From Bacillus sp. FJAT-52991 (GTDB lineage Bacteria; Bacillota; Bacilli; Bacillales; Domibacillaceae), in the NCBI RefSeq assembly GCF_037201805.1, contig NZ_CP147404.1, positions 1,884,001-1,948,000 on the forward strand: a stretch of DNA of 64,000 nt, in the 5' to 3' direction. Numbering within the stretch: the stretch's first letter is position 1; every line of letters starts with the position of its first letter. Below are positions 1 to 64,000 of this stretch, piece by piece. A program made the position numbers and the translations under genes. The notes under the pieces are model-generated. The model ran no database searches. It was not told the origin of the DNA and saw only the letters and a program-made list of their open reading frames with translations.

Positions 1-99
1 CTGCTGAATGATCCTCATAGATCAAATACCTATTATTGAAGCAAGAATAGTGAATAATGTCGTTCAGTTTACAAAAGCTAATCAAAAAAGGATTTTAAT

Positions 100-443
100 A
101 TGTATAAATTACTTGTTAGCTTATTGTATTGCACCATATTGATTCCTGAAAACTTAGTTTCAGTCCAAATCAACCTAGATAATATAGTTTACGCAGAAGC
201 TCAAGCCCCCTCTTATGCAAAATGGGGAACCCTTGCTGTACAAAAGGCAAAACAAAAATATCCGAATGCGGCAGTTATTGATTATCTTCATGTTGGTGTT
301 TACAACATGAAGATTATTCTACAGAAAAATTTAAGCTGTGGTTAAAAGAGAACAGCAGAGAATTTGGAGTTCTTGTAGAGATTAAATACAATGCCAAGAC
401 TGAAAAAGTAATAAAAATCACTTTCAGAGAAACTCCTGAATGA
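100..443 (+). pseudogene. frameshifted DUF3889 (YqzG/YhdC-like) secreted protein
   Basis: An 81-codon frame opens at ATG 100 behind AAAAGGA. It carries an N-terminal hydrophobic segment and the family core PSYAKWG...AVIDYLHVG, then runs out of frame and stops at 345. The missing C-terminal half (EKFKLWLKENSREFGV...KVIKITFRETPE) is intact in the frame starting at 303 and ends at TGA 441-443. A one-base loss, or two-base gain, near 295-303 separates the halves. The family is a small exported Bacillus protein of unknown function, normally about 105-115 residues, which the rejoined frames would give. I infer a recent frameshift; a sequencing error is the alternative. Confidence 0.8.
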
Positions 444-452
444 GCCAAATTA

Positions 453-483
453 AAAAGCCCCTATCCACACGGACAGGGGCTTT
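453..483. terminator. bidirectional hairpin terminator
   Basis: AAAGCCCCT and AGGGGCTTT arms pair around a short loop, with A-rich and T-rich flanks on the two sides. It lies between the convergent DUF3889 pseudogene and the minus-strand gene at 488-685. Confidence 0.8.
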
Positions 484-487
484 GCTG

Positions 488-685
488 TTATTTATTAATC
501 TTACTTGCTCGGTACATCATTTCCCAAACTTCCTCTCGTGTTACAGGGCGCTGTGGATACGTACCATCTGAAATCTTGTTTGCTTTTACCCAATCTTGCG
601 CCTCTTTAAATCGAGTACTTTCCAGACTTCCAAGCAAATAAGCAGCACTCATAAAAGCGCCGCCTGTTACTGTGTTATGTTGCAT
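488..685 (-). CDS. small SLH-like/endolysin-tail-type protein
   Basis: A 65-residue protein with a strong ribosome site (AGGTGAAGG) just before its ATG. The C-terminal half, WVKANKISDGTYPQRPVTRE followed by EVWEMMYR, matches the SLH-like tail often found at the C-terminus of Bacillus phage endolysins and in small phage-linked proteins. It has no catalytic domain of its own. It sits directly downstream of a broken minus-strand gene (703-890), so the two probably formed one cassette. Function unknown; phage remnant is the likeliest origin. Confidence 0.6.
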   Translation of the reverse strand: MQHNTVTGGAFMSAAYLLGSLESTRFKEAQDWVKANKISDGTYPQRPVTREEVWEMMYRASKINK

Positions 686-702
686 TCCTTCACCTCATAA
701 TT

Positions 703-890
703 TCAAATGAAAAAGAGACTTGCTTCAGGTTTATACGCACACACAACTTTTCCCTTGGCAATACCTACAACATATTGGATGCCCTCCAGCCTTTTTCATT
801 TATTCTCCAATTCCCTTTTACAGCATCATAGTGATCTTTTCCCTCACTTAATGCCTTTTGTATTTTCACTAATAAAATTTCTTGTTTCAT
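703..890 (-). pseudogene. broken small gene upstream of the SLH-like protein
   Basis: Reading leftwards from ATG 890, MKQEILLVKIQKALSEGKDH continues through YDAVKGNWRINEKGW and then hits TAG. Shifting frame at about 780 restores EGIQYVVGIAKGKVVCAYKP to a stop at 703. The joined protein would be about 61 residues and resembles small proteins with a WKxxxxR...YVxxVxxGVVxxVYKP pattern that I have seen in accessory DNA but cannot name. The two genes are separated by only about 17 nt, which suggests a former operon. Confidence 0.55.
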
Positions 891-1230
891 TGTGTCATTC
901 TCCCTAATTCAATACCTTTTGAAGTTCTAATAGACCTTATACTGTTCTCTAAAGCTTAATTGGTTATCTGAAGTGTTCCTCACTCTCAAATATAGGAATA
1001 TATACTTAGTATAACGAATTATTTTTTAATTTTATGTCGTTATTTGACGAAGAAAGAATATAGAATTTTAAAACATTTTGTATGATAATTATGAGGAATT
1101 ACGTTTTCATCATGTTTAACGATGTCTTTATTCCAAGTCCAATATAGGATTATTTTCACATTTCATATAGATTATCAATTTACAAATTAAGGTTTAAATT
1201 TAATTTAAATATAAAAAGGAAGTGAAGATC

Positions 1231-1980
1231 ATGTTTAACAAAAAGTCAAAGTTTTTCAAGCCGCTTGCGGCAACCATTTTATCAGTTTCATTGATTGGTA
1301 GCTCATTTACTCCATTTAGTAGTATTACAAATGAAAATACCATCGCTGAAGCAGCAGCACCAAAAAATGCGGTGACGTCAAAAGTAACTGAAGTGATTGA
1401 TGGGGACACAATCAAAGTAAACTTCAAAGGCAGAAAAGAAACCGTTCAAATGATCCTGATTGATACGCCTGAAACAAAAGATCCGAAAAAATGCGTTCAA
1501 CTTTATGGACCTGAGGCATCAAAGTTCACTAAAGACAGCCTGCTCAACAAAAATGTCAAATTAGAACTAGGCGTTCAAACTCGTAACAAAAACGGAGATA
1601 TTCTTGCCTATGTATATCTAAATGACAAAATGTTTAATAAAACATTGTTGGAAAAAGGATTAGCTCGCATTGCTGTTTATCCACCAAACACTCAATACCT
1701 AAAAGAGTTGCAAGCAGCTGAAGCTACTGCTAAAAAGAAAAAGCTTGGTATTTGGTCAAACAAAAACGCGATTAATGGTGGTTGCGCTCCAAAACCAGCA
1801 CCAAAACCGAAACCGGTTCCGAAGCCAAAGCCAACTCCTCCGAAACCACAACCAACACCAAAGAAGTTTAAAAACTGTACAGAACTAAGAAAGGTTTATC
1901 CAGATGGAGTTAAAAAAGGCCATCCTGCCTATGATTCAAAAATGGATAGAGACAAAGATGGCTGGGCTTGTGAGAGATAA
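1231..1980 (+). CDS. secreted thermonuclease-like protein with Excalibur domain
   Basis: I choose ATG 1231 rather than the upstream GTG at 1222 because AAGGAAGTG sits 6 nt before it. Order: signal peptide (about 1-44, cleavage near AEAAA), SNase domain (about 50-185, VIDGDTIKV, LIDTPETKDP, LEKGLARIAVYPPN, KKKLGIWS), Pro/Lys linker of PKP repeats, and a C-terminal Excalibur domain (FKNCTELRKVYPDGV... DRDKDGWACER). The fold matches YncB-type extracellular nucleases. Aligned by eye to staphylococcal nuclease, the metal-side acids and E43 remain, but R35 is Gln (VQMILIDTPE) and R87 is Asp (KNGDILAY). Both arginines are needed for strong catalysis, so activity is doubtful. The protein may bind rather than cut nucleic acid. 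Confidence 0.88.
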   Translation: MFNKKSKFFKPLAATILSVSLIGSSFTPFSSITNENTIAEAAAPKNAVTSKVTEVIDGDTIKVNFKGRKETVQMILIDTPETKDPKKCVQLYGPEASKFTKDSLLNKNVKLELGVQTRNKNGDILAYVYLNDKMFNKTLLEKGLARIAVYPPNTQYLKELQAAEATAKKKKLGIWSNKNAINGGCAPKPAPKPKPVPKPKPTPPKPQPTPKKFKNCTELRKVYPDGVKKGHPAYDSKMDRDKDGWACER

Positions 1981-1990
1981 TCCATTAACT

Positions 1991-2023
1991 TCAACCCCTT
2001 TCCTGTCTTGGGAAAAGGGTTGA
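1991..2023 (+). terminator. hairpin after the thermonuclease-like gene
   Basis: TCAACCC...TTTCC pairs with GGGAAAAGGGTTGA across a 6-nt loop, 10 nt after the stop codon. The T tract is weak. Confidence 0.6.
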
Positions 2024-2177
2024 TTATACTCAGAGATAGAATGTGTGTTCTCAAAATATTTCTTAAGGTGTACATTAGTAGAAGATGATCCATTTCAAAA
2101 ACTTATAACTATCAATACATAATCAAAAAATAAATTTAGAGAAAGGGAAATAGAGATGTAAAGAAATTTTAAACCTA

Positions 2178-3320
2178 TTAATCTGTCTTTCCCTTATGTA
2201 AATATGGGAATAATGAAATTAACCCCAGGATAGCTAAACAAGCCCCAATCCACAGTGGAGATACAAAGCCATATCCTTTACTAATTCCTAAACCACCTAA
2301 TGATGAACCAATGACAATACCAAGCGTAATAAAAGAACTATGAACGGTATTTATCATCGTTCCATTGCTAGCTGTTTTCATTACTCTCGCAACCATAGCT
2401 GGATTCATTGCTACACCAGTTAAACCAATAAAAATAGTAGAAATAACTGCAATGTATTTATTTTCCGCTCCCAAAGCAAATAAAGACAATGCTACTATTA
2501 ATATAATCAATCCGCTCATCAGTATTTTCATTGTATATTTATCAGCAAACTTGCCAATCACTATATTCCCAACTACTGTCGCGCTACCATAGAGAGCAAG
2601 TAAATATGGAATACTTGCACTTGAAAAGCCTGTGACATTTGTAAAGATAGGAGTGAAATAACTAAATGCTGCAAACGTACCACCAATAATGAACATACTT
2701 GTTGTGTACGCTGCCCAAAGATGTCTGTTCTTAAAATGTAGAAGTTCGTCTTTCCAGTTCAGTTGCTCTTTATTTGATGATGATGGTAGCAACCATTGAA
2801 TCATAATCCCTGATACTAGAACAAGAACAGAAACAGCCCAAAAACTAATCCGCCAGCCAAAATGTTGCGAAATAACAGTTGTTATAGGTAACCCTAAGAC
2901 AGTTGCTAACATTAAACCTGCAAGTACAATTGATGCAGCTTTTCCCCTAGAATCAGAGTGCACCAATGTTGCAGAAAAGGAGATCGCAACTCCAAAAGCT
3001 GAAGCTGAAGCAATGCCAGTTATAATACGTGAAATCATCATAATATCATAGTTCCAAGCAATAGCTCCGAGCGATTGACCAATTAAAAATACAAACATTA
3101 AAAACAATAATGCTTGTTTACTGCGTATTCGTAAGAGAATTGCCGTTAAAATGGGGCCTCCTACTACCATTGCTCCTGCATAAGCTGTAATTAAATACCC
3201 AATAGATGATACAGAAACCTGAAATGCAAGTGCAAGTTCGTTCATCATACCTGCAACCATAAATTCTGATGTAGTCATACAAAAGATTGCTAAAGATAGT
3301 AAATAAATAATCGACGGCAC
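2178..3320 (-). CDS. MFS (DHA1-type) efflux transporter
   Basis: A 380-residue protein with about 12 hydrophobic segments. The N-terminus (SEFMVAGMMNELALAFQVS, then an AYAGAMVVGGP-like second helix) is typical of the DHA1/AraJ-Cmr-type major facilitator group, which exports drugs, sugars or purines by proton antiport. The start is GTG 3320 with AGGAG 9 nt upstream. It lies 64 nt downstream of a co-directional TetR regulator (3385-3981), and the gap holds a TGTA...TACA imperfect palindrome. This suggests TetR-controlled efflux of a small toxic compound. The substrate cannot be read from the sequence. Confidence 0.85.
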   Translation of the reverse strand: MPSIIYLLSLAIFCMTTSEFMVAGMMNELALAFQVSVSSIGYLITAYAGAMVVGGPILTAILLRIRSKQALLFLMFVFLIGQSLGAIAWNYDIMMISRIITGIASASAFGVAISFSATLVHSDSRGKAASIVLAGLMLATVLGLPITTVISQHFGWRISFWAVSVLVLVSGIMIQWLLPSSSNKEQLNWKDELLHFKNRHLWAAYTTSMFIIGGTFAAFSYFTPIFTNVTGFSSASIPYLLALYGSATVVGNIVIGKFADKYTMKILMSGLIILIVALSLFALGAENKYIAVISTIFIGLTGVAMNPAMVARVMKTASNGTMINTVHSSFITLGIVIGSSLGGLGISKGYGFVSPLWIGACLAILGLISLFPYLHKGKTD

Positions 3321-3344
3321 AAAAAACCACTCCTAAATTATTAT

Positions 3345-3360
3345 TGTAACGATTGGTACA
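3345..3360. promoter_or_regulatory. candidate TetR operator before the MFS gene
   Basis: TGTAACGATTGGTACA is an imperfect palindrome (6 of 8 positions match between half-sites) between tetR and the efflux gene. A related TTGTACCGTATGGTCAA stretch lies upstream of tetR near 4030-4046. Both are plausible sites for the adjacent TetR protein. Confidence 0.45.
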
Positions 3361-3384
3361 AAAATAGTGCGAAAAAAGAGCGCA

Positions 3385-3981
3385 CTAAGCGCCAAAAATA
3401 GACTCCATTGTTCCTTTGATAACCTGTTCAGCTAATATCCGATTTTGCATCGATACATTAAGAACACGGAATCCGTAATAACTGCTTAAAAGCAGACTAG
3501 CTAATTCCTCAGCTGATTGCTTCTTTGAAATTTCACCTGTTTGCAATCCTTCCTCCATCACTGTTTCAATAGCTTGTTTAAGAAGCTCAACATGCTTTGA
3601 GAAAATTTCTTGTACCATTAAATCGTTTTTAGCACGTTCTACACTGGCATTAATCAATAAACATCCTTTTTGATCAATATTCTCAAAGTCTTCCTTCAAT
3701 GCCCATTCAAAAAAATTACTTAATCGTTCTTTAACTGGAATTGGAGTATCTAACAATTTCTTTTGTTCCCTAATCCCAATTTCATGGTAGCGTTCTAATA
3801 CTTGTTTATACAGTTCATGTTTACTACCGAAAGTATTGTATAAACTTCCTTTTCCAAGTCCTGTATCACTGCATAAATCTTGTGTAGAACACCCCTCATA
3901 TCCTCTTATCCAAAATGTTTTCATTGCAACATCTACAATTGAGGAATAATCAAACTCTCGGGGTCTGCCGCGTTTATTCAA
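3385..3981 (-). CDS. TetR/AcrR-family repressor of the adjacent MFS gene
   Basis: 198 residues starting at TTG 3981 with GAGGAGG upstream. The N-terminal helix-turn-helix has the family pattern RGRPREFD...AMKTFWIRGYEGCSTQDLC followed by GKGSLYNTFGSKHELY. The C-terminal ligand-binding region contains DQKGCLLINASVE, usual for the AcrR group that guards efflux pumps. It is first in a two-gene minus-strand unit with the MFS transporter. I infer that it represses that unit and is released by an exported ligand. Confidence 0.88.
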   Translation of the reverse strand: MNKRGRPREFDYSSIVDVAMKTFWIRGYEGCSTQDLCSDTGLGKGSLYNTFGSKHELYKQVLERYHEIGIREQKKLLDTPIPVKERLSNFFEWALKEDFENIDQKGCLLINASVERAKNDLMVQEIFSKHVELLKQAIETVMEEGLQTGEISKKQSAEELASLLLSSYYGFRVLNVSMQNRILAEQVIKGTMESIFGA

Positions 3982-4046
3982 TCGTATCCTCCTCTCATTT
4001 CAAAGATACATTAATAGAATACTCTTTTTTGTACCGTATGGTCAAT

Positions 4047-4404
4047 AAAATTGTTTTATTGTTACGTTAAAATAAAATTTGATTATTTTAGATTACAAAT
4101 AATTAAAAATAGCCCCTTATTCAAACACAAGTCTTATTTGAATTAAAAATTTTATCAATCTTTTTTACAAAGCTACACCTTTTACATAGCGTGATTCAAG
4201 CAGAAAGGTTCAGCACCCGAAAAAGACAAGCCCTGCAGTAGTTTTAAGCTTACCATATGCTCCTCTATGTTCATTTATCGGGATTTGAAATAAAATTGCA
4301 CCGCTTTGAAAAAAGTTCAATCGTTTATAAAAAAGATTAACCGCAAATCCTTACGCTATACTTCATAAGCATTTGCGGTTACATCGTGTATAGCAATGCG
4401 ATTT
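4047..4404. other. intergenic stretch without a recognisable gene
   Basis: About 360 nt, AT-rich near tetR. I see no ORF with a ribosome site on either strand. An inverted pair, AACCGCAAATCC...GCATTTGCGGTT (about 4338-4381), may be the terminator of the minus-strand gene at 4405. Confidence 0.5.
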
Positions 4405-4833
4405 TCATTCCTTGTCGTACCATTTGATCAGGGTATCCAAAATTGCATCTAGCAAACCTTTCTGGACTGCATCGGCAATTGTTCCATCACAAAACCGCTC
4501 ACTACGCACCACAAAAGTAGCCGCCCGAATCGCATCTGCAACGCTCAAATCGCTATCTGACGAGTAGTCTGGCAGCCCACGATCCATCCAGGAGTACAAA
4601 GGAGTCACTGCACCAACAGTATATAGTAATCCAATGGTTTTACTCACTCGTTCACTATAAGCAGGATAGCTTAAACTGTATGTTCCATCAGTCTGAAGCC
4701 CTCCACCTGTCCATTTTACATCACGATCCTTAGCCGTCATCCCTTTCGCAACAGCGCGTAATTCCTCCCAAGCATCTGTTTTCGTCCTGTCTAGCTGACT
4801 GATAAGTTGAATATCATCTGGATTTCCGTCCAT
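4405..4833 (-). CDS. hypothetical protein, DUF6508-like
   Basis: 142 residues with a good GGAGG site before ATG 4833. It is acidic and soluble, with YSLSYPAYSERVSKTIGLLY and PLYSWMDRGLPDY in the middle and FVVRSERFCDGTIADAVQKG near the end. These resemble small DUF6508 proteins as I remember them; the assignment is from memory of the motif layout. No catalytic motif, signal or membrane segment is seen. It stands alone between the TetR-MFS unit and a composite repeat. Function unknown. Confidence 0.55.
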   Translation of the reverse strand: MDGNPDDIQLISQLDRTKTDAWEELRAVAKGMTAKDRDVKWTGGGLQTDGTYSLSYPAYSERVSKTIGLLYTVGAVTPLYSWMDRGLPDYSSDSDLSVADAIRAATFVVRSERFCDGTIADAVQKGLLDAILDTLIKWYDKE

Positions 4834-4881
4834 ATTGATCCTCCTTCTATGTTAGTCTTATCTCCAGTTTAGAATGAACCT

Positions 4882-4933
4882 CCCCCACCTACACGGCTAC
4901 GCTCCTTCTGCCATGTTGATTACAGCCCGTTAA
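4882..4933 (+). repeat. composite intergenic repeat, module 2 (copy A1)
   Basis: Shares CCCACCTACACGGCTACGCT and the following CCTTCTGCCATGTTG...TACAGCCCGTTAA with longer copies at 50377-50535 and 56467-56577. This copy lacks the AGGTGGGG arm, so its inner hairpin is lost. It lies upstream of a plus-strand gene, as do the other copies. Confidence 0.75.
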
Positions 4934-5148
4934 CATCAAACTCATCAAAAGACGTAGTTTGGAGTACCGTAACGACGCCCATTTTTTCCTGCGCCTTCGC
5001 TTGGAAACAGGGCGTTGATTTTATCGCCCCTAATTTTTTGGTAATGAACCTATTTTTTTATAAAAATATGAAAATTTTGTACTCTTGTCCATTCAATATT
5101 TAAATATCAGCATATTTTATAGTAAAAGAGAGAAAGGAGGGAATTTGA

Positions 5149-5364
5149 ATGTCTAATGACAGAAGACACTGTGATCGATTCGATGATGATGTAGCAGGTA
5201 TTTTTGATCGTAATGATAGAAAAGTAGTTCTTGATGTCGATAAATTGATTATCCGCGCAGACGATGTAGTTATTGTTAAAAAACGTCGTGATCGATTCGA
5301 TAATGATGTAGCAGATATTTTTGATCGCGACGATAGAAGAGATCATAAAAGAAGACGTTGTTGA
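5149..5364 (+). CDS. small charged protein with an internal duplication, possibly spore-associated
   Basis: 71 residues behind AAAGGAGGG. The sequence is built from two near-identical blocks, RFDDDVAGIFDRNDR and RFDNDVADIFDRDDR, separated by a hydrophobic/basic stretch (KVVLDVDKLIIRADDVVIVK). That middle stretch faintly recalls the beta-strand region of CotX/CotV spore-coat proteins. The two ends rich in Arg/Asp/His/Cys are also coat-like. There is no signal peptide. It is bracketed by modules of the same intergenic repeat (4882 and 5403). The spore-coat link is inference; the duplication is direct. Confidence 0.6.
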   Translation: MSNDRRHCDRFDDDVAGIFDRNDRKVVLDVDKLIIRADDVVIVKKRRDRFDNDVADIFDRDDRRDHKRRRC

Positions 5365-5402
5365 TTTTAACCTCTTTCAGTATCTATAAGTTCACTTATG
5401 TC

Positions 5403-5453
5403 AATAAAGTGAAACTTCAATCAGTGGGGGTTTTCTTCATCCCCCACTGATTA
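5403..5453 (+). repeat. composite intergenic repeat, module 1 (copy A2)
   Basis: ATAAAGTGAAACTTCAATCA leads into a perfect hairpin, AATCAGTGGGGG/CCCCCACTGATT. It is the same sequence as at 50377-50427. Here it follows the 71-residue gene and could act as its terminator, although no T tract follows. Confidence 0.75.
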
Positions 5454-5531
5454 AAAGAAGAAGTAAAAAAAGAATAAACTAGGAGTCTGTCCCAAACCAA
5501 GCTCATTTTGTACGAACTACAATTTATATTT

Positions 5532-6149
5532 TTAATAGTCCCGCCCAAATGCTTTTGTCTTAATATTTTTCTTATCAAGAAATTCTTCTATTTTTTTCTG
5601 TTCTCTTCCATTCACCACATCACTTTTATTCATTATTGATTCAATGTTTATTTTTGGAGACTCCCCTTTACTTACGTCATCTGTAAAATTATTGAGGATT
5701 TCATCTAGTTCATAAAGAAACTCATTGTAAGCTGTAATGTACTGGCTAATTCTTTCAGACTCTTCTTGATAACCTTCAGGTAATGTATTATTTAAGATAT
5801 AGTTAGAAAAATTCTCATCATTTTCTTTTGTAAGCTTGGTAATTTCGGCTAACTTCTCTGATTCATTTTTATTTAATTCCTTTCCTTCATCTATAATCTC
5901 TTGAAATGGTTCACTAGCATTATCTAATTCTTCAGAGCTATCTAGATATGTTTTTATGCTTAATTTTATTTCTTCTTCGTCAATTACACTATCTTGTTTT
6001 TCAGAAGTAAAAATAACATCAGGAATTTTCACATCCTGTATAGAAATAACTTCATCCTCTTCTTCATCCTCTATAACATCAATATTCTCTCCCTGCGAAC
6101 ATGCGCTTAATATAAACAGAAGTAAAAAACTAAAAAACAATTTTCTCAT
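5532..6149 (-). CDS. secreted lipoprotein in the PadR-HAAS operon
   Basis: I start at ATG 6149 ([17 protein letters not shown]), which overlaps the stop of the upstream gene as ATGA. The lipobox LSAC gives a lipidated Cys about 18 residues in. The mature part is very acidic at first (DEEEDEV) and then helical, consistent with coiled coil, about 185 residues. No enzymatic motif is seen. Overlapping starts and stops with 6146-6715 and 6712-7032 show a translationally coupled operon. The product is probably a cell-surface partner of the HAAS membrane protein. Function unknown. Confidence 0.8.
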   Translation of the reverse strand: MRKLFFSFLLLFILSACSQGENIDVIEDEEEDEVISIQDVKIPDVIFTSEKQDSVIDEEEIKLSIKTYLDSSEELDNASEPFQEIIDEGKELNKNESEKLAEITKLTKENDENFSNYILNNTLPEGYQEESERISQYITAYNEFLYELDEILNNFTDDVSKGESPKINIESIMNKSDVVNGREQKKIEEFLDKKNIKTKAFGRDY

Positions 6150-6715
6150 AATAATTGCTTCCCCCTTGCAATTGATATGTTCCATCTCAAATATTTTAGT
6201 AATAGTATGAAAGAAAATTTTGCTATATAATACCCTAGGAATGCTAAAAGAGAACCTATAATAAGCCCTTTTATGGACTCGAAGATTTCTCCACTTCCAA
6301 TTGTACTAAATCCATTAATAAATCCCATTACAATTAAAATTAGTGGAGATAGAATCATGATAGGGACCCCAATGATATATGCTAATGTAAATGGTATAAA
6401 TATTAGCAGCATAAATAAACTCGCTATAATAATAATACAATTCATTACACTTAATCCCATAATTGAAAACAATGCCGTAAACATATTTCTAATGTTTTTT
6501 TTCTCTTCAACCTTATTAATAGCATAAACAGCGTTTAATTCTTTAGCTATTTGTTTAGGTGAACCAAGGGCTTCTACAATCTGGCTTTCTATTTTTCCTT
6601 CCCCTACACCAATCATAAAATATTCTTCATAATCTTGTAAGATTTCCTCTTTTTCATTTTTGGGTAGCTTCCGTAAATGCTTTTTTAAAATTATCAAAAA
6701 TTGTTTTTTACTCAT
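6146..6715 (-). CDS. HAAS/DUF1700-family membrane protein
   Basis: 189 residues. The N-terminal cytosolic domain (about 1-70) has the HAAS signature: [45 protein letters not shown]. Three or four membrane helices follow. HAAS proteins are usually encoded next to PadR regulators and are thought to signal or buffer at the membrane, and that is the arrangement here. The ATG overlaps the padR stop (ATGA), and its own stop overlaps the lipoprotein start. It is likely repressed by the upstream PadR protein. Confidence 0.85.
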
Positions 6716-7032
6716 GGGAGATCCGCCTCCTTAATTAATTGATTTACTCCCTCAGAGAATTCCTTCCACTCGCCCACTAAGTGATGTAAGTAGGCACGAC
6801 CTTTATCAGTAAGCCTATAATATTTTCTTGGAGGGCCTTCCCTGGATTCTTGTAAATATGTTGTAAAATACTCTTCCTTTGTTAGTCTTCTTAATAAAGG
6901 ATAGACAGAACCTTCCGATATTTCAATTTGGTCAGAAATCCTCTGGACGAGTTCATATCCATATCGATCCTTCTTATCAAGCAGTACAAGCACGCATAGT
7001 TCTAGAACGCCTTTTTTAAATTGCACATTCAA
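6712..7032 (-). CDS. PadR-family transcriptional regulator
   Basis: The long frame opens at 7086, but a GGGGTGAG site lies just before TTG 7032, giving [20 protein letters not shown] as the N-terminus, the usual PadR start. The winged helix is complete: [37 protein letters not shown]. At about 106 residues it is a short, subfamily-1-type PadR. It leads a three-gene coupled operon. Two copies of a GGTACC-centred sequence upstream (7074-7168) are likely autoregulatory sites. Confidence 0.88.
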
Positions 7033-7073
7033 CGAATACTCACCCCGTCTCTTTATTGTTATATATAATTTAA

Positions 7074-7168
7074 TGTAAGGTACCATATAATATATAGTAC
7101 CTATCTATAAAATAAAGTAGATGGTTATATTACAACAACATGTACTGTATATTGTAAGGTACCATATA
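7074..7168. promoter_or_regulatory. paired GGTACC-centred direct repeats, candidate PadR operators
   Basis: TGTAAGGTACCATATA occurs at 7074-7089 and again at 7153-7168, 79 bp apart, with ATATATAGTACC and CATGTACTGTATAT between them. PadR proteins bind short dyads of this kind. The position, upstream of padR, fits autorepression with looping or two-site binding. Confidence 0.5.
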
Positions 7169-7194
7169 TAACCATATTATTTTAAAAATGGATC

Positions 7195-7445
7195 TACGTC
7201 AAGATATTGGACATACTCCAGTTAAGTTTTTTGGTTCTGCACAACTTCCATTCATAGAATGTAGAGTTGGAAATTTGCGGAAGTTGCGTCCGAAGAAATG
7301 TGGGAAGGGACAACTGGATTATCTCCAGATTTCACGCTGTTTCACGACATATATTTTCATAGGCATCTGGTGTTAAATATCCGATGCTTCCATGAATTCT
7401 TTTGCGATTGTACCAACCCTCTATATCGTTCCGCAGATCCGGCGT
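7195..7445 (-). mobile_element. IS3-family transposase remnant (3' end)
   Basis: On the minus strand, DIEGWYNRKRIHGSIGYLTP followed by DAYENICRETA and a stop at about 7332 is the typical C-terminus of an IS3-family OrfB integrase. About 35 residues survive. Beyond the stop, sequence near 7195-7240 (TTGGACATACTCC...GGTTCTGCACA) resembles a degraded IS3 terminal repeat. The rest of the transposase is absent, so this is a dead fragment. Confidence 0.7.
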
Positions 7446-7787
7446 AGGTGAAACAACTGTTGAAGCGTTAGCTGAGGAGCCGTAAAGTCCGTTTTTAACG
7501 TTCGATACATGACATCCCCTCCCTACTCGCTGGGCTGTGCCCTTCACGCTCCTTGAGGAAGGGGAATTCTCTCGGACTGTGTTAAATCATTAATGTTAAT
7601 TGACAATACAGTTGTTTAATTCTTATGGGACTAACGGAGCAGATTAGTAGCTGGTTCATTAGAAGAGAGAAAAGTAAATACTTCAGAGAAACAAATGCTC
7701 CGAACAAGCCTAAGCAAAAAATGAATAAAGTTAATTTAAATTACACATTCTATATGAGTACTACATTTCAATTGGAGGTTTTTTAAG
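7446..7787. other. gene-poor stretch with possible TnpB-element end
   Basis: No intact gene is seen. On the minus strand 7500-7575 contains GAATTCCCCTTCC...AGGAGCGTGAAGGGCACAG and AGGGAGGGGATGTCA, which resembles right-end/omega-RNA sequence of IS200/IS605 elements. No TnpB coding remains beside it. The rest is AT-rich upstream sequence of the yfhD-like gene. Confidence 0.35.
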
Positions 7788-7970
7788 ATGTTACAAAGCA
7801 TAAATAATGAGAATAATGATCAAAGTACGAATACAGCTGGGGCTTTTCAATCAGATGGTCGAGATGTTGAATTCTCACAAGAGCTTGCTGATAAGGATGA
7901 TCTAGTTGCTCAAGAACGTTCAAAAGCGGCCGATCAAAGAGCAAAAGCAAGAAAAAATAATAACCAGTAA
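7788..7970 (+). CDS. YfhD-family small protein
   Basis: 60 residues behind TTGGAGG. The signature DGRDVEFSQELADKDDLVAQ followed by ERSKAADQRAKAR is that of the YfhD family, small, very polar Bacillus proteins of unknown function usually made in sporulation or stationary phase. A strong terminator follows at once (7981-8026), so it is a single-gene unit. Confidence 0.8.
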   Translation: MLQSINNENNDQSTNTAGAFQSDGRDVEFSQELADKDDLVAQERSKAADQRAKARKNNNQ

Positions 7971-7980
7971 TATTCCTTTC

Positions 7981-8026
7981 ACTAAAGCACAGTATGCTTG
8001 AATAACCGCGTACTGTGCTTTAGTTT
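7981..8026 (+). terminator. terminator of the yfhD-like gene
   Basis: ACTAAAGCACAGTA pairs perfectly with TACTGTGCTTTAGT, followed by TTAAT. A second hairpin, AAGAGCCT/AGGCTCTT (8048-8083), probably ends the convergent gene at 8117. Confidence 0.85.
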
Positions 8027-8116
8027 AATAAGAATCAAACAACTTTAAAGAGCCTAACCACAATAAAATGTAGCAAGGCTCTTATGTTTTTATATCAAAA
8101 TTAAATAACTTCATTA

Positions 8117-8548
8117 TCACTTTATAATTAATTCCTTTTCAAGAAAAACGGCTACATCGTTCCAATCTTCTATTAGTGAATCTTCTTCATATTTTAATAT
8201 TCCAAAATTTACATTAAGATCTGGTTCATCTTCATAAAGTGAAAATTCTCGTATTAACGTACCATTTTCTATGACTATCACCTCTGCATTGAAGTCTTCA
8301 TCGTAGTAAGCATAGGTAACAGAACGGTCCTTTGCAAGTTTCATCCAAGATTCATTTGATAAACCAAAGAACGCTTCTCCTTCAAAGTCCACAAAATATG
8401 TCCAGCCACCTTCAGTTTCAGAAGCATGTATTGATTTATCCATACAATCCCCAGATTTGTTCCATTCACTATCTTCGTTCATCCAATCGTAATAACGTTT
8501 TTTAGCTTCTTCCAATGGCAAATTTATTTTAAAACAACATTCTCTCAT
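8117..8548 (-). CDS. hypothetical acidic cytosolic protein
   Basis: 143 residues, acidic, no signal or membrane segment. Motifs seen are INLPLEEAKKRYYDWMNED near the start and GGWTYFVDFEGEAFFGLSNE in the middle. Size, acidity and alternating beta pattern recall immunity-type proteins, but I recognise no family. The ribosome site is weak. It is transcribed toward yfhD and lies just beyond the rtcB 3' fragment. Function not assigned. Confidence 0.6.
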   Translation of the reverse strand: MRECCFKINLPLEEAKKRYYDWMNEDSEWNKSGDCMDKSIHASETEGGWTYFVDFEGEAFFGLSNESWMKLAKDRSVTYAYYDEDFNAEVIVIENGTLIREFSLYEDEPDLNVNFGILKYEEDSLIEDWNDVAVFLEKELIIK

Positions 8549-8636
8549 TTCGATTTACCACACTCATTTTATTTAGTGACCAATATTTTGGCTCTACTAG
8601 TAATTTTTCTTTATTAATCGAATGCATCCTTATATA

Positions 8637-9026
8637 TTAATTAGCTTTAAAGTTGTACAAAGGCTTAATTACTTGTTCAATCGTTAAAGACTCTTCAATA
8701 TTATTCATAATTTCATCTATAGGCTTATAAACCATTGGTGCTTCATCAAGCGTGCTTTCTCCAACAGATGTTGTCCATATACCATCCATAGAATCCTCGA
8801 AATCATGTAATGATAACATTTGTTTAGCCTTAGATCGCGACATGATTCGACCAGCTCCATGTGGTCCGGAGAAATTCCAATCTGGATTTCCCTTTCCAAT
8901 GGCGATGATAGAACCGTCTCTCATATTAATTGGAACGATGACTCGCTCATCTTTTTGTGCAGAGATGGCACCTTTACGCAAAATCATATTCTCCATATCA
9001 ATGTAGTTATGGATGGTAGTAAAGTT
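8637..9026 (-). pseudogene. rtcB: rtcB 3' fragment (RNA ligase C-terminal part)
   Basis: Read leftwards from the IS end, QNFTTIHNYIDMENMILRKG continues into AISAQKDERVIVPINMRDGS and GPHGAGRIMSRSKAK and ends IKPLYNFKAN. This is the C-terminal third of the short Bacillus-type RtcB. It includes a metal-binding His (TIHNY) and the His of the SGPHGAGR motif, which is guanylylated in studied RtcBs. It has no start of its own upstream of the IS boundary; the internal ATG at 8996 would give a 119-residue piece. The N-terminal part, with an intein, lies at 11002-12186. Roughly 170-190 residues of the expected enzyme are absent, so the gene is broken. Confidence 0.85.
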
Positions 9027-9232
9027 TTGAACCTCCCACGATTGAAATCGCAGGATTCTAACATCCTTTCGGACGAAAGACCTGATGATTTAAACCAACC
9101 GTAAGATTCCTGTTTCAATGAGAACCGCATTCCTAATGGAACGTCTTACACTCTCTCCATCGCCCCAAAATCTCGGACAAACAGCACACTGGGCGCTGAC
9201 AGGCACACTCCGCAGTTCCTGCGGTGGATAGA
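9027..9232 (-). ncRNA. probable omega RNA (reRNA) scaffold and IS right end
   Basis: The stretch downstream of the tnpB stop is noncoding and highly structured on the minus strand: GCAG/CTGC near the stop, TTCCATTAGGAA, CTTTCGTCCGAAAG, and the terminal CGATTTCAATCG hairpin before TTCAA. TnpB nucleases use an RNA from exactly this position as their guide. The guide would be the roughly 16 nt beyond the element (9011-9026), which is rtcB sequence. Extent and processing are inferred. Confidence 0.6.
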
Positions 9233-10462
9233 TTAAACTGGTATTTGAAGGCTTCGTAACATACGGATGCCTTCTTCTTTTATATTTCTAGCTGCATTGA
9301 TATCTCGATCGTGCTCAGTCCCACAGTGAGGGCATATCCAGACACGTTCTGAAAGAGATAGAAGAATATGTTTTTCTTTACACCCATTACATTGCTTGGA
9401 AGAAGCGAAAAAACGATCGATAAGAATGACTTTTTTATTGCTCCAATCTGCTTTATAAGATACGAATGTTTTGAACATGGACCAACTAACATCGGCAATG
9501 CTTCGTGATAACTTTTTATTCTTGATAAGACCTTTTACATGTAAATCTTCCAACACGATCACTTGGTTTTCGTTTACGAGTTTTCGAGATTCCTTATGTA
9601 AAAAATCTTTCCGTTTGTTCGTAATATGTAAATGCAACTTACTTATTTTTCGTTGTAATTTCTTATAGTTGGCACTACCTATTTTCTTGTGCTTTAGTTT
9701 TCGTTGAAGTTTGGCTAATGTAACGAGGTTCTCTTTCAGGTATCTAGGGTTTTCAACTTTCTTACCGTTAGAATCGATAAGGAAATGAGAAAGTCCTACA
9801 TCCACTCCAATAATTTGATCCTCGGGAGTAGAGGTCCAGTCACCCTCTTCTTTAAGAGGCACTTTCTCTTCTATTTTTAAAGAAACATAATATTGACCAC
9901 TACTATGGTATTTCACCGTAGCTGATTTGATTTTCCCATTAAATCCATCCTTCTGAAACGTTTGACGATGTTTCTTAGAAAATTTAACTTTCACCTTTCC
10001 GATTTTAGGTAACTGAACCGTCTGCTTTTCAATATCCAATTGAATGTTTCCGTTCGTTTCTTTTGTAGAGAAAGATTGGTTGGATGTATGTTTTGATTTG
10101 AATGTTGGGAATTTGCTTTGCCCTTTAAAAAAGCGATCATATGCAGCGTCTACTTGCTCCATTGCACACTCATTTACAAATTTGTCGGGCTCTTTTAACC
10201 AATTGAATAATGGATGGTCCTTCAACGCATTAAACGATTTTTTGAATTCACCGTAATGAAGTGTTTCGCCAGTATTTTTATAGACTTCTATTTTTTCAGC
10301 TAAATAAAAGTTAAATACAAAGCGAGCACATCCAGCGAACTTATGAATTTTTTCTTTTTGAAGTTTTTTCGGTTCCATACGAAAACGAAGTCCGTAATGG
10401 CGTAACTGAAGTCCATCTTTTGCTAATTCAGCATTTCGTTGTTTGGTTGTTTTCCTTACCAT
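9233..10462 (-). CDS. tnpB: TnpB RNA-guided nuclease (IS200/IS605 OrfB)
   Basis: ATG 10462 is preferred over GTG 10471 because GGGGGTG lies 5-6 nt before it; product about 409 residues, normal for TnpB. An N-terminal helical/wedge region is followed by a split RuvC domain with all three acids visible: D in IIGVDVGLSHF, E in VIVLEDLHVKGL, and D in HDRDINAARN. The zinc ribbon CNGC...CPHC sits between the second and third. TnpB cuts DNA at a TAM-adjacent target using the element-derived RNA and favours element retention. It begins 12 nt after tnpA. No disabling change was seen, so it is probably active. Confidence 0.93.
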   Translation of the reverse strand: MVRKTTKQRNAELAKDGLQLRHYGLRFRMEPKKLQKEKIHKFAGCARFVFNFYLAEKIEVYKNTGETLHYGEFKKSFNALKDHPLFNWLKEPDKFVNECAMEQVDAAYDRFFKGQSKFPTFKSKHTSNQSFSTKETNGNIQLDIEKQTVQLPKIGKVKVKFSKKHRQTFQKDGFNGKIKSATVKYHSSGQYYVSLKIEEKVPLKEEGDWTSTPEDQIIGVDVGLSHFLIDSNGKKVENPRYLKENLVTLAKLQRKLKHKKIGSANYKKLQRKISKLHLHITNKRKDFLHKESRKLVNENQVIVLEDLHVKGLIKNKKLSRSIADVSWSMFKTFVSYKADWSNKKVILIDRFFASSKQCNGCKEKHILLSLSERVWICPHCGTEHDRDINAARNIKEEGIRMLRSLQIPV

Positions 10463-10474
10463 TACGAACACCCC

Positions 10475-10903
10475 CTACCTATCTTTCGGTCTACCGCGTT
10501 TTCTCGGTTTTACCTGTTGTTCTTGAATGTATGTTGTAATTTGTTCTTCTGTACGATCACTAACTGTGCAAATGAAGTAGGATGGATTCCAAAGATGGCC
10601 CCCCCACAATTGTTTTTTCAATTCAGGAAACTCTTTAAACAAATACCTAGCACTATTTCCTTTTAGAGCTTTCATTATGTTAGGAATGTAGTGTTGAGGA
10701 GAACATTCGATTAACATATGTAGATGATCCCCGTCTGTTTCCATTTCAACGATCGTAAACTCGTGTGTATGAGATTGTTCTAGTAAGATTTCTTTTAAAC
10801 GATCTTCAAGCGCACCACTAATGATGTTTTTCCGATATTTCACACACCAAACAATATGATATTGAATGGCGTAAACATAACCTCTACCTTTTTTAATTTT
10901 CAT
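10475..10903 (-). CDS. tnpA: TnpA Y1 (HUH) transposase, IS200/IS605 family
   Basis: I choose ATG 10903 (MKIKKGRGYVYAIQYHIVWC) because AGGTG lies 7 nt upstream; an in-frame ATG at 10930 is less likely. About 142 residues, the expected size. The HUH metal-binding pair is in DGDHLHMLIE, and the catalytic tyrosine is most likely the Y of TTYIQEQQ near the C-terminus. This enzyme moves the element as single-stranded DNA and inserts 3' of a short target. It is followed by tnpB in the same transcript. It appears intact. Confidence 0.93.
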   Translation of the reverse strand: MKIKKGRGYVYAIQYHIVWCVKYRKNIISGALEDRLKEILLEQSHTHEFTIVEMETDGDHLHMLIECSPQHYIPNIMKALKGNSARYLFKEFPELKKQLWGGHLWNPSYFICTVSDRTEEQITTYIQEQQVKPRKRGRPKDR

Positions 10904-10955
10904 TATATTCACCTGTAATAATAGTAACATATGTATTTTTTAAAACCAAAGAAAA

Positions 10956-10997
10956 AACGCCCTAACTTACGATTAAAATCACAAGTGTGCGGGCGTT
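10956..10997 (-). repeat. left-end hairpin of the IS element
   Basis: AACGCCC and GGGCGTT arms enclose two smaller dyads (CACA/TGTG and GAT/ATC) and are followed on the minus strand by a T tract. It lies just inside the inferred left end. IS200-type elements often carry a left-end hairpin that blocks read-in transcription, and this one has a terminator-like shape. Confidence 0.6.
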
Positions 10998-11001
10998 GAT
11001 C

Positions 11002-12186
11002 ATCAATGACGGCCACTTCCATGCCGCAGTTGCCTGTAACTACAACACAGCCATTACGTCTCATGATCCAATATCCTGTATTAGTAGTAAAACAATATTT
11101 AAATCCATCTTCAGAAGAAACAATTTGAATATCTGTCTTCGGTGTTCCAGCTAACTGCACTCTTGGTTTAGAATTAGCTACCAAACATCGATATAATTCT
11201 TTACCTTCCCTGATATCATGACTTATTGATGTGCGAATACCCTGCGTAGCAAAAGCGTACTGTACAAAATCTACATCTTCTTTATGAATACTACAATAAG
11301 ATCCGTGATCCATTGAATAATCCCAATGTTTCACTTCATCACAAATAATAGCTAATTGTTTTAAAGAAGCAGGATAAAATTTAGATATTCTTTTTTCCAT
11401 CATTGGAGTTTGAAAACGAAAATGAACAACATCATTATATACTTTCCGAGAATAACTAATATTAGCAGCTTCTAATAATCGCTCTATTCTTTCAATTTTA
11501 CGCTCTTTCTTTAGTTTAACTACACATACAGTATTGTTTTCTAAATAACCATCTGCCATAACCATAACTTGAACTCTAAGCTGTTCGTCGGTTAAAGGTA
11601 ATTCTGTTGATATCTTTAAATTAGGTATTTCAGTAATAAAATTATCACGGAAACCGAGTTTTAATTTGGAATGTTTATCAAATAATTCTTCAGCTGTTAA
11701 TATATAACGTTGCCCTTGACTAGTAGGTCTATGTTGTGAACCTTTCTCTACCAATAGAGTGTGCTCTTTGGATAGCATCTGATCAATGCCGTACTTAGTT
11801 TTTAAATGGTAAAATTCCGTTTCTTCTTTTTTAATAAAAGCGATAGGAACTTCAAAATGAGTATGATCTGTTTTAAGATCATATGTTGCAATTTCTTGAC
11901 CATTATATTCGGATATCTTAACCCAACCATTAGAAGATAAAAACTCTGTATCTTTATCAACGCAGCCAATGTCCACTCCAACTAAGTTTGGAACAATTTT
12001 ATCTTGAATGGTCATAGTTGTTCCGATCGTGCAGCCAGCTCCCGCATGAGTATCAGGCATAATCCGAATCTTGGAACCTTGTACAAATTCTTGGTTACAA
12101 AGCTCAGTAATTTGAGACATGGCTGTTTGTTCTACATTATCAGTAAATATTTTTGTTGTATTGTATTTTCCATTTAGCTCCAACAT
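11002..12186 (-). pseudogene. rtcB: rtcB 5' part with in-frame intein, truncated by the IS
   Basis: ATG 12186 has GAGGGAGAG upstream. Residues 1-74 are the RtcB N-terminus: IRIMPDTHAGAGCTIGTTMT, VPNLVGVDIG. Residues 75-386 are an intein. The extein resumes with CGMEVAVID and then meets the IS boundary; the frame reads on into the element to a stop near 10909, giving 425 residues. RtcB is the GTP-dependent 3'-phosphate RNA ligase. The two central metal-binding histidines expected later in the protein are absent. Even after splicing, only about 83 native residues would remain here, so no ligase activity is expected from this piece. Confidence 0.85.
11029..11964 (-). other. intein in RtcB at the GVDIG/CGM site (312 residues)
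   Basis: Starts with Cys1 (CVDKDTEFLSSNGWVKI, block A), has block B-like QMLSKEHTLLV with its His, a DOD/LAGLIDADG-like motif (VQVMVMADGYLEN) with a second helix region (VDFVQYAFATQGI), and ends in block F/G-like YWIMRRNGCVVVTGN, followed by Cys+1. The terminal Asn and +1 Cys needed for splicing are present. The penultimate His is replaced by Gly, as in some functional inteins. The insertion point is directly before the Cys that binds Mn in RtcB, the same site used by archaeal RtcB inteins as I recall them. The homing domain looks degenerate. Confidence 0.85.
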
Positions 12187-12267
12187 AATATAACTCTCCC
12201 TCTATTTTATCCACAAATATTTTAACTAAAATTTGGATTTTCATCTTATCTTATTATACATTATGCT

Positions 12268-12468
12268 TCAAATAACATCCTGCCCTTTCAGACGACGCCG
12301 CTCACTTCTTATCACATCAAGAACCTTGCCGTCCTTCCAGATGATCGTATCTTCGCTGAACTGCTTAGGTGTCACTTTCGTCAAATGGCCGTCTATAATC
12401 ACGTAAGCTACGTTTTCCATTAGATCAATTTCCGCTGTCATTTTTTCAAGGTTGATTGCTTTTTCCAA
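12268..12468 (-). CDS. XtrA/YqaO-family phage protein
   Basis: 66 residues. MEKAINLEKMTAEIDLMENV followed by AYVIIDGHLTKVTPKQF and VLDVIRSERRRLKGQDVI match the XtrA (PBSX) / YqaO (skin element) family along its whole length. The start is TTG 12468 with GGGGGAG about 9 nt upstream. In B. subtilis these small genes sit in the prophage regulatory/late region. Here it stands alone beside a broken neighbour, so it is a prophage leftover. Function unknown. Confidence 0.8.
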   Translation of the reverse strand: MEKAINLEKMTAEIDLMENVAYVIIDGHLTKVTPKQFSEDTIIWKDGKVLDVIRSERRRLKGQDVI

Positions 12469-12543
12469 GTCAAGACGCTCCCCCGATCTGTTAAAATATT
12501 ATTGTCGATAGTATTTGAAAGGTCAGGAGCTTTCTCGGCTTTT

Positions 12544-12672
12544 TTATTCCATTAGATCAGTTAGTAACATCTGAATCATTTCTACTGTTTCCTGATTATT
12601 TTCTTCTGCTCATTCATAAAGTGTATCTAATACTTTGTTTGACGGGTTTTGCCTCAAAACAAAGTTAATCAT
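12544..12672 (-). pseudogene. nonsense-broken small phage-type gene
   Basis: From ATG 12672 the minus strand reads INFVLRQNPSNKVLDTLYE, TGA, then continues in frame AEENNQETVEMIQMLLTDLM to TAA 12544. Reading through one stop gives about 42 residues of coherent sequence. It precedes the XtrA-like gene, so both probably came from one prophage. Family not recognised. Confidence 0.5.
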
Positions 12673-12725
12673 CGTACTGAGATTTAATGGTAAAATAATA
12701 ATTAAAACAATTTTGGGGAGATGTT

Positions 12726-13061
12726 ATGTTTATGTGGATAGAAGAAAATACTCGTAATTTTCTTTTAATAAGCTCCTATTGCACACTAGGAATCGCTATT
12801 TTGTTCACTTTATATGTGTGGTATAAACAGAAATTTTCTCGTACTTATTTATGGTTTTTAGGCTCTTTTGTTGTAGCAACAATAAGTTTAGTCATTTGGA
12901 CGATATGGTTGATTAAACCGGTCTATCTTGAACCAGAATTGGCTTCTACAGAAGGTTCTACCCAAATAATTATAGCCAATTTATTCTGGGTTTTTAGTGT
13001 ACTTCTTTTACTTATAGGAATATCTGATTTACATACATCCAGCGTATCGAACAGGAGGTGA
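12726..13061 (+). CDS. small three-helix membrane protein
   Basis: 111 residues, GGGGAG before the ATG. Three hydrophobic segments: SSYCTLGIAILFTLYVWY, FVVATISLVIWTIWLI, and LFWVFSVLLLLIGI. No conserved motif is recognised. Its stop lies inside the ribosome site of the next gene (8-nt gap), so the two form an operon of small membrane proteins. Function unknown. Confidence 0.7.
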   Translation: MFMWIEENTRNFLLISSYCTLGIAILFTLYVWYKQKFSRTYLWFLGSFVVATISLVIWTIWLIKPVYLEPELASTEGSTQIIIANLFWVFSVLLLLIGISDLHTSSVSNRR

Positions 13062-13068
13062 ATTATTT

Positions 13069-13353
13069 ATGAATTACTTTAAATTTTTTGTTTCTCAATT
13101 TATATTGTTTAGTGTGTTTTTTGTTCTCCATTTTTATTTCGATGAATATATCAGCCCTCCATTTACTCGTGTTGATTTAATAGCAACATGTATATTTGTA
13201 CTTCTTTTCATCCTAGTTTCGAAATCGATAAGTCCGTTTTATAAACATTTCAGTGCCATTCGATTTCGAATTAAGGTTCTACTTTCTATACCAGCCTTTA
13301 TTTTAGCCACCTTATTAGGAGGGTTCCTTCTATCTTTATTTGTAATTTTCTAG
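13069..13353 (+). CDS. small membrane protein, partner of the preceding gene
   Basis: 94 residues behind AGGAGGTG. Three hydrophobic stretches (about 5-25, 36-52, 70-94) with a charged loop, KHFSAIRFRIK, between the second and third. Likely translated by coupling with 12726-13061. No known family is recognised. Function unknown. Confidence 0.7.
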   Translation: MNYFKFFVSQFILFSVFFVLHFYFDEYISPPFTRVDLIATCIFVLLFILVSKSISPFYKHFSAIRFRIKVLLSIPAFILATLLGGFLLSLFVIF

Positions 13354-13385
13354 CACTTCCTGCACAGTTTGCGTCTAATACACCA

Positions 13386-13463
13386 CTCCACATCTGCCAC
13401 CAACAAACTCAATCCGCCTGTAGACAAACTCTTACTCTCTCTCCGATTCTATTAGTCAACTTG
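13386..13463. repeat. dispersed sequence fragment (copy 1)
   Basis: Matches 31968-32045 over about 78 bp with scattered differences (shared TGCCACC and GTAGACAAACTCTT). On the minus strand both copies read KSLST(G/D)GL(S/I)LLVA(D/G)VE, so they may be decayed pieces of one gene. Stop codons in copy 1 show it is not coding. Confidence 0.5.
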
Positions 13464-13543
13464 CTTACATTCCTCTTCCATATTTTCTACGTAAAGCTTG
13501 CCAAGCGTCAATATTTGTACGAAGACATCCACGATCATAAATA

Positions 13544-13572
13544 TTGACAAAAAAATTCATTTATGCTATAAT
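13544..13572 (+). promoter_or_regulatory. consensus sigma-A promoter of the methyltransferase
   Basis: TTGACA (13544-13549) and TATAAT (13567-13572) are both perfect, with a 17-bp spacer. Predicted start of transcription is about 13579, some 20 nt before an attenuator-like hairpin. Confidence 0.85.
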
Positions 13573-13599
13573 TTACATTTAAATTATTTGATTATATAA

Positions 13600-13629
13600 T
13601 AGGATTCTCCTGGCCAGGGGAATCCTATT
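13600..13629 (+). terminator. attenuator-like hairpin in the leader
   Basis: AGGATTCTCC/GGGGAATCCT forms a tight stem followed by TATTTTTTT. It sits between the promoter and the ribosome site of 13661, so transcription should stop unless something prevents it. The mechanism is unknown. Confidence 0.7.
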
Positions 13630-13660
13630 TTTTTGCTTTAAAATGAAGGAGTGTGTTTGC

Positions 13661-14575
13661 ATGAAAAAAGATAAGTCCAGTATCACTTCATTAATATCCG
13701 CTTTTGGCAGAGCTTATCATAGTCAATTTGATACCCCTAAAATCTTTGATGACTATATAGCCAAAGATTTGATTTCACAAAATGAATGTAATGACATCAA
13801 AGACAATATGGTTCAAGGCATCCAGTTCTTCAACAAAGATATCGCACAAAAATTCGAGGGAAATACAGAGGAAATATTAAAATGGATTACACAGATTCAA
13901 CTTTCTCCGACGCCCTTGGCACGCGCTGCGTATTGCGAAAAAGTATTACTTCATGAAATTACGCTAGGATTAAAACAATATGTCATACTTGGTGCTGGAT
14001 TAGATACTTTTTGTTTCCGACATCCAGAACTCCAAAACACCCTAGAAATATTTGAAATTGATCACCCTGCTACACAGGAATTTAAAAAGAAAAGGCTGAA
14101 CGAGGCTAATTTAAAAATCCCAAGTAACCTTCATTTTATTCCTATGGACTTCACTAAAAATTTGTCCTATCAAAACCTAATAGATAAAGGATTTGATAAC
14201 AAAAAAACTTTCTTTAGTCTTTTAGGTGTTTCTTATTATTTAACGAAAGAGGAAGTTTCAAGCTTAATAGATTATTTATTTGCCAAAGTGCCTTCAGGAA
14301 GTTCGATCGTTTTTGATTATGCAGATGAAAAACTATTCGAAGAAAAAGGGATCTCTAATCGAGTTGAAAACATGGTAAAAATGGCTTCAGCAGGCGGAGA
14401 ATCAATGAAATCGTGTTTTTCTTATTTTGAAATGGAGAAGATGTTAGAGAAATCCGGTTTACTAATTTACGAACACCTATCACCGGCTCAAATTCATGAA
14501 CTTTATTTTAAAGATCGAAACGATTACCTATCCGCTTTTGAAACTATTCATTATCTTCATGCGATAAAAAAATAA
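13661..14575 (+). CDS. class I SAM-dependent methyltransferase, LCM/TIGR00027-like
   Basis: ATG 13661 is chosen because AAGGAG lies 9 nt before it; 304 residues. The SAM-binding motif is YVILGAGLDTFCFRHPEL, followed by IFEIDHPATQEFKKKRL and HFIPMDFT, the layout of the leucine carboxyl methyltransferase-like family. Such small-molecule O-methyltransferases are common in Bacillus; the substrate is unknown. It has its own strong promoter and an attenuator in the leader, and a terminator directly after. Conditional expression is therefore likely, perhaps triggered by a compound or by ribosome stalling. Confidence 0.85.
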   Translation: MKKDKSSITSLISAFGRAYHSQFDTPKIFDDYIAKDLISQNECNDIKDNMVQGIQFFNKDIAQKFEGNTEEILKWITQIQLSPTPLARAAYCEKVLLHEITLGLKQYVILGAGLDTFCFRHPELQNTLEIFEIDHPATQEFKKKRLNEANLKIPSNLHFIPMDFTKNLSYQNLIDKGFDNKKTFFSLLGVSYYLTKEEVSSLIDYLFAKVPSGSSIVFDYADEKLFEEKGISNRVENMVKMASAGGESMKSCFSYFEMEKMLEKSGLLIYEHLSPAQIHELYFKDRNDYLSAFETIHYLHAIKK

Positions 14576-14603
14576 AATGCATTAACTGAAAAAGGGGAAC
14601 CTT

Positions 14604-14652
14604 GCAAAATGACCGAACACTCTCTTGCTAGAGTTTGTTCGGTCATTTTTTG
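14604..14652 (+). terminator. terminator of the methyltransferase gene
   Basis: AAAATGACCGAACACTCT pairs with AGAGTTTGTTCGGTCATTTT and a T run follows. Confidence 0.9.
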
Positions 14653-14767
14653 TGAAAAAATCTTGCTTCCTGTTGCACACTTTGCGTTCAACACGAACAC
14701 TAATCAGGATCCTAAACCATTGGTAAACCTCATTCTCATCCAACATCACGATGCCTCTACCACTTCT

Positions 14768-14872
14768 CTAGTTATTTATAAAAATGTCTACTACACCATA
14801 GAAGAAAGAAATCGCTAAGCCCGTGCTAAACATGATGATCATTAAAGCTAAAGGAAAGTCTTTTTTATTCAT
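14768..14872 (-). CDS. 34-residue single-helix membrane peptide
   Basis: Reads MNKKDFPLALMIIMFSTGLA followed by ISFFYGVVDIFINN and TAG. A full AAAGGAGG lies 7 nt before the ATG, which is the main argument that it is real. One membrane helix with a charged N-terminus. Function unknown. Confidence 0.55.
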   Translation of the reverse strand: MNKKDFPLALMIIMFSTGLAISFFYGVVDIFINN

Positions 14873-14906
14873 ATAAAATCCTCCTTTTCACTTTATGGCC
14901 AATGCC

Positions 14907-14999
14907 TCAAAGCTGCTGAATCATCTCAGCTTGACATAATAGGCCTCTAATACAATCAATGCTTTCATAGCTATAAAGATTCCTAGCAAGTTGAGTCAT
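14907..14999 (-). CDS. 30-residue peptide ORF
   Basis: Reads MTQLARNLYSYESIDCIRGL then LCQAEMIQQL and TGA. An AGGAG site lies 11 nt upstream, somewhat far. It is soluble and amphipathic with two Cys. It lies between the LysR gene and the 34-residue peptide, all on the minus strand. Coding is plausible but not certain. Confidence 0.4.
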   Translation of the reverse strand: MTQLARNLYSYESIDCIRGLLCQAEMIQQL

Positions 15000-15041
15000 G
15001 ATGTAACCGCTCCTATCCTCAAACCATTTGCCTCATTTTTC

Positions 15042-15938
15042 TTAAAGCAGGAGCTGTTGATGTTCGATCAGCTCGACGAATTTTGTGGAAGCTGGTGAGA
15101 GCGGCACGCTTTTCAAAAAGCATACCCCTATATCCCTCTTTGGAATGTCCTCCGTTAATTTCGCTTCATATACCAATCCCTTGCTTAAATATTCTTTGGA
15201 AAATTCTCTTGTTACACAGGAAATACCTAAGTTGATTTTGGCGAATTCGAGTAACAGATCATGTGAGCCTAGTTCAAATTCAGGTGAAATTTTGAGGCCT
15301 TTCGATAGTAAATAATCCTCGACATATTTTCTCGAGTTTGACTTTTGTTCAAGAAAAATGAGCGGTAATTTTAATAATTCCTTTATGCTGACTGGCTTGG
15401 ATAATAGCTTCTTAAATTTTTCACCGTAAACAAAGATGTCTTGAATTTCGAAGAAAGGTCGTAATTCTAAGGCGGAGTCGTGAATAGGGAAATTACAAAA
15501 GACGATATCTACCTCCCCCAATTTTAAAATCGAAATAAGTTCATCGGTTGTTCCGTTGATGATCCTTAACTTAATATTTGGATATTTATTGCAAAAAACC
15601 TCTAAATAAGGAAGTAAAAAATATTTAGAAACCGTGTCCCCTACCCCAATTTTTAATTCACCCGTCGTTAAATTTTTAAATTCTAACATCTTCTCTTCTC
15701 CCGCATCAATTAAATGAATGGCGGAATGAACATATTCAAATAGAAGACTCCCTTCATTGGTGAAGGAGACGCCCTTAGGTGTTCGATTAAACAGACGAGT
15801 ATCCAGTTGCCGCTCTAATTGCCTGATCGCTTGACTGACAGCCGGCTGCGTCATATATAATTCTTTGGCAGCCTTGGAGAAGCTTTTACTTTTGCCTACG
15901 ATGCAAAACACTTTATATAAATCTAATTTACTTATCAT
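15042..15938 (-). CDS. LysR-family regulator divergent from the F420-ligase-like gene
   Basis: ATG 15938 (MISKLDLYKVFCIVGKSKSF) has AAGGAGAG 8 nt upstream; the longer frame from 15962 is unlikely. About 298 residues. The N-terminal winged helix (SKAAKELYMTQPAVSQAIRQ) and the two-lobed co-inducer domain (GELKIGVGDTVSKYFLLPYL, GEVDIVFCNFPI) are complete. It shares a 94-bp divergent region with 16057-17247, the classic arrangement of a LysR activator and its target. The ligand is unknown. Confidence 0.9.
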   Translation of the reverse strand: MISKLDLYKVFCIVGKSKSFSKAAKELYMTQPAVSQAIRQLERQLDTRLFNRTPKGVSFTNEGSLLFEYVHSAIHLIDAGEEKMLEFKNLTTGELKIGVGDTVSKYFLLPYLEVFCNKYPNIKLRIINGTTDELISILKLGEVDIVFCNFPIHDSALELRPFFEIQDIFVYGEKFKKLLSKPVSIKELLKLPLIFLEQKSNSRKYVEDYLLSKGLKISPEFELGSHDLLLEFAKINLGISCVTREFSKEYLSKGLVYEAKLTEDIPKRDIGVCFLKSVPLSPASTKFVELIEHQQLLL

Positions 15939-16056
15939 ATAATCTCTCCTTATACCCATCATTAGATATATTAACTTTACTTATATCATTATTCCAATGT
16001 ATAGTAAAAATATAAATATTTGAATTCATTTACATAGTTAGTGAGGAGCGATTAGA

Positions 16057-17247
16057 TTGGAAAGAGTAGTAGGAACGGTTGTGAGAGGTCTGCGCGGCCC
16101 GATCATCAATCAAGGAGATAACATTGAACAAATCGTTGTAGACAGTGTGTTAAAAGCTTCTAAGGTAGAAGGTTTTGAAATCAATGATAAAGACATCGTA
16201 ACGATTACAGAATCGATCGTTGCACGTGCTCAAGGAAACTACGCAACGGTCGATCATATTGCCACAGACGTTCGTTCCAAATTCGGAGACGATACAATTG
16301 GTGTGATCTTCCCCATTTTAAGCCGTAATCGTTTCGCCAACTGTCTTCACGGTATTGCCAAAGGCGCGAAAAAAATTGTCTTGATGCTTAGCTATCCTTC
16401 TGATGAAGTCGGCAATCATTTAGTTGACATTGACAGACTAGATGAAAAAGGTGTGAATCCTTGGACAGATGTGTTAACGGAACAAGAATTCCGCGAGCAT
16501 TTCGGCTATAACAAACATACATTTACAGGCGTTGACTATATTGAATACTACAAATCCATTATTACGGAGCACGGCGTTGAATGCGAGGTTATCTTCTCTA
16601 ACAATGCCAAGACGATTTTAAACTACACAAAGAGTGTGCTCACTTGCGATATTCATACGAGATTCCGCACAAAACGAATCTTGAAACAACATGGTGGCGA
16701 GAAAATTTATAATCTGGACGATATTTTATCTGAGTCTATTGATGGCAGCGGCTACAATGAAGACTATGGTCTGCTTGGATCTAATAAAGCAACAGAAGAC
16801 AGCGTGAAATTATTCCCGCATACTTGCCAGCCAATCGTGGATAAAATCCAGCAAATGCTGAAAGAACAAACAGGAAAAACAGTAGAAGTGATGATTTATG
16901 GCGACGGCGCTTTCAAAGATCCTGTCGGAAAGATTTGGGAGCTTGCCGATCCAGTCGTCTCACCTGCTTACACAGCTGGGCTTAACGGCACACCAAATGA
17001 AGTGAAATTAAAATATTTAGCTGATAATAACTTTGCTGACTTGCAAGGTGAGGAACTGCAAGAGGCGATCACTGAGTTTATTAACAATAAAGAGGAAGAC
17101 CTTGTCGGATCGATGGAAGCACAAGGAACGACACCGAGAAAATTGACAGACCTAATCGGCTCTTTATCCGATTTGACTTCAGGAAGCGGCGATAAAGGAA
17201 CGCCAATCATCTTTATCCAAGGTTATTTTGATAACTATACACATTAA
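16057..17247 (+). CDS. coenzyme F420-0:gamma-glutamyl ligase-family (CofE-like) protein
   Basis: Start is TTG 16057 with GAGG upstream; 396 residues. VVRGLRGPIINQGDNIEQIV, DIVTITESIVARAQGNY, the polar central region, and the Asp-rich GDGAFKDP stretch fit the F420_ligase (PF01996) fold, which adds glutamate by an ATP/GTP-type acyl-phosphate mechanism. It is longer than archaeal CofE (about 250). No other F420 genes are in the window, and most Bacillaceae do not make F420, so a related amide-ligase role is likely. Probably activated by the divergent LysR. A terminator follows. Confidence 0.75.
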   Translation: MERVVGTVVRGLRGPIINQGDNIEQIVVDSVLKASKVEGFEINDKDIVTITESIVARAQGNYATVDHIATDVRSKFGDDTIGVIFPILSRNRFANCLHGIAKGAKKIVLMLSYPSDEVGNHLVDIDRLDEKGVNPWTDVLTEQEFREHFGYNKHTFTGVDYIEYYKSIITEHGVECEVIFSNNAKTILNYTKSVLTCDIHTRFRTKRILKQHGGEKIYNLDDILSESIDGSGYNEDYGLLGSNKATEDSVKLFPHTCQPIVDKIQQMLKEQTGKTVEVMIYGDGAFKDPVGKIWELADPVVSPAYTAGLNGTPNEVKLKYLADNNFADLQGEELQEAITEFINNKEEDLVGSMEAQGTTPRKLTDLIGSLSDLTSGSGDKGTPIIFIQGYFDNYTH

Positions 17248-17253
17248 TTTTTT

Positions 17254-17297
17254 AAGGGACCCGAAGAATATCACATTCCACGGGTCCTTTATTTTTT
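17254..17297 (+). terminator. terminator of the CofE-like gene
   Basis: AAGGGACCCG pairs with CGGGTCCTTT, followed by ATTTTTT. Confidence 0.85.
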
Positions 17298-17322
17298 GTT
17301 TCAGTAAAACACTCCTTTTCCT

Positions 17323-17468
17323 TTATTCTTCTTGAACAAATTTCACTTCATTGTATCCGCAACGGCTGCAATACATTAAATGAGGACAAATCCTTTCCAG
17401 TACAGCAGAGCTTTTCTTTACGGAAGCTCCGCTCAAATGAGTAAGGCTTTTACCAGCATTATTGCGTA
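17323..17468 (-). pseudogene. truncated paralogue of the zinc-ribbon protein at 29905
   Basis: On the minus strand, LERICPHLMYCSRCGYNEVK then FVQEE and stop matches the C-terminus of the protein at 29905-30150 (DQICPHLIYCNHCGYDEVKF). The frame stays open upstream only to about 17468 and lacks the N-terminal CxxC. It is a decayed copy. Confidence 0.6.
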
Positions 17469-17689
17469 ACTAAAGGAATAAAGTTGTTACTTTCCCTCAC
17501 ATCATAACATCTCCCTACTGTTACACCTTTGTAATTAGCCTACTTAAATATAGTAATTAATCCATCATCAATCCCACGTTTTCCTTGATATGAGCAGCAT
17601 ATTCTTGAGCATTATTAATGTCCTTGATGTATCGATTGGTTATACTTAGGTTAAGTGGAATAAACATACTAATTTAGTTTCGAGGAGAA

Positions 17690-17776
17690 TCTACATAACA
17701 AAAAGAATACGTCGAACGTTTACCCAAGAGTTTAAGCAACAGATCGTACAACGATTTACAACCAAATACTACTAAG
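17690..17776 (+). mobile_element. IS3-family OrfA 5' remnant
   Basis: From 17698 the frame reads TKRIRRTFTQEFKQQIVQR, the usual N-terminus of an IS3-type HTH OrfA, then degenerates to FTTKYY and a stop. A ribosome site (CGAGGAGA) precedes it, but the start codon is now ATA. Dead fragment. The 17469-17689 stretch before it holds no gene I can see. Confidence 0.6.
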
Positions 17777-17806
17777 TTTAGTCATATGAAAGGATAGTAT
17801 ATAAAC

Positions 17807-18436
17807 ATGGAGAAAGTAATATATAGAGATCTAGTTAAAGAGGATTATGAACGTGTTAAAGAATTAATTGGAGAAGCATTTAACATCAATAAATTTATTA
17901 CAGATAAAAAATTTTTAGATTCAGTATTAAACCTTTATCTACAAGGTTGTATTTTAGAAAGTTCATTTAGCAAAGTAGCAGAAAAAAACAATAAGATCAT
18001 TGGGGTTATTTTAGGAAATTCAGAAAAAGAAAAGAATCACTTAAGGAAAACTCATAATACTTTCAGTTTTGCCTATACTATACTTAAAGTAACTGTAGCT
18101 AATAAGGAGAATAAAAAATTCATAAAAGAATTTTCAAAGATTCAAGATACATATAAAGAGATTTTGCAGGAGAAAAAAGATGATTTTCAAGGTTGCGTAC
18201 AGCTATTTATTGTATCTAAAGAATCTAGAGGTCTTGGAGTAGGAAAAACCTTGATGAATCATTTGTATAATTATATGAAAAGTATGGATGTAAAATCTAT
18301 GTATCTATTTACAGATACTATTTGTAACTACGGCTTTTATGATAGTCAAAACTTTAAACGTCTAAATGAAAAAGAAATCTATTTGGATTCACTCCAAGCA
18401 AAACTGAATGTCTTTCTATACGGTTATAATTTTTAG
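17807..18436 (+). CDS. GNAT-family N-acetyltransferase
   Basis: 209 residues behind AAAGGA. The N-terminal strand-helix IYRDLVKEDYERVKELIGEAF and the acetyl-CoA loop VSKESRGLGVGKTLMNHLYN are typical GNAT motifs; the YLFTDTICNYGFYDSQNFKR end segment is the usual strand 6-7 region. The substrate is unknown. Codon use is more AT-rich and Lys-rich than its neighbours, and IS debris lies just upstream, so acquisition by transfer is possible. Confidence 0.8.
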   Translation: MEKVIYRDLVKEDYERVKELIGEAFNINKFITDKKFLDSVLNLYLQGCILESSFSKVAEKNNKIIGVILGNSEKEKNHLRKTHNTFSFAYTILKVTVANKENKKFIKEFSKIQDTYKEILQEKKDDFQGCVQLFIVSKESRGLGVGKTLMNHLYNYMKSMDVKSMYLFTDTICNYGFYDSQNFKRLNEKEIYLDSLQAKLNVFLYGYNF

Positions 18437-18537
18437 CTAATAGTATATGGTATTTCTGAAGTAACGATCTACAAATAGGTTAAGCTGCGACCCCAAAAGA
18501 AAACCTTTGAACGTATGTATGGCCCCTCCCCCTTCAC

Positions 18538-18597
18538 ATTTTTCCGCACAACTCCCATAGGCTTCTTGCTCTACATGAATGGGAGTTGTGCGAAAAA
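18538..18597. terminator. bidirectional terminator
   Basis: TTTTTCCGCACAACTCCCAT pairs with ATGGGAGTTGTGCG and a following A run, so it can end both the GNAT gene and the Bce-type operon. Confidence 0.85.
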
Positions 18598-18634
18598 AAC
18601 TTAATAATACTGAAATCCATCCTCTTCCGCGCCA

Positions 18635-19984
18635 CTAAGAAGCAACTTCATGCATAATACTTTTCATATAACTGTGACAGGTTATTAAGAAGAAAATGGT
18701 CTGCATAATGACATAAATCCCAATGATTATGAATGAATAGTACCAATTAGATAACATAAGAAAGTGATCTAACGCTTTCATCGCAACTAGTGCATGAATA
18801 ATCCCAACGATGCATGGGAGGAAGAATATAATGCTCACTTGTGTGAAGACCACTTGACGAATTTCACCTTGGGTCATACCGATTCGTGACAAGGCCTTAA
18901 ATTGCACCTGATCTTCCTGCAGGTCAGTGAACAGCTTGAAGTAAATCATGCTTCCGGATGCAATGAAGAACAGCAAACTGATGAACATGCCGATAAACAT
19001 CGTCAGCGAGATGACTTCTTTAGAATTATCATATTGGGTCTTTATATCCTGATAATCCACCGCTAACGCTAACATATAGGTCGCACTTGTCACCGTTAAA
19101 ATAACAGCGCTTAAAATTGCTACGATAAATAACATTCGTGCGTTATCTTTCAACTTGTAACCGATTTGGGCGAATATGATCATATTCGTACGATGATAGT
19201 AGATACCCACTCGCTTCTGAATAAATCCCAGCAACATGATGCTTACCTGCGTAAACAAAAGATATGTACCGATTAGAACCGTAATCAAAATCAGCGTAAT
19301 CATAAGGTCGAAGTAAGGAACGTTTAACATCAGAGCCATACTGTAAGAAGTTACTATACATACAACTGCTAGCCCGGCAAGCCATGGAGAATATACAAGC
19401 TGCCCCTTCGGCTGTTGTGAAGTGATAAATAAATCAACCATTTCGATGCGTCTCATCCGAAGCGCTATCCAAAGAGAAATGATTGCGAATAACATAAAGA
19501 AGGTCCTAACCGTTAACCACACTGCGGCAGGTGGAACAGCAAACACAATAGTATCTTTTATATCAAGCATTACGCCAAGCGCCATAAAAAAAAGCTTGCT
19601 AAACACAATACCTAGTCCGATGCCTACCCCAATCGCTAATACCGCAATCGTCATATTTTCATAGATAATAAATTTACGTAGTTGTTCACGAGTCATACCA
19701 AATAGTGAAAAAAGGCCAAACTCCCGCTTTCTTGTCTTGAAAAATGATAAATTGGAATAAAGCACAAATAAAAACGAAAAAATGATGATCACGTACTCAC
19801 AGAATACCATGCCTTTTCTTACTTTTGCAGCTGCCGCAATATGGCCACTCACCACATCGGGATGAGCAAGAAAAGCAGCATAGATGTAAAAGGTCATGAC
19901 GGAAAATACGCTGCTCATGAAGAATGCGATGTATGATCGCCAATTGCCTTGGACATTGCTAAGCACGAGTGAACGGAACGTCAT
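18635..19984 (-). CDS. BceB-type ABC permease lacking the large extracellular domain
   Basis: 449 residues; ATG 19984 follows GGGGG and overlaps the ATPase gene by 26 nt. FtsX-like segments are clear: KTRKREFGLFSLFGMTREQL and DLQEDQVQFKALSRIGMTQG. The gene is last in an RR-HK-ATPase-permease operon, the Bce antimicrobial-peptide detoxification layout. BceB-type permeases are usually about 620-660 residues because a roughly 200-residue extracellular domain lies between helices 7 and 8. Here MLALAVDYQDIKTQYDNSKE joins the two helices directly. The frame is open and the helices look intact, so either the loop was deleted cleanly or this is a loop-less subfamily. Confidence 0.85.
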   Translation of the reverse strand: MTFRSLVLSNVQGNWRSYIAFFMSSVFSVMTFYIYAAFLAHPDVVSGHIAAAAKVRKGMVFCEYVIIIFSFLFVLYSNLSFFKTRKREFGLFSLFGMTREQLRKFIIYENMTIAVLAIGVGIGLGIVFSKLFFMALGVMLDIKDTIVFAVPPAAVWLTVRTFFMLFAIISLWIALRMRRIEMVDLFITSQQPKGQLVYSPWLAGLAVVCIVTSYSMALMLNVPYFDLMITLILITVLIGTYLLFTQVSIMLLGFIQKRVGIYYHRTNMIIFAQIGYKLKDNARMLFIVAILSAVILTVTSATYMLALAVDYQDIKTQYDNSKEVISLTMFIGMFISLLFFIASGSMIYFKLFTDLQEDQVQFKALSRIGMTQGEIRQVVFTQVSIIFFLPCIVGIIHALVAMKALDHFLMLSNWYYSFIIIGIYVIMQTIFFLITCHSYMKSIMHEVAS

Positions 19985-20735
19985 TGTAAGTCCCCCCGAG
20001 CACGCTTAGCGCGTCTAATATTTGTTGAAAAAACGCTTGCCGATTTGAACTTCTCCTTATTTCCGAATAAAGTCGCCCGTCTTTAATGAACACAATGCGT
20101 TGGCAATAACTCGCCGAGAATGGGTCGTGTGTCACCATAAGCACAGTCGTCTTCAAGCGTTCATTCATCTCCTTTAGTACATCCATCACATCTTTTGCTG
20201 ACTTAGAATCAAGGTTACCAGTCAGTTCATCGGCAAGCACTAGTGGTGGTTGATGAATAAGAGATCGTGCGATAGCTACTTTTTGCTTCTGGCCGCCGGA
20301 CAACTCATATATGCGTTTGCCTAATAGCTTATGAATCTGCAACCATTCGGCAAGCGGGTTTAGTCTACTCTCTATCAGATGAGGTGGCATGCCTTCCAAT
20401 ACGAGTGGTAAAATCACGTTTTCCTTGACAGATAGCGTTTCGATCAAGTTAAAATCTTGAAAGATAAATCCAAGACCGCGCCGTCTGAACAAGGCTAGCT
20501 CCTTGTCACTCAGTTTGCTTAGATTCATACCATTAATTTCGATTTGGCCAGACGTTGGACGGTCAATCGTTGCCAACAAATTAAGCAAAGTCGTTTTTCC
20601 GCTTCCAGATGGTCCCATGACACCAACAAATTCCCCAGCTTCTATTCGCAGATCAATATCTTCTAATGCCTGATAACCGGAACTTCCTTTCAAACTATAT
20701 ATTTTCCTAACCCCTTGTGCTTTAAGTACAGTCAT
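19959..20735 (-). CDS. BceA-type ABC ATPase
   Basis: 258 residues, ATG with AGGAGG upstream. Walker A GPSGSGKTTL, Q-loop IFQDFNL, signature LSGGQKQKVAIARSL, and H-loop TVLMVTHDP are present. The Walker B/D-loop stretch reads LVLADELTGNLDS, with Leu where the family nearly always has Pro. The glutamate needed for ATP hydrolysis is kept. It partners the permease at 18635 and is 14 nt downstream of the kinase gene. Role by family: powering removal of peptide antibiotics from their lipid targets and flux sensing. Confidence 0.92.
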   Translation of the reverse strand: MTVLKAQGVRKIYSLKGSSGYQALEDIDLRIEAGEFVGVMGPSGSGKTTLLNLLATIDRPTSGQIEINGMNLSKLSDKELALFRRRGLGFIFQDFNLIETLSVKENVILPLVLEGMPPHLIESRLNPLAEWLQIHKLLGKRIYELSGGQKQKVAIARSLIHQPPLVLADELTGNLDSKSAKDVMDVLKEMNERLKTTVLMVTHDPFSASYCQRIVFIKDGRLYSEIRRSSNRQAFFQQILDALSVLGGTYNDVPFTRA

Positions 20736-20749
20736 TGGTTCCTCCTATT

Positions 20750-21844
20750 TCAGCTCGACTTCTGTGGTTGGTCACTAAGAATATGAATGCTACGCTGTTT
20801 AAAAGTGATAGTAAATGTAGTACCGACGCCCTGCTCCGATACTGCCGTTAACCCGTGACCAAGCCGATTGCACACTTGTTTGGCTAAATATAATCCCATT
20901 CCTGTCGACTCCCCTGTATGACGTCCATTTTCTCCAGTGAAAAACGGATCAAATATTCTCGACATATCGTGTGGCGCTATACCGACGCCCTCATCTGTCA
21001 CGCTTAGCTTAGTGACACCGTCCATATTCGATTCTATATGGAAAACAAGCCGTTGCTCACCTGACTTGCTTTTACTGTATTTGATGGCATTACTTATGAA
21101 TTGATTTAACACAATCGTCATCCATTTTCCATCGGTTTCAACCCATGCCTCACCATCAATCCGTGGAAATATGGAATGACGGATACAGAGACGCTTGTGC
21201 GCATTCATAGCGGTGCGAACCAATTCATGAATCGGCATCTTTTTGAGATGGAGGTCGATTTCGAATTTATCTAGGCGCGCGGTGTACAGCATCATTTCTA
21301 ACCCTCTTGTCATCCGCTCTGCTTCTTCCTGCATGCTAAAAATAAGCTTCTTTTGCCCCTCCTTTGTAGATGGCAATTCCTGCAAAGCTTCCTGTGCAAG
21401 CAAATCGATCACGGATACAGGTGTCTTCATATGGTGAACCCATTGTAGGACAAAATGATTTTGCAGTTCCTGCTGTCGACGATATTTTCTAAGTTCATTC
21501 AAATAAACACTGTGCTGCTTCTCCAATAAGCGAGTAACTAGCCGTTGCTCTCTAGTGACCATCGATTGCACGATCGTCACGTCCTGCAATTCATCAAACC
21601 TTTCCATAGCTTGTTGGACTTGCTTGTAATAGGATTTTTGGCGATGATAGTCAACAACCAGCCACGATACGATGAAAAATAGAGCAAGAAACATAAAATA
21701 ATAAATGGTCCCCATTTCAATAGCTTCAGGTTGACGCCCTTTCTCCAATAGCATTAACCCCACACCCACTCCGACAATGAGTATATATAGGAACACATAA
21801 AGCAATCGATCGAATAAAAATAAAGCAACCAATTGTCTCCTCAT
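20750..21844 (-). CDS. BceS-type intramembrane-sensing histidine kinase
   Basis: 364 residues. Two N-terminal helices with almost no extracellular loop (LLYVFLYILIVGVGVGLML, YYFMFLALFFIVSWLVV) define the intramembrane-sensing class, which hears its stimulus through the cognate ABC transporter. The H-box is WVHHMKTPVSVID and the HATPase motifs NQFISNAIKY, DEGVGIAP and GMGLYLAK are complete. The ATG overlaps the response-regulator stop (ATGA). The sensing partner should be the permease at 18635, which makes that permease's missing domain notable. Confidence 0.92.
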   Translation of the reverse strand: MRRQLVALFLFDRLLYVFLYILIVGVGVGLMLLEKGRQPEAIEMGTIYYFMFLALFFIVSWLVVDYHRQKSYYKQVQQAMERFDELQDVTIVQSMVTREQRLVTRLLEKQHSVYLNELRKYRRQQELQNHFVLQWVHHMKTPVSVIDLLAQEALQELPSTKEGQKKLIFSMQEEAERMTRGLEMMLYTARLDKFEIDLHLKKMPIHELVRTAMNAHKRLCIRHSIFPRIDGEAWVETDGKWMTIVLNQFISNAIKYSKSKSGEQRLVFHIESNMDGVTKLSVTDEGVGIAPHDMSRIFDPFFTGENGRHTGESTGMGLYLAKQVCNRLGHGLTAVSEQGVGTTFTITFKQRSIHILSDQPQKSS

Positions 21845-22563
21845 TCATTTGACTCTTCTCTATCATTATTGAGGATTAGTTTATACCCTTGGCCACGAAT
21901 GGTCTCAATTGCTTGTGATAATCCGATTTCCTCTAACTTCTTTCGCAGTCTCGTCACATTGACAGTTAGTGTATTATTGTCAACAAATTGTACATCATCC
22001 CACAGCGCCTCCAGAAGCTGATCACGAGAAACGATTTGACCAGCTTGCTGCATAAAACATTTAGCCAATAAACACTCGTTCTTCGTTAGCTCAACCTTTT
22101 TCTCTTGCCACCACATCTCATTTCGGCTAAGATTCAACCGTAAACCTTGCACATTCAGTACATCCTCTGGAATATTTAGCCCTGACATAGAGGCGTATTC
22201 GCCGTAAACTCTTCTTAGTACTCCTTTCACCTTAGCTATTAATAAATCTAAGTGAATGGGCTTAGTAATATAATCATCACCACCGTGCTCGATGGCCATC
22301 ACCTGATCCATTTCACCCTCTCGAGCAGAAATAAAGATAATCGGCATGCTTGATCGTGTACGAATTTGCCTGCACCAATAATAACCGTCGAAATACGGTA
22401 AATTAATATCAAGCAGGACCAAATGAGGCGAAAACGATTCTAACTCCGGTATTATTTCACGAAATCGTGAAGCACACGAGGCTTCGAATCCGTACTTTTC
22501 CATACTTCTTTTCAGAGCACCACTTATTTTTTCATCATCTTCTATAATAAAAATACGATACAT
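21841..22563 (-). CDS. BceR-type OmpR/PhoB response regulator
   Basis: 240 residues. The receiver has EDD at 8-10, phospho-acceptor D52 in LVLLDINLP, and K in DYITKP. The C-terminal winged helix ends TLTVNVTRLRKKLEEIG and IRGQGYKL. It is the first gene of the four-gene minus-strand operon. By analogy it would activate its own ABC genes when the kinase is stimulated. I could not identify a binding site upstream with confidence. Confidence 0.92.
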   Translation of the reverse strand: MYRIFIIEDDEKISGALKRSMEKYGFEASCASRFREIIPELESFSPHLVLLDINLPYFDGYYWCRQIRTRSSMPIIFISAREGEMDQVMAIEHGGDDYITKPIHLDLLIAKVKGVLRRVYGEYASMSGLNIPEDVLNVQGLRLNLSRNEMWWQEKKVELTKNECLLAKCFMQQAGQIVSRDQLLEALWDDVQFVDNNTLTVNVTRLRKKLEEIGLSQAIETIRGQGYKLILNNDREESNE

Positions 22564-22679
22564 ATATTCCTCCTAAAAAATTAAGAAATTAGAAATCTAT
22601 ATTTAAATAATAATGAAAAAACAACGCATTAAAAAGTATTATTCAAATAGATTGGCTCCTGATCGTTGAGAAATCTTTT

Positions 22680-22845
22680 TTTGTACTTTCACGGCCTTCT
22701 TTCTTGAGAAATAAAAGTGGAGGCGACTGATTGGGAGTATTTCGCGACTGATTTCAGAGAATCCCCGCCTAATTTGGAATGATTGGCGACTGATTTTCTC
22801 ACATCTCCGGCTAAAAAGGGCGATTGACCGACTGATCCTCCCATC
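22680..22845. repeat. degenerate tandem ~22-bp repeats with GCGACTGATT core
   Basis: At least five units can be lined up: GGCGACTGATTGGGAG, GCGACTGATTTCAGAG, CGCCTAATTTGG, GGCGACTGATTTTCTC, CCGACTGATCCTCC, spaced about 20-23 bp. A second cluster of the same core lies at 57521-57612. The apparent 96-codon minus-strand ORF here is Ile/Ser/Arg-rich because of the repeats and has no ribosome site, so I do not call it a gene. Confidence 0.7.
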
Positions 22846-22973
22846 CGATAAAAAAAAGGCCGCCTCTAAGCCGAACAATCGACTTATAAGACAGCCCCAT
22901 GAGTCAATGTACTTCAAATAGACAAGCAATTAACGATAAGCTTTTTTAAGAAAATAATTTGCTATTCTCATAT

Positions 22974-24500
22974 TCAAGCTGGAGTATGATTTCCTAAATT
23001 CCTGTTACTATTTCGTTTTTTCGGGAAAAAGCCGGCAATGAATAGTACTATAAGCCAGGACATTATTAGAATATAATTAGTTGTATTGCCTGAAGCTAAT
23101 ACCAGAACGCTCCATACATAGGAAGCACAAAACAAGAGCGTACTAATAGTAAAGAGTAAGAATGTCCTAACCCCTAGTCTAATATAAGGTTTCTTCTCAT
23201 GCTTAGTAATAAAGGCTCTTCTGCCGTTACGAAGTCTGACCCCAAACAGCAACAAATATAATCCAAGTACGGTTCCAATAACAATAGATATAATGGAGTT
23301 GTTTTTTCTCATCTCAGCAATGGCGGAATGCTCCTCAGGCAACTTTCCTGTCTCATATTCAATCCAAGCATGGTAAACATCCTGTCTTAAATCTATCCCA
23401 TTTTCGCTATTCGTAAGGATCACCAATCCATCCTTCGTTTCCGGAATGAAACCATAAAAAGAATGCCAGCCTCGATTGTCGCCGGAATGATAAATCAATT
23501 TCTGTTGATTAGATAACTCTTTCACAAATACACCCAAACCATTCTCACCTAATACCGGCTTTTGCATTTCCTCCACACGTTCGCTTTTGATGACGCCATG
23601 CCCTTTACTGCGGTTATTTGTATCCATACTTGCAAGTATCAATGTCATCATATCAGTTACATTTGTCTTAAAGCCTGCGGCAGCCTGTTCGGTAAATTGA
23701 TAGTTTGGGAGTTCCTGTCCAAAATAACCGTAAGCTTTCGAAAGATTAGGATCTTTGGTACTTTGTTGGAATGAACTAGATTTCATTCCTAGAGGTTTCA
23801 GAATTTGTTCCTCCATATAACGGTCAAAGGGCTTCCCAGTCACCCCTTCGATCACAAGCTGCAAAATGGTATAGCCACCGCCAGAGTAAATCGCTTCTGA
23901 ACCCGGTTTTACGGTTATTTGCACCGGATCGTTATACCACCCTTTTCCAGACAAGGATTCCTCGATAGGTTGAAGAGGTTTCCCAGGTGCTACCCCGAGA
24001 TATCCTTTATGTGGAGGTAACCCTGCAGTGTGGCTTAATAATCTTCTAATTGTCACTTCGTCATGATTGAACTCCGATTTAGCTAATTTCCAGTCTTTCA
24101 AATACTTTTCGACAGGATCATCCAGTGATATAAGTCCTTCGTCTGCAAGGTGCAGAACTCCCCATGCTGTAAGGTTCTTAGATATAGAACCAGCCTGAAA
24201 TAAGGTATCATCACTTACCGGTATCTTTTTCTTTTTATCTGCATAACCGTAGTTAAGGGTATAAGCAATACGCCCCTCATGGACAATGCCTATTGCAACT
24301 CCTGGTACACCATAGCTCTCCTGCCATTTTGGTACTTGTTCGTCTATCTTTTTCTTGAAGTCCTCTATATTCCTATTCGACAATGTGTCCGACTCTGCCC
24401 TCACTGCTTTCGTAAACCACCATTCATCCGTCATCAAAATGAACATGATCGAACATAAAATAATCTTGAAAATCGCCGAGGCTCTTTGTCTACTCTTCAT
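22974..24500 (-). CDS. class C beta-lactamase-like serine hydrolase, membrane-anchored
   Basis: ATG 24500 (MKSRQRASAIF) has AGGAG 8 nt upstream; about 508 residues. An N-terminal membrane/signal segment is followed by the beta-lactamase/transpeptidase domain: catalytic S-x-x-K in QAGSISKNLTAWG, Y-x-G in YSGGGYTIL, and HSGDNRGW as the third (KTG-equivalent) box. Three C-terminal hydrophobic segments add a membrane tail (about 405-495). Family members include penicillin-binding-related esterases and D-amino-acid peptidases. It lies downstream of no operon partner. The substrate is uncertain. Confidence 0.88.
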   Translation of the reverse strand: MKSRQRASAIFKIILCSIMFILMTDEWWFTKAVRAESDTLSNRNIEDFKKKIDEQVPKWQESYGVPGVAIGIVHEGRIAYTLNYGYADKKKKIPVSDDTLFQAGSISKNLTAWGVLHLADEGLISLDDPVEKYLKDWKLAKSEFNHDEVTIRRLLSHTAGLPPHKGYLGVAPGKPLQPIEESLSGKGWYNDPVQITVKPGSEAIYSGGGYTILQLVIEGVTGKPFDRYMEEQILKPLGMKSSSFQQSTKDPNLSKAYGYFGQELPNYQFTEQAAAGFKTNVTDMMTLILASMDTNNRSKGHGVIKSERVEEMQKPVLGENGLGVFVKELSNQQKLIYHSGDNRGWHSFYGFIPETKDGLVILTNSENGIDLRQDVYHAWIEYETGKLPEEHSAIAEMRKNNSIISIVIGTVLGLYLLLFGVRLRNGRRAFITKHEKKPYIRLGVRTFLLFTISTLLFCASYVWSVLVLASGNTTNYILIMSWLIVLFIAGFFPKKRNSNRNLGNHTPA

Positions 24501-24724
24501 CCTTTTCACTCCTGTTTGTTGAATATCTGATTTTCTGAATTAAGAGTATCTTATTCAATGCCCGAGTTCGATCGATTTTCCTTTCATATGACCTTACAAA
24601 ATTGTCACCATTCTTCGTAATCCTATTATCGAGTCGCTTCATCACCATTTTATAGTGAAAGAAATTGAAACTTTTTATCTTCTGAAACGTAGTAATTTGT
24701 AAATAAATATTTGGAGTTGATATC

Positions 24725-24808
24725 TTGAGTATCGCAGTCTGGGTTGCTATTTTTGCTGGTTTCTTTGGAGTTCTAATTGCTTTTAGCAGCAATAAGAAAA
24801 AGAAATAG
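24725..24808 (+). CDS. 27-residue single-helix membrane peptide
   Basis: TTG 24725 with GGAG 8 nt upstream reads MSIAVWVAIFAGFFGVLIAF then SSNKKKK and TAG. One membrane helix plus a Lys tail. A hairpin terminator (AAAAGGAGATC/GGTCTCTTTTTT, 24812-24845) follows immediately, which supports a real short transcript. Confidence 0.5.
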   Translation: MSIAVWVAIFAGFFGVLIAFSSNKKKK

Positions 24809-24947
24809 AGTAAAAAGGAGATCAAAGGGATTGGTCTCTTTTTTAATAAAAGAATTACCTCAATTGCTACACATTTTGCGTCTAACCTGACAACAGAAAC
24901 ACATATTTTTCTCTTATGAGTATATTGTCAAAAACGAGGTGTGGGAT

Positions 24948-25139
24948 ATGGATATCGAACAAGATCATACTGACTTTGTTATTTTTTTGTTAGATACCAT
25001 CACAATTCTCATAGTTGAAGATAACCCTGTAGTTGGAATAGCTTTAGTTGCTTTACTTAAGATCCTTACGGAAGACAAAATTATTAGAATATCTTTGATT
25101 TTATTAATCATCGCTTTAGCTATAACTAAGACAGAGTAA
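24948..25139 (+). CDS. small hypothetical protein with hydrophobic centre
   Basis: 63 residues from ATG 24948 (MDIEQDHTDFVIFLLDTITI); GAGGTG lies about 8 nt upstream, making it better than ATG 24939. Two hydrophobic stretches are separated by a polar LLKILTEDKIIR segment. It does not resemble a known family. The 25140-25362 stretch after it shows no gene. Confidence 0.5.
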   Translation: MDIEQDHTDFVIFLLDTITILIVEDNPVVGIALVALLKILTEDKIIRISLILLIIALAITKTE

Positions 25140-25362
25140 TACAACTGGCTAGGTATTCATTCTTCTCGTTCTAATACTGCGCAGGCTCTTTTTCCTCCAT
25201 CCGAACTTGCTCATACTAGGATGTTCCTCCTTTGCGTTTTCATCGAAATGTGTAACAAACTAATTTCCTTTAGGCCTTGATTAAGGTCAGTACATGCACT
25301 ATTACTACGTATTTTCATAATTTATTTAAGAAAATTAATTTAAAACAAAGGATTGAATATAA

Positions 25363-25995
25363 ATGGTTTCTTATTTGGATTATACTTCTCCATCCGTACG
25401 TTTCTCTTTTGATGTCAATCAAAGTCCATTAATGAAAAAAGATAACCAAAACTATATTAATGTATTAGGTATCCAACAATTAAACACACTGGAAAATGTC
25501 TCCTTACTCGATATTTTTCTTAGTTCCAACAATGTTATAGAACCACATTATCACCAAAATGCTGCAGAGTTAGTCTATTGTATTTCTGGCGCTGCTACTG
25601 TTTCATTATTAAATCCATTTACAAAGCAAATTCAAAATTATTCTATTACACCGGGACAAGTAGCAAATGTTCCGCAAGGTTGGTGGCATTATGAAGTAGC
25701 TAATGCAGATAACACACATTTATTAGCTATATTTAATGCACCGACGCCTGAAGTCATTCTAGGATCAGATATTCTGAAGTTAACTCCTGCGAATATCATG
25801 GCTCACACCTATTGTTTGGATGAAAAACAATGGAAGAAAGCTGTGGCACCTGTTCAACCGGCAACATTTATTGGTCCGCCTAGTAACTGCAACAGGGTCG
25901 ATGAAAACACTTCATGGCAACGTCAACATGCTAGAAACTACTACACCGATCAAAGATATACACCTCAAACATATAACCAGCATTATTACTACTGA
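25363..25995 (+). CDS. single-domain cupin protein, probably spore-related
   Basis: 210 residues. The metal-site motif 1 is IEPHYHQNAAELVYCISG and motif 2 is TPGQVANVPQGWWHYEVAN, the germin/oxalate-decarboxylase-like cupin pattern with His/His/Glu/His ligands. The C-terminal tail is Tyr/Gln-rich (YTDQRYTPQTYNQHYYY), as in several Bacillus coat proteins that become cross-linked. No signal peptide. A hairpin (GAGTAGTTA/TAACTACTC, 26089-26114) ends the unit. The spore role is inference. Confidence 0.8.
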   Translation: MVSYLDYTSPSVRFSFDVNQSPLMKKDNQNYINVLGIQQLNTLENVSLLDIFLSSNNVIEPHYHQNAAELVYCISGAATVSLLNPFTKQIQNYSITPGQVANVPQGWWHYEVANADNTHLLAIFNAPTPEVILGSDILKLTPANIMAHTYCLDEKQWKKAVAPVQPATFIGPPSNCNRVDENTSWQRQHARNYYTDQRYTPQTYNQHYYY

Positions 25996-26238
25996 GTACT
26001 ATTTCTCTAGTCATATTGTTTGAAAGGTTTTTTCCAGAAAACCAAAAGGCACAAGTCAATAACACAAATGAATGTGATTAAATTAAGAGAGTAGTTATAT
26101 AAAAGTAACTACTCCCTTAGTTTATTGTACGTTTTGTATCGAAGGTGTCATTCCTTAGCCGCTCCATCCAGTAACGATGATTACAAGAAAAATAATTATC
26201 ACTTCTCTGAGTCTAGCTAGTTCTTAGAATAAGGTATA

Positions 26239-27534
26239 TTATTTAAATTCATAAATAATAATAGATTTAGCAATAAACTCTTCGCCTTGTTTTACTCCCG
26301 TGATAAGGAGTGGCTGATCTATCTCTAAATCTGCTCTAGTGACGTTTTCGTCTTTATATGTTTTCCCCATATCTTTACTCGTTCGTTTTATATAACTCGT
26401 TGTATCTTCTAGTTTCACATCGAATTTTACAATGTTCTTACCTAAACCAGTAGTCGCAACGGAACTTCCATTTTCTAATTCTTGAGTCGTAACAAGATTT
26501 ATCGTTAAGTCTTTTCCGTTTATATGTAATATATTTCCCTCAATTTCCTCTTCATTACCATCTGTTTTAGGTGGATCATTTTCTTTCGATTTTGGATTTT
26601 TTTCAAAGGTTAAAGAACCACCTTCTGAAGCAACTGAATCCCAGATGACAACAACCTCTGCTGTTTGTTGATCAGGCTTTAACCAAAGCCTGACATTAGC
26701 ATTTTTCTTTATTTGATCAAATTCGCTTTTTTTCATTTCTGTATATGTAATGACTTCCTCTGTTTCTTTCATTTGAGATGTTTGGAAAAATATTTTAGTT
26801 TCATCATTTACTGCAACATTATTTCTTTCTAAAAATTCATTACTCTTTTCATTATCAGAAAGAAACCCCTGATAATACTCTATACTTAACGGATCTATTC
26901 TAATAAGGGTCCCTTGTCCATCCGGCTCACGAGTTGGAATATGTTCATTCCCTATAAAATGTGTTGTATCGTTCGTTAAACCTAGTAAATTTCCAAACTG
27001 AACTTTTGCTACGTAATAAGAAGGGACACTTATAAGTACTACGAAAGTTAAAACAACGCATTGAATGATAAATGTTTTTTGTTTCATCATACGTGATAAC
27101 AAATAATAGAAGAAAACACCTAATCCTCCTCCTGCTGTATTCAATAAAACATCATCTATATCCGCACTCCCTAATGCTAATACATATTGAAGAGTTTCAA
27201 AAAGTACACTTACACTAATCGATGTGATGATGACTAAAACGTACCGATTTCTCATTTTCTCAAAAAGAGTAGGTAGTAATAGCCCTAAAGGAATAAAAAC
27301 AACGACATTCCCTAAAATATTAGATACTCCCCATAACCAATTATCTGATTGTAATACCGTTTTAAAATCAGCAAAGATTTTAAAAGGAATGAGATTATAC
27401 GAACGAAATGTACTTAACTCTACAGTAAATAACTGTAGAAAAGAACTATGTTTAAATAATATGATCTTCAGTAGACAAACAAGATACATCACGAAAATGA
27501 TATACAATAATCCCTTAACTAGTTTCTTTTGCAT
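26239..27534 (-). CDS. VanZ-family membrane protein with extended C-terminal domain
   Basis: 431 residues. The N-terminal 150 are a VanZ domain: SYNLIPFKIF, ILGNVVVFIPLGLLLP, LFETLQYVLALGSADIDDVL. A further helix (about 155-175) leads to some 250 extracytoplasmic residues that end in a small beta-rich domain (EIEGNILHINGKDLTINLVT ... LLITGVKQGEEFIAKSII), similar to DUF3221-type domains. Most VanZ proteins stop after the membrane part. It is divergent from a two-component pair at 27713, which may control it. VanZ proteins are linked to glycopeptide/lipoglycopeptide tolerance. Confidence 0.82.
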   Translation of the reverse strand: MQKKLVKGLLYIIFVMYLVCLLKIILFKHSSFLQLFTVELSTFRSYNLIPFKIFADFKTVLQSDNWLWGVSNILGNVVVFIPLGLLLPTLFEKMRNRYVLVIITSISVSVLFETLQYVLALGSADIDDVLLNTAGGGLGVFFYYLLSRMMKQKTFIIQCVVLTFVVLISVPSYYVAKVQFGNLLGLTNDTTHFIGNEHIPTREPDGQGTLIRIDPLSIEYYQGFLSDNEKSNEFLERNNVAVNDETKIFFQTSQMKETEEVITYTEMKKSEFDQIKKNANVRLWLKPDQQTAEVVVIWDSVASEGGSLTFEKNPKSKENDPPKTDGNEEEIEGNILHINGKDLTINLVTTQELENGSSVATTGLGKNIVKFDVKLEDTTSYIKRTSKDMGKTYKDENVTRADLEIDQPLLITGVKQGEEFIAKSIIIYEFK

Positions 27535-27712
27535 GTTTCAAACCACACTTTCTATATATATGCTCTTGATACTATTCATTCTATTGATGAAATCTCTAAA
27601 GATACTGGAATATTTCATACAAAAAATAAAGGATTTTTAGAGATTTCATTGCTATACTGTTTTTGGGATATATTATATTGAAATATTCTAAATATATAAA
27701 GGATGTTATGAA

Positions 27713-28396
27713 ATGCGTATTTTACTTATAGAAGATGATATCGATTTATGCCAAACAATTTATTTACAATTACTGAACCAAGGATATTATGTGGATCGCT
27801 ATCATAATGGAGAAGATGCTCTTCATTATGCTCTAAAATCGAACTACGATTTAATTATCTTAGATCGCATGCTTCCTATAATAGATGGTTTAAGTATCAC
27901 ACAAGTCCTGCGTAATAAACAAATTAATACACCTATTATTATGGTTACTGCCATGAGTGAAATTCATAATCGAATAGAGGGTTTAGATGCTGGGGCAGAC
28001 GATTATCTTATAAAACCATTTGCTATGGAAGAATTATTTGCTCGAATTCGTGCTCTTGTTAGACGTCCTTCTAAAATTGAAAATATTGAAATACTTACTT
28101 TCTCAAACATAACATTAGATACTACTAATAAGCTGTTAGTTTGTAACGATAAGAAACTCTCTCTATCAAAACGAGAAATAGAATTGCTCGCTTTTCTCAT
28201 CAAAAATAAAAATATCCCTGTTTCGAGGGAGCGCATACTAGCACATGTATGGGGGGCTGATACTACAGTAGAAATGGGAAATCTTGATAACTATATCCAT
28301 TTTTTAAGAAGAAGATTAAGAAATGTAGGCAGCGTTGCTATCATAAAAACGATTTACGGTGTTGGTTATCAATTAAAAGAAGCTGAAACATGCTGA
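27713..28396 (+). CDS. OmpR/PhoB-family response regulator
   Basis: 227 residues. The receiver begins MRILLIEDDIDLCQTIYLQL, has D51 in LIILDRMLP and K in DYLIKPFAMEELFARI, and the winged helix ends LDNYIHFLRRRLRN and IYGVGYQL. It overlaps the kinase gene by 7 nt. The nearest candidate target is the divergent VanZ gene 178 nt away. Confidence 0.92.
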   Translation: MRILLIEDDIDLCQTIYLQLLNQGYYVDRYHNGEDALHYALKSNYDLIILDRMLPIIDGLSITQVLRNKQINTPIIMVTAMSEIHNRIEGLDAGADDYLIKPFAMEELFARIRALVRRPSKIENIEILTFSNITLDTTNKLLVCNDKKLSLSKREIELLAFLIKNKNIPVSRERILAHVWGADTTVEMGNLDNYIHFLRRRLRNVGSVAIIKTIYGVGYQLKEAETC

Positions 28397-29661
28397 AACA
28401 TGCAAAAAGAAATCTCATACTGTTATATACGATTTCTACTGGAATGATTCTAACATTAGTCATAGGTTTGCTTTTCTATTCTTCCATTAAACAAGCTATT
28501 ACGTTTGAAAAAAACATATTTCAAAATGCAATTTTTTCTGTAAATTACTTCATTCAAAACGAGACAGACTTGACGCATTCTCAGTTATCCGAAATAGAAA
28601 ATCAAACACATGTCATGATTGATATTCAAGAAATAGACCCATCCTATAAAGGTTCATTATCTTCCAAAACAAATAGAGAATTTTTATTCAAAACTTTAAA
28701 AAATGAGCTAAATAAAATTGTCATTGCAGTTAACCTTTTTGAAGATTCAGTATATAAAAATCCTATTGTCACGATAAAAGGTGAGAAGCATGATTATTAT
28801 TATGGAACCAGTCTGACATTCCCTAATGAAAAAGAGACAATATATATACTTTATTACTTAGATTTCTCTAAAATAATATCTTTGAAAACAGTACTCACTT
28901 ATATATTTATTGAAGTAATTGGATTACTACTTCTATTTCTTCTAAGTAACATACTAGTGAAAAAGGCCTTAATTCCTATTGACATCAATATTCAAAAACA
29001 AAAAGAATTTGTAGCAGCTGCATCGCATGAGTTAAAGTCTCCATTAGCTGTCATTCAAGCAAATGCTTCTGCGATTAAATTCGAGCCTTCTCAAGCTAGT
29101 TTTTACATAAAAGGTATTCTAAATGAATGTCAACGAATGTCTCGATTAATACAAGATATGTTATTCCTAGCCTCCAATGATTCTCATCGTTGGACGATCA
29201 AAAAAGAGCTCATAGATACTGAAACATTTTTAATTGAAACATACGAAACTCATATATCGTATTGCCATGAAAAAAAACAAATACTGACACTTGATTTACC
29301 AAAAGAAGAATTACCGCCTTTTCATGCCGATAAAGAACGATTATCGCAAGTACTTGCTATTCTTTTGGATAATGCGATCAGCTATTCTCCAGCCAAAAGT
29401 GTGGTTACTATTCGTTCCTTCATTCAAAATGATTCAATAGTTTTTGACATTGAAGATCATGGTCTGGGCATCCCTAACACTGCAAAAGAATATATCTTTG
29501 ATCGTTTTTATCGAGCAGACCCATCCAGATCAGATAAGAAACATGTTGGATTAGGTTTAAGTATTGCACTGGAAATTGTGAAATTACACAATGGAAAAAT
29601 TTCATTAAAAGATACCGTACATGGTGGGTGTACTTTTAGTGTTGAACTTCCCATTGAATAA
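28390..29661 (+). CDS. sensor histidine kinase with extracytoplasmic domain
   Basis: 423 residues. TM1 (about 9-30), an external domain of about 130 residues, TM2 (about 170-192), then the H-box FVAAASHELKSPLAVIQANA and N/G boxes LDNAISYSP, DHGLGIP, GLGLSIAL. No clear HAMP domain is visible between TM2 and the H-box. It is translationally coupled to the response regulator. The stimulus is unknown; the VanZ neighbour suggests cell-envelope stress. Confidence 0.9.
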   Translation: MLKHAKRNLILLYTISTGMILTLVIGLLFYSSIKQAITFEKNIFQNAIFSVNYFIQNETDLTHSQLSEIENQTHVMIDIQEIDPSYKGSLSSKTNREFLFKTLKNELNKIVIAVNLFEDSVYKNPIVTIKGEKHDYYYGTSLTFPNEKETIYILYYLDFSKIISLKTVLTYIFIEVIGLLLLFLLSNILVKKALIPIDINIQKQKEFVAAASHELKSPLAVIQANASAIKFEPSQASFYIKGILNECQRMSRLIQDMLFLASNDSHRWTIKKELIDTETFLIETYETHISYCHEKKQILTLDLPKEELPPFHADKERLSQVLAILLDNAISYSPAKSVVTIRSFIQNDSIVFDIEDHGLGIPNTAKEYIFDRFYRADPSRSDKKHVGLGLSIALEIVKLHNGKISLKDTVHGGCTFSVELPIE

Positions 29662-29750
29662 AAAGTAGGAATAAAACCTAATTGAGACTGGGGTAAAACT
29701 TTGAAGCATGATGTGATATTTACAATTCTAGCTTGTATATGCTAAAACAT

Positions 29751-29821
29751 AAAAACTCCCCCGTATGCTTATATTTTGGTTAGCGAACCCAAAATAGTTC
29801 AGCACCTCAGGGGAGTCTTTT
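29751..29821. terminator. two-tier hairpin terminator
   Basis: Outer arms ACTCCCC/GGGGAGT flank an inner ATTTTGG/CCAAAAT stem; A tract on the left, TTTT on the right. It lies between the convergent kinase gene and 29905. Confidence 0.7.
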
Positions 29822-29904
29822 AATACCACAGTAAAAATTACCAACTTTATTTTTCATATTATTTAATCCAACCGATTGATCATTGGAGCCAGCCATTTCA
29901 CCCA

Positions 29905-30150
29905 CTATTCTTCTTGAATAAACTTCACCTCATCATATCCGCAATGATTACAATAAATTAAATGAGGACAAATCTGATCCTTCGTTGTATTGGGGTAGCC
30001 ATCCCCCATCTTTACTGTTTCTTCATCATTATAATGACCATAAGGGTCTAAAAAATCGGATACTTTGCCTGAGTCGTCTAATCGGGAACTGCATTCTGGA
30101 CAATACAATTCTAATTCCTTAAATGCGTTACATAAAGGGCACATATTCAT
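29905..30150 (-). CDS. small zinc-ribbon protein
   Basis: ATG 30150 (MNMCPLC) has AGAGGTG 6 nt before it; 81 residues. Three Cys pairs: CPLC, CPEC and CNHC, plus a single Cys-Pro-His, with the conserved middle DFLDPYGHYND. This looks like a treble Zn-ribbon with no other domain. A truncated paralogue lies at 17323-17468. Function unknown; DNA/RNA or protein binding is possible. Confidence 0.75.
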   Translation of the reverse strand: MNMCPLCNAFKELELYCPECSSRLDDSGKVSDFLDPYGHYNDEETVKMGDGYPNTTKDQICPHLIYCNHCGYDEVKFIQEE

Positions 30151-30504
30151 TCGTATCACCTCTTTTTGTTTTCAAACTTAGTATCCATTTTTTTATTGAT
30201 ACTATGTAATATACAAGTTGTTTAGCATTTATCCTGTATCACTACTTTTGACAAATATAACAGGACACCAAGCTCTAAAGGTTTGGTGTCCTAGTTTTTT
30301 CCATTAAATTTCCATGTTAATGTAGTTAATTCTGTTTACTTTTTCTAACCATTGAATAGATAACTTAATGGTATTAAGAAAAAAGGTTCTACTTATGTCC
30401 CCTAGTGGACTGAAAGAACAAATTATCTTCCATTGTCTTTCTCTATGTATTCTTTTATCTTTTTTTACCAGTTGGCACCGAAAATCCCTCTTAGAAAATT
30501 TAGA
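30151..30504. other. intergenic with one hairpin terminator
   Basis: AGGACACCAA/TTTGGTGTCCT followed by AGTTTTTT at 30262-30299 is a good plus-strand terminator, although no intact plus-strand gene precedes it. I see no coding sequence in the remainder. Confidence 0.6.
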
Positions 30505-31161
30505 TCACACATTAGGAGGTACATACAAATTTAAAAAGACGGGTACGGTCATTATTCCTATATCTACAAAAAAATGCGAAAGTATCACCCATCTTAAACT
30601 TTGCGTTTGAAAATATGTATAAGACCAAACCACACCCAATATCGTTAAATAAATAAACACATGGTAATGGGCATTGGCAATAGAAAATACGCCCCACATC
30701 AATGGATGACTAAGTACAAAGAAAATCGTTGAATACGCCATAGCGATCCATTTAGGAAACAGTTCCATTGCAGCGTCTAATAATAGACCCCTCCAATACA
30801 ATTCTTCAAAAAATGGATTGATGATGGCAAATAATAGCCAAAGAACGACTAGCCAAATAGAGTTAAATAACTCATAGTTCGTCATAACCACAGACATAGG
30901 GAAAAAACCAAGGATGAGGCTGAAAAATACCATTAACTTTGATGGTTGCGGCTTTTTTAACCAATCTTTAATTTGCTTATTTCCTTTAAAATATTTTATA
31001 CAAATACCAAGTGAACTCCAATAAACAATAGCAAGCGGAACCCATGCCCACTCATCGATTACCTTTGAACACGTCGTTGCTGTGATGAAGCCTAGTAAAA
31101 TGACCACGATCGGTGAGACTAGAATGAAGTTCCTTTTCCTATTTTTAATGTTTAAAATCAC
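30505..31161 (-). CDS. CPBP-family intramembrane metalloprotease
   Basis: 218 residues starting at GTG 31161, with GGGGAGAG inside the end of the upstream tetR gene. About six hydrophobic segments. The Abi/CPBP motifs are present: EExxxR in FFEELYWRG, FxxxH in FFVLSHPL, and HxxxD in SHFFVD. These are glutamyl intramembrane proteases of the Rce1 type, sometimes linked to bacteriocin self-immunity. It is co-transcribed with, and probably controlled by, the TetR gene (2-nt gap). Confidence 0.88.
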   Translation of the reverse strand: MILNIKNRKRNFILVSPIVVILLGFITATTCSKVIDEWAWVPLAIVYWSSLGICIKYFKGNKQIKDWLKKPQPSKLMVFFSLILGFFPMSVVMTNYELFNSIWLVVLWLLFAIINPFFEELYWRGLLLDAAMELFPKWIAMAYSTIFFVLSHPLMWGVFSIANAHYHVFIYLTILGVVWSYTYFQTQSLRWVILSHFFVDIGIMTVPVFLNLYVPPNV

Positions 31162-31163
31162 TT

Positions 31164-31763
31164 TTACTCTCCCCTTTTCCGAAAAATATTGATAATCATC
31201 ATCGGATCAGGCATGGGGCATTCCTGCCATTGAATTTTATTAATAGCTAACCCTTGGATCAAAGCATAATAAGTGACAGTTAATTGTATTGGATCAGCTT
31301 GAATGATTTCTCCCTCTCTCTGTCCCGCAATGATTAAAGGAGCAGTTACTTCCACTGGCGAGGACATTTTTAACGTTTCTTTCACTTCTTCTGGAACCGC
31401 ATCTGACGTACTAGCTTGAATCATAATTAGGAAAAGAAGGACCTCTTCGCCGCTCCCAATACTTTCTATCATTTGTTCAGTCATCCATTGTAACTTTTGT
31501 AAAGGTGTCCCTTCTCGCTGATTTGCTTGCTGAATTATATCCATTGAATTTTCCGATGCTTTTTTAACCAAAGTCGTAAAGATTTCTTCTTTTGATTTAA
31601 AATAATGATAAACAAGCCCATGACTTAAGCCAGCTTCTTTAGCAATATCACTAATTTTTGCTGCGGCCATCCCTCTGCGTGCAAATACTTGAGCCGCCGC
31701 TTGTAAAATTTGTTCACTTCTAGCATCTCGAATTTGTTTATTTTGTTCATCCTGTCTCGGCAT
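31164..31763 (-). CDS. TetR/AcrR-family regulator of the CPBP gene
   Basis: 199 residues. The helix-turn-helix is textbook: ILQAAAQVFARRGMAAAKIS followed by DIAKEAGLSHGLVYHYFKSK. The C-terminal region has a TetR_C-type ligand pocket. A 20-bp palindrome (31781-31800) lies just upstream of the start, so autoregulation and control of the CPBP protease are likely. Confidence 0.9.
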   Translation of the reverse strand: MPRQDEQNKQIRDARSEQILQAAAQVFARRGMAAAKISDIAKEAGLSHGLVYHYFKSKEEIFTTLVKKASENSMDIIQQANQREGTPLQKLQWMTEQMIESIGSGEEVLLFLIMIQASTSDAVPEEVKETLKMSSPVEVTAPLIIAGQREGEIIQADPIQLTVTYYALIQGLAINKIQWQECPMPDPMMIINIFRKRGE

Positions 31764-31780
31764 TATGTAGACTCCTTTTT

Positions 31781-31800
31781 TTGATTGATTAATCAGTCAA
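31781..31800. promoter_or_regulatory. TetR operator palindrome
   Basis: TTGATTGATTAATCAGTCAA is a 20-bp dyad with 9 of 10 positions matching, 18 nt upstream of the tetR start codon. Confidence 0.75.
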
Positions 31801-31967
31801 TATTATTTCTATGTATAATCATAACCTAAATATTTCCTAAGTCAATCCTTTTGGGGATTAGATTTGATGAATAAATAGAAGAAAAGCCCCCGATCCGTTA
31901 AATAACTCCTCCTGAACTAGTTTCAAAATGGATTTTTGATGGTTTATATACAGTCGTCAATGCGCTG

Positions 31968-32045
31968 CTCCACGCCTGCCACCAGTAAGATTAAGCCATC
32001 CGTAGACAAACTCTTGATCTGTGATTCTATTAATAAGCCGAACTG
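31968..32045. repeat. dispersed sequence fragment (copy 2)
   Basis: Related to 13386-13463. On the minus strand it reads QIKSLSTDGLILLVAGVEQR without a stop, but has no start or ribosome site nearby. The rest of 31801-32321 shows no gene. Confidence 0.45.
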
Positions 32046-32321
32046 AATTTCCCTATCACGATCTAAAATTTTTTGTTAATTTGATGGCCCATTAGGTTCG
32101 CCGGTGTTATTTTTTGATATGTATGTTAACATCCTTTTTATTACAAGTTGCTTTACCTATTCTATGAAAAAAATCCCCCCTTCTCTTGCCACAAAATCGC
32201 CCCCCTTATCCATCTCCATAGTTCCCCACCAAAATAATTGGTATAATTAGGATCATCGAGACATCCATCATTAAACTAGCATTCAATCTAACGCACTTCT
32301 TATTGAAATGGAGACTTCCCT

Positions 32322-32825
32322 ATGCACAAAAACCTTTTTTACAAAATACTGTGGGCACTCCCGATTATTTTTGCCATACATAATGTCGAAGAACTCCCCC
32401 AGTTAGGAAGCTGGGCGAATGAACATTTAGCAGGTGAGTCTTTTGCATTTTTGCGAGAGTTATATTCTTTTCATTCCTTAGCGTTTGCGATGGTCCTGTT
32501 AACGGTCGTCGTGGCGGTAGTGGTTATCCTTGAGTATAAATTTAGAAATAAGCTCACCTTCATGTTAACCATGCTGAGTGCCTGTTTATTGCTTATTAAT
32601 GGATTGACTCACATCGTTCAATCGATGGTTTTTCAAAGCTATATGCCTGGGTTAATATCTGCGGTTTTATTGTTAATTCCATATATGTCCTTTGTATTGT
32701 ACCTTTCAATGAAAGCGAATCGCATTCGATTAAGAACAATTGGTTTCTATCTTGTGATTAGCGTCATTGTGATGGTACCGATTATTTTTATTTTTCTAAT
32801 TCTATCAAGGTGGGTCATGAGATGA
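32322..32825 (+). CDS. HXXEE-domain membrane protein
   Basis: 167 residues, five or six hydrophobic segments. The defining motif is in WALPIIFAIHNVEELPQLG near the N-terminus. HXXEE proteins are integral membrane proteins of unknown, possibly catalytic, function, with His and Glu residues in the membrane. Its stop overlaps the start of the nucleotidyltransferase gene (ATGA), so the two are coupled. Confidence 0.82.
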   Translation: MHKNLFYKILWALPIIFAIHNVEELPQLGSWANEHLAGESFAFLRELYSFHSLAFAMVLLTVVVAVVVILEYKFRNKLTFMLTMLSACLLLINGLTHIVQSMVFQSYMPGLISAVLLLIPYMSFVLYLSMKANRIRLRTIGFYLVISVIVMVPIIFIFLILSRWVMR

Positions 32826-33637
32826 ATGAAAATGTAAACATACCAAACGAAGTAAACTCATTATTACTAGATTATACGAACTTGCTGGAGGCTGAATTGT
32901 CTGATGTGATCTATGGAGTTTACCTTTATGGTTCGATTGCTCTATCAGCATTTGATGAACGAAAGAGTGATGTTGATTTTATAACGATTTTAAAAAGAAG
33001 TTTAACAAATACAGAGTTAGATCGTTTAAGTAAACTTCACCAGAAAGTGAAAAAAATGAATCCTCTTGCTGAGAAACTGGATGGAATGTACATCTGTTTA
33101 GCGGACATCGGTAAGGAAAATAACGATTTACAACCTTACCCCTGTTGTGCAAGTGGAACATTTAAGAAATCTCAATACTGGGATATCAATCATGTGACAT
33201 GGTGGACACTAAAACATCATGGTATATCAGTCATAGGCGTCAACTTGGACGAGCTAAAGATTCCTACAATCTGGTGCGATGTTGAAAAGACAATGAGCTA
33301 TAACGTAAACAAATATTGGGCTAATAAAGCCAAGATCGGCTGGTATTTCCTGTTGGATGATGGGGTTGAGGATGCAGTATTAACCACGTGTCGAATCTAT
33401 TGTTCGTTAAAGTATAAGAAGATTATTCCGAAAGAGAAAGCAGTCGAATATGCGTTACAAACGCTCCCAAACAAATGGAATTTACTGTTTAAAGAAGCTT
33501 TGCGATTACGACATGACGACCATACAAGCTCGTTCTTTTCATCAAGGTGGAAACGAGCGAAAGAAACAAAGAAATTTCTACTGTATATGATTAATGACTG
33601 CAACGTGAAATATATAAACAATAAAGTAAAGCAATAG
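32822..33637 (+). CDS. AadA/DUF4111-type aminoglycoside nucleotidyltransferase-like protein
   Basis: ATG 32822 overlaps the upstream stop; 271 residues. The nucleotidyltransferase motif GVYLYGSIALSAFDERKSDV has the G-S and D-x-D residues of ANT(3'')/ANT(9) enzymes. A C-terminal helical DUF4111-like domain follows (WWTLKHHGISVIGV, VEDAVLTTCRIYCSLKYKKI, WNLLFKEALRLR). Related enzymes adenylylate streptomycin/spectinomycin. Coupling to an HXXEE membrane protein is unusual for a resistance gene, so another substrate is possible. Confidence 0.82.
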   Translation: MNENVNIPNEVNSLLLDYTNLLEAELSDVIYGVYLYGSIALSAFDERKSDVDFITILKRSLTNTELDRLSKLHQKVKKMNPLAEKLDGMYICLADIGKENNDLQPYPCCASGTFKKSQYWDINHVTWWTLKHHGISVIGVNLDELKIPTIWCDVEKTMSYNVNKYWANKAKIGWYFLLDDGVEDAVLTTCRIYCSLKYKKIIPKEKAVEYALQTLPNKWNLLFKEALRLRHDDHTSSFFSSRWKRAKETKKFLLYMINDCNVKYINNKVKQ

Positions 33638-33699
33638 GCTTTAACTTTGCATTTTTGTAAAACTGAAAATGGAGCTTTTTTATTTACTAGAAAGGAAGA

Positions 33700-34395
33700 A
33701 TGCGATTGTCTATATTTGAAGCGATTAAAGCAAAAGAGTGGGAAAAAGTAATCGAGCTAGCAAAAGGTGAACAGCGAAACGCTCAAGATGCTTCTTGGCG
33801 TACACCATTGCATGTAATGATTACTCACAAATGTCCGGCGAATTGGATAGAGGCCTATCTTCAGCTGGAGCCTAATCTTGAAATAAAAGATAAACTCGGT
33901 GAAACAGTTCTTAGTAAAGCGATTAAGTTTGGAAATAGCGAGGTAGTCGAACTGCTCATTCAATATGGAGTACAGTTGAATCATCCGAAAGGTATTCGTT
34001 ATACCCCATGGTACCAAGCGCGCTATGATAAAAAGATAGCGGATCTTTTAATCGAGACAGAAGATGCCTTTCGATTAACTTTAACCAAACAAGAACAATC
34101 CTTGATTGATGAACTGCTATATGAGGAATCAGCGGAGATTCTTATGAGGAAATTAGAGTATTTGAATTCGTCGGAGCTTATTCATGCTTATGTGATGCAG
34201 TTTAATTGGGATGATGACTTATGGCCGCTGGAATGGTTACTACATAACCGAACGGTTCACCTTGTGACAACGATGGAAATGTATGATCTTCTCGGAGTCA
34301 ATGAAATTTTAGAAGATACTGCCTATCGATCAGAGGAAGCTGACCAGCTCGCTCTTAAAATCATAGACCAGCTTCTAGGGGGAAAAATAAGATGA
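33700..34395 (+). CDS. ankyrin-repeat protein coupled to a SUKH protein
   Basis: 231 residues; ATG 33700 sits close behind AAAGGA, and TTG 33706 is an alternative. Two or three ankyrin units are visible: DASWRTPLHVMITHK, DKLGETVLSKAIKFGNSEVV followed by ELLIQYG. The second half is acidic and not recognised. Its stop overlaps the start of 34392 (ATGA). Ankyrin plus SUKH pairs are typical immunity-type genes found with polymorphic toxins; no toxin gene is present here. Confidence 0.78.
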   Translation: MRLSIFEAIKAKEWEKVIELAKGEQRNAQDASWRTPLHVMITHKCPANWIEAYLQLEPNLEIKDKLGETVLSKAIKFGNSEVVELLIQYGVQLNHPKGIRYTPWYQARYDKKIADLLIETEDAFRLTLTKQEQSLIDELLYEESAEILMRKLEYLNSSELIHAYVMQFNWDDDLWPLEWLLHNRTVHLVTTMEMYDLLGVNEILEDTAYRSEEADQLALKIIDQLLGGKIR

Positions 34396-35735
34396 GCATA
34401 TGGGTAAAAGAATGCCTGCAACAAATCGACGACATGGTGTTAGCGATGAAAGATGCAGGAATGGACATTGTTCGTTACGAAAAAGCGGAAGGAATGAGTA
34501 ATAGTGAGCTGACCGAACTGGAACAACAGCTTGGAGTCACCTTACCTGAAAAATTACAGGAGCTATTGCAAAGTTGCCGCCATCTCACTTATCTTTGGGA
34601 TTTCCCAGACTCTGTGATGGAACCAGATACTTTACCAGCTATGAGTGGAGAAATGGGCTGGAGCTCCATTGAAGTCGGCTGGTTTGAAGACCCAACAGAT
34701 CTGGAATGTGTAGGAGAATTGGATGATCGACGGTACCTTTCCTTCAGCAGCTCCGGAGCGGGTAACCCAGTGATGTTGGACATAAAGAACGATTTTTCTG
34801 TTGTTTGTTTTTTGCATGAAGAAGGCGAAATCGTCACTTTAGCACCGAATTTAGAAGCCTTTATTCGAACGATTATTCAACTGTATGGAGCTTGGATTTG
34901 GGAATGGACGGATGTGACAAATGAACATGGCATTGACTTAAAATGTGAAGCGCTGCAACAGTGGCAAACGTGGATGACTCGCTTTCTAAGCATTTCATTA
35001 GAAGCAGCAACAAGCTTAGAGGAATTAATTGAGTATACGCTTTATCATGGCATTGAATTAGAAAAGGTTCAACAGGCGTATGAAGCTTATGATCGATTCG
35101 ACATTTTCAAAGCTTGGTATGATCGAATGGTGTGTGATCCTTCCCACTTTTCCTATTGGACCAAAATGATGGGAGCCACCGCAAAGAAAGGTGCGGCAGA
35201 TTGGGTTCGAGCGTTATGGGAACCGGACATGTTTGACATGTACTTAAATGGCGAGGCTCCATTTGTTCAAACAGAAGATGAATTAAGAAGCATTCGAGCT
35301 CGTTTAAGTTATGATGCTTTACCAGAGAAAGAAGCGCTTGATCATATTTTTCAAGATTTAGAACTTCAAGCTTCAAAGTATAACCAAAAGATCGATGGGT
35401 TTGACGCGAACGCCCAATTAGCTAAATTTCATTCTCAGCGAGTCATTTCATGGATGAAAAATTGGGTACGAAATCCGATTGATGGTTGGGATTCTTTATT
35501 CACCAGTTCGAAACCTACCGTAGCCATATTAATGGAATGGCTAGATGAGTCAGAAATCTGCGAGAAAGTCGCAGTTAATGCCCTATGTATGATGTTAAAA
35601 AAAGACGCCTTGCCTATCATGAACGAAATGGACAGCGAAGCCTTACAAACAAAATTGGTTCATATCCAAGACAAGGCCATCTTACGTACTTATAAGCGAA
35701 AAATTGAAGAGATTATAGAGCAGCTTCCTTATTAA
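34392..35735 (+). CDS. SMI1/KNR4 (SUKH)-domain protein
   Basis: 447 residues. The SUKH domain is at about 20-165: SNSELTELEQQLGVTLPEKL, YLSFSSSGAGNPVMLDI, VCFLHEEGEIVTLAPNLEAF. The remaining 280 residues are helical and acidic, with no known motif. SUKH proteins often act as immunity factors against secreted nucleases and deaminases. It is translated by coupling with the ankyrin gene. The large C-terminal extension is unusual compared with the 130-200-residue immunity proteins. Confidence 0.8.
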   Translation: MSIWVKECLQQIDDMVLAMKDAGMDIVRYEKAEGMSNSELTELEQQLGVTLPEKLQELLQSCRHLTYLWDFPDSVMEPDTLPAMSGEMGWSSIEVGWFEDPTDLECVGELDDRRYLSFSSSGAGNPVMLDIKNDFSVVCFLHEEGEIVTLAPNLEAFIRTIIQLYGAWIWEWTDVTNEHGIDLKCEALQQWQTWMTRFLSISLEAATSLEELIEYTLYHGIELEKVQQAYEAYDRFDIFKAWYDRMVCDPSHFSYWTKMMGATAKKGAADWVRALWEPDMFDMYLNGEAPFVQTEDELRSIRARLSYDALPEKEALDHIFQDLELQASKYNQKIDGFDANAQLAKFHSQRVISWMKNWVRNPIDGWDSLFTSSKPTVAILMEWLDESEICEKVAVNALCMMLKKDALPIMNEMDSEALQTKLVHIQDKAILRTYKRKIEEIIEQLPY

Positions 35736-35756
35736 TAGGTAGAAAAAACAAAACGG

Positions 35757-35809
35757 CAAAAGCCTGTATCGTCAATGACTAAATAATGACCGATACAGGC
35801 TCTTTTTTA
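35757..35809 (+). terminator. terminator of the ankyrin-SUKH unit
   Basis: AAAAGCCTGTATCG pairs with CGATACAGGCT, then CTTTTTT. Confidence 0.9.
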
Positions 35810-35970
35810 TTTTTTGTTATGAAAAAGGACAAAAACGTATATTATAAACCATATATAGAAAAATTAAAAGCGCCTATATAAAAATGTCGATAAATTGACT
35901 AAAAAATAATATTTAAAATTGACAATTTTGTGAATTTAATGAATAATATATTTAAAGGAGGATGAGTGAA

Positions 35971-36246
35971 ATGAAATCTAACGTTAAAATACTAAATGCT
36001 GTGAAATATGTTTGTGGAACGGTACTTTCAATTGGAATTATTACTTTTTTACTCGGTTTTTTTGAAAGCGGTTTCAGCGTTTTGACTCCTATTGGCATTG
36101 GGACAGTTGTTGGAGCTGTGTTCATCTTTCTGATGGGTGTATTCTTTGTAGCAACAGAAGAAATGCTCGATAAAACATATGAAGGGATTAAAGGGATTAA
36201 AGGGATTAAAGTAATTCCAATAAAAACGAAAAACGGAGTACTATGA
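35971..36246 (+). CDS. small two-helix membrane protein with GIK repeats
   Basis: ATG 35971 is chosen because AAAGGAGG lies 9 nt before it; 91 residues. Two helices (about 12-35, 43-66) precede a cytosolic tail. The tail has GIKGIKGIK encoded by three copies of AAAGGGATT, a short in-frame repeat that could vary by slippage. Function unknown. Confidence 0.65.
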   Translation: MKSNVKILNAVKYVCGTVLSIGIITFLLGFFESGFSVLTPIGIGTVVGAVFIFLMGVFFVATEEMLDKTYEGIKGIKGIKVIPIKTKNGVL

Positions 36247-36373
36247 CGAACGCTCCTTTTGAGACGTCTTAATAAATATAACCTCAGCGTGCATAAATAC
36301 AAAATGCTGTAATAAGAAAAACTGTCATGCCTACTGTGAATGACAGATCAATGAAAAAACAGCAAATAAAAAA

Positions 36374-36410
36374 CAAGACCGAAACGATCATCGGTCTTGC
36401 TTTTTATTTT
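36374..36410. terminator. hairpin terminator
   Basis: CAAGACCGA/TCGGTCTTG with A-rich and T-rich flanks; can serve 35971-36246 (plus) and possibly the glycosyltransferase (minus). Confidence 0.75.
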
Positions 36411-36485
36411 TGTCATTATTTACTGAAAATTGAATATAGAATTTTAAATGAATTTATAGGAAAATGTATAATGGTACTTCTATTT

Positions 36486-37247
36486 TTATCTATCTTGATT
36501 TTCATAATATGCTTCATCCGCATATTTCTGGTCTTTTCCTTTAAGATAAGCTAGGATCATTTTCGGACGTTTAAGTAAAACCCAGTCTCCATGTTTATCA
36601 AACTTTCTGCTTGAAGTTATCATCCCATTTTGAATCGTCCCGTATTTTTTCCCCTTCTTTTTTCCCCACTCTTTTAATCGTTTAGCGAAATCTGCATCTT
36701 CTGCCATAAGCATATCTTCATTAAATCCCTTAATCGATTTAAAATCCTTTTTGTAGCACCAAAAGATTCCCACAGAAATTGCTCCATATTTAAAGAATAG
36801 TGGCCCAATTAATAACAAAGTTGAAACAAAAATTCCCAAAGACATTCTTTCAAATTTTCCTGTAACTCCGCCTCCAATGTACTTTCCAGTGATTAAGTTC
36901 TCCTCTGCCTTAGACAACACATGTTCGTTCATCTGTGTATCCGCATCAATTGTAACGATGATTTCACCTCTAGCTATTTCAACACCTGCGTTCCTAATCT
37001 TAGAAAGGTTTTTATCGTTATTCTTTATTATGATACATTTATACGATTTTGCAATTTCTTCCGTTCTGTCTGTACATCGATTTAACACAACAATGATTTC
37101 AACTTGATTTTTAAATAATTTTGAGGCTTTTGAAATAGATTCTAAGCATTTTCCAATGTACTTTTCTTCATTATGGGCGGGTATTACAATTGAAATTTTT
37201 ATATCCTCTTTATTTTTATCTTCTGAAGAGTTCTCCTTTTCGTTCAT
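36486..37247 (-). CDS. family 2 glycosyltransferase
   Basis: 253 residues behind GGGGGAG. The GT-A fold motifs are clear: ISIVIPAHNEEKYIGKCLES, VVLNRCTDRTEE, and the DxD in IIVTIDADTQMNEH. FNEDMLMAEDADFAKRLKEW supplies the ED acid pair. A hydrophobic patch (LGIFVSTLLLIGPLFF) may attach it to the membrane. It stands alone, without other envelope polysaccharide genes. The sugar and acceptor are unknown. Confidence 0.88.
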   Translation of the reverse strand: MNEKENSSEDKNKEDIKISIVIPAHNEEKYIGKCLESISKASKLFKNQVEIIVVLNRCTDRTEEIAKSYKCIIIKNNDKNLSKIRNAGVEIARGEIIVTIDADTQMNEHVLSKAEENLITGKYIGGGVTGKFERMSLGIFVSTLLLIGPLFFKYGAISVGIFWCYKKDFKSIKGFNEDMLMAEDADFAKRLKEWGKKKGKKYGTIQNGMITSSRKFDKHGDWVLLKRPKMILAYLKGKDQKYADEAYYENQDR

Positions 37248-37643
37248 ACAATATCTCCCCCTTTAAATGAAACAATTTTTATTTCTGTAACTGTGACTTG
37301 AAACAAACAAGAGTGAATGATGTCGTAATTAAATCAAATTGGATCTATATCACTTTCTGAAATTTACCTGATGAAATTAAAGCCTATAACAAACACTACC
37401 CTTATTAGGAATATTATCACCTTAATTAATTGTATGAACTATTGAAATTTAATATTTTTTCTAACATGTCATTATCTAAAGCTGGGATATGACGGTTAGA
37501 AGTCTTTATCGGTACCGAACATTTTGGATCAATAGTTGTCGATGTAAAGTAGAGAAATTACAAATTTCAAATTAAACAATCGGGCGTGATTGTGGAGCAA
37601 CATAGATAATGATCAAACTATTTTTTTAAGCAACAGATACGAG
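37248..37643. other. gene-free intergenic stretch
   Basis: Nearly 400 nt, AT-rich, no ORF with a ribosome site on either strand. It runs into the Excalibur remnant at 37644. Confidence 0.5.
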
Positions 37644-37688
37644 TCTAAACATGACCGTGATAAAGATGGCTGGGCTTGTGAAAGATAA
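37644..37688 (+). pseudogene. Excalibur-domain remnant
   Basis: Reads SKHDRDKDGWACER and stop, the same end as the thermonuclease-like protein at 1231-1980. Upstream sequence is not coding. A terminator follows (37701-37733, AAACCCCTGTC/GACAGGGGTTT). It is the tail of a lost paralogue. Confidence 0.65.
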
Positions 37689-37893
37689 ATAGATTATTTT
37701 AAACCCCTGTCTTTTTTAAGGACAGGGGTTTATTATAAACTCAATAAGAACATTCATTCTAAAAGTATAGAAAATTCCCTGTTCCTCTCTAAAACTTTAT
37801 ATCTATCAATTTTCAAGTTTTTTCTAAACATTCTTTTTATTCTACTAGAAACCTGGTAATATATTCTTATCAATGACAAAGTGAGGGATGAAG

Positions 37894-38580
37894 ATGAAGA
37901 AATGGTTTATAGCTTTATGTACCGTGATATCTTTGGTGGTTTTCTTGACGATTCCAACTCAAAATGCTGAAGCAAAAAATCCGATTACCCCAAAACAGAG
38001 TCGAGTTACCTATACATTGAAAGATGCAAACGGTGTTGCCTACAAAGTTTATTTTGCGGGAGTTGGCGAGAAAAAGGCTACAGCTACTGCTGATAGAGAT
38101 GATTGGGCGGCAGTAGGTATGGAAGCTGATGAAGGGGACCAATTATATAAAGGCAACTACACATTATATACTCAGAAAATTAAAACTAGCCACATCAAGA
38201 AATCCAAGTACTACTTCAAAGATTATTTATTAAATGCTACTAGAAAAACTGTTCACATGTTCCCCTCTAAATATAAGGGACAACCCGATATATTGGCAGT
38301 AGCTTATTCTGCCGGAGATAAAGTTGAAGTAGCTGATTGGTTTTATATGAAAAATGGTGCTTTAACAAAGATTATGCATGGTGACACTTTCATGTACTCA
38401 AAACGCGCTCAAATTTTAAGTAAAAACAAATTTCAAACGGTTTTATATGATCCTGTAATTAAAAGATGGGACTTCATGACTTTCACCATCGATCCAGTAA
38501 AAGAAATAGAAAAAAGGAACTTCCCTCAATATAAAAACCCAAGTGCAGTAATAAAAAATTGGAAAAAGCACTGGCAGTAA
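37894..38580 (+). CDS. secreted hypothetical protein
   Basis: ATG 37894 (MKKWFIALCTVISLVVFLT) has GAGGG 6 nt upstream; about 228 residues. The signal peptide ends near QNAEAKNP. The mature part is basic and beta-rich, with SRVTYTLKDANGVAYKVYFA and TRKTVHMFPSKYKGQPDIL. No Cys in the mature part and no recognised family. Probably released or wall-associated. Confidence 0.7.
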   Translation: MKKWFIALCTVISLVVFLTIPTQNAEAKNPITPKQSRVTYTLKDANGVAYKVYFAGVGEKKATATADRDDWAAVGMEADEGDQLYKGNYTLYTQKIKTSHIKKSKYYFKDYLLNATRKTVHMFPSKYKGQPDILAVAYSAGDKVEVADWFYMKNGALTKIMHGDTFMYSKRAQILSKNKFQTVLYDPVIKRWDFMTFTIDPVKEIEKRNFPQYKNPSAVIKNWKKHWQ

Positions 38581-38795
38581 GCTCGTTACCACAAGGTGAA
38601 CTTAATCCTTTTTGTGAAAATTAAAACTTCAAGGGTATCCATACACCTTCTCTAATCTAGAAAAAAGATGATGTCAATGAATAGGCCAAGAATTTTGTTG
38701 GCACGTTCATGTTTCTATTTGTTTTACAAAGTAGTTTCTTCTATAATTTGATGCTTGAGGTGGAAGCCAACTTTCTTGAGCGAGCGAAGTTGGAC

Positions 38796-38892
38796 TCATT
38801 TTTTCAAGTTTTGTATGATGGCCGTCATTAAAACTTGTGCTTTTACCTTTTGAACTCCACGGTAACGCTCATAGCGCAAACCGTGGAGTTCT
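38796..38892 (-). mobile_element. IS1182-like transposase C-terminal fragment
   Basis: The minus strand reads LHGLRYERYRGVQKVKAQVL then MTAIIQNLKK and TGA, the usual C-terminus of IS1182-family DDE transposases. Nothing of the catalytic part remains. Overlapping it is a GAACTCCACGGT/ACCGTGGAGTTC inverted repeat (38859-38892). Confidence 0.6.
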
Positions 38893-38901
38893 TAAATATT
38901 A

Positions 38902-38947
38902 AAGAGCCATTTTACTCTTCACGGGGTAAAATCCGGCTCTTTTTTTG
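38902..38947 (+). terminator. nested hairpin terminator
   Basis: AAAGAGCC/GGCTCTTT encloses ATTTTAC/GTAAAAT, followed by TTTTT. Confidence 0.8.
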
Positions 38948-39104
38948 TCGAAATTTGCTTAGCGTGTTTTTTCCGAAATGCTGGCGGTACCCCTTGATAT
39001 CCTCCTAAATTTAAACTTAAAAACCTGAATAACAAGTCAATGTGATAGTTTCCAAAATAATCCATAGATTTATGTTACAATAATAAGTAACAAGGAGGGA
39101 TTAT

Positions 39105-39491
39105 ATGAACACATTTAAAGCTCTATTATGTTCTTCAGCTCTAATGGCAATCTTTTATACTGTTTTAGAATTTTACAATGTTTTAACTAACGGTGTCACT
39201 TTGGGATTACTATGGACTCTAATTTCTGCAACTATCATATTCGCACTTATTTATCTTGTCTTTGCAATACCCCTGAAACTCATCTTGTTAAAGTTCACTA
39301 AAACCCAGAAATTTAATATCATTCATCTTTTTGTTTATTTAATAACGTCTCTCTTAGTCCATATTCTTATATATCAATTTTTTAATCAGTTTACTCCATT
39401 TTTCCAAAATATTGAACTATTTGCATATGCGTTTGCTTCTTCATTTGTATTTTGGTTTTGGAATTCAATTTTTGATGATAATGACAAGTGA
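39105..39491 (+). CDS. four-helix membrane protein, possibly UPF0715-like
   Basis: 128 residues behind AAGGAGGG. Four hydrophobic segments, the last ending FAYAFASSFVFWFWNSIFDD. Size and topology recall UPF0715 Bacillus membrane proteins, but I see no decisive motif. Single gene. Function unknown. Confidence 0.6.
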   Translation: MNTFKALLCSSALMAIFYTVLEFYNVLTNGVTLGLLWTLISATIIFALIYLVFAIPLKLILLKFTKTQKFNIIHLFVYLITSLLVHILIYQFFNQFTPFFQNIELFAYAFASSFVFWFWNSIFDDNDK

Positions 39492-39621
39492 AATCTTTGT
39501 CCAATAAACTCCCAAAGCTTTTTAAGCTTACAATTTTAGTATTATCTCAATTCTTTTCATAAGTACCATAAAAAATTTCAAATCCTTATTAACGAATAAA
39601 AGAAAGAACTGCACCCTTACA

Positions 39622-40032
39622 TTAAGGAATAATCCGAGTCGTCTTAGCGGTTTCTTCTTCAAGTACCCGAAGCCCTCCAACCGTTTCATAAGCTGCACCA
39701 ATCGCTACAAGCAAGTCTCCGGTAATAGCGATTTTTTGTTCTTGAAGCAGCTTGATGAGATCCGTTTCGTTGATTTGATTGGTTACAGAAATCGCCTCCA
39801 CTATTTGGCCAATCGTTCGAATCCAAACACCGGTCAGTATTTGTTGCTCCCCCGCTCCGCTTGTATCATTCTCTATTTGCAAAAGCCCTGATAAGCCTTT
39901 AACTTCAATAAGCTGGCCTACTACTTGAACCCAGAGGCCTAATGCCACTTCTTTTTCTAACGCTAACACTTTTTCACTTTTTTCCTTTGTGAGATTGTCT
40001 CCTTTATTGCTTGTCTGTTGCTGGTGTTTCAT
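39622..40032 (-). CDS. DUF6944-like internally repetitive protein
   Basis: ATG 40032 (MKHQQQ) is preferred, with GGTGA 5 nt upstream. About 136 residues made of two or three related units: ALGLWVQVVGQLIEVKGLSG, LTGVWIRTIGQIVEAISVTN and ITGDLLVAIGAAYETVGGL. Each has a WVxxxGQxxEA-type helix. This repeat style is that of the DUF6944 family as I remember it. Soluble, function unknown. Confidence 0.65.
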   Translation of the reverse strand: MKHQQQTSNKGDNLTKEKSEKVLALEKEVALGLWVQVVGQLIEVKGLSGLLQIENDTSGAGEQQILTGVWIRTIGQIVEAISVTNQINETDLIKLLQEQKIAITGDLLVAIGAAYETVGGLRVLEEETAKTTRIIP

Positions 40033-40286
40033 TATGTTCACCATCCCTACATCTCCATCTTCTCTATTTTATGTAAAACACATAGTATGGTGTTGACTTC
40101 ACGCTGGACAAGCCTCATTATTATAAGTTTTCTCTTTTGAATTTATTCAAAGGATACGCTCTCATCCATTACGAATAAAAAATCATACATTAACAAATAC
40201 TGATGTTGTTTGAACTCCTTTGAGTGAAAAACTCGACAAGGAGCGTGATTTCAATGAATTTCACTAATAGGATAAGGAGCGTGTTT

Positions 40287-40799
40287 ATGGGTATTTTAAG
40301 TGGCAATCCTCAAACAGAACCGATGCATTATGGAGAAGTATTTGCGACTTGGTCTTATTTGTTAGCTGCGAAAGGGGCAGTCGCTGGCTTTCAAACACAT
40401 CTGAACCATGCTGGAGATGAAGATTTAAAGAAACTGCTTCAGGAAAAGATCGAACAAGCCCGGCAAGAAATTCAACAGGTGGAAACTTTATTAAAAGAAA
40501 ACGGTGTTGGACTTCCACCAACCCCTCCTGAACGTCCTAACGCATGCTTAGAAGATATTCCAATTGGCGCAAGATTTACGGATCCAGAAATTGCGGCTGG
40601 TCTATCGATGGCAATTTCTGCTGGATTAGTGGCTTGTAGCCAAGCGATGGGACAATGTATTCGCGAAGATATTGCGATGATGTTTGGTCAATTTCATATA
40701 CAAAAAGCGGCTCTCGGAGGAAAAGTATTAAGACTAAATAAAGAAAAAGGCTGGCTCATTCCCCCTCCGTTACATCACCATAAATCTGAAGACTGTTAA
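40287..40799 (+). CDS. DUF3231-family protein
   Basis: ATG 40287 (MGILSGNPQTEPMHYGEVFA) with AAGGAG 8 nt upstream; 170 residues. The long frame starts at 40224, but a second AAGGAGCGTG precedes 40287 and homologues start with MGI/MGILSGN. The ferritin-like four-helix pattern (MHYGEVFATWSYLL, AGDEDLKKLLQEKI, CIREDIAMMFGQFH) fits DUF3231, common in Bacillus spores and stationary phase. Function unknown. A strong terminator follows. Confidence 0.82.
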   Translation: MGILSGNPQTEPMHYGEVFATWSYLLAAKGAVAGFQTHLNHAGDEDLKKLLQEKIEQARQEIQQVETLLKENGVGLPPTPPERPNACLEDIPIGARFTDPEIAAGLSMAISAGLVACSQAMGQCIREDIAMMFGQFHIQKAALGGKVLRLNKEKGWLIPPPLHHHKSEDC

Positions 40800-40802
40800 T
40801 TG

Positions 40803-40837
40803 GACAAGTGCCTCGCTTGGGGCACTTGTCTTTTTTT
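40803..40837 (+). terminator. terminator of the DUF3231 gene
   Basis: GACAAGTGCC/GGCACTTGTC stem followed by TTTTTTT. Confidence 0.95.
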
Positions 40838-41045
40838 CTTTCCACAAGAAAAACTTCTCAAAAAATGATTGAAAACTTCTCTCAACTCCCTCATGATAAT
40901 ATTGAATACTTCTGAATAGTTTACTAATTCACATCTTTCTCTATCAGAATATGTAATGATCTATCTATCCGCCGAAAAACCGGCACCTAAATGACAAAAA
41001 TTCAGCACTTATTGAACACTCAACATAAAAAGGAGAAAGCGAGAT

Positions 41046-42452
41046 ATGCTTGTAAATGTAACGGATGCAAAAGAAATGTTTGAAGCGATTTTAAGCACGA
41101 TCGATGAAGGGATTCATGCGGTCGATGCAAATGGCATAACCATTTTTTATAATCATATTGCAGCAAAGCATGATGGATTAGAGGGCGAAGAAGTACTCGG
41201 TAAACATTTATTAGATGTTTTCCCCTCTTTATCTGTTGACACGAGTACATTGATGAAGGTATGTCAAACGGGAGAGCCTATTTATAATCAGCATCAATCG
41301 TACCTTAATATTCGCGGTATGTTAATAGATACGGTGAATACTACATTGCCAATCAAAGTGGACAACGAACTAGTCGGTGCTGTTGAAATTGCGAAAAATT
41401 TCACGAAAATTAAGCAATTGTCGGAGAAACTGTTAGACTTGCAGGCAAAGGTTGAAACAACAAAAAGTCAAAAGAAACCTGCTAGTCATAACACTGGGGC
41501 AAGCTTTCAAATGACGGACATCATCACGAATGATGTGGCATTTAATCAATTAAAATCGACAGCATTAAAAGTAGCAGCAACCACCTCGCCTATTTTGATC
41601 TATGGTGAAACAGGGACAGGGAAGGAACTGCTTGTGCAGTCGATTCACAATGCCTCCCCTCGTCAAACTCAGCCTTTTATTGCTCAAAACTGTGCCGCGA
41701 TTCCCTCTTCTTTGCTTGAAAGTATTTTATTTGGCACAGCGAAAGGAAGTTACACTGGTGCGATGGATCGACCGGGTCTGTTTGAACTAGCAGACGGTGG
41801 GACATTGTTTTTAGATGAGCTTAATTCGATGCCGCTTGATATTCAAGCGAAGCTACTACGAGTACTGCAAAACGGTGGCATACGCAGAGTCGGCGGGACG
41901 AAAGAATTCGCGGTAAATGTACGAATTATCGCGGCGTTAAATGAACCAGCAGAGCATTGTGTACGTGAAAAAACATTGCGCTCTGACCTTTATTATCGCC
42001 TAAACGTCATTCACCTTCATCTTCCACCGCTCAAAGACCGAAAAGGAGACATTCCTTTACTGATGGATCATTTTATTCAGAAGTATAATTTCCGCTTTGG
42101 TAAGCTCGTTACAAAGACAACAGAGGAAGTAAAGGCGATACTTGCCCATTATGAGTGGCCCGGAAATGTTCGTGAATTGGAGCATGCGATTGAATCGGCC
42201 ATGAACTTAGTAGAAGGTGACATGATCATGAAAGAGCATCTCCCCCTTCACATCGTTGAAAGCGATTTCAGCATTATCAATGCCCAAACTCCCGCCTTAC
42301 AGCCTTTACGGCAAGCATTAGCAGAAACCGAGGAGCAGTTAATTTATCGAGCGTTAGAAGAGACAAACGGAAACATTCAGCAAGCTGCCAAATTGTTAGA
42401 AATCCCCCGACAAACGCTGCAATATAAATTAGCTAAATTAAAACTATCTTAA
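41046..42452 (+). CDS. RocR-like sigma-54-dependent activator (PAS-AAA-Fis)
   Basis: 468 residues. PAS domain (about 10-120, [20 protein letters not shown]), AAA+ domain with Walker [12 protein letters not shown], sigma-54 contact loop [11 protein letters not shown] (family GAFTGA), Walker [14 protein letters not shown]-finger region [11 protein letters not shown], and a C-terminal Fis helix-turn-helix ([20 protein letters not shown]). Closest in layout to RocR. The next gene has a consensus -24/-12 promoter, so this protein almost certainly activates the lysine decarboxylase/LysP genes in response to an amino acid. Confidence 0.93.
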
Positions 42453-42486
42453 CAAACCGCCGAATTTTCGGCGGTTTGTTGCTTTT
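42451..42486 (+). terminator. terminator after the activator gene
   Basis: AACAAACCGCCGA/TCGGCGGTTTGTT, followed by GCTTTT. It insulates the sigma-54 promoter downstream. Confidence 0.85.
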
Positions 42487-42592
42487 CGCCTCTATATTTG
42501 ATTGAAATTCCCTCTCAAGAGACCTATCAAATTCTTAATTTTCAATTATTTTCTCCGTCAGGACAAGCTTTCCTTAATTTGTGTCTAATTTG

Positions 42593-42608
42593 TGGCATAC
42601 AACTTGCT
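42593..42608 (+). promoter_or_regulatory. sigma-54 (-24/-12) promoter
   Basis: TGGCAT-N5-TTGCT matches the TGGCAC-N5-TTGCW consensus with the required GG/GC spacing, 64 nt before the decarboxylase ATG. The upstream activator gene encodes a sigma-54 AAA+ protein. Confidence 0.85.
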
Positions 42609-42671
42609 ATAGAAAATATGTGAGAGCACTCATTCAAAAAATGACTCAAGAAGGATATAGGAGGAAAAAAT

Positions 42672-44174
42672 ATGAATCTTACATTAACATTATTTGACCA
42701 ATCCACTCGTTCAACATTAGACCATTCAGAGGCACCACTTTATGAAGCACTTTGTTTATATGAAAAAAGTAAGCGCACATCGTTACACGTACCGGGTCAT
42801 AAAGATGGCCGTGTATTTGATGAAGAAGCATTGGATCGTTTTTCAAGCATTTTAAAAATTGATGCCACGGAATCGAAAGGAATTGACGACCTTCATCATC
42901 CAACTGATTTCATTAAAGATGCACAAATATTAGCAGCCGATGCTTTTGGAGCGGATCATACCTTTTTTCTTGTAGGAGGCAGTACGATCGGAAATATTGG
43001 CGTCGCTCTTACGTTATGCAGTCCTGGTGACAAAATCCTTGTTCAACGCAATATGCATAAATCTGTTTTTCATGGGCTAATGTTAGCTGGCGCTCAACCG
43101 ATTTTTATCGCTCCAGCCATTGAATCAACAACAAAAGTCGCCAAAGTGTCTGAGCTTGATTTCATCGAGCAAGCTTTAAAGGACAACCCAGATGTGAAAG
43201 GTGTATGGATTACCAACCCTAATTACTATGGAATGAGCCAAGATATTTCTCGTTTAGTCGATACTTGTCATCAAGCAGGTGTGCCATTAATCGTGGATGA
43301 AGCCCATGGCGCTCATTTTGGACAAGCGGATTTAGTCCCACCTTCCGCACTGTCAAAAGGAGCAGATCTCGTCGTTCAGTCCACTCACAAAATGTTAACG
43401 GCGATGACAATGGCCTCCATGCTTCATATGAATGGTGATCTAGTATCCCGCGAAAGATTGGCACAAGTGCTAGGAATGATTCAATCGACGAGCCCTTCCT
43501 ATCCGCTGTTAGCCTCTCTTGATCTAGCTAGACGTTATCTAGTGATGAATGGTCGCGCGCAATTAACAAAAACCGTCAATCGCTTAGAAAAAAGACGAGT
43601 AGAATTAACTCCCGAATTGAAAACGCTTTCCATTTGGGGAGGCAGTGATGAAGTAGATTTTCGAGATCCGCTCAAATGGATTATTTCTAGTGATAACGAA
43701 GCCATCTCTGGTTATCAATTGCTTGACTTGTTTTATGAGCAAGGCTGTACAGCGGAAATCAGTGATCCAAGAAATATCGTCTTCTTATTTTCTTTAAATG
43801 AAACGCAGGAAGATATTGAAAAAGTCGTGAGAGCTATTCAAGCAATTGATGAGAAACTGCAGCAATGGTCGCCAACTGAATCACAAGAGAAAGGCGAAAC
43901 TGTGTTGTTTGCTGAAGAAGGCACACTTTACAAGCCGGAAATTTCATTGCGAGACGCCTTTCATATGCCTCGTAAAAAAGTGGCATTACAAGAGGCGGTC
44001 GGTTCTCTTTGCGGGGAAATGGTTCTCCCCTACCCTCCAGGTATTCCATTGCTAACACCTGGGGAGCGAATCACTGCTACTCATGTCGAAACGATTAGCC
44101 AGTTAAAAGAAATGGGGGCCTATTTCCAAAGTCCTTCTGACGATACGATGAAATCCATTTACGTTCTACGCTAA
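42672..44174 (+). CDS. Orn/Lys/Arg-type PLP decarboxylase, probably lysine decarboxylase
   Basis: 500 residues behind AGGAGG. PLP-site motifs: TFFLVGGSTIGNIGVALTLC, IVDEAHGAHFG, and the Schiff-base lysine in VQSTHKMLTAM. The N-terminal SLHVPGHKDGR and the C-terminal PYPPGIPLLTPGE mark the Bacillus SpeA/YaaO-type fold. Substrate is lysine by context: the next gene is a LysP-like permease and both follow a sigma-54 promoter and a RocR-like activator. Product would be cadaverine. Arginine or ornithine remains possible. Confidence 0.88.
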   Translation: MNLTLTLFDQSTRSTLDHSEAPLYEALCLYEKSKRTSLHVPGHKDGRVFDEEALDRFSSILKIDATESKGIDDLHHPTDFIKDAQILAADAFGADHTFFLVGGSTIGNIGVALTLCSPGDKILVQRNMHKSVFHGLMLAGAQPIFIAPAIESTTKVAKVSELDFIEQALKDNPDVKGVWITNPNYYGMSQDISRLVDTCHQAGVPLIVDEAHGAHFGQADLVPPSALSKGADLVVQSTHKMLTAMTMASMLHMNGDLVSRERLAQVLGMIQSTSPSYPLLASLDLARRYLVMNGRAQLTKTVNRLEKRRVELTPELKTLSIWGGSDEVDFRDPLKWIISSDNEAISGYQLLDLFYEQGCTAEISDPRNIVFLFSLNETQEDIEKVVRAIQAIDEKLQQWSPTESQEKGETVLFAEEGTLYKPEISLRDAFHMPRKKVALQEAVGSLCGEMVLPYPPGIPLLTPGERITATHVETISQLKEMGAYFQSPSDDTMKSIYVLR

Positions 44175-44204
44175 GAACAGATCCATATTCAGACTGCTAT
44201 TGTT

Positions 44205-44241
44205 CCACCTTCATTGTTGGACAACAAATGGAGGTGGATTT
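44205..44241 (+). terminator. hairpin between decarboxylase and permease genes
   Basis: CCACCTTCATTGTTG pairs with CAACAAATGGAGGTGG with one bulge, then ATTTTAC. May reduce read-through into lysP. Confidence 0.65.
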
Positions 44242-44479
44242 TACCTAATGACATGGACAAAATATAGAATTATGATATAAAGAAATATGCCCATTGCGAA
44301 GTAAGTACAATCGAGAAGCATTTACGCAAGTTGCAGAGAAACGTTTCTCGCAAATATGAAATGGATAAGGGGGAAAGCCGTTTTGTCAGAACAAGCAACA
44401 CTATAACAATCGAAAAGCCGTTACGTTTAAAGCAACAAGGCGGAGCGATTTTTATAGGTTTTTGGCAACGGAGCAAAAT

Positions 44480-45970
44480 ATGCAAAATAACACCTCACAA
44501 TCAACGGCTTTAGTTTCAAATGAGACAAATCAGGAGATTAGCCACCAAGCACCGCAAGAGTTACAACGTCATTTGAAATCCAGACATTTAACGATGATTG
44601 CCCTTGGAGGAACAATCGGAACAGGGCTGTTTCTTGCCAGTGGCAACTCCATTCATACAGCCGGACCAGGCGGAGCCCTTCTTGCTTATTCGGTCATTGG
44701 GTTTATGGTCTATTTTGTTATGACAAGTCTGGCAGAAATGGCCGCCTTTTTACCGGTATCTGGTTCGTTTAGCACCTATGCGACACGATTTGTTGATCCA
44801 GCCCTTGGGTTTGCTCTTGGCTGGAATTATTGGTATAACTGGGCGATCACGATTGCTTCTGAGCTAACAGCTGTGGCCTTGCTGATGAAGTTTTGGTTCC
44901 CAGATAGCCCTTCTATTCTTTGGAGCGGACTATGTTTAATACTTATCTTTCTATTAAATTACATGTCTGTTAAGGGATTTGGAGAATCGGAGTATTGGTT
45001 TTCAATGATTAAAGTGGTCACGGTCATTGTTTTTCTAATCATGGGTGTGATGATGATTTTCGGAATTATCGGTGGCGAGTACGTCGGCTTTAAAAACTTT
45101 ACGATTGGCGATGCTCCATTTCACGGTGGGTTCATGGCCATTTTAGGAATCTTTATGGCCGCCGGCTACTCCTTCCAAGGGACAGAATTATTCGGAGTGG
45201 CTGCTGGGGAAACAGATAACCCAAGTGAGTCGATTCCAAAAGCTGTTCGACAAGTGTTTTGGCGTATTTTATTGTTTTATATTTTTGCGATTTTGGTCAT
45301 CAGTTTGCTCATTCCATATACGACACCGAGCCTTGCTAGTGAAGATGTTACACTCAGTCCCTTCACGCTCGTGTTTGAGCAAGCAGGGATTGCCTTTGCC
45401 GCTTCTGTCATGAACGCCATTATTTTAACATCTGTTCTTTCAGCTGGAAGTTCCGGTTTGTATGCCTCTACACGGATGCTACGGGACTTGGCAAAGGAAG
45501 GAAAAGCCCCTAAATTTTTAGCGAAGCTTGATCATCGCGGCGTCCCTGTTCGTGCCTTAATCATAACTTCTCTCGTTGGAACATTGGCTTTTCTCACTTC
45601 TTTCTTCGGAGATGGTGCCGTTTATATTTGGTTATTAAACGCATCTGGTATGTCGGGCTTTATCGCTTGGCTTGGCATTTCAATTAGTCATTACCGTTTC
45701 AGGAAAGCCTATATTGCACAAGGACGGGATCTTAGTGAACTCCCTTATAAAGCAAAATGGTTCCCATTCGGTCCCATCTTTGCCTTCGGACTATGTCTCA
45801 TTGTCATCCTCGGGCAAAATTATAGTGCTTTCAGCGGAGACATCGATTGGAACGGCATACTGATCTCCTATATCGGTCTCCCTTTATTCTTAATCGTTTG
45901 GCTTGGCTATAAATTCACGAAGAAAACAAAAGTCGTTCCTCTTACACAATGTGATTTTGAGAAGAAATAA
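44480..45970 (+). CDS. lysP: LysP-like lysine permease (APC family)
   Basis: I start at ATG 44480 because CGGAG lies 6-7 nt before it; a TTG at 44462 would add six residues. About 496 residues, 12 helices. Long stretches match the E. coli LysP sequence as remembered: RHLTMIALGGTIGTGLFLAS, GFALGWNYWYNWAITIASEL, ETDNPSESIPKAVRQVFWRI, LLNASGMSGFIAWLGISISH. It would import lysine for the decarboxylase 300 nt upstream. The leader 44242-44479 has no clear promoter, so co-transcription past the hairpin is possible. Confidence 0.88.
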   Translation: MQNNTSQSTALVSNETNQEISHQAPQELQRHLKSRHLTMIALGGTIGTGLFLASGNSIHTAGPGGALLAYSVIGFMVYFVMTSLAEMAAFLPVSGSFSTYATRFVDPALGFALGWNYWYNWAITIASELTAVALLMKFWFPDSPSILWSGLCLILIFLLNYMSVKGFGESEYWFSMIKVVTVIVFLIMGVMMIFGIIGGEYVGFKNFTIGDAPFHGGFMAILGIFMAAGYSFQGTELFGVAAGETDNPSESIPKAVRQVFWRILLFYIFAILVISLLIPYTTPSLASEDVTLSPFTLVFEQAGIAFAASVMNAIILTSVLSAGSSGLYASTRMLRDLAKEGKAPKFLAKLDHRGVPVRALIITSLVGTLAFLTSFFGDGAVYIWLLNASGMSGFIAWLGISISHYRFRKAYIAQGRDLSELPYKAKWFPFGPIFAFGLCLIVILGQNYSAFSGDIDWNGILISYIGLPLFLIVWLGYKFTKKTKVVPLTQCDFEKK

Positions 45971-45993
45971 ATAAGAACATACTTGACTCTGAC

Positions 45994-46020
45994 ACCGGCT
46001 TAATGGCCGGTGTTTTTATG
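45994..46020 (+). terminator. terminator of the lysine module
   Basis: ACACCGGC/GCCGGTGT stem followed by TTTTA. Confidence 0.85.
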
Positions 46021-46194
46021 AAAGCAAACGAATGAGTCAAAAACAACATCAATGAAAGCCCTCCAACTGGAAAGGCTTTTAATTTAGGAAACATAATATG
46101 GACTTTATACAGCGGTTTTCAGCACGCTCCAATCTAGCAAGATGAATATCCGCTCCCCCCTTATCCCCTTGTTCTGTCCCGCCTTGCCTTCGTA

Positions 46195-47796
46195 TTATTC
46201 AGCTTGATAGACGACCTCCCCATCAATGATCGTCATATGAACAGGAAGGTCGGCGATATCGGCTGGATCAGCTTGCAAAATGCTTCCGTCTAGGATTACT
46301 AGATCGGCCAATTTTCCAACTTCAATGCTTCCTTTGTATTGTTCATCAAAGCTAGCGTAGGCCCCGTTCCATGTATAGGCTCGGATCGCCTCCAGTACAG
46401 AAACGGTTTGGTTGCTTCCAATCTCTTGTCCCTGTTTGCTCTTCCGGTTCACCGCTGCCTGAATCCCAAACAGCGGGCGGTAATCGGTCACTGGACTATC
46501 GGAGCCAGCTGCTGCAACGATGTGATGGTCAAAGAAGTCGCGCAATGGATACATGTGATTCACTCGCTCCCCATAATTATGCACGTAGCCCTCGCCATAC
46601 TCGTAGAAAAAAGCAGGGTTAGGGATCGGGATGACGCCAAGCTGTTTCATTCGCTCAATCAGATCCGGTTCTGAAATCCCCGCATGTTCAATACGCGGAC
46701 GGGCATCTGGACGAGAATGCTTCTGCTGGGCCGCCTCAATACAATTCAAGACCACTTCAATCGCCTGATCTCCTTGGGCGTGGGCCGTAATCTGGAATCC
46801 TTTTTTGTGCGCTTCTCCTAATCGTCGGTTCAGTTCTTCTTGTGTGTAGTACAAAATACCGTAATCCTCTGGGTTGCTTGTGTACGGCTTACGGGTAGCG
46901 ATGGTCGGACCGCTGCTGCTGCCATCCGTAAACAACTTTGCTGGTCCGATTTTGAACCGGTCATCTCCTATACCTGTTACCATTCCGGCATGAATCATGC
47001 TTTCCAAAAACAGTTCGGGATTGTCCATTGCGCAGACCATCGCATAAATACGCACTTGGACCAAATCTTGCTGAACCGCTTGATACATCGCTCGAAAGCC
47101 ATCAGAGTCATTGCAACCTGCATCATGGATACTGGTAATCCCAGCCGCTACAAAATCGGCAGACGCGAGCGCCAAGGCTTGAGCGATTTCTTCTTCAGAA
47201 TAGGTGACTTTCTTGGCAATTTGGAAATGAGCTGTTTCAATTAAACGCCCTGTCAGCTCTCCCTCACTGTTACTTTCAATCATCCCTCCTTTAGGATCAG
47301 GCGTATTCCCGTGAATCCCAAAGATTTCGAGTGCTTTTGAGTTGACCACCGAGATGTGGTTACACGCGCGGATAATGATAATTGGGTGCTCTGTTGAAAC
47401 CTCATCCAATTCTTCTCTAGTCGGATACCGTTGTTCCGCGACTTTGGTTTCATTGAAGCCCCAAGCCCGCACCCATTTTCCTGCCGGGAGCTCGGATGCT
47501 TTTTGATGTAAATCCTGAAAAATATCCTGTAATGAATGAATGTGGGCAGCTTTACAACTTACTCCCAACTTGTCGATGCCATAGGCGGAAATATGCAAAT
47601 GGGAGTCGATAAATCCCGGCAGCAAACTTTTCCCTTTTAAGTCAATGACCTTGGTCTGCGGACCTACAAGACGCTCAATCTCCTCTGAGGTACCGGTAGC
47701 AATAATTCGGTTTTCCTTGATTGCAACTGCTTCCAATATTTGATTCTGTTCATCTACCGTAATGACTTCTCCATGAAGAAACACGATGTCAGCCAT
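46195..47796 (-). CDS. YtcJ-like amidohydrolase (Amidohydro_3)
   Basis: ATG 47796 (MADIVFLHGEVITV) has AGGAGG 8 nt upstream; 533 residues. Metal motif HxH in LLPGFIDSHLHIS, later HAQGDQAIEV and EHAGISEPD, and AAGSDSPVTDYRPLFGIQAA with the catalytic Asp. This is the YtcJ group of broad-substrate deacylases/hydrolases. The gene is more GC-rich than its surroundings, suggesting acquisition. It is divergent from a MerR-type regulator at 48039, which probably controls it. The substrate is unknown. Confidence 0.88.
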   Translation of the reverse strand: MADIVFLHGEVITVDEQNQILEAVAIKENRIIATGTSEEIERLVGPQTKVIDLKGKSLLPGFIDSHLHISAYGIDKLGVSCKAAHIHSLQDIFQDLHQKASELPAGKWVRAWGFNETKVAEQRYPTREELDEVSTEHPIIIIRACNHISVVNSKALEIFGIHGNTPDPKGGMIESNSEGELTGRLIETAHFQIAKKVTYSEEEIAQALALASADFVAAGITSIHDAGCNDSDGFRAMYQAVQQDLVQVRIYAMVCAMDNPELFLESMIHAGMVTGIGDDRFKIGPAKLFTDGSSSGPTIATRKPYTSNPEDYGILYYTQEELNRRLGEAHKKGFQITAHAQGDQAIEVVLNCIEAAQQKHSRPDARPRIEHAGISEPDLIERMKQLGVIPIPNPAFFYEYGEGYVHNYGERVNHMYPLRDFFDHHIVAAAGSDSPVTDYRPLFGIQAAVNRKSKQGQEIGSNQTVSVLEAIRAYTWNGAYASFDEQYKGSIEVGKLADLVILDGSILQADPADIADLPVHMTIIDGEVVYQAE

Positions 47797-47910
47797 TCTC
47801 AAAACCTCCTAATTCTGTTGAAAAGTTACGTTTTTGTTATTATATAATTCTCAAATATTTAACCGAGTAAAATCGATTCAATATTTTGCTTGCTTCTACT
47901 ATGCGTAGGG

Positions 47911-47939
47911 TAACTATAAGGTGTAGAATAACTATAAGG
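47911..47939. promoter_or_regulatory. direct repeats in the amidohydrolase/MerR divergent region
   Basis: TAACTATAAGG at 47911 and 47929, 18 bp apart, so on the same helix face within about two turns. A candidate binding site for the divergent MerR-type protein. Confidence 0.45.
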
Positions 47940-48038
47940 CGTTCAGGTAACCTAATGGCAACTCTTTTATAGTCAGATAATTCTAAAAATTATAGGGTAT
48001 AGCCCATGTTTTTTCAAGAGAATGAATGGAGGGATTAG

Positions 48039-49277
48039 ATGAGAATCGGTACCTTTGCTAAAAAATTCGATGTCACTATCGATACGATCCGTTATTATAT
48101 AGAACTCGGACTTGTAATCCCTGTCAAAAAAGATACTCAGTTCGAATTTGATCAGACATGCATAGATGACATGACCTTAATTAAGGAGTTAAAACAATAC
48201 CAGTTCACCCTGCAAGAGATCCACAAAGTCCTGTCATTCAAACGGATTACCCTGTTTACAGATCAGGAAGATATCGATTACTACATCCAGACACTTCTTG
48301 AAAAAAAACAACAGCTACTGCAGGAAAAAAAACAGATCGAACAATCAGCCCGCTTAATCGACGAAAAAATAGACCAATTGTGCAAAATATCGGTAACAGA
48401 GAAAGCAACAGGTGTTCCGTTATCCTTTGTTTCCCTCTTTCATTGCCCTACGTGTCAAGAAGCACTGCGGGTTAAAGATGCACAGATACAAGGAGAGTAT
48501 TTGTTTTGTGGCCAAATGGAGTGCCATTGCGGATATAAAGCAAAGATCGAAGACGGAATTGTGATAACACCCGGCCGTGATCAAACTCCCTCTAACGAAT
48601 ACTATATTTATGACCCGAAGTTGTTTCACGAAATTATGCCGGAGTTCATCACCTTGCTTGAAAAAGGAAGTTTATGGATGTACAAACGAATGGCAGAAGA
48701 AGACCTGACGAATCGAGTGGTGATTCAGACCAACGTAGAAACGTTTGTCTTTTCTCCAAAATTTGTAGCTACGCTGCAGCCAAATGTCTTCTATATATTC
48801 ACGGGAAACAGCTTGGAGATGCTACGCAAATTAAAAGGAAAGATACAACATATGAATCCTCAACTTCCTGTACTATACATGGTAAACAGCGACTTGAGGC
48901 TACCGATGAAACAACACTCCATTGATTGTGTCATTGACAGCTTATCATTCAATGAACATTCGCTTTTGAATCATTCGTTTGCCTTGGAAACATTGCTCCC
49001 CTATCTGAAGCAGGATAGTTTTATTGTTGGGAATACCTCCTATTACGGGGCACAGGCTAGATCACTTACTAATCTGCTTCACTTCTTCCCCAACTCCCAT
49101 CCTAAGAACTTGCATAAAGGGTTTGTGGAGGAAAAACTAAATGAAAGCGGATTCAAAATAACAGAGAAAGAATATCTGGGCTTCATCACCAATCCTGGCG
49201 AATATGTTGAATTTCATATAAAGAAAGAGAAAATGCATTTTTCTGCCTATGTTGCATCGTTCCAATCAGCGTCTTAG
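48039..49277 (+). CDS. MerR regulator fused to a Cys-rich and methyltransferase-like region
   Basis: 412 residues. N-terminal MerR winged helix and coiled coil (MRIGTFAKKFDVTIDTIRYY, QYQFTLQEIHKVL, long Lys/Gln-rich helix to about 115). Next come two CxxC/CxC pairs (FHCPTCQEALRVK, CGQMECHCGYKA; about 135-170). The last 240 residues resemble a Rossmann methyltransferase in secondary-structure order (VIQTNVETFVFSPKFVATLQ, IDCVIDSLSFNEHSLL, SGFKITEKEYLGFIT) but lack a clear GxGxG. The cysteines may bind zinc and sense a ligand. Divergent from the amidohydrolase, its probable target. Confidence 0.8.
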   Translation: MRIGTFAKKFDVTIDTIRYYIELGLVIPVKKDTQFEFDQTCIDDMTLIKELKQYQFTLQEIHKVLSFKRITLFTDQEDIDYYIQTLLEKKQQLLQEKKQIEQSARLIDEKIDQLCKISVTEKATGVPLSFVSLFHCPTCQEALRVKDAQIQGEYLFCGQMECHCGYKAKIEDGIVITPGRDQTPSNEYYIYDPKLFHEIMPEFITLLEKGSLWMYKRMAEEDLTNRVVIQTNVETFVFSPKFVATLQPNVFYIFTGNSLEMLRKLKGKIQHMNPQLPVLYMVNSDLRLPMKQHSIDCVIDSLSFNEHSLLNHSFALETLLPYLKQDSFIVGNTSYYGAQARSLTNLLHFFPNSHPKNLHKGFVEEKLNESGFKITEKEYLGFITNPGEYVEFHIKKEKMHFSAYVASFQSAS

Positions 49278-49373
49278 CTATACCTCAGCTTCCCCCACCT
49301 TTTATGTTAGTGCAATGTAAGGTAGCGTTAGAAGAATACGGAGTTTTACTTTGTTTTCCCTGCAAAGGTGAAA

Positions 49374-49402
49374 GGAGAGGAGATGGGTCTCCTCTCCCTA
49401 AT
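49374..49402. terminator. shared terminator
   Basis: GGAGAGGAGA/TCTCCTCTCC stem; ends the MerR-fusion gene and the convergent DUF1657 gene. Confidence 0.8.
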
Positions 49403-49406
49403 TTTA

Positions 49407-49613
49407 TTATTGTTCTTTGTATTGAGGCTCTTCTTGTTCAATTTGCTCAAGGCGCGGAGAAATATTGTCTACAATTTGTTGTGCTTGCTGAGCTGCATCT
49501 TGATAAAGCTGCTTCGCTTGTTCATTATCTGTCGCAAGTGCAAAGGCTTCGAAGCTAGCTTGTGCACCTTTTAATCCAGCTAACGTTTGCTTGACGTCAG
49601 TAATTACCGTCAT
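49407..49613 (-). CDS. DUF1657-family protein
   Basis: 68 residues, good ribosome site. MTVITDVKQTLAGLKGAQAS followed by FEAFALATDNEQAKQLYQDA is the DUF1657 signature, a helical protein found next to SpoVA-type genes in Bacillus spores. Here it is alone. Likely forespore-expressed by family habit; function unknown. Confidence 0.85.
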   Translation of the reverse strand: MTVITDVKQTLAGLKGAQASFEAFALATDNEQAKQLYQDAAQQAQQIVDNISPRLEQIEQEEPQYKEQ

Positions 49614-49735
49614 GAATCATCCCTCCTCGTGTTTTTAACAACAGTTTTAGAATAAGGAAAAAGAAACTTAATTATGTATTTTAAAAATATCCATCTTATG
49701 TAAAAATTGTTATATCCGTGTCTTAAATAGTCAAC

Positions 49736-49771
49736 AAAAAGCACTGATCTAGGCTATCATCAGTGCTCTTT
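49736..49771. terminator. hairpin terminator
   Basis: AGCACTGAT/ATCAGTGCT with A tract left and CTTT right; downstream of the minus-strand DUF2500 gene. Confidence 0.75.
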
Positions 49772-49857
49772 ACTACGTCTGATTTTATTTTTTATCCAAC
49801 TGAGTTGAAGGATATTTTATCCTATAGACCTGTTATTTATGAAGGTATTTATCCGTA

Positions 49858-50262
49858 TTATTCGGGTTCCTGCATATCTTCACTATTTTCATTCAACTTC
49901 CGATTAAAATCAATATACCTTGTTCCTTGAAAGATTAACGTGCCGCTATCCCCTTCTGCAAGCATGCCATATTCCTTACCTGAAACACGAAACTCTGACC
50001 GATCCTCACTCTCGAACTCAAATGTAATAAAGTACGTCGTAGAAGAGTGATGCTGATTATGTCTCGTCACATTTGTTCGTTTCGTTTTGACCAGGGCAGG
50101 AACAGATAAGCGAGGGGAATCCTCGTTTTTCTTCCATTGACTAACACCTCTGAATAAATTAGTTATTATCACTACAAAAATAATCACAAAAATAATTCCT
50201 ATCAATGCCGGAACAGCTGTGAATAGCCAATCTCCGCCTCCATCAACATCATACATGGGCAC
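49858..50262 (-). CDS. DUF2500-family membrane protein
   Basis: 134 residues. One N-terminal helix (VPALIGIIFVIIFVVIITNL), then a beta-rich domain: SVPALVKTKRTNVTRH, TYFITFEFESEDRSEFRVSG and GDSGTLIFQGTRYIDF. These are the DUF2500 hallmarks. The domain follows the membrane helix. Single gene, function unknown. Confidence 0.82.
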   Translation of the reverse strand: MPMYDVDGGGDWLFTAVPALIGIIFVIIFVVIITNLFRGVSQWKKNEDSPRLSVPALVKTKRTNVTRHNQHHSSTTYFITFEFESEDRSEFRVSGKEYGMLAEGDSGTLIFQGTRYIDFNRKLNENSEDMQEPE

Positions 50263-50376
50263 ACCTCCTTGTTATAATTATAAAATTATACGGATCAAGA
50301 AGGAAAAAGTTTCAAGTTCTGCCCCGAAAATATGAAATAATTGGAACTTAACCACTTGAATCATTTACCAAATTAG

Positions 50377-50535
50377 ATAAAGTGAAACTTCAATCAGTGG
50401 GGGTTTTCTTCATCCCCCACTGATTGTTAGTTGAACGGATCGGGCGTTTACGGGCTGTTGACCCCCCACCTACACGGCTACGCTCCTTCTGCCATGTTGA
50501 GGTGGGGATCTTACAGCCCGTTAATGCGGGATAAA
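50377..50535 (+). repeat. composite intergenic repeat, full copy B
   Basis: Module 1 is ATAAAGTGAAACTTCAATCA with hairpin AATCAGTGGGGG/CCCCCACTGATT. Module 2 has outer arms ACGGGCTGT/ACAGCCCGT and inner arms CCCCACCT/AGGTGGGG around CGGCTACGCTCCTTCTGCCA. It is the most complete copy and lies directly upstream of the yjdF riboswitch. It carries no coding sequence. Confidence 0.8.
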
Positions 50536-50551
50536 ATTGTATAATACATAT

Positions 50552-50661
50552 AGAATGAAAAAACACAATTCGGTTGGTAGTCCGAATGCAGCGTATATGG
50601 CTGTCAGTAACCTTCCCCTCCTCGGGATGTCCATCATTCTAATTACTTTTAGAGGAGGGAC
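50552..50661 (+). ncRNA. yjdF-type riboswitch
   Basis: Closed by AGAATGA/TCATTCT, with hairpin ATTCGG/CCGAAT and the core GCAGCGTATATGGCTGTCAG then AACCTTCCCCTCCTCGGGATG. The layout and the downstream YjdF gene match the yjdF RNA motif, which binds azaaromatic compounds. CCCTCCTC inside the RNA is an exact complement of the ribosome site GAGGAGGG (50653-50660), so translation control by masking is likely. A TATAAT lies at 50540. Confidence 0.8.
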
Positions 50662-50666
50662 CTGTC

Positions 50667-51080
50667 ATGAAACTAACTATTTATTATGATGGTCAATTTT
50701 ATGTAGGAATCATTGAAATGGTATCTGGAAAGACTCTTAAAGCTTATCGTTATATTTTTAGTGCGGAACCGAAAGATCAGGAAATTTTAGATTTTATTAA
50801 CAGGGATTTGCTAAAACATATCGAAAAGCATGACCAAAAAGGAATCACGATCCAAAATGATTTACCCAAAAAAGTAAATCCAAAACGGCTTCAAAGAATG
50901 GTTTCTAAGGAAATGAAGCAAGCTAACATTTCCACAAAAGCACAAGAAGCCATTCAAGAGGAATATGCTCTGCGAAAAAAAGAAAAGTCTAGAAAAAATA
51001 AGCACCAGCAAGAGGAACTCAAGAGATTTAAAAGAGAGTTAAAAATCCAAAAAGCTAAAAAGAAACATAAGGGTAGATAG
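50667..51080 (+). CDS. yjdF: YjdF-family protein (DUF2992)
   Basis: 137 residues. MKLTIYYDGQFYVGIIEMVS and KAYRYIFSAEPKDQEILDFI form the conserved N-terminal domain, and the C-terminal half is very basic (KKEKSRKNKHQQEELKRFKR). This is the standard DUF2992 layout, a protein of unknown function whose mRNA carries the yjdF riboswitch, as seen here. The basic tail suggests nucleic-acid contact. A hairpin GTCCCAAAAGT/ACTTTTGGGAC follows (51106-51133). Confidence 0.9.
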   Translation: MKLTIYYDGQFYVGIIEMVSGKTLKAYRYIFSAEPKDQEILDFINRDLLKHIEKHDQKGITIQNDLPKKVNPKRLQRMVSKEMKQANISTKAQEAIQEEYALRKKEKSRKNKHQQEELKRFKRELKIQKAKKKHKGR

Positions 51081-51138
51081 GCCCGTTTCAAAGAGGATGT
51101 CCCAAAAGTCTGCGTCGCAAACTTTTGGGACGATACTT

Positions 51139-51385
51139 CTTATTTGAAAATGCCATTAAATTAGGATTTTTGCACCTGTCACTTCGCTTTCGGTACAGAG
51201 TAGTTATACAATTTTTCATTCACCTATAAGCAAAGATCACTTCATTCTATTAACGATTCAACCATTTTTTATCTTTTTTCTTCCCAATCTGCTCCGAAAC
51301 TTCCATAGAATCATGTTATGAAGCCATGCACCATCATGCCAACCATACCATATATGTATAGGGGGAGAAACAACGATAACATATA
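51139..51385. other. intergenic stretch without a recognised gene
   Basis: About 250 nt between the yjdF terminator and the minus-strand gene at 51386. No ORF with a ribosome site and no strong hairpin was seen. Confidence 0.5.
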
Positions 51386-51703
51386 TTATCGCTGATCTTC
51401 CCAGCCATTTTGATTAAATAATTTCACTCTTGATGAATGATTGTTCTTTTTCTCAACTCTTGTATTCTTATCTTTGTCTATTAGGTTTTGTAACCTTTCT
51501 AAAGCTTCCTCAAATTCTTCGGTCGTCAGTTGTTTAGTTGCTAATAATGAACAGAGCATGGCATAAGCGACTGGCTTTGTATCCACTTCCACATCTATAT
51601 GGATATCTACATCTGAATTTCCGCTATGTCCAACCTTTGCTATTTCACGTTCTTGATCAAATATTTCTCTTCTGCCGAAAGGAAATCTTTGCGGAGATGC
51701 CAT
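51386..51703 (-). CDS. hypothetical protein with VDIHIDVEVD motif, paralogue of 51770
   Basis: 105 residues behind AGAGGAAAG. EIAKVGHSGNSDVDIHIDVE is followed by VDTKPVAYAMLCSLLATKQL and a helical, charged tail. The IAKV..SGN..(V/I).(I/L)DIDVD block is shared with the next gene upstream, so the two are related. No signal or membrane part. I have seen similar VDTxPxAYAMLCSL proteins in spore formers but cannot name the family. Confidence 0.7.
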   Translation of the reverse strand: MASPQRFPFGRREIFDQEREIAKVGHSGNSDVDIHIDVEVDTKPVAYAMLCSLLATKQLTTEEFEEALERLQNLIDKDKNTRVEKKNNHSSRVKLFNQNGWEDQR

Positions 51704-51769
51704 CCACTTTCCTCTTTTCTATTATTTTTTGAAGGAAAGGACGAAAAATCATCCTTTCCCCCACCGGCC

Positions 51770-52102
51770 TTAAAAATCAAAGTCCTGCTCTTGATCTTGT
51801 TCCTGATCTTGGTCTTGATCTGAATTCGCTCTTGAGCGTACTCTTGCAGCGGAATCTGAATCCACATCGATATCAAGGTGAATTCTGGCATTGCCACTGC
51901 GAATCACCTTAGCAATATTTGTGTTTTTATCGATGTTTTTCAATTCATTGTCATTGTCGTTATCGTTGTCATTGCGTACATCAACATCAATGTCATCATC
52001 AACATCAACATCTACTCTTACATCATTATCGAAATCTGCTCTTGAACGACCATTATTATCTCTGCGTCTTCTGTTTCTATCTGGAAACCATACATCGCTC
52101 AT
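51770..52102 (-). CDS. acidic low-complexity protein, paralogue of 51386
   Basis: 110 residues behind AAGGGGGA. MSDVWFPDRNRRRRDNNGRS is followed by Asp/Val/Asn repeats (VDVDVDDDIDVD, NDNDNDND), the shared block IAKVIRSGNARIHLDIDVDS, and a tail of DQ/EQ dipeptides. The tail is written by CTTGAT/CCTGAT-like hexamer repeats and could change length by slippage. It looks intrinsically disordered; a spore-coat or metal-binding role is conceivable but unproven. It is first of a two-gene minus-strand unit. Confidence 0.68.
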   Translation of the reverse strand: MSDVWFPDRNRRRRDNNGRSRADFDNDVRVDVDVDDDIDVDVRNDNDNDNDNELKNIDKNTNIAKVIRSGNARIHLDIDVDSDSAARVRSRANSDQDQDQEQDQEQDFDF

Positions 52103-52198
52103 TGTTATTCCCCCTTTCTCATGTCTTACTGTAGTCTATTCAAACCCATTTTATTTGTACGGACAAACACCTCAGGACACTTGCTTTATTTATTAACG

Positions 52199-52246
52199 TG
52201 AATAGGCTGTCTCCAAAGTTTACACTTCGGAAACAGCCTATTTTAT
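52199..52246 (-). terminator. terminator of the 52248 gene
   Basis: AATAGGCTGT/ACAGCCTATT stem flanked by A/T tracts. A similar AGGCTGTC/GACAGCCT hairpin at 52611-52640 ends the bluB gene. Confidence 0.75.
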
Positions 52247-52247
52247 T

Positions 52248-52481
52248 CTAAGACACATGATGTTGAATTTCTTTCTTGATCATCACTAAATTTTCATGTA
52301 AATATTCGACTGGTGACATACGTAGCTTTCTATCCTCCAAATAGTAAGCAATAATATTAAAAGGATACGGCTTCATGTCGACCACTACTTGATTCGTCTG
52401 TTTACATTTAAACTCAAAAGAATCGCTAGAAATAATCTTTTCTAGCTCCTCCAATGTTTCCACATTCTTTAAATCCGTCAC
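52248..52481 (-). CDS. small hypothetical protein
   Basis: 77 residues starting at GTG 52481 with GGGGG upstream. MTDLKNVETLEELEKIISSD leads into FKCKQTNQVVVDMKPYPFNI and a helical end. The single Cys and size loosely recall thioredoxin-like fragments, but nothing decisive is visible. Function unknown. Confidence 0.6.
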   Translation of the reverse strand: MTDLKNVETLEELEKIISSDSFEFKCKQTNQVVVDMKPYPFNIIAYYLEDRKLRMSPVEYLHENLVMIKKEIQHHVS

Positions 52482-52667
52482 GATATTCCCCCTCTGTTTT
52501 TATGTTATATATTTCATTCCCAAAATAATAAAAAAACCCTCTTTTAAGCAAATAATTTTTTATCAATTCTGATATTTCACCAAATATTTCAATAACCAAT
52601 TTACATATCACGAGGCTGTCCCTCCTTATGAGACAGCCTGATATTCATATGCTCTTTGCCTATTGAA

Positions 52668-53312
52668 TCAGCCTTGCTGTCCCCATTTCTCTTTGAAAAT
52701 TAAATCATCCATCGAGCGTCTTTTTTCCCACTTGGCGGTCTCAAGAATGGGCTGATTCGGATATTGATCGGTGTAGCCGATGGACATTAAAGCTACCGGA
52801 TCAATATGAGGAGGAATGTGTAAAATATCGCGAATATCGTTTTTCTTATAAAAGCTAACCCAGCCCATCGCTAGCCCTTCTGCACATGCAGCAAGCCACA
52901 TGTTTTGAATCGCACAGGCAGTTGATAGAATATCCGTTTCAGGAATGGAATTGCGTCCCAACACATGTGAGCCTCCTCTTGTCGGATCACATGTCACACA
53001 AATGGTAATGGGGGCTTCTTTTAATCCTTCTACTTTAAGACTTAGAAATTCATTTTCTTTTTCCCCTTCGTAATGAACAGCGAGTGCCCTTCTCTCTTTA
53101 TCGGCTGCCCACGCTAATCGCTCTTTCACTTCTTGAGAAGAAATAATAATAAAATTCCAAGGTTGCATAAATCCAACTGATGGGGCATGATGAGCCGCTT
53201 CTAAAATATTATGAATTAATTCGGATGGAATCGGTGTAGGTAAAAAGCTTCGAATATCCCGGCGTTTATAGATCACTTTATAAATGGCATCCTTTTCTTC
53301 TTTCGTAAACAT
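52668..53312 (-). CDS. bluB: BluB, 5,6-dimethylbenzimidazole synthase
   Basis: 214 residues behind AAGGGGGAA. VIYKRRDIRSFLPTPIPSEL and ILEAAHHAPSVGFMQPWNFI are the BluB version of the nitroreductase FMN site, followed by SIPETDILSTACAIQNMWLA and GLAMGWVSFYKKNDI. BluB cleaves reduced FMN with O2 to make the lower ligand of cobalamin. No other B12 genes are in the window, so it may serve salvage or remodelling. Single-gene unit. Confidence 0.9.
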   Translation of the reverse strand: MFTKEEKDAIYKVIYKRRDIRSFLPTPIPSELIHNILEAAHHAPSVGFMQPWNFIIISSQEVKERLAWAADKERRALAVHYEGEKENEFLSLKVEGLKEAPITICVTCDPTRGGSHVLGRNSIPETDILSTACAIQNMWLAACAEGLAMGWVSFYKKNDIRDILHIPPHIDPVALMSIGYTDQYPNQPILETAKWEKRRSMDDLIFKEKWGQQG

Positions 53313-53449
53313 CTTTCTCCCCCTTTGCTATTTTGATTTATTTAAATATTAGCACAAAACGGAGGAGATGTTTATCAAAACCAATAACCATTTATTCTAT
53401 ATGCCCTTACTGATTGTTTGTATTGTACATACTACACATCCACATACAA

Positions 53450-53713
53450 TCAAATAGTTTCACACCCAACAACTTTTACAATGGTACTTGGAGATACGCC
53501 ATGATCAAGCATAAGATCCATTTTCAACATAACAGGCTTTTCATTAATGATATAAGAGAAGTAGACAAAGTCTCCCTGCCGCCAATTTTTCCATTGCTTT
53601 TCAGTCACGTTAAATATACTTTTAGACTCGGATATTGACTGCAAATAATCATCCAGTTCTTTAAGAGTTAGTGCTGTATTTTTGATTTCATTCCATTGCG
53701 AGATAGTAGACAT
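53450..53713 (-). CDS. small hypothetical protein
   Basis: ATG 53713 (MSTISQWNEIKNTALTLKEL) with GAAGGAG upstream; 87 residues. TEKQWKNWRQGDFVYFSYII and LKMDLMLDHGVSPSTIVKVV are its notable parts. Soluble, no family recognised. Single gene. Confidence 0.65.
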   Translation of the reverse strand: MSTISQWNEIKNTALTLKELDDYLQSISESKSIFNVTEKQWKNWRQGDFVYFSYIINEKPVMLKMDLMLDHGVSPSTIVKVVGCETI

Positions 53714-53822
53714 TGATGATTTCTCCTTCATACATTCATCGTTACTCTATAGGCTAAAATATCACATCCAACTTTACAAAACCTCAACATCAACGACCTC
53801 TTCTTTTTCTGATGTTAGTCAA

Positions 53823-53860
53823 AACAAAAAGTCCTGGGGAAATCCCAGGACTTTTTGTTA
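53823..53860 (-). terminator. terminator of the first chemoreceptor gene
   Basis: AACAAAAAGTCCTGGG/CCCAGGACTTTTTGTT perfect stem overlapping the stop codon. The second receptor gene has the related AAAGTCCTAGGA/TCCTAGGACTTT at 58276-58304. Confidence 0.9.
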
Positions 53861-55819
53861 CATTTTAAAGCGACGAACAGATTGTTGAAGTTCTAGTGCC
53901 AGTTCACTTAATTGCTCAATTGCTGTCATATTATCTTTAGAGGACTGCAATTGCTGTTCGGATAGTTGGACGACTTCGCTTGTTGCTTGCGCCGCTTCTT
54001 TTGAAATGTCTGCCATTTCTCCTACGGAAGCGGTCACTTCTTCGGAACTCGCTGACATTTCCTCCGCTGTCGCAGATACTTCTTGAATTTGCGCCGCTAC
54101 TTGTTCGACAGAGTGGAGAATATGCATAAACGCTTCTCCTGCTTCCGCTGTCAGTTGGATACCATTTTTTACTTCATACTCGCTTTTTTCAATAATGGAA
54201 GTCGAGTGGGCTGTTGCCTGTTGAATCGTTGTAATTAAACTTGCGACTTGGTCGGCTGATTTCTTGGATTCCTCCGCTAATTTTCGCACTTCATCCGCTA
54301 CAACCGCAAATCCTTTTCCGTGTTCTCCTGCGCGAGCCGCCTCAATTGCCGCATTTAACGCCAATAAATTCGTCTGCTCAGAAATTTGGGTAATGACAGA
54401 AATAATCTGACCAATTTCAACGGAATGACTGTTTAATTTTTTGATCTCACTGACACCATCTTGAACCGATGCCCGAATGGAATTCATTTGTTGAATGACA
54501 TTATCAAGCATCTCTCGCCCTTGTTGCGCTTCCTTCGTTGCTTGGACGGACACTTCTGAGACATCCGCTGAGCTTTCAGCGACACGCTGAACACCAATGG
54601 AGATCTCCTCCATCGCTCTTGCCGTTTCTTCAGAGCTTTGCATTTGTCGATCTGAACCACTTGCCACATCGGCCATTCGACGTGTCACTTCCGTCGTCGC
54701 TTGTTCTGTCTGCTTGGAGTGAGCGTTCATTTGTTCACTGGCCGAAGCTAGATGGTCAGAGCTTTCACCAATATGACGTAATAATGTTCGCAATGAACCC
54801 GTCATACCATTAAAGCTGTTCGCTAAATCCGCAATTTCATCTTTAGAAGTGACCTCTACAGACTCTGTCAAATCGCCTTCGCTTACTTTTTGCGCTACGT
54901 GTATCAGCTTTCTCAAAGGACCCGTAATACTTCTTATAATGAAGAACACGATGATTCCGCCACCAATCACTGCGATTGTCACAACGAGTAACGTAATATT
55001 GAAGATCGGTTTTGCTTGCTCGTCCACTTCAGACAAAGCATATGTACCTACGACTTTCCATCCTGTCGCTGGATTTGTTTCAAAAACATACTCTTTCTCT
55101 TCTTCCTTTTCCGTTGCAACAAAGCTTCCCTTTTCTCCATTTAATTGACTAGTAATCTGTTCATTTAACGAATAGCCATCGTCTCCCGAATGAGGGTGGA
55201 ACAACACTTCATTATTCTCATTCGTTACAAATAAATAGCCTTTTTTGCCCACAGTATGGTTTATAACCGCTTCTTTCAAATGGTCAACATTGTAATCAAA
55301 CGCGATAACTCCACTACCATCTTCTAGGGCTTGAGCCACTGTCACAACGTTAGCTTTAGACACCGCATCAACATATGGCGGAGTGACAATCGTTTCTCCT
55401 TTATTTTGGATCGCCTCTTGATACCAAGAACGTTCCGTTACTGCATAATCAACTTGCTGTTCTTCAACAGGTTCTCTTCGAAATAAACCATTCTCAAATC
55501 CGACATAAATTGACATAATGCTAGAATTTGAGTCCTTGAACCTTTTCAACTGGTTCTGAAGTTGAACAACTGCTTTTTCATGCCCCATAGACTTAGACAC
55601 CATTTTGCTTAAAAAACTTACTTTTTCTTTTTCTTTCATAAAGACTTGATCAAGTAATTCGTTCGACAATTGTACTTGTGCGTTCGCTTGCTCACTCATT
55701 TGAGTCTCAATTTGGTTTTTAGCAGACTGAAACGAAAAAATACCAATACTAATACTTGGTATAAGCAAAATAATAGCCGCAAAAATACTCAATTTCTTCC
55801 GAATGGACAATCGGGACAT
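53858..55819 (-). CDS. methyl-accepting chemotaxis protein (Cache-HAMP-MCP)
   Basis: ATG 55819 ([20 protein letters not shown]) has AGGAGG 9 nt upstream; about 653 residues. TM1, an extracytoplasmic double-Cache region ([51 protein letters not shown]), TM2 (about 280-305), HAMP, and the signalling domain with the hairpin tip [20 protein letters not shown]. Ends in the QQSVRRFKM motif. It binds small molecules, often amino or organic acids, and controls CheA. A paralogue lies at 58307; they are nearly identical from the second Cache lobe onward. Confidence 0.92.
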
Positions 55820-55962
55820 CCGAACATTCCTCCTAGTCATAAAGGTATATTAAGTAAATAGTACTAAAGATGCCCCAAGCTTACAATATAAAAAATGGAA
55901 ATTACTTAAATTTATTTTTTCTGAATGTTTATTCTTCTAGAAACGTAATTTTAAATACTAAA

Positions 55963-56214
55963 CTATTCTTCTTTCTTTGTTTCTATTACATTTTTAGAAC
56001 CGCTGTACAATCCAGTAGCAGAGAGCCCTAGTATCAATCCTATAATAATTCCTTGTTTCACGCCTTGGTCGAGATAAAAAACGCCAAATAATATTCCGAG
56101 GAATACTGCAACAATAGGACTGTACTTCGTCGGGAATCCAGCTCTTTTTAATAACTCAACCATACCTAAAATCAGCGGAATAATCACCGCGTTATATATT
56201 TCCAATATTTTCAC
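55963..56214 (-). CDS. holin-like small membrane protein
   Basis: 83 residues behind GGAGGTG. IPLILGMVELLKRAGFPTKY, PIVAVFLGILFGVFYLDQG and IIIGLILGLSATGLYSGSKN match small phage/Bacillus holin-like proteins with two or three helices. No endolysin gene is next to it. Phage remnant or domesticated membrane protein. Confidence 0.65.
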   Translation of the reverse strand: MKILEIYNAVIIPLILGMVELLKRAGFPTKYSPIVAVFLGILFGVFYLDQGVKQGIIIGLILGLSATGLYSGSKNVIETKKEE

Positions 56215-56466
56215 ACCTCCTAAAATAGTTTATTCATAGATTGGCTCATGGATACGGCGTTTTCATGTTATTTTCAAAAAATACTTTTTCATTTCTTTTG
56301 GTAGAATGAGAGGCTTTATTCCACTTGAAGCTTCCCCTGAATCTTCTTAGGCAATTTTTCTAACACTAATGTATAAGAGTGAGTGATTAATGACTCAAAC
56401 ACCTCGTTACTCCACCTTATTTCTCCACAATCTGAAGGTAATAACATTGCTTGATTTTGTGTTAAA

Positions 56467-56577
56467 ATAAAGTGAAGCTTCAATCAGTGGGATTTTTCTT
56501 CATCCCTCACCTACACGGCTACGCTCCTTCTGCCATGTTGAGGTGGGGATCTTACAGCCCGTTAATGCAGGATAAAA
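56467..56577 (+). repeat. composite intergenic repeat, copy C
   Basis: ATAAAGTGAAGCTTCAATCA then directly CATCCCTCACCTACACGGCT, the module 2 core, and TACAGCCCGTTAATGC. The right arm of the module 1 hairpin and the linker seen in copy B are missing. It lies 34 nt upstream of the YitT gene. Confidence 0.78.
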
Positions 56578-56610
56578 GTCTAACGAATACATAAAGGATA
56601 GGGAGATCAT

Positions 56611-57480
56611 ATGAATAATCAAACACCTAAGAAGAAGCTTGTTGTCGAATATCTTTCCATTGTGATTGGTTCGATTTTAGTCGGTTTATCGTATAATATG
56701 TTCCTTCTACCAGCTAAATTAGCAGCTGGCGGAGTCTCTGGTATCAGTACGATTTTATATGAGGTATACCAATTTAACCCTGCCTATGTCCAATGGATTA
56801 TTAACCTGCCTCTATTTGTGTTAGGCGTTCTCCTGTTAGGCAAGGATTTTAGCTTTAAGACGTTAGTTGGGACATTTTTCGTACCTTTCACCATTTGGCT
56901 CAGTGCTGATATTCCGTTTAAAATTGATAATCCTTTACTGGCTGCGATTTATGGAGGAATATTATTAGGGGTAGGACTTGGAATTGTGTATCGCGGGAAA
57001 GGTTCAACGGGGGGAACAGCGACGCTTGCCCAGCTGTTGAAAAAATACACAGGTTTATCTAGCGGCTACTCACAGCTCATTGTCGATGGGTTCGTCGTAG
57101 CTGCCTCTGCGGTCGTCTTTAACCTTGAACTAGCCTTGTATGCGATGATGTCGATTTATGTCACGAGTAAAGTAATCGACTTTGTCCAGCTGCAATCCTC
57201 TTCGTCTAAGCTCGTTCTTATCATTACTGAGCAAGAAGAGTTGATTCAATCGATGATTAAAGATGAAGTTGATCGCGGCTTTACAAAAATCCATTCGTTT
57301 GGTGGCTATTCCAATAAAGAAAAGACGTTGATCATGTCCGTTATGGAACAGCAAGAAGCGATTTATTTAAAAAAATTACTGCAGGAGCAAGAACCAAGCT
57401 CCTTCGTTGTCTTCCTCAACGCATCCGAAATTTTAGGACGAGGGTTTTCATTGTCTAAGATATATGAATCCGGGAATTAA
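56611..57480 (+). CDS. YitT-family membrane protein (DUF161-DUF2179)
   Basis: 289 residues. Five or six helices with FLLPAKLAAGGVSGISTILY, GIVYRGKGSTGGTATLAQLL and GYSQLIVDGFVV, then a cytosolic DUF2179 domain (IHSFGGYSNKEKTLIMSVME). This is the YitT/YvjA group, proteins of unknown transport or signalling role. Start has GGGAG 6 nt upstream. The composite repeat copy C covers its probable promoter region. Confidence 0.88.
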   Translation: MNNQTPKKKLVVEYLSIVIGSILVGLSYNMFLLPAKLAAGGVSGISTILYEVYQFNPAYVQWIINLPLFVLGVLLLGKDFSFKTLVGTFFVPFTIWLSADIPFKIDNPLLAAIYGGILLGVGLGIVYRGKGSTGGTATLAQLLKKYTGLSSGYSQLIVDGFVVAASAVVFNLELALYAMMSIYVTSKVIDFVQLQSSSSKLVLIITEQEELIQSMIKDEVDRGFTKIHSFGGYSNKEKTLIMSVMEQQEAIYLKKLLQEQEPSSFVVFLNASEILGRGFSLSKIYESGN

Positions 57481-57520
57481 AGGAAAATAGACTATACGTT
57501 ATTGAAATGGAAATTGCGGA

Positions 57521-57612
57521 GGAGCGACTGATATTTGTACTGCGCCGACTGATTATGAACAGTTTACGACTAATCCGAACCTAATCGCGACTGATTATGA
57601 AAAAACGACGCG
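57521..57612. repeat. degenerate ~22-bp repeats with GCGACTGATT core, second cluster
   Basis: Units: GAGCGACTGATATTTG, GCCGACTGATTATGAA, ACGACTAATCCGAA, GCGACTGATTATGAAA, spaced about 20-24 bp. Same core as 22680-22845. Confidence 0.7.
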
Positions 57613-57679
57613 ATACTATCTAGTACCTCGTCGTTTGCTTTTTCTATAGCCTCTTTTTTCAGTTACCAAATGGCATCAT

Positions 57680-58225
57680 TTACCTCAGATAATCTGAATA
57701 ATGCAGTTCAAACTCTTGCTTCGTCATTCCGTAGCAAATCCCATCAAAGTAGGCACCTTTCGTGAAAATCATATTTCTTAGTTGTCCTTCTTTGATAAAC
57801 TTTAGTTTTTCATGTAAACCAATAGATGGCTGATTGAAGGAATAAACGATTGTATTTACCTTTTGATAAGCGCGTTCCGAAAAATAATGGCCAATCACTG
57901 AAAGGATCATTTCCTTCGCATAGCCTTTACCTCGATATGGTTCAAACACAGCCAAATAGTAATCGAACGTACCATTTTTTCTATCGCAATCAAATGTTTC
58001 AATCATGCCCACTATGTTATTTTCCTGATCAACAGCAATAAAACGGAATTCATCCTCTTCTAATTGTTCCTCCACCCATTCTTGCATTTGGGCCTTTGAT
58101 CGCGGATAGTGAAGTGAATCCATATTCCTTAAAATCTCGGTATCTAATAAATCAAAAATGACTATATCGTCAGGTTGGACAGCCCGCAGTGTCATATTCT
58201 TGCTTGTCCAGTATGTAATCGGCAT
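57680..58225 (-). CDS. GNAT acetyltransferase, RimJ/RimL-like
   Basis: 181 residues behind GAGGAGAG. NMTLRAVQPDDIVIFDLLDT at the start, acetyl-CoA loop FEPYRGKGYAKEMILSVIGH, and NTIVYSFNQPSIGLHEKLKF then EGQLRNMIFTKGAYFDGICY, the usual RimL-type end. It lies between the two receptor genes on the same strand. Substrate unknown. Confidence 0.85.
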   Translation of the reverse strand: MPITYWTSKNMTLRAVQPDDIVIFDLLDTEILRNMDSLHYPRSKAQMQEWVEEQLEEDEFRFIAVDQENNIVGMIETFDCDRKNGTFDYYLAVFEPYRGKGYAKEMILSVIGHYFSERAYQKVNTIVYSFNQPSIGLHEKLKFIKEGQLRNMIFTKGAYFDGICYGMTKQEFELHYSDYLR

Positions 58226-58306
58226 ATCTATATATCTCTCCTCTCTCTATCATTATATCCCATTTTTAACCAAACAAAAAGTCCTAGGAAATCCTAGGAC
58301 TTTGTC

Positions 58307-60268
58307 TTACACTTTAAATCGATGCACAGATTGCTGCAATTGTAGCGCTAGTTCGCTTAATTGTTCAATCGCTTTCGTGTTGTCTTTCGAGGACTGTAAT
58401 TGCTGTTCGGATAGTTGGACGACTTCACTTGTTGTTTGCGCTGCTTCTTTTGAAATGTCTGCCATTTCTCCTACGGAAGCGGTCACTTCTTCGGAACTCG
58501 CTGACATTTCCTCCGCTGTCGCAGATACTTCTTGAATTTGCGCCGCTACCTGTTCAACGGAATGGAGAATGTGCATAAACGCTTCTCCTGCTTCTGCTGT
58601 CAGTTCGATGCCGTTTTCTACTTCGTTTTCGCTTTTTTCGATCACAGAAGTCGAGCGAGCCGTTGCCTGTTGAATCGTTGTAATTAAACTTGCGACTTGG
58701 TCGGCTGATTTCTTGGATTCCTCCGCTAGTTTTCGCACTTCATCCGCTACCACCGCGAACCCTTTTCCATGTTCTCCTGCTCTAGCTGCCTCAATCGCCG
58801 CATTTAACGCCAATAAATTCGTCTGCTCGGAAATTTGAGTAATGACAGAAATAATCTGACCGATTTCAACGGAATGACTGTTTAATTTTTTGATCTCACT
58901 GACACCTTCTTGAACAGATGCCCGAATCAAATTCATTTGTGCAATCACATTTTCTAACATTTCTCGTCCTTGTTGAGCTTCTTTCGTTGCTTGAACGGAC
59001 ACTTCTGAGACATCCGCTGAGCTTTCAGCCACTCGCTGCACACCGATGGAGATTTCCTCCATCGCTCTTGCCGTTTCTTCTGAGCTTTGCATTTGTCGAT
59101 CTGAACCGCTAGCCACTTGAGCCATGCGATGCGTTACTTCCGTCGTGGATTGTTCCGCTTGCTTGGAGTGAGCGGCCATTTGTTCACTAGCCAAGGTCAA
59201 ATGATCGGAGCTTTCGCTAATATGATGCAATAACGTGTGTAGCGAATCTGTCATCGTGTTAAAACTACTTGCTAAATCCGCAATTTCACCTTTAGAAGTG
59301 ACCTCTACAGACTCTGTCAAATCGCCTTCGCTTACTTTTTTTGCCGCGTGTATCAGCTTTTTCAACGGAATGGTGATGCTTCTTACAATAAAGAACACGA
59401 TGATTCCGCCGCCAATCACTGCCATTGTCACAACGAGTAACGTAATATTGAAGATCGGTTTTGCTTGCTCGTCCACTTCAGATAATGCATAGGTACCTAC
59501 GACTTTCCAGCCTGTCGCTGGATTTGTTTCAAAAATATATTCTTTCTCTTCTCCCTTTTCCGTTGCGACAAAGCTTCCCTTTTCGCCATTTAATTGACTA
59601 GTAATCTGTTCATTTAACGAATAGCCATCATCTCCCCACTGAGGATGAAACAACACTTCATTATTCTCATTTGTTACAAATAAATAACCTTCTTGGCCAA
59701 TGTTATTCTTCAGAATATCTTCTTTCAAATGTTCAACTTTATAGTCAAAGGCAATAACTCCACTGCCGTCCGCTAGCATATGAGCAACTGTCACAACCAT
59801 AGACTGAGTAACAGCGTCAACATACGGTGGAGTGATGATACTTTGACCTTTATTTTTCACCGCCTCTTGATACCAAGGGCGTTCGTTCGGTATAAACCCA
59901 GCAGGAATTGGTTGCTTCGGTTCATTCCGATAAAACCCGTTATCAAACCCGACAAATACAGCCAAGATATTAGGGTTTGACGCTTTGAATTTTTTCAGAT
60001 TCGCCTCGAGTTTAGCAGCTCCCTTTTCACTCCCCATTGACTTCTGTACAATTTCACTTAGAAATTTCGCTTTCTCTTTTTCTTGTAAAAAGGTTTGGTC
60101 TAGCAGTTGATTCGACAGATAGACTTGCGACTCCGCTTGATCCCTCATTTGCGCCTCTATTTGTTTTTTTGCAGACATAAAAGAAAACACCCCAATACTA
60201 CAGCTTGGAATGAATAAAATAATCGCTGCAAACACGATTAATTTTTTTCGAATCGTTAATCGGCTCAT
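58307..60268 (-). CDS. methyl-accepting chemotaxis protein, paralogue of 53858
   Basis: 653 residues, AGGAGG 9 nt before ATG. Same architecture as its neighbour: TM1, double Cache, TM2, HAMP, signalling domain with an identical tip. The membrane-distal Cache lobe (about 30-190) has diverged ([40 protein letters not shown]), while residues from about 200 to the end are almost unchanged. This suggests a duplication in which the ligand-binding lobe changed and the rest was kept similar, perhaps by gene conversion. Ligand unknown. Confidence 0.92.
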
Positions 60269-60396
60269 CCACTATTCCTCCTAGGTATAATCATCCATGA
60301 ATTGATACTACTGAAGGTAACCCGAGTTTACAATATAACGAATGGAAGTCTCTTAATTGAATATATTCGGAATGTTTCAGAACCTTAACAACACAA

Positions 60397-60425
60397 AAAA
60401 GAGACTGCCCATGACAGTCTCTTTT
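60397..60425 (-). terminator. terminator of the secreted coiled-coil gene
   Basis: AAAAGAGACTG/CAGTCTCTTTT stem flanked by A and T tracts. Confidence 0.88.
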
Positions 60426-60441
60426 AACCTACTATTCTATC

Positions 60442-60963
60442 TTACGAAGCTTTTGTTCCTTTTGGTGCTGTTGCTTGATCGACAAGTGATTTTAATCGCT
60501 TGATCTCATCATTTGCTAGTTTTTGTAACTCTTTTGATTTTTGCGCTAATGTTTCGTAGTCGGCAACATTCTTTTTGTCTTTTTTCTTAGAGACAGCAAT
60601 TTGTTTATCGATTGCGCGCAATTTATTGATTTCTGCTTTTAGCTTCCCAGCATAGCTATTATATTTTTTGTTCGCAATTGTTTTTGTTAAAGTAGCTTTT
60701 GCTTGGCCTTCTTGATTCACACCAAACTCCTTGTTAATCGCTTTGGTGATGTTATTAATTGTTGCTTCAGAAGCGTTTAAGCGCTTTTCAATCGCTTTTC
60801 CTTGTTGGGATTTAATCGGTGCTTTTTTCTTTTGCTCTTTTTTCTTTTCAACTTGCGGTTTTGCGTTTTCTGGTGTTTGAGCACTTACCATAGAAACTGA
60901 TGAAGTAACTAGCGTAAACGCCAACAAACTTGCTGCTGCTTTTGAATACCAATTCTTTTTCAT
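60442..60963 (-). CDS. secreted Lys-rich coiled-coil protein under a c-di-GMP-type riboswitch
   Basis: 173 residues behind GAGGAGG. Signal peptide (WYSKAAASLLAFTLVTSSVS, cleavage near VSAQ). The mature protein is basic and helical, with a Lys-rich head (VEKKKEQKKKAPIKSQQGKA) and heptad-like helices (NSYAGKLKAEINKLRAIDKQ, LQKLANDEIKRLKSLV). No enzyme motif is visible. Its leader carries a c-di-GMP-I-like aptamer (60992-61064), so the product is probably a matrix, surface or motility-related factor. Function otherwise unknown. Confidence 0.8.
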   Translation of the reverse strand: MKKNWYSKAAASLLAFTLVTSSVSMVSAQTPENAKPQVEKKKEQKKKAPIKSQQGKAIEKRLNASEATINNITKAINKEFGVNQEGQAKATLTKTIANKKYNSYAGKLKAEINKLRAIDKQIAVSKKKDKKNVADYETLAQKSKELQKLANDEIKRLKSLVDQATAPKGTKAS

Positions 60964-60991
60964 TATTAAATTTCCTCCTCTTGGGTAACAG

Positions 60992-61064
60992 TACAGTAGC
61001 TGACAGGCATTGATCGCGATCCTTAGCCCCTATAGCTTTGTGACATCAAGTTTCCCTGACCGTA
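60992..61064 (-). ncRNA. c-di-GMP-I (GEMM)-type riboswitch
   Basis: On the minus strand: P1 TACGGT/ACTGTA; P2 TCAGG-GAAA-CTTGA with a GNRA tetraloop; the junction GTCACAAAGC; P3 GCTATAGGGGCTAAGG ... AATGCCTGTCAGC with an inner GATC/GATC helix. CTAAGG and AATG match the tetraloop-receptor region of class I c-di-GMP aptamers. Just 5' of it, ACCGT (61067-61071) can pair with the P1 strand ACGGT instead, offering a switch. The expression platform is within the 28 nt before the gene. Class assignment is by eye. Confidence 0.72.
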
Positions 61065-61169
61065 TCACGGTTTCATCATACAATAATGTTTTTTAAAGAA
61101 AAAGTAGTTTTTGTCTAATTTTGAAATTTTAATATATGTATAATTCATGTAACAATTGAGGAATGATTC

Positions 61170-61216
61170 CCCTATTTTTAATCTAAAATTTCCGTGGTGA
61201 TCAATTAAAAATAGGG
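61170..61216. terminator. 13-bp inverted repeat, probable terminator
   Basis: CCCTATTTTTAAT and ATTAAAAATAGGG are exact reverse complements with a 21-nt loop, just downstream of the ABC permease gene on the minus strand. No strong T tract follows, so a regulatory dyad is the alternative. Confidence 0.6.
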
Positions 61217-61264
61217 CAATTTATACTTTAAAAAACACGCGACTTTTCTCATCTATCTTTTTAT

Positions 61265-62410
61265 TTAAATGATCTGGACAATCAAAAGAATAGCTAAAAA
61301 GCAAATCGCGGGAAAAGAGCTATATACACTTACTTTTTTGCGCGCTTTGTAAAAAGCAAGCTTCGTTTCATATTTGTTACTAATAGGGTGAGATAAGATC
61401 AGTTGATTCCATAAACTCACCATCCAACCGCGAAGAAAGAAGCTGAATCCAATAAGGATCAGCACCTTAAACAAGAGAGGCAGGACAACAATCATCGCTC
61501 CTGCTGTAACCGCAACTAAACGAAAATAACCGCTCAAGTAAGTCGAATTACGAACAAGTATTTTAATAAAAAGCTCCATCAATCCATGTTCTTCCGTCCG
61601 CTGCCTAAAAATGCGCCTTGACTGACGGAACAAAAACGGCTTTTTGCGTTTGATCACTTTCGGCTTTTCCATATCAGGTGAGAACTGAAAAATAGAGTTC
61701 ATCAACTTCGACCTTAATTCATTTTCCTTTCTGACTTCTTCTTGAAAATAAGCCGTTGTCGTCACTTTTGGCCATAACAGTATAAAAGCAATCACGATAA
61801 GAAAAAGAGCTGTGGTGACCGAATACATAGGTTGATAAATGATGGCCGGAAATATGGCCAAATGTCCAAGCAACAGCACGATAAACACCACTACTTGAGA
61901 CAGCTTTTTCTTCCATCCCCCTTCTCTCAAAAAGAAGATGGTTTGAATCGTTACAATGAAAAAAGTTCCGCCAATTAACAAAAGGAAAAAACCAATGATC
62001 TCGCTTGGCGTCAACAAGAAATGAAACAATAAGAAAGGCAGTAAAATAACCGTGATTAGTAAACTTTTTAACACCCATTGGCCAAATGAATAAGCGAAAG
62101 CCCACTTTTTCATTTGAATAAATTTCACTCGATGCTTACATAAAAAAAGAGCATCTGCTTCTTGCATATACGTACGATAGCGGCCGAACCAGCCAATGAT
62201 ATACGCTAGAAGATTTAAGAAAAAGAGGTTAAATGGATCGCTCCATTCAGGCATTTCGCTCCACCACGAACGATAAATAATAACCGCTGCAATCGCCGTT
62301 GGAACGGCGATATAAAGCAGCACGGTCCAATCAAGAATCGATCGAATCATTTTATACTGAGACAGACGATTTTTTTTGACTCGCCCCATCAACATTTGCC
62401 AACTACTCAT
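61265..62410 (-). CDS. EcsB-like ABC transporter permease
   Basis: ATG 62410 (MSSWQMLMGRVKKNRLSQYK) overlaps the end of the ATPase gene; 381 residues. About eight or nine helices and a central cytosolic segment (TAYFQEEVRKENELRSKLMN, VIKRKKPFLFRQSRRIFRQR) match the EcsB family. EcsAB influences regulated proteolysis, secretion and competence in Bacillus, and its cargo is unresolved. The hit gene usually next to ecsA is not in the window, so this may be an ecsAB paralogue. Confidence 0.85.
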   Translation of the reverse strand: MSSWQMLMGRVKKNRLSQYKMIRSILDWTVLLYIAVPTAIAAVIIYRSWWSEMPEWSDPFNLFFLNLLAYIIGWFGRYRTYMQEADALFLCKHRVKFIQMKKWAFAYSFGQWVLKSLLITVILLPFLLFHFLLTPSEIIGFFLLLIGGTFFIVTIQTIFFLREGGWKKKLSQVVVFIVLLLGHLAIFPAIIYQPMYSVTTALFLIVIAFILLWPKVTTTAYFQEEVRKENELRSKLMNSIFQFSPDMEKPKVIKRKKPFLFRQSRRIFRQRTEEHGLMELFIKILVRNSTYLSGYFRLVAVTAGAMIVVLPLLFKVLILIGFSFFLRGWMVSLWNQLILSHPISNKYETKLAFYKARKKVSVYSSFPAICFLAILLIVQII

Positions 62411-63116
62411 GTCGCTTACCTTCAATAAGATCGTGATAACAATCAAATAAGGAAGCTTGTGGCTGATTGCTAACTGTTTGCAAATGCGCTAATGTCCCAT
62501 TCGCTAGAAGCTTCCCTGAATTGATTAGTAAAAAGCGGTCACACACTTTTTCCGCTGTGTCTAGAACGTGCGTACACATCAAAATCCCTGCTCCTCGCTC
62601 TTTTTCTTGCTGAATAAGCGTTAACAGTATTTTTGTGGCGATCGGATCTAACCCAATAAAAGGTTCGTCAATAATAAGCAGATCCGCTTTTATCATCAAG
62701 GCTAAAATAATCATCGCTTTTTGCTGCATCCCTTTTGAATACGTATTTGGCAATTCATGAAGATGCGGGCTCATATGAAATAACTCTAATAAGGGCGTCA
62801 CCCGTTCCTCAACCACTTCATCCGTCAATTGCTCCATCGCCGCAATAAAATCAATATGCTCCTGCAATGTACACTCATCATAAAACACTGGATGCTCTGG
62901 CAAATAAGATATACTCATTCCCTCTTTGTTGACGATCTCCCCTTCAAAAAAGGGCATCAACCCAAGAATGCTTTTCATCGTTGTACTTTTCCCTGCTCCA
63001 TTTGAACCAATTAACCCAACTAATTCCCCTTTCTGAATAGAAAACTGAATATCAGCAAGCTTCGTTTCCGTTGCCTCATAACCGGCTTGTTTAATATGTA
63101 TCGACAATAGCGACAT
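62403..63116 (-). CDS. EcsA-like ABC transporter ATPase
   Basis: 237 residues. Walker A GLIGSNGAGKSTTMKSI, signature TYSKGMQQKAMIILAL, Walker B DLLIIDEPFIGLDP, H-loop LMCTHVLD. The YSKGMQQ signature variant is typical for EcsA and related exporter ATPases. Overlaps the permease gene by 8 nt. It is divergent from the dehydrogenase-like gene at 63292. Confidence 0.9.
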   Translation of the reverse strand: MSLLSIHIKQAGYEATETKLADIQFSIQKGELVGLIGSNGAGKSTTMKSILGLMPFFEGEIVNKEGMSISYLPEHPVFYDECTLQEHIDFIAAMEQLTDEVVEERVTPLLELFHMSPHLHELPNTYSKGMQQKAMIILALMIKADLLIIDEPFIGLDPIATKILLTLIQQEKERGAGILMCTHVLDTAEKVCDRFLLINSGKLLANGTLAHLQTVSNQPQASLFDCYHDLIEGKRHE

Positions 63117-63213
63117 ACGTCATTGTTCCCCCTCTTTTGTGTCTACCTTTTCCCTTATATACGGTAAATTATAAGAAAAGTTTCTATTATTTTTCTTTTT
63201 TGTCACATTTACC

Positions 63214-63243
63214 TTGTGACCATATTTGTTATATCTATATAAT
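63214..63243 (+). promoter_or_regulatory. sigma-A promoter of the dehydrogenase-like gene
   Basis: TTGTGA (63214) and TATAAT (63238) with an 18-bp spacer. The -10 box lies inside a perfect inverted repeat (63225-63264). Confidence 0.65.
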
Positions 63244-63264
63244 TCATTGTATAGATATAACAAA
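63225..63264. promoter_or_regulatory. perfect 15-bp inverted repeat, likely operator
   Basis: TTTGTTATATCTATA and TATAGATATAACAAA are exact reverse complements separated by 10 nt. They cover the -10 box and start point of the promoter for 63292, as expected of a repressor site (TetR-type spacing). Confidence 0.8.
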
Positions 63265-63291
63265 CTAAATTATTTAGAAGAGAGGAACAAT

Positions 63292-64000
63292 ATGAAACAG
63301 ATTATGGTTGTAGGAGGATCAGGTGTATTAGGTCAATTGATCTGTCATGAGCTGCTTCGGATATTTGATCATACTATTCATTTAGTCGTCAGCGACTATA
63401 AAACGAATAGAGGTCAGAAAACAGCTCAATCATTTGGAAAGAACGCGACCTTTCGTTTTTTAGATGTCAATCATCCAGACAGTATCGAACAAGCTATTCA
63501 TCATATTGATCTTGTCATTGTGGCACTGAAGCAGCCTAAACCAACTATTCAAAAACAATGTATCAAGAATAAAGTTTTCTGCATTGATGTAACGACCTTT
63601 AAGGATTTTGTTGATATGACGAAAGAATTAGATCAAGAGGCTAGAGAAAATAACGTCGGTTTGATCGTCATGTCTGGATTTTTCCCAGGGTTATCGGGCT
63701 TACTTGTCAAAAAAGCCATTGCGAATTTTAATGAAGTTTCAGAAGTGAATGTCGGATTACTCCAAAATACAAATGCCAAAGTAGGATTATCAGGAACGTT
63801 AGATATGTTAAAAATAATTAATCAAGAGGTTCATATGTTGAACGGTGAAAAAATTCCCGGCTTCTCAAAGACGAGACATATGACGTTTTCTCATCCATTG
63901 GATCAAAGGAAAGTAAGATTAATCGATCATGCTGAAAAGAATTATTTGGCAGAAATTTTACCGATCGAAAAGATAAATTTTTGGACGGCTTGGAATAAAA
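63292..64000 (+). CDS. saccharopine dehydrogenase-like NAD(P)-binding protein (partial, runs off the window)
   Basis: ATG 63292 with AGAGAGG upstream; 236 codons are open to the window end. The N-terminus MKQIMVVGGSGVLGQLICHE is a GxGxxG Rossmann motif, followed by ATFRFLDVNHPDSIEQAIHH and DLVIVALKQPKPTIQKQCI, then NNVGLIVMSGFFPGLSGLLV, the pattern of saccharopine-dehydrogenase-like proteins. These reductases act on varied small molecules. Probably repressed through the adjacent inverted repeat; the repressor may lie outside the window. Confidence 0.8.
   Translation, partial: MKQIMVVGGSGVLGQLICHELLRIFDHTIHLVVSDYKTNRGQKTAQSFGKNATFRFLDVNHPDSIEQAIHHIDLVIVALKQPKPTIQKQCIKNKVFCIDVTTFKDFVDMTKELDQEARENNVGLIVMSGFFPGLSGLLVKKAIANFNEVSEVNVGLLQNTNAKVGLSGTLDMLKIINQEVHMLNGEKIPGFSKTRHMTFSHPLDQRKVRLIDHAEKNYLAEILPIEKINFWTAWNK

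Follow-up and report, generated by a model that had tools for sequence, protein, structure and literature searches.

An intein-bearing rtcB gene missing 552 bp between two TTGAT motifs at the position of an ISDra2-type element

Insertion of IS200/IS605 elements is usually described as clean: target DNA is neither duplicated nor lost, and excision is precise. The rtcB gene of Bacillus sp. FJAT-52991 raises the question of how such an element comes to stand in the place of a missing piece of its host gene. In the 64,000-nucleotide stretch of DNA analysed here (the window), rtcB lies on the minus strand (12186..8637) and is interrupted by an intein and by an IS200/IS605 element encoding TnpA and TnpB; profile matches uphold the coordinates and anatomy originally predicted. 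One open reading frame (12186..10909, minus) carries the RtcB N-terminus (positions 9–50 of the PF01139 profile) and another (8996..8637, minus) the C-terminus (profile positions 294–423). The N-terminal extein, residues 1–74 (11965..12186, minus), delimited by the PF01139 match and by alignment to the relatives' rtcB genes L009 and L010, is followed by an intein of 312 residues, C1 to N312 (11029..11964, minus), directly before the cysteine of CGM (Cys75). After nine extein residues, CGMEVAVID (11002..11028, minus), the element begins, as had also been claimed. The C-terminal remnant (8637..9026, minus; PF01139 294–423) runs from N268, in the numbering of P0083, to the stop codon, and its DNA is 94% identical to L009 and 93% to L010.

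The missing part was defined, together with both ends of the element, by alignment to the uninterrupted rtcB of two genomes of the same genus (G001 and G002), one of which carries a point stop; the edges are read from these relatives' genes, not from the organism's own pre-insertion allele. Exactly 552 bp, or 184 codons (K84–D267), are absent, within the 170–190 residues first estimated. The flanks do not join, as the original prediction held, and the left one indeed ends at CGMEVAVID, but the right one resumes at N rather than at QNFTTIHNYID, the Q being encoded by the last three bases of the element (CAA). A naturally short RtcB was ruled out, since the proteins of relatives are continuous and full-length (396 aa in P0083 of Bacillus sp. 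FJAT-42315) or continuous with an intein (P0001, 708 aa). The 552-bp segment is absent from the own genome, where a search at E up to 1 gave seven short matches (best 43 bp, E 0.006), and neither a second rtcB nor any other RtcB match was found there. GGGNH (143–147) and HSGSR (163–167) fall within the lost part; HNYID and PHGAGR are retained. We take these four motifs to serve the metal site and the guanylation site, and the interrupted gene lacks the complete set of both that a functional RtcB ligase has. Because the lost part includes GGGNH and HSGSR, the ligase is predicted to be dead. As expected for a broken gene, both RtcB pieces score far below the cut-offs of the intein-containing RtcB families NF052663 and NF038162.

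The view that the host gene is dead and the intein and TnpA/TnpB look intact agrees with profiles, alignment, structure model and the lost motifs. In a 45-row intein alignment C1, H68, D138, G311 and N312 are kept; C1, H68 and N312 are invariant and the +1 Cys nearly so, and we take Cys1, the block-B His, the C-terminal Asn and the +1 Cys to be the splice residues. Profile scores are below cut-off (TIGR01445, 14.5 bits against 24.5; PF14528, 12.7 against 22.5). The structure model (pLDDT 94.8, pTM 0.90) has its best PDB fold matches in the intein homing endonucleases TliVMA, PhoVMA, PI-SceI and PI-PfuI, with TM-scores on the query of 0.60–0.66 and identities of 10–14% to the best chain of each. 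Judged by this model, a splicing fold and a homing endonuclease fold of the LAGLIDADG type are both present, and the intein is predicted to be intact and functional. The closest whole protein is P0001 of Bacillaceae bacterium SAOS 7 (95% identity). The literature titles and abstract openings listed contained nothing on this combination of RtcB with an intein, and nothing similar to an intein together with TnpB.

The element, of the ISDra2 type, measures 1,975 bp (9027..11001, minus), its ends being placed by an equal-length second copy and by uninterrupted rtcB. tnpA (10475..10930, minus) encodes a Y1 HUH transposase (PF01797, Y1_Tnp, 1.6e-42, 144.9 bits against a cut-off of 23; NF033573, 148 against 55). 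Its best PDB matches are 2xm3 (8e-44), 2xma and 2xo6, which we take to be structures of ISDra2 TnpA, and the alignment to 2xm3 covers the HLH and Tyr regions. tnpB (9233..10471, minus) encodes a predicted RNA-guided endonuclease with RuvC-like and zinc-ribbon parts over the cut-offs of PF01385 and PF07282 and with PDB matches 8h1j and 8bf8 at about 1e-67; it exceeds the cut-off of NF040570 (322.7 against 100) and stays below that of NF038281 (IS200_TnpB, 397.4 against 425). Subterminal DNA hairpins are found near both ends, on the left at 10956..10997 (minus; z −2.60, 3 of 200 shuffles as good) and on the right at 9029..9058 (minus; centroid structure, z −1.76, 8 of 200), the right one being only weakly better than shuffles. 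Between window positions 8500 and 12500 there was no Rfam match at E up to 1. The element is complete, and TnpA and TnpB look intact and are predicted to be functional. The second copy in the genome has 18 substitutions and no indels relative to the first, which fits the proposal of a central deletion that left both IS ends intact.

In G001 and G002, a TTGAT immediately precedes each edge of the lost segment, and the edges are 552 nt apart; the spacing of the same two TTGATs is also 552 nt in B. badius, and the edges are unambiguous (0 shared bases). The first TTGAT (site 1; 11002..11006, minus) is the host target motif adjoining the left end of the element. Passages of PMC2806898 describe ISDra2 as inserting 3′ of TTGAT, where its TnpA cleaves. 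TTGAT precedes 11 of 11 left ends of the present element type that were examined (both own copies and all nine in two other genomes, matched from within the first 8 bases). As read from the relatives, both edges of the loss thus coincide with the element's target motif, a new result that narrows the relation between deletion and insertion beyond what had been proposed. Both own copies are bordered on either side by their own native sequence, which speaks against a reassembly that would restore the missing centre. The flanks of the second copy are adjacent in G002, with no visible loss; the G002 sequence at this insertion point does not read TTGAT, so the site adds nothing on the motif. For a copy in genome G195, no usable empty site was found among four genomes of its genus. 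The presence of TTGAT at both edges had not been noticed in the original prediction.

With both edges falling after TTGAT, it is most likely that the element's own cut motif determined the deletion. The motif itself is common in rtcB, since the G002 gene has six in 1,191 nt, and deletions adjacent to insertion sequences are common in other IS families according to passages of PMC11708052; that a random, unrelated deletion next to a normal insertion should have ended after TTGAT by chance is nevertheless hardly credible, as the chance of such a right edge, given the left edge, is about 0.005 (5 of 942 positions, 0.0053; a post hoc figure). We favour, tentatively and with slightly less than even confidence, a loss caused by TnpA, in which the element's left end was joined to the first TTGAT and its right end to the base that follows the second TTGAT. 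TnpA would have cut both TTGATs on single-stranded lagging-strand DNA, so that the element would take the place of the 552 bp between them in the intein-bearing gene, either during insertion or by re-joining of the left end of a copy that had initially gone into site 2. With dnaA at C1:334, base 334 of the chromosome, and seven of the eight window bins showing negative GC skew (−0.125 in the bin bearing the element), the top strand of the element is, by our own strand reasoning, on the lagging-strand template. The published ISDra2 passages considered do not describe TnpA cutting two targets, and among the papers listed the closest case to a TTGAT-to-TTGAT deletion comes from passages of PMC11276467.

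One replacement event and two insertions followed by recombination would leave the same sequence. In the latter case, insertions in the same orientation after both TTGATs would have been followed by RecA recombination removing one copy and the 552 bp; a lagging-strand preference would give the two copies the same orientation. This course of events, which we consider possible but less probable, reproduces the observed junctions exactly, but it requires two events in a 1.2-kb gene when the only other genomic copy is about 1.25 Mb away. It is one of two options that the authors of PMC11276467, in the passages considered, gave for an ISDra2 copy that replaces ~6 kb (DR_0977–DR_0980) in the genome-1999 sequence of D. 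radiodurans, with its left edge at TTGAT; the same replacement appears in passages of PMC11219805. No intermediate, whether the element at one TTGAT with the whole gene or two copies of it, was found. A single insertion after site 2 may instead have been followed by slippage or end-joining between the TTGAT repeats, without TnpA, deleting the stretch between sites 1 and 2. Over the 14 bases that end in each TTGAT, the two sites agree at 11 positions in L009 and L010 (a 14-bp imperfect repeat) and at 10 in B. badius, and deletions between repeats of 4–10 bp are reported for D. radiodurans in passages of PMC11276467. We regard this as improbable, since the exact repeat has only 5 bp and the motif is preceded in the window by A, as at the relatives' site 1, and not by G as at their site 2, which would place the switch inside the motif. 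The same junction would also be expected if the real locus read IS–552 bp–IS and the assembler had merged the two copies, the basis being the assembled genome only. Such a collapse is very unlikely: the genome consists of three contigs with dnaA near the chromosome start, none of which holds the 552 bp, and at least some repeats were resolved, since four DnaA-like ATPase genes with equal scores stand at separate positions.

If TnpA caused the loss, TnpB may have a part in its spread. The predicted guide, made up of the 20 host bases that directly follow the right end (9007..9026, minus), agrees with TTGAT site 2 of uninterrupted rtcB at 18 of 20 positions in two relatives and at 17 of 20 in B. 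badius. In such a case TnpB would cut uninterrupted alleles because the guide lies beyond the second motif, still present there. It is conceivable, if doubtful, that ISDra2-type TnpA has a replacement mode in which the element is swapped for all DNA between two target pentamers, leaving normal-looking junctions, and that TnpB cuts uninterrupted alleles and so copies deletion and element together, the intein endonuclease acting on that gene too, 27 bp away from the first edge. If so, TnpB would spread the deletion allele and not the element alone, excision could not undo the replacement, and a gene-deletion route would exist that is easily overlooked, being visible only against an uninterrupted relative. 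Any DNA match to the element was found in 34 of 397 genomes of the order, the own one included, and was mostly short. The remaining TnpA relatives of the genus are distant (28–39% identity); among the 120 of 3,448 TnpB matches listed, the best full-length one is 75% identical, apart from a 99% entry (P0121) taken to be that of the own genome.

Intein-containing RtcB proteins are known as families (NF052663, NF038162), and the present intein likewise sits in RtcB, here just before the CGM cysteine. With ISDra2 (IS8301) of Deinococcus radiodurans the element shares a Y1 TnpA paired with TnpB, a hairpin close to each end, insertion 3′ of TTGAT and a guide from the right flank; it differs in host and sequence and in lying in rtcB at a 552-bp loss with two TTGAT edges. 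Deletions adjacent to IS150, IS5 and IS903, as described in passages of PMC11708052, are alike in that the insertion sequence stays and neighbouring DNA is lost, but they involve other transposases, and in those passages their far edge is not linked to a fixed target motif. Closest is the ~6-kb case in D. radiodurans, in which one ISDra2-type copy also replaces host DNA with a left edge at TTGAT. In the passages of PMC11276467 considered, no special sequence requirement is stated for the right flank and the right edge is not examined for TTGAT, whereas the right edge in rtcB is TTGAT in three relatives; the ambiguity between a single 'jump-over' and two insertions in D. radiodurans thereby becomes directly checkable, through TTGAT at the end of the ~6-kb deletion.

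The rtcB gene begins at window position 12186 on the minus strand and encodes residues 1–74 before it is interrupted by a 312-aa intein (11964..11029, minus strand). The extein stretch CGMEVAVID (11028..11002, minus strand) lies between the intein and an ISDra2-type IS200/IS605 insertion sequence (9027..11001, minus strand), beyond which the C-terminal remnant of rtcB occupies 9026..8637 (minus strand). In a profile search, the N-terminal part matched RtcB positions 9–50 and the C-terminal part positions 294–423. TnpA (151 aa) and TnpB (412 aa) are both encoded by open frames and score above the Pfam cut-offs for their families. The locus is known from the assembled genome and the edges of the loss from comparison with relatives: in G002 and G001, two other genomes of the genus, the junction edges lie 552 nt apart, corresponding to 184 codons in frame. 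GGGNH and HSGSR fall within the lost residues, K84–D267. Neither the 552-bp segment nor any further RtcB match was found elsewhere in the same genome. Among the five same-genus genomes searched, this one included, RtcB is present in three. The protein of G002 comprises 396 aa and is intein-free; in the gene of G001 (L010, on G001 C27), the intein is present and codon 36, early in the coding sequence, is an in-frame stop. Because of this stop and since RtcB matches are absent from the two remaining genomes, G003 and G004, rtcB seems to be dispensable or decaying in this genus, judging from sequence.

The second copy of the element in the genome (L011) measures exactly 1,975 bp and differs from the window copy by 18 substitutions and no indels. 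Comparison of the window copy with L011, and of the window with uninterrupted rtcB, places the junctions at TTGAT/GATCAACG...GGTTCAA/host; these edges are exact, since window and uninterrupted gene share no base across either junction. TTGAT directly precedes the left end in both own copies and in all nine left ends counted in two further genomes (eight from G023, one from G195), namely those matched from within the first 8 bases. The right end reads GGTTCAA at six loci elsewhere and GGTTCAT in G195, and hairpins fold at both ends (left z -2.60, right z -1.76). The flanks of L011 adjoin each other in G002, where the sequence at the insertion point is not TTGAT; L011 looks like a plain insertion.

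ISDra2 inserts 3′ of TTGAT, as described in a section of PMC2806898, and the same motif is required by ISDra2 TnpB according to part of PMC8612924. The lost segment has its left edge after a TTGAT (site 1, Ile-Asp codons) and its right edge after a second TTGAT (site 2, Val-Asp codons) in G002, G001, and B. badius, with a spacing of 552 nt in all three. Both motifs are absent from Bacillus sp. 165; a Blautia relative carries a sequence other than TTGAT at site 2, and the script did not locate its site 1. The pair is found in three of the five distinct relatives whose DNA was compared. Both sites end an imperfect direct repeat, with 11 of 14 bases alike in the rtcB genes of G002 and G001, where it reflects the similar peptides AIID and AIVD, and 10 of 14 in B. 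badius. With the left edge fixed, the right edge would fall after a TTGAT at 5 of the 942 positions downstream, a figure computed after the match was seen. With the motif at both edges, few positions producing this by chance, and TTGAT being the ISDra2 target, we read the deletion as probably having arisen via the cut motif of the element itself.

Three routes lead to an identical sequence. We tentatively place first, at slightly less than even confidence, a replacement in which TnpA would swap the element for the host DNA between two TTGATs in one event. IS200/IS605-type elements are expected with their top strand on the lagging-strand template, and the top strand of this element lies on the inferred lagging-strand template. 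No intermediate was found, and this is a single case of TTGAT-to-TTGAT loss. Two insertions in rtcB followed by RecA recombination between the copies would yield the same product but need two hits within a 1.2-kb gene, the only other copy in the genome lying ~1.25 Mb away; we rank this route lower. Also ranked below TnpA replacement is insertion at site 2 with a later short-repeat deletion back to site 1, whose switch must fall inside the five-base motif because the preceding base in the window is that of site 1 in the relatives.

The predicted TnpB guide, the 20 bases past the right end, matches rtcB at site 2 in 18 of 20 positions in G002 and G001 and in 17 of 20 in B. badius; this target is missing from Bacillus sp. 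165. Within the own genome, the 16-nt core of the guide occurs without mismatch at the rtcB locus only, and with two mismatches at nine further places versus 18 for a reversed control pattern. Since the guide matches site 2 and TnpB was shown in part of PMC11870625 to act as a drive cutting element-free plasmids, this TnpB would be expected to target uninterrupted rtcB alleles, with the deletion then being copied during repair.

Intein residues C1, H68, D138, G311, and N312 are invariant, and the +1 cysteine nearly so, in a 45-row alignment using 44 of the 120 proteins listed. The structure model (pLDDT 94.8, pTM 0.90) matches the homing endonucleases TliVMA, PhoVMA, PI-SceI, and PI-PfuI in fold comparison; intein profile scores fall under the cut-off. 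Splicing, if the intein retains it, would yield a 113-aa stub. A short ORF at 7332–7547 (minus strand) seems to resemble the C-terminal part of IS3-type transposases. Four DnaA-like ATPase genes of the same genome with equal scores and 259-aa open frames (C1:209145, 262081, 435463, and C3:39843, one of them on a small contig) are possibly a multi-copy IS21-type helper gene.

A comparable arrangement exists in D. radiodurans, where an ISDra2 copy stands in place of ~6 kb, as reported in portions of PMC11276467 and PMC11219805. In the relevant section of PMC11276467, the authors noted TTGAT on the left side, described the right flank of ISDra2 as free of sequence requirement, and considered either a ‘jump-over’ in transposition or two insertions with recombination. 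The rtcB locus is like this case in that an ISDra2-type copy replaces host DNA with TTGAT at the left edge.
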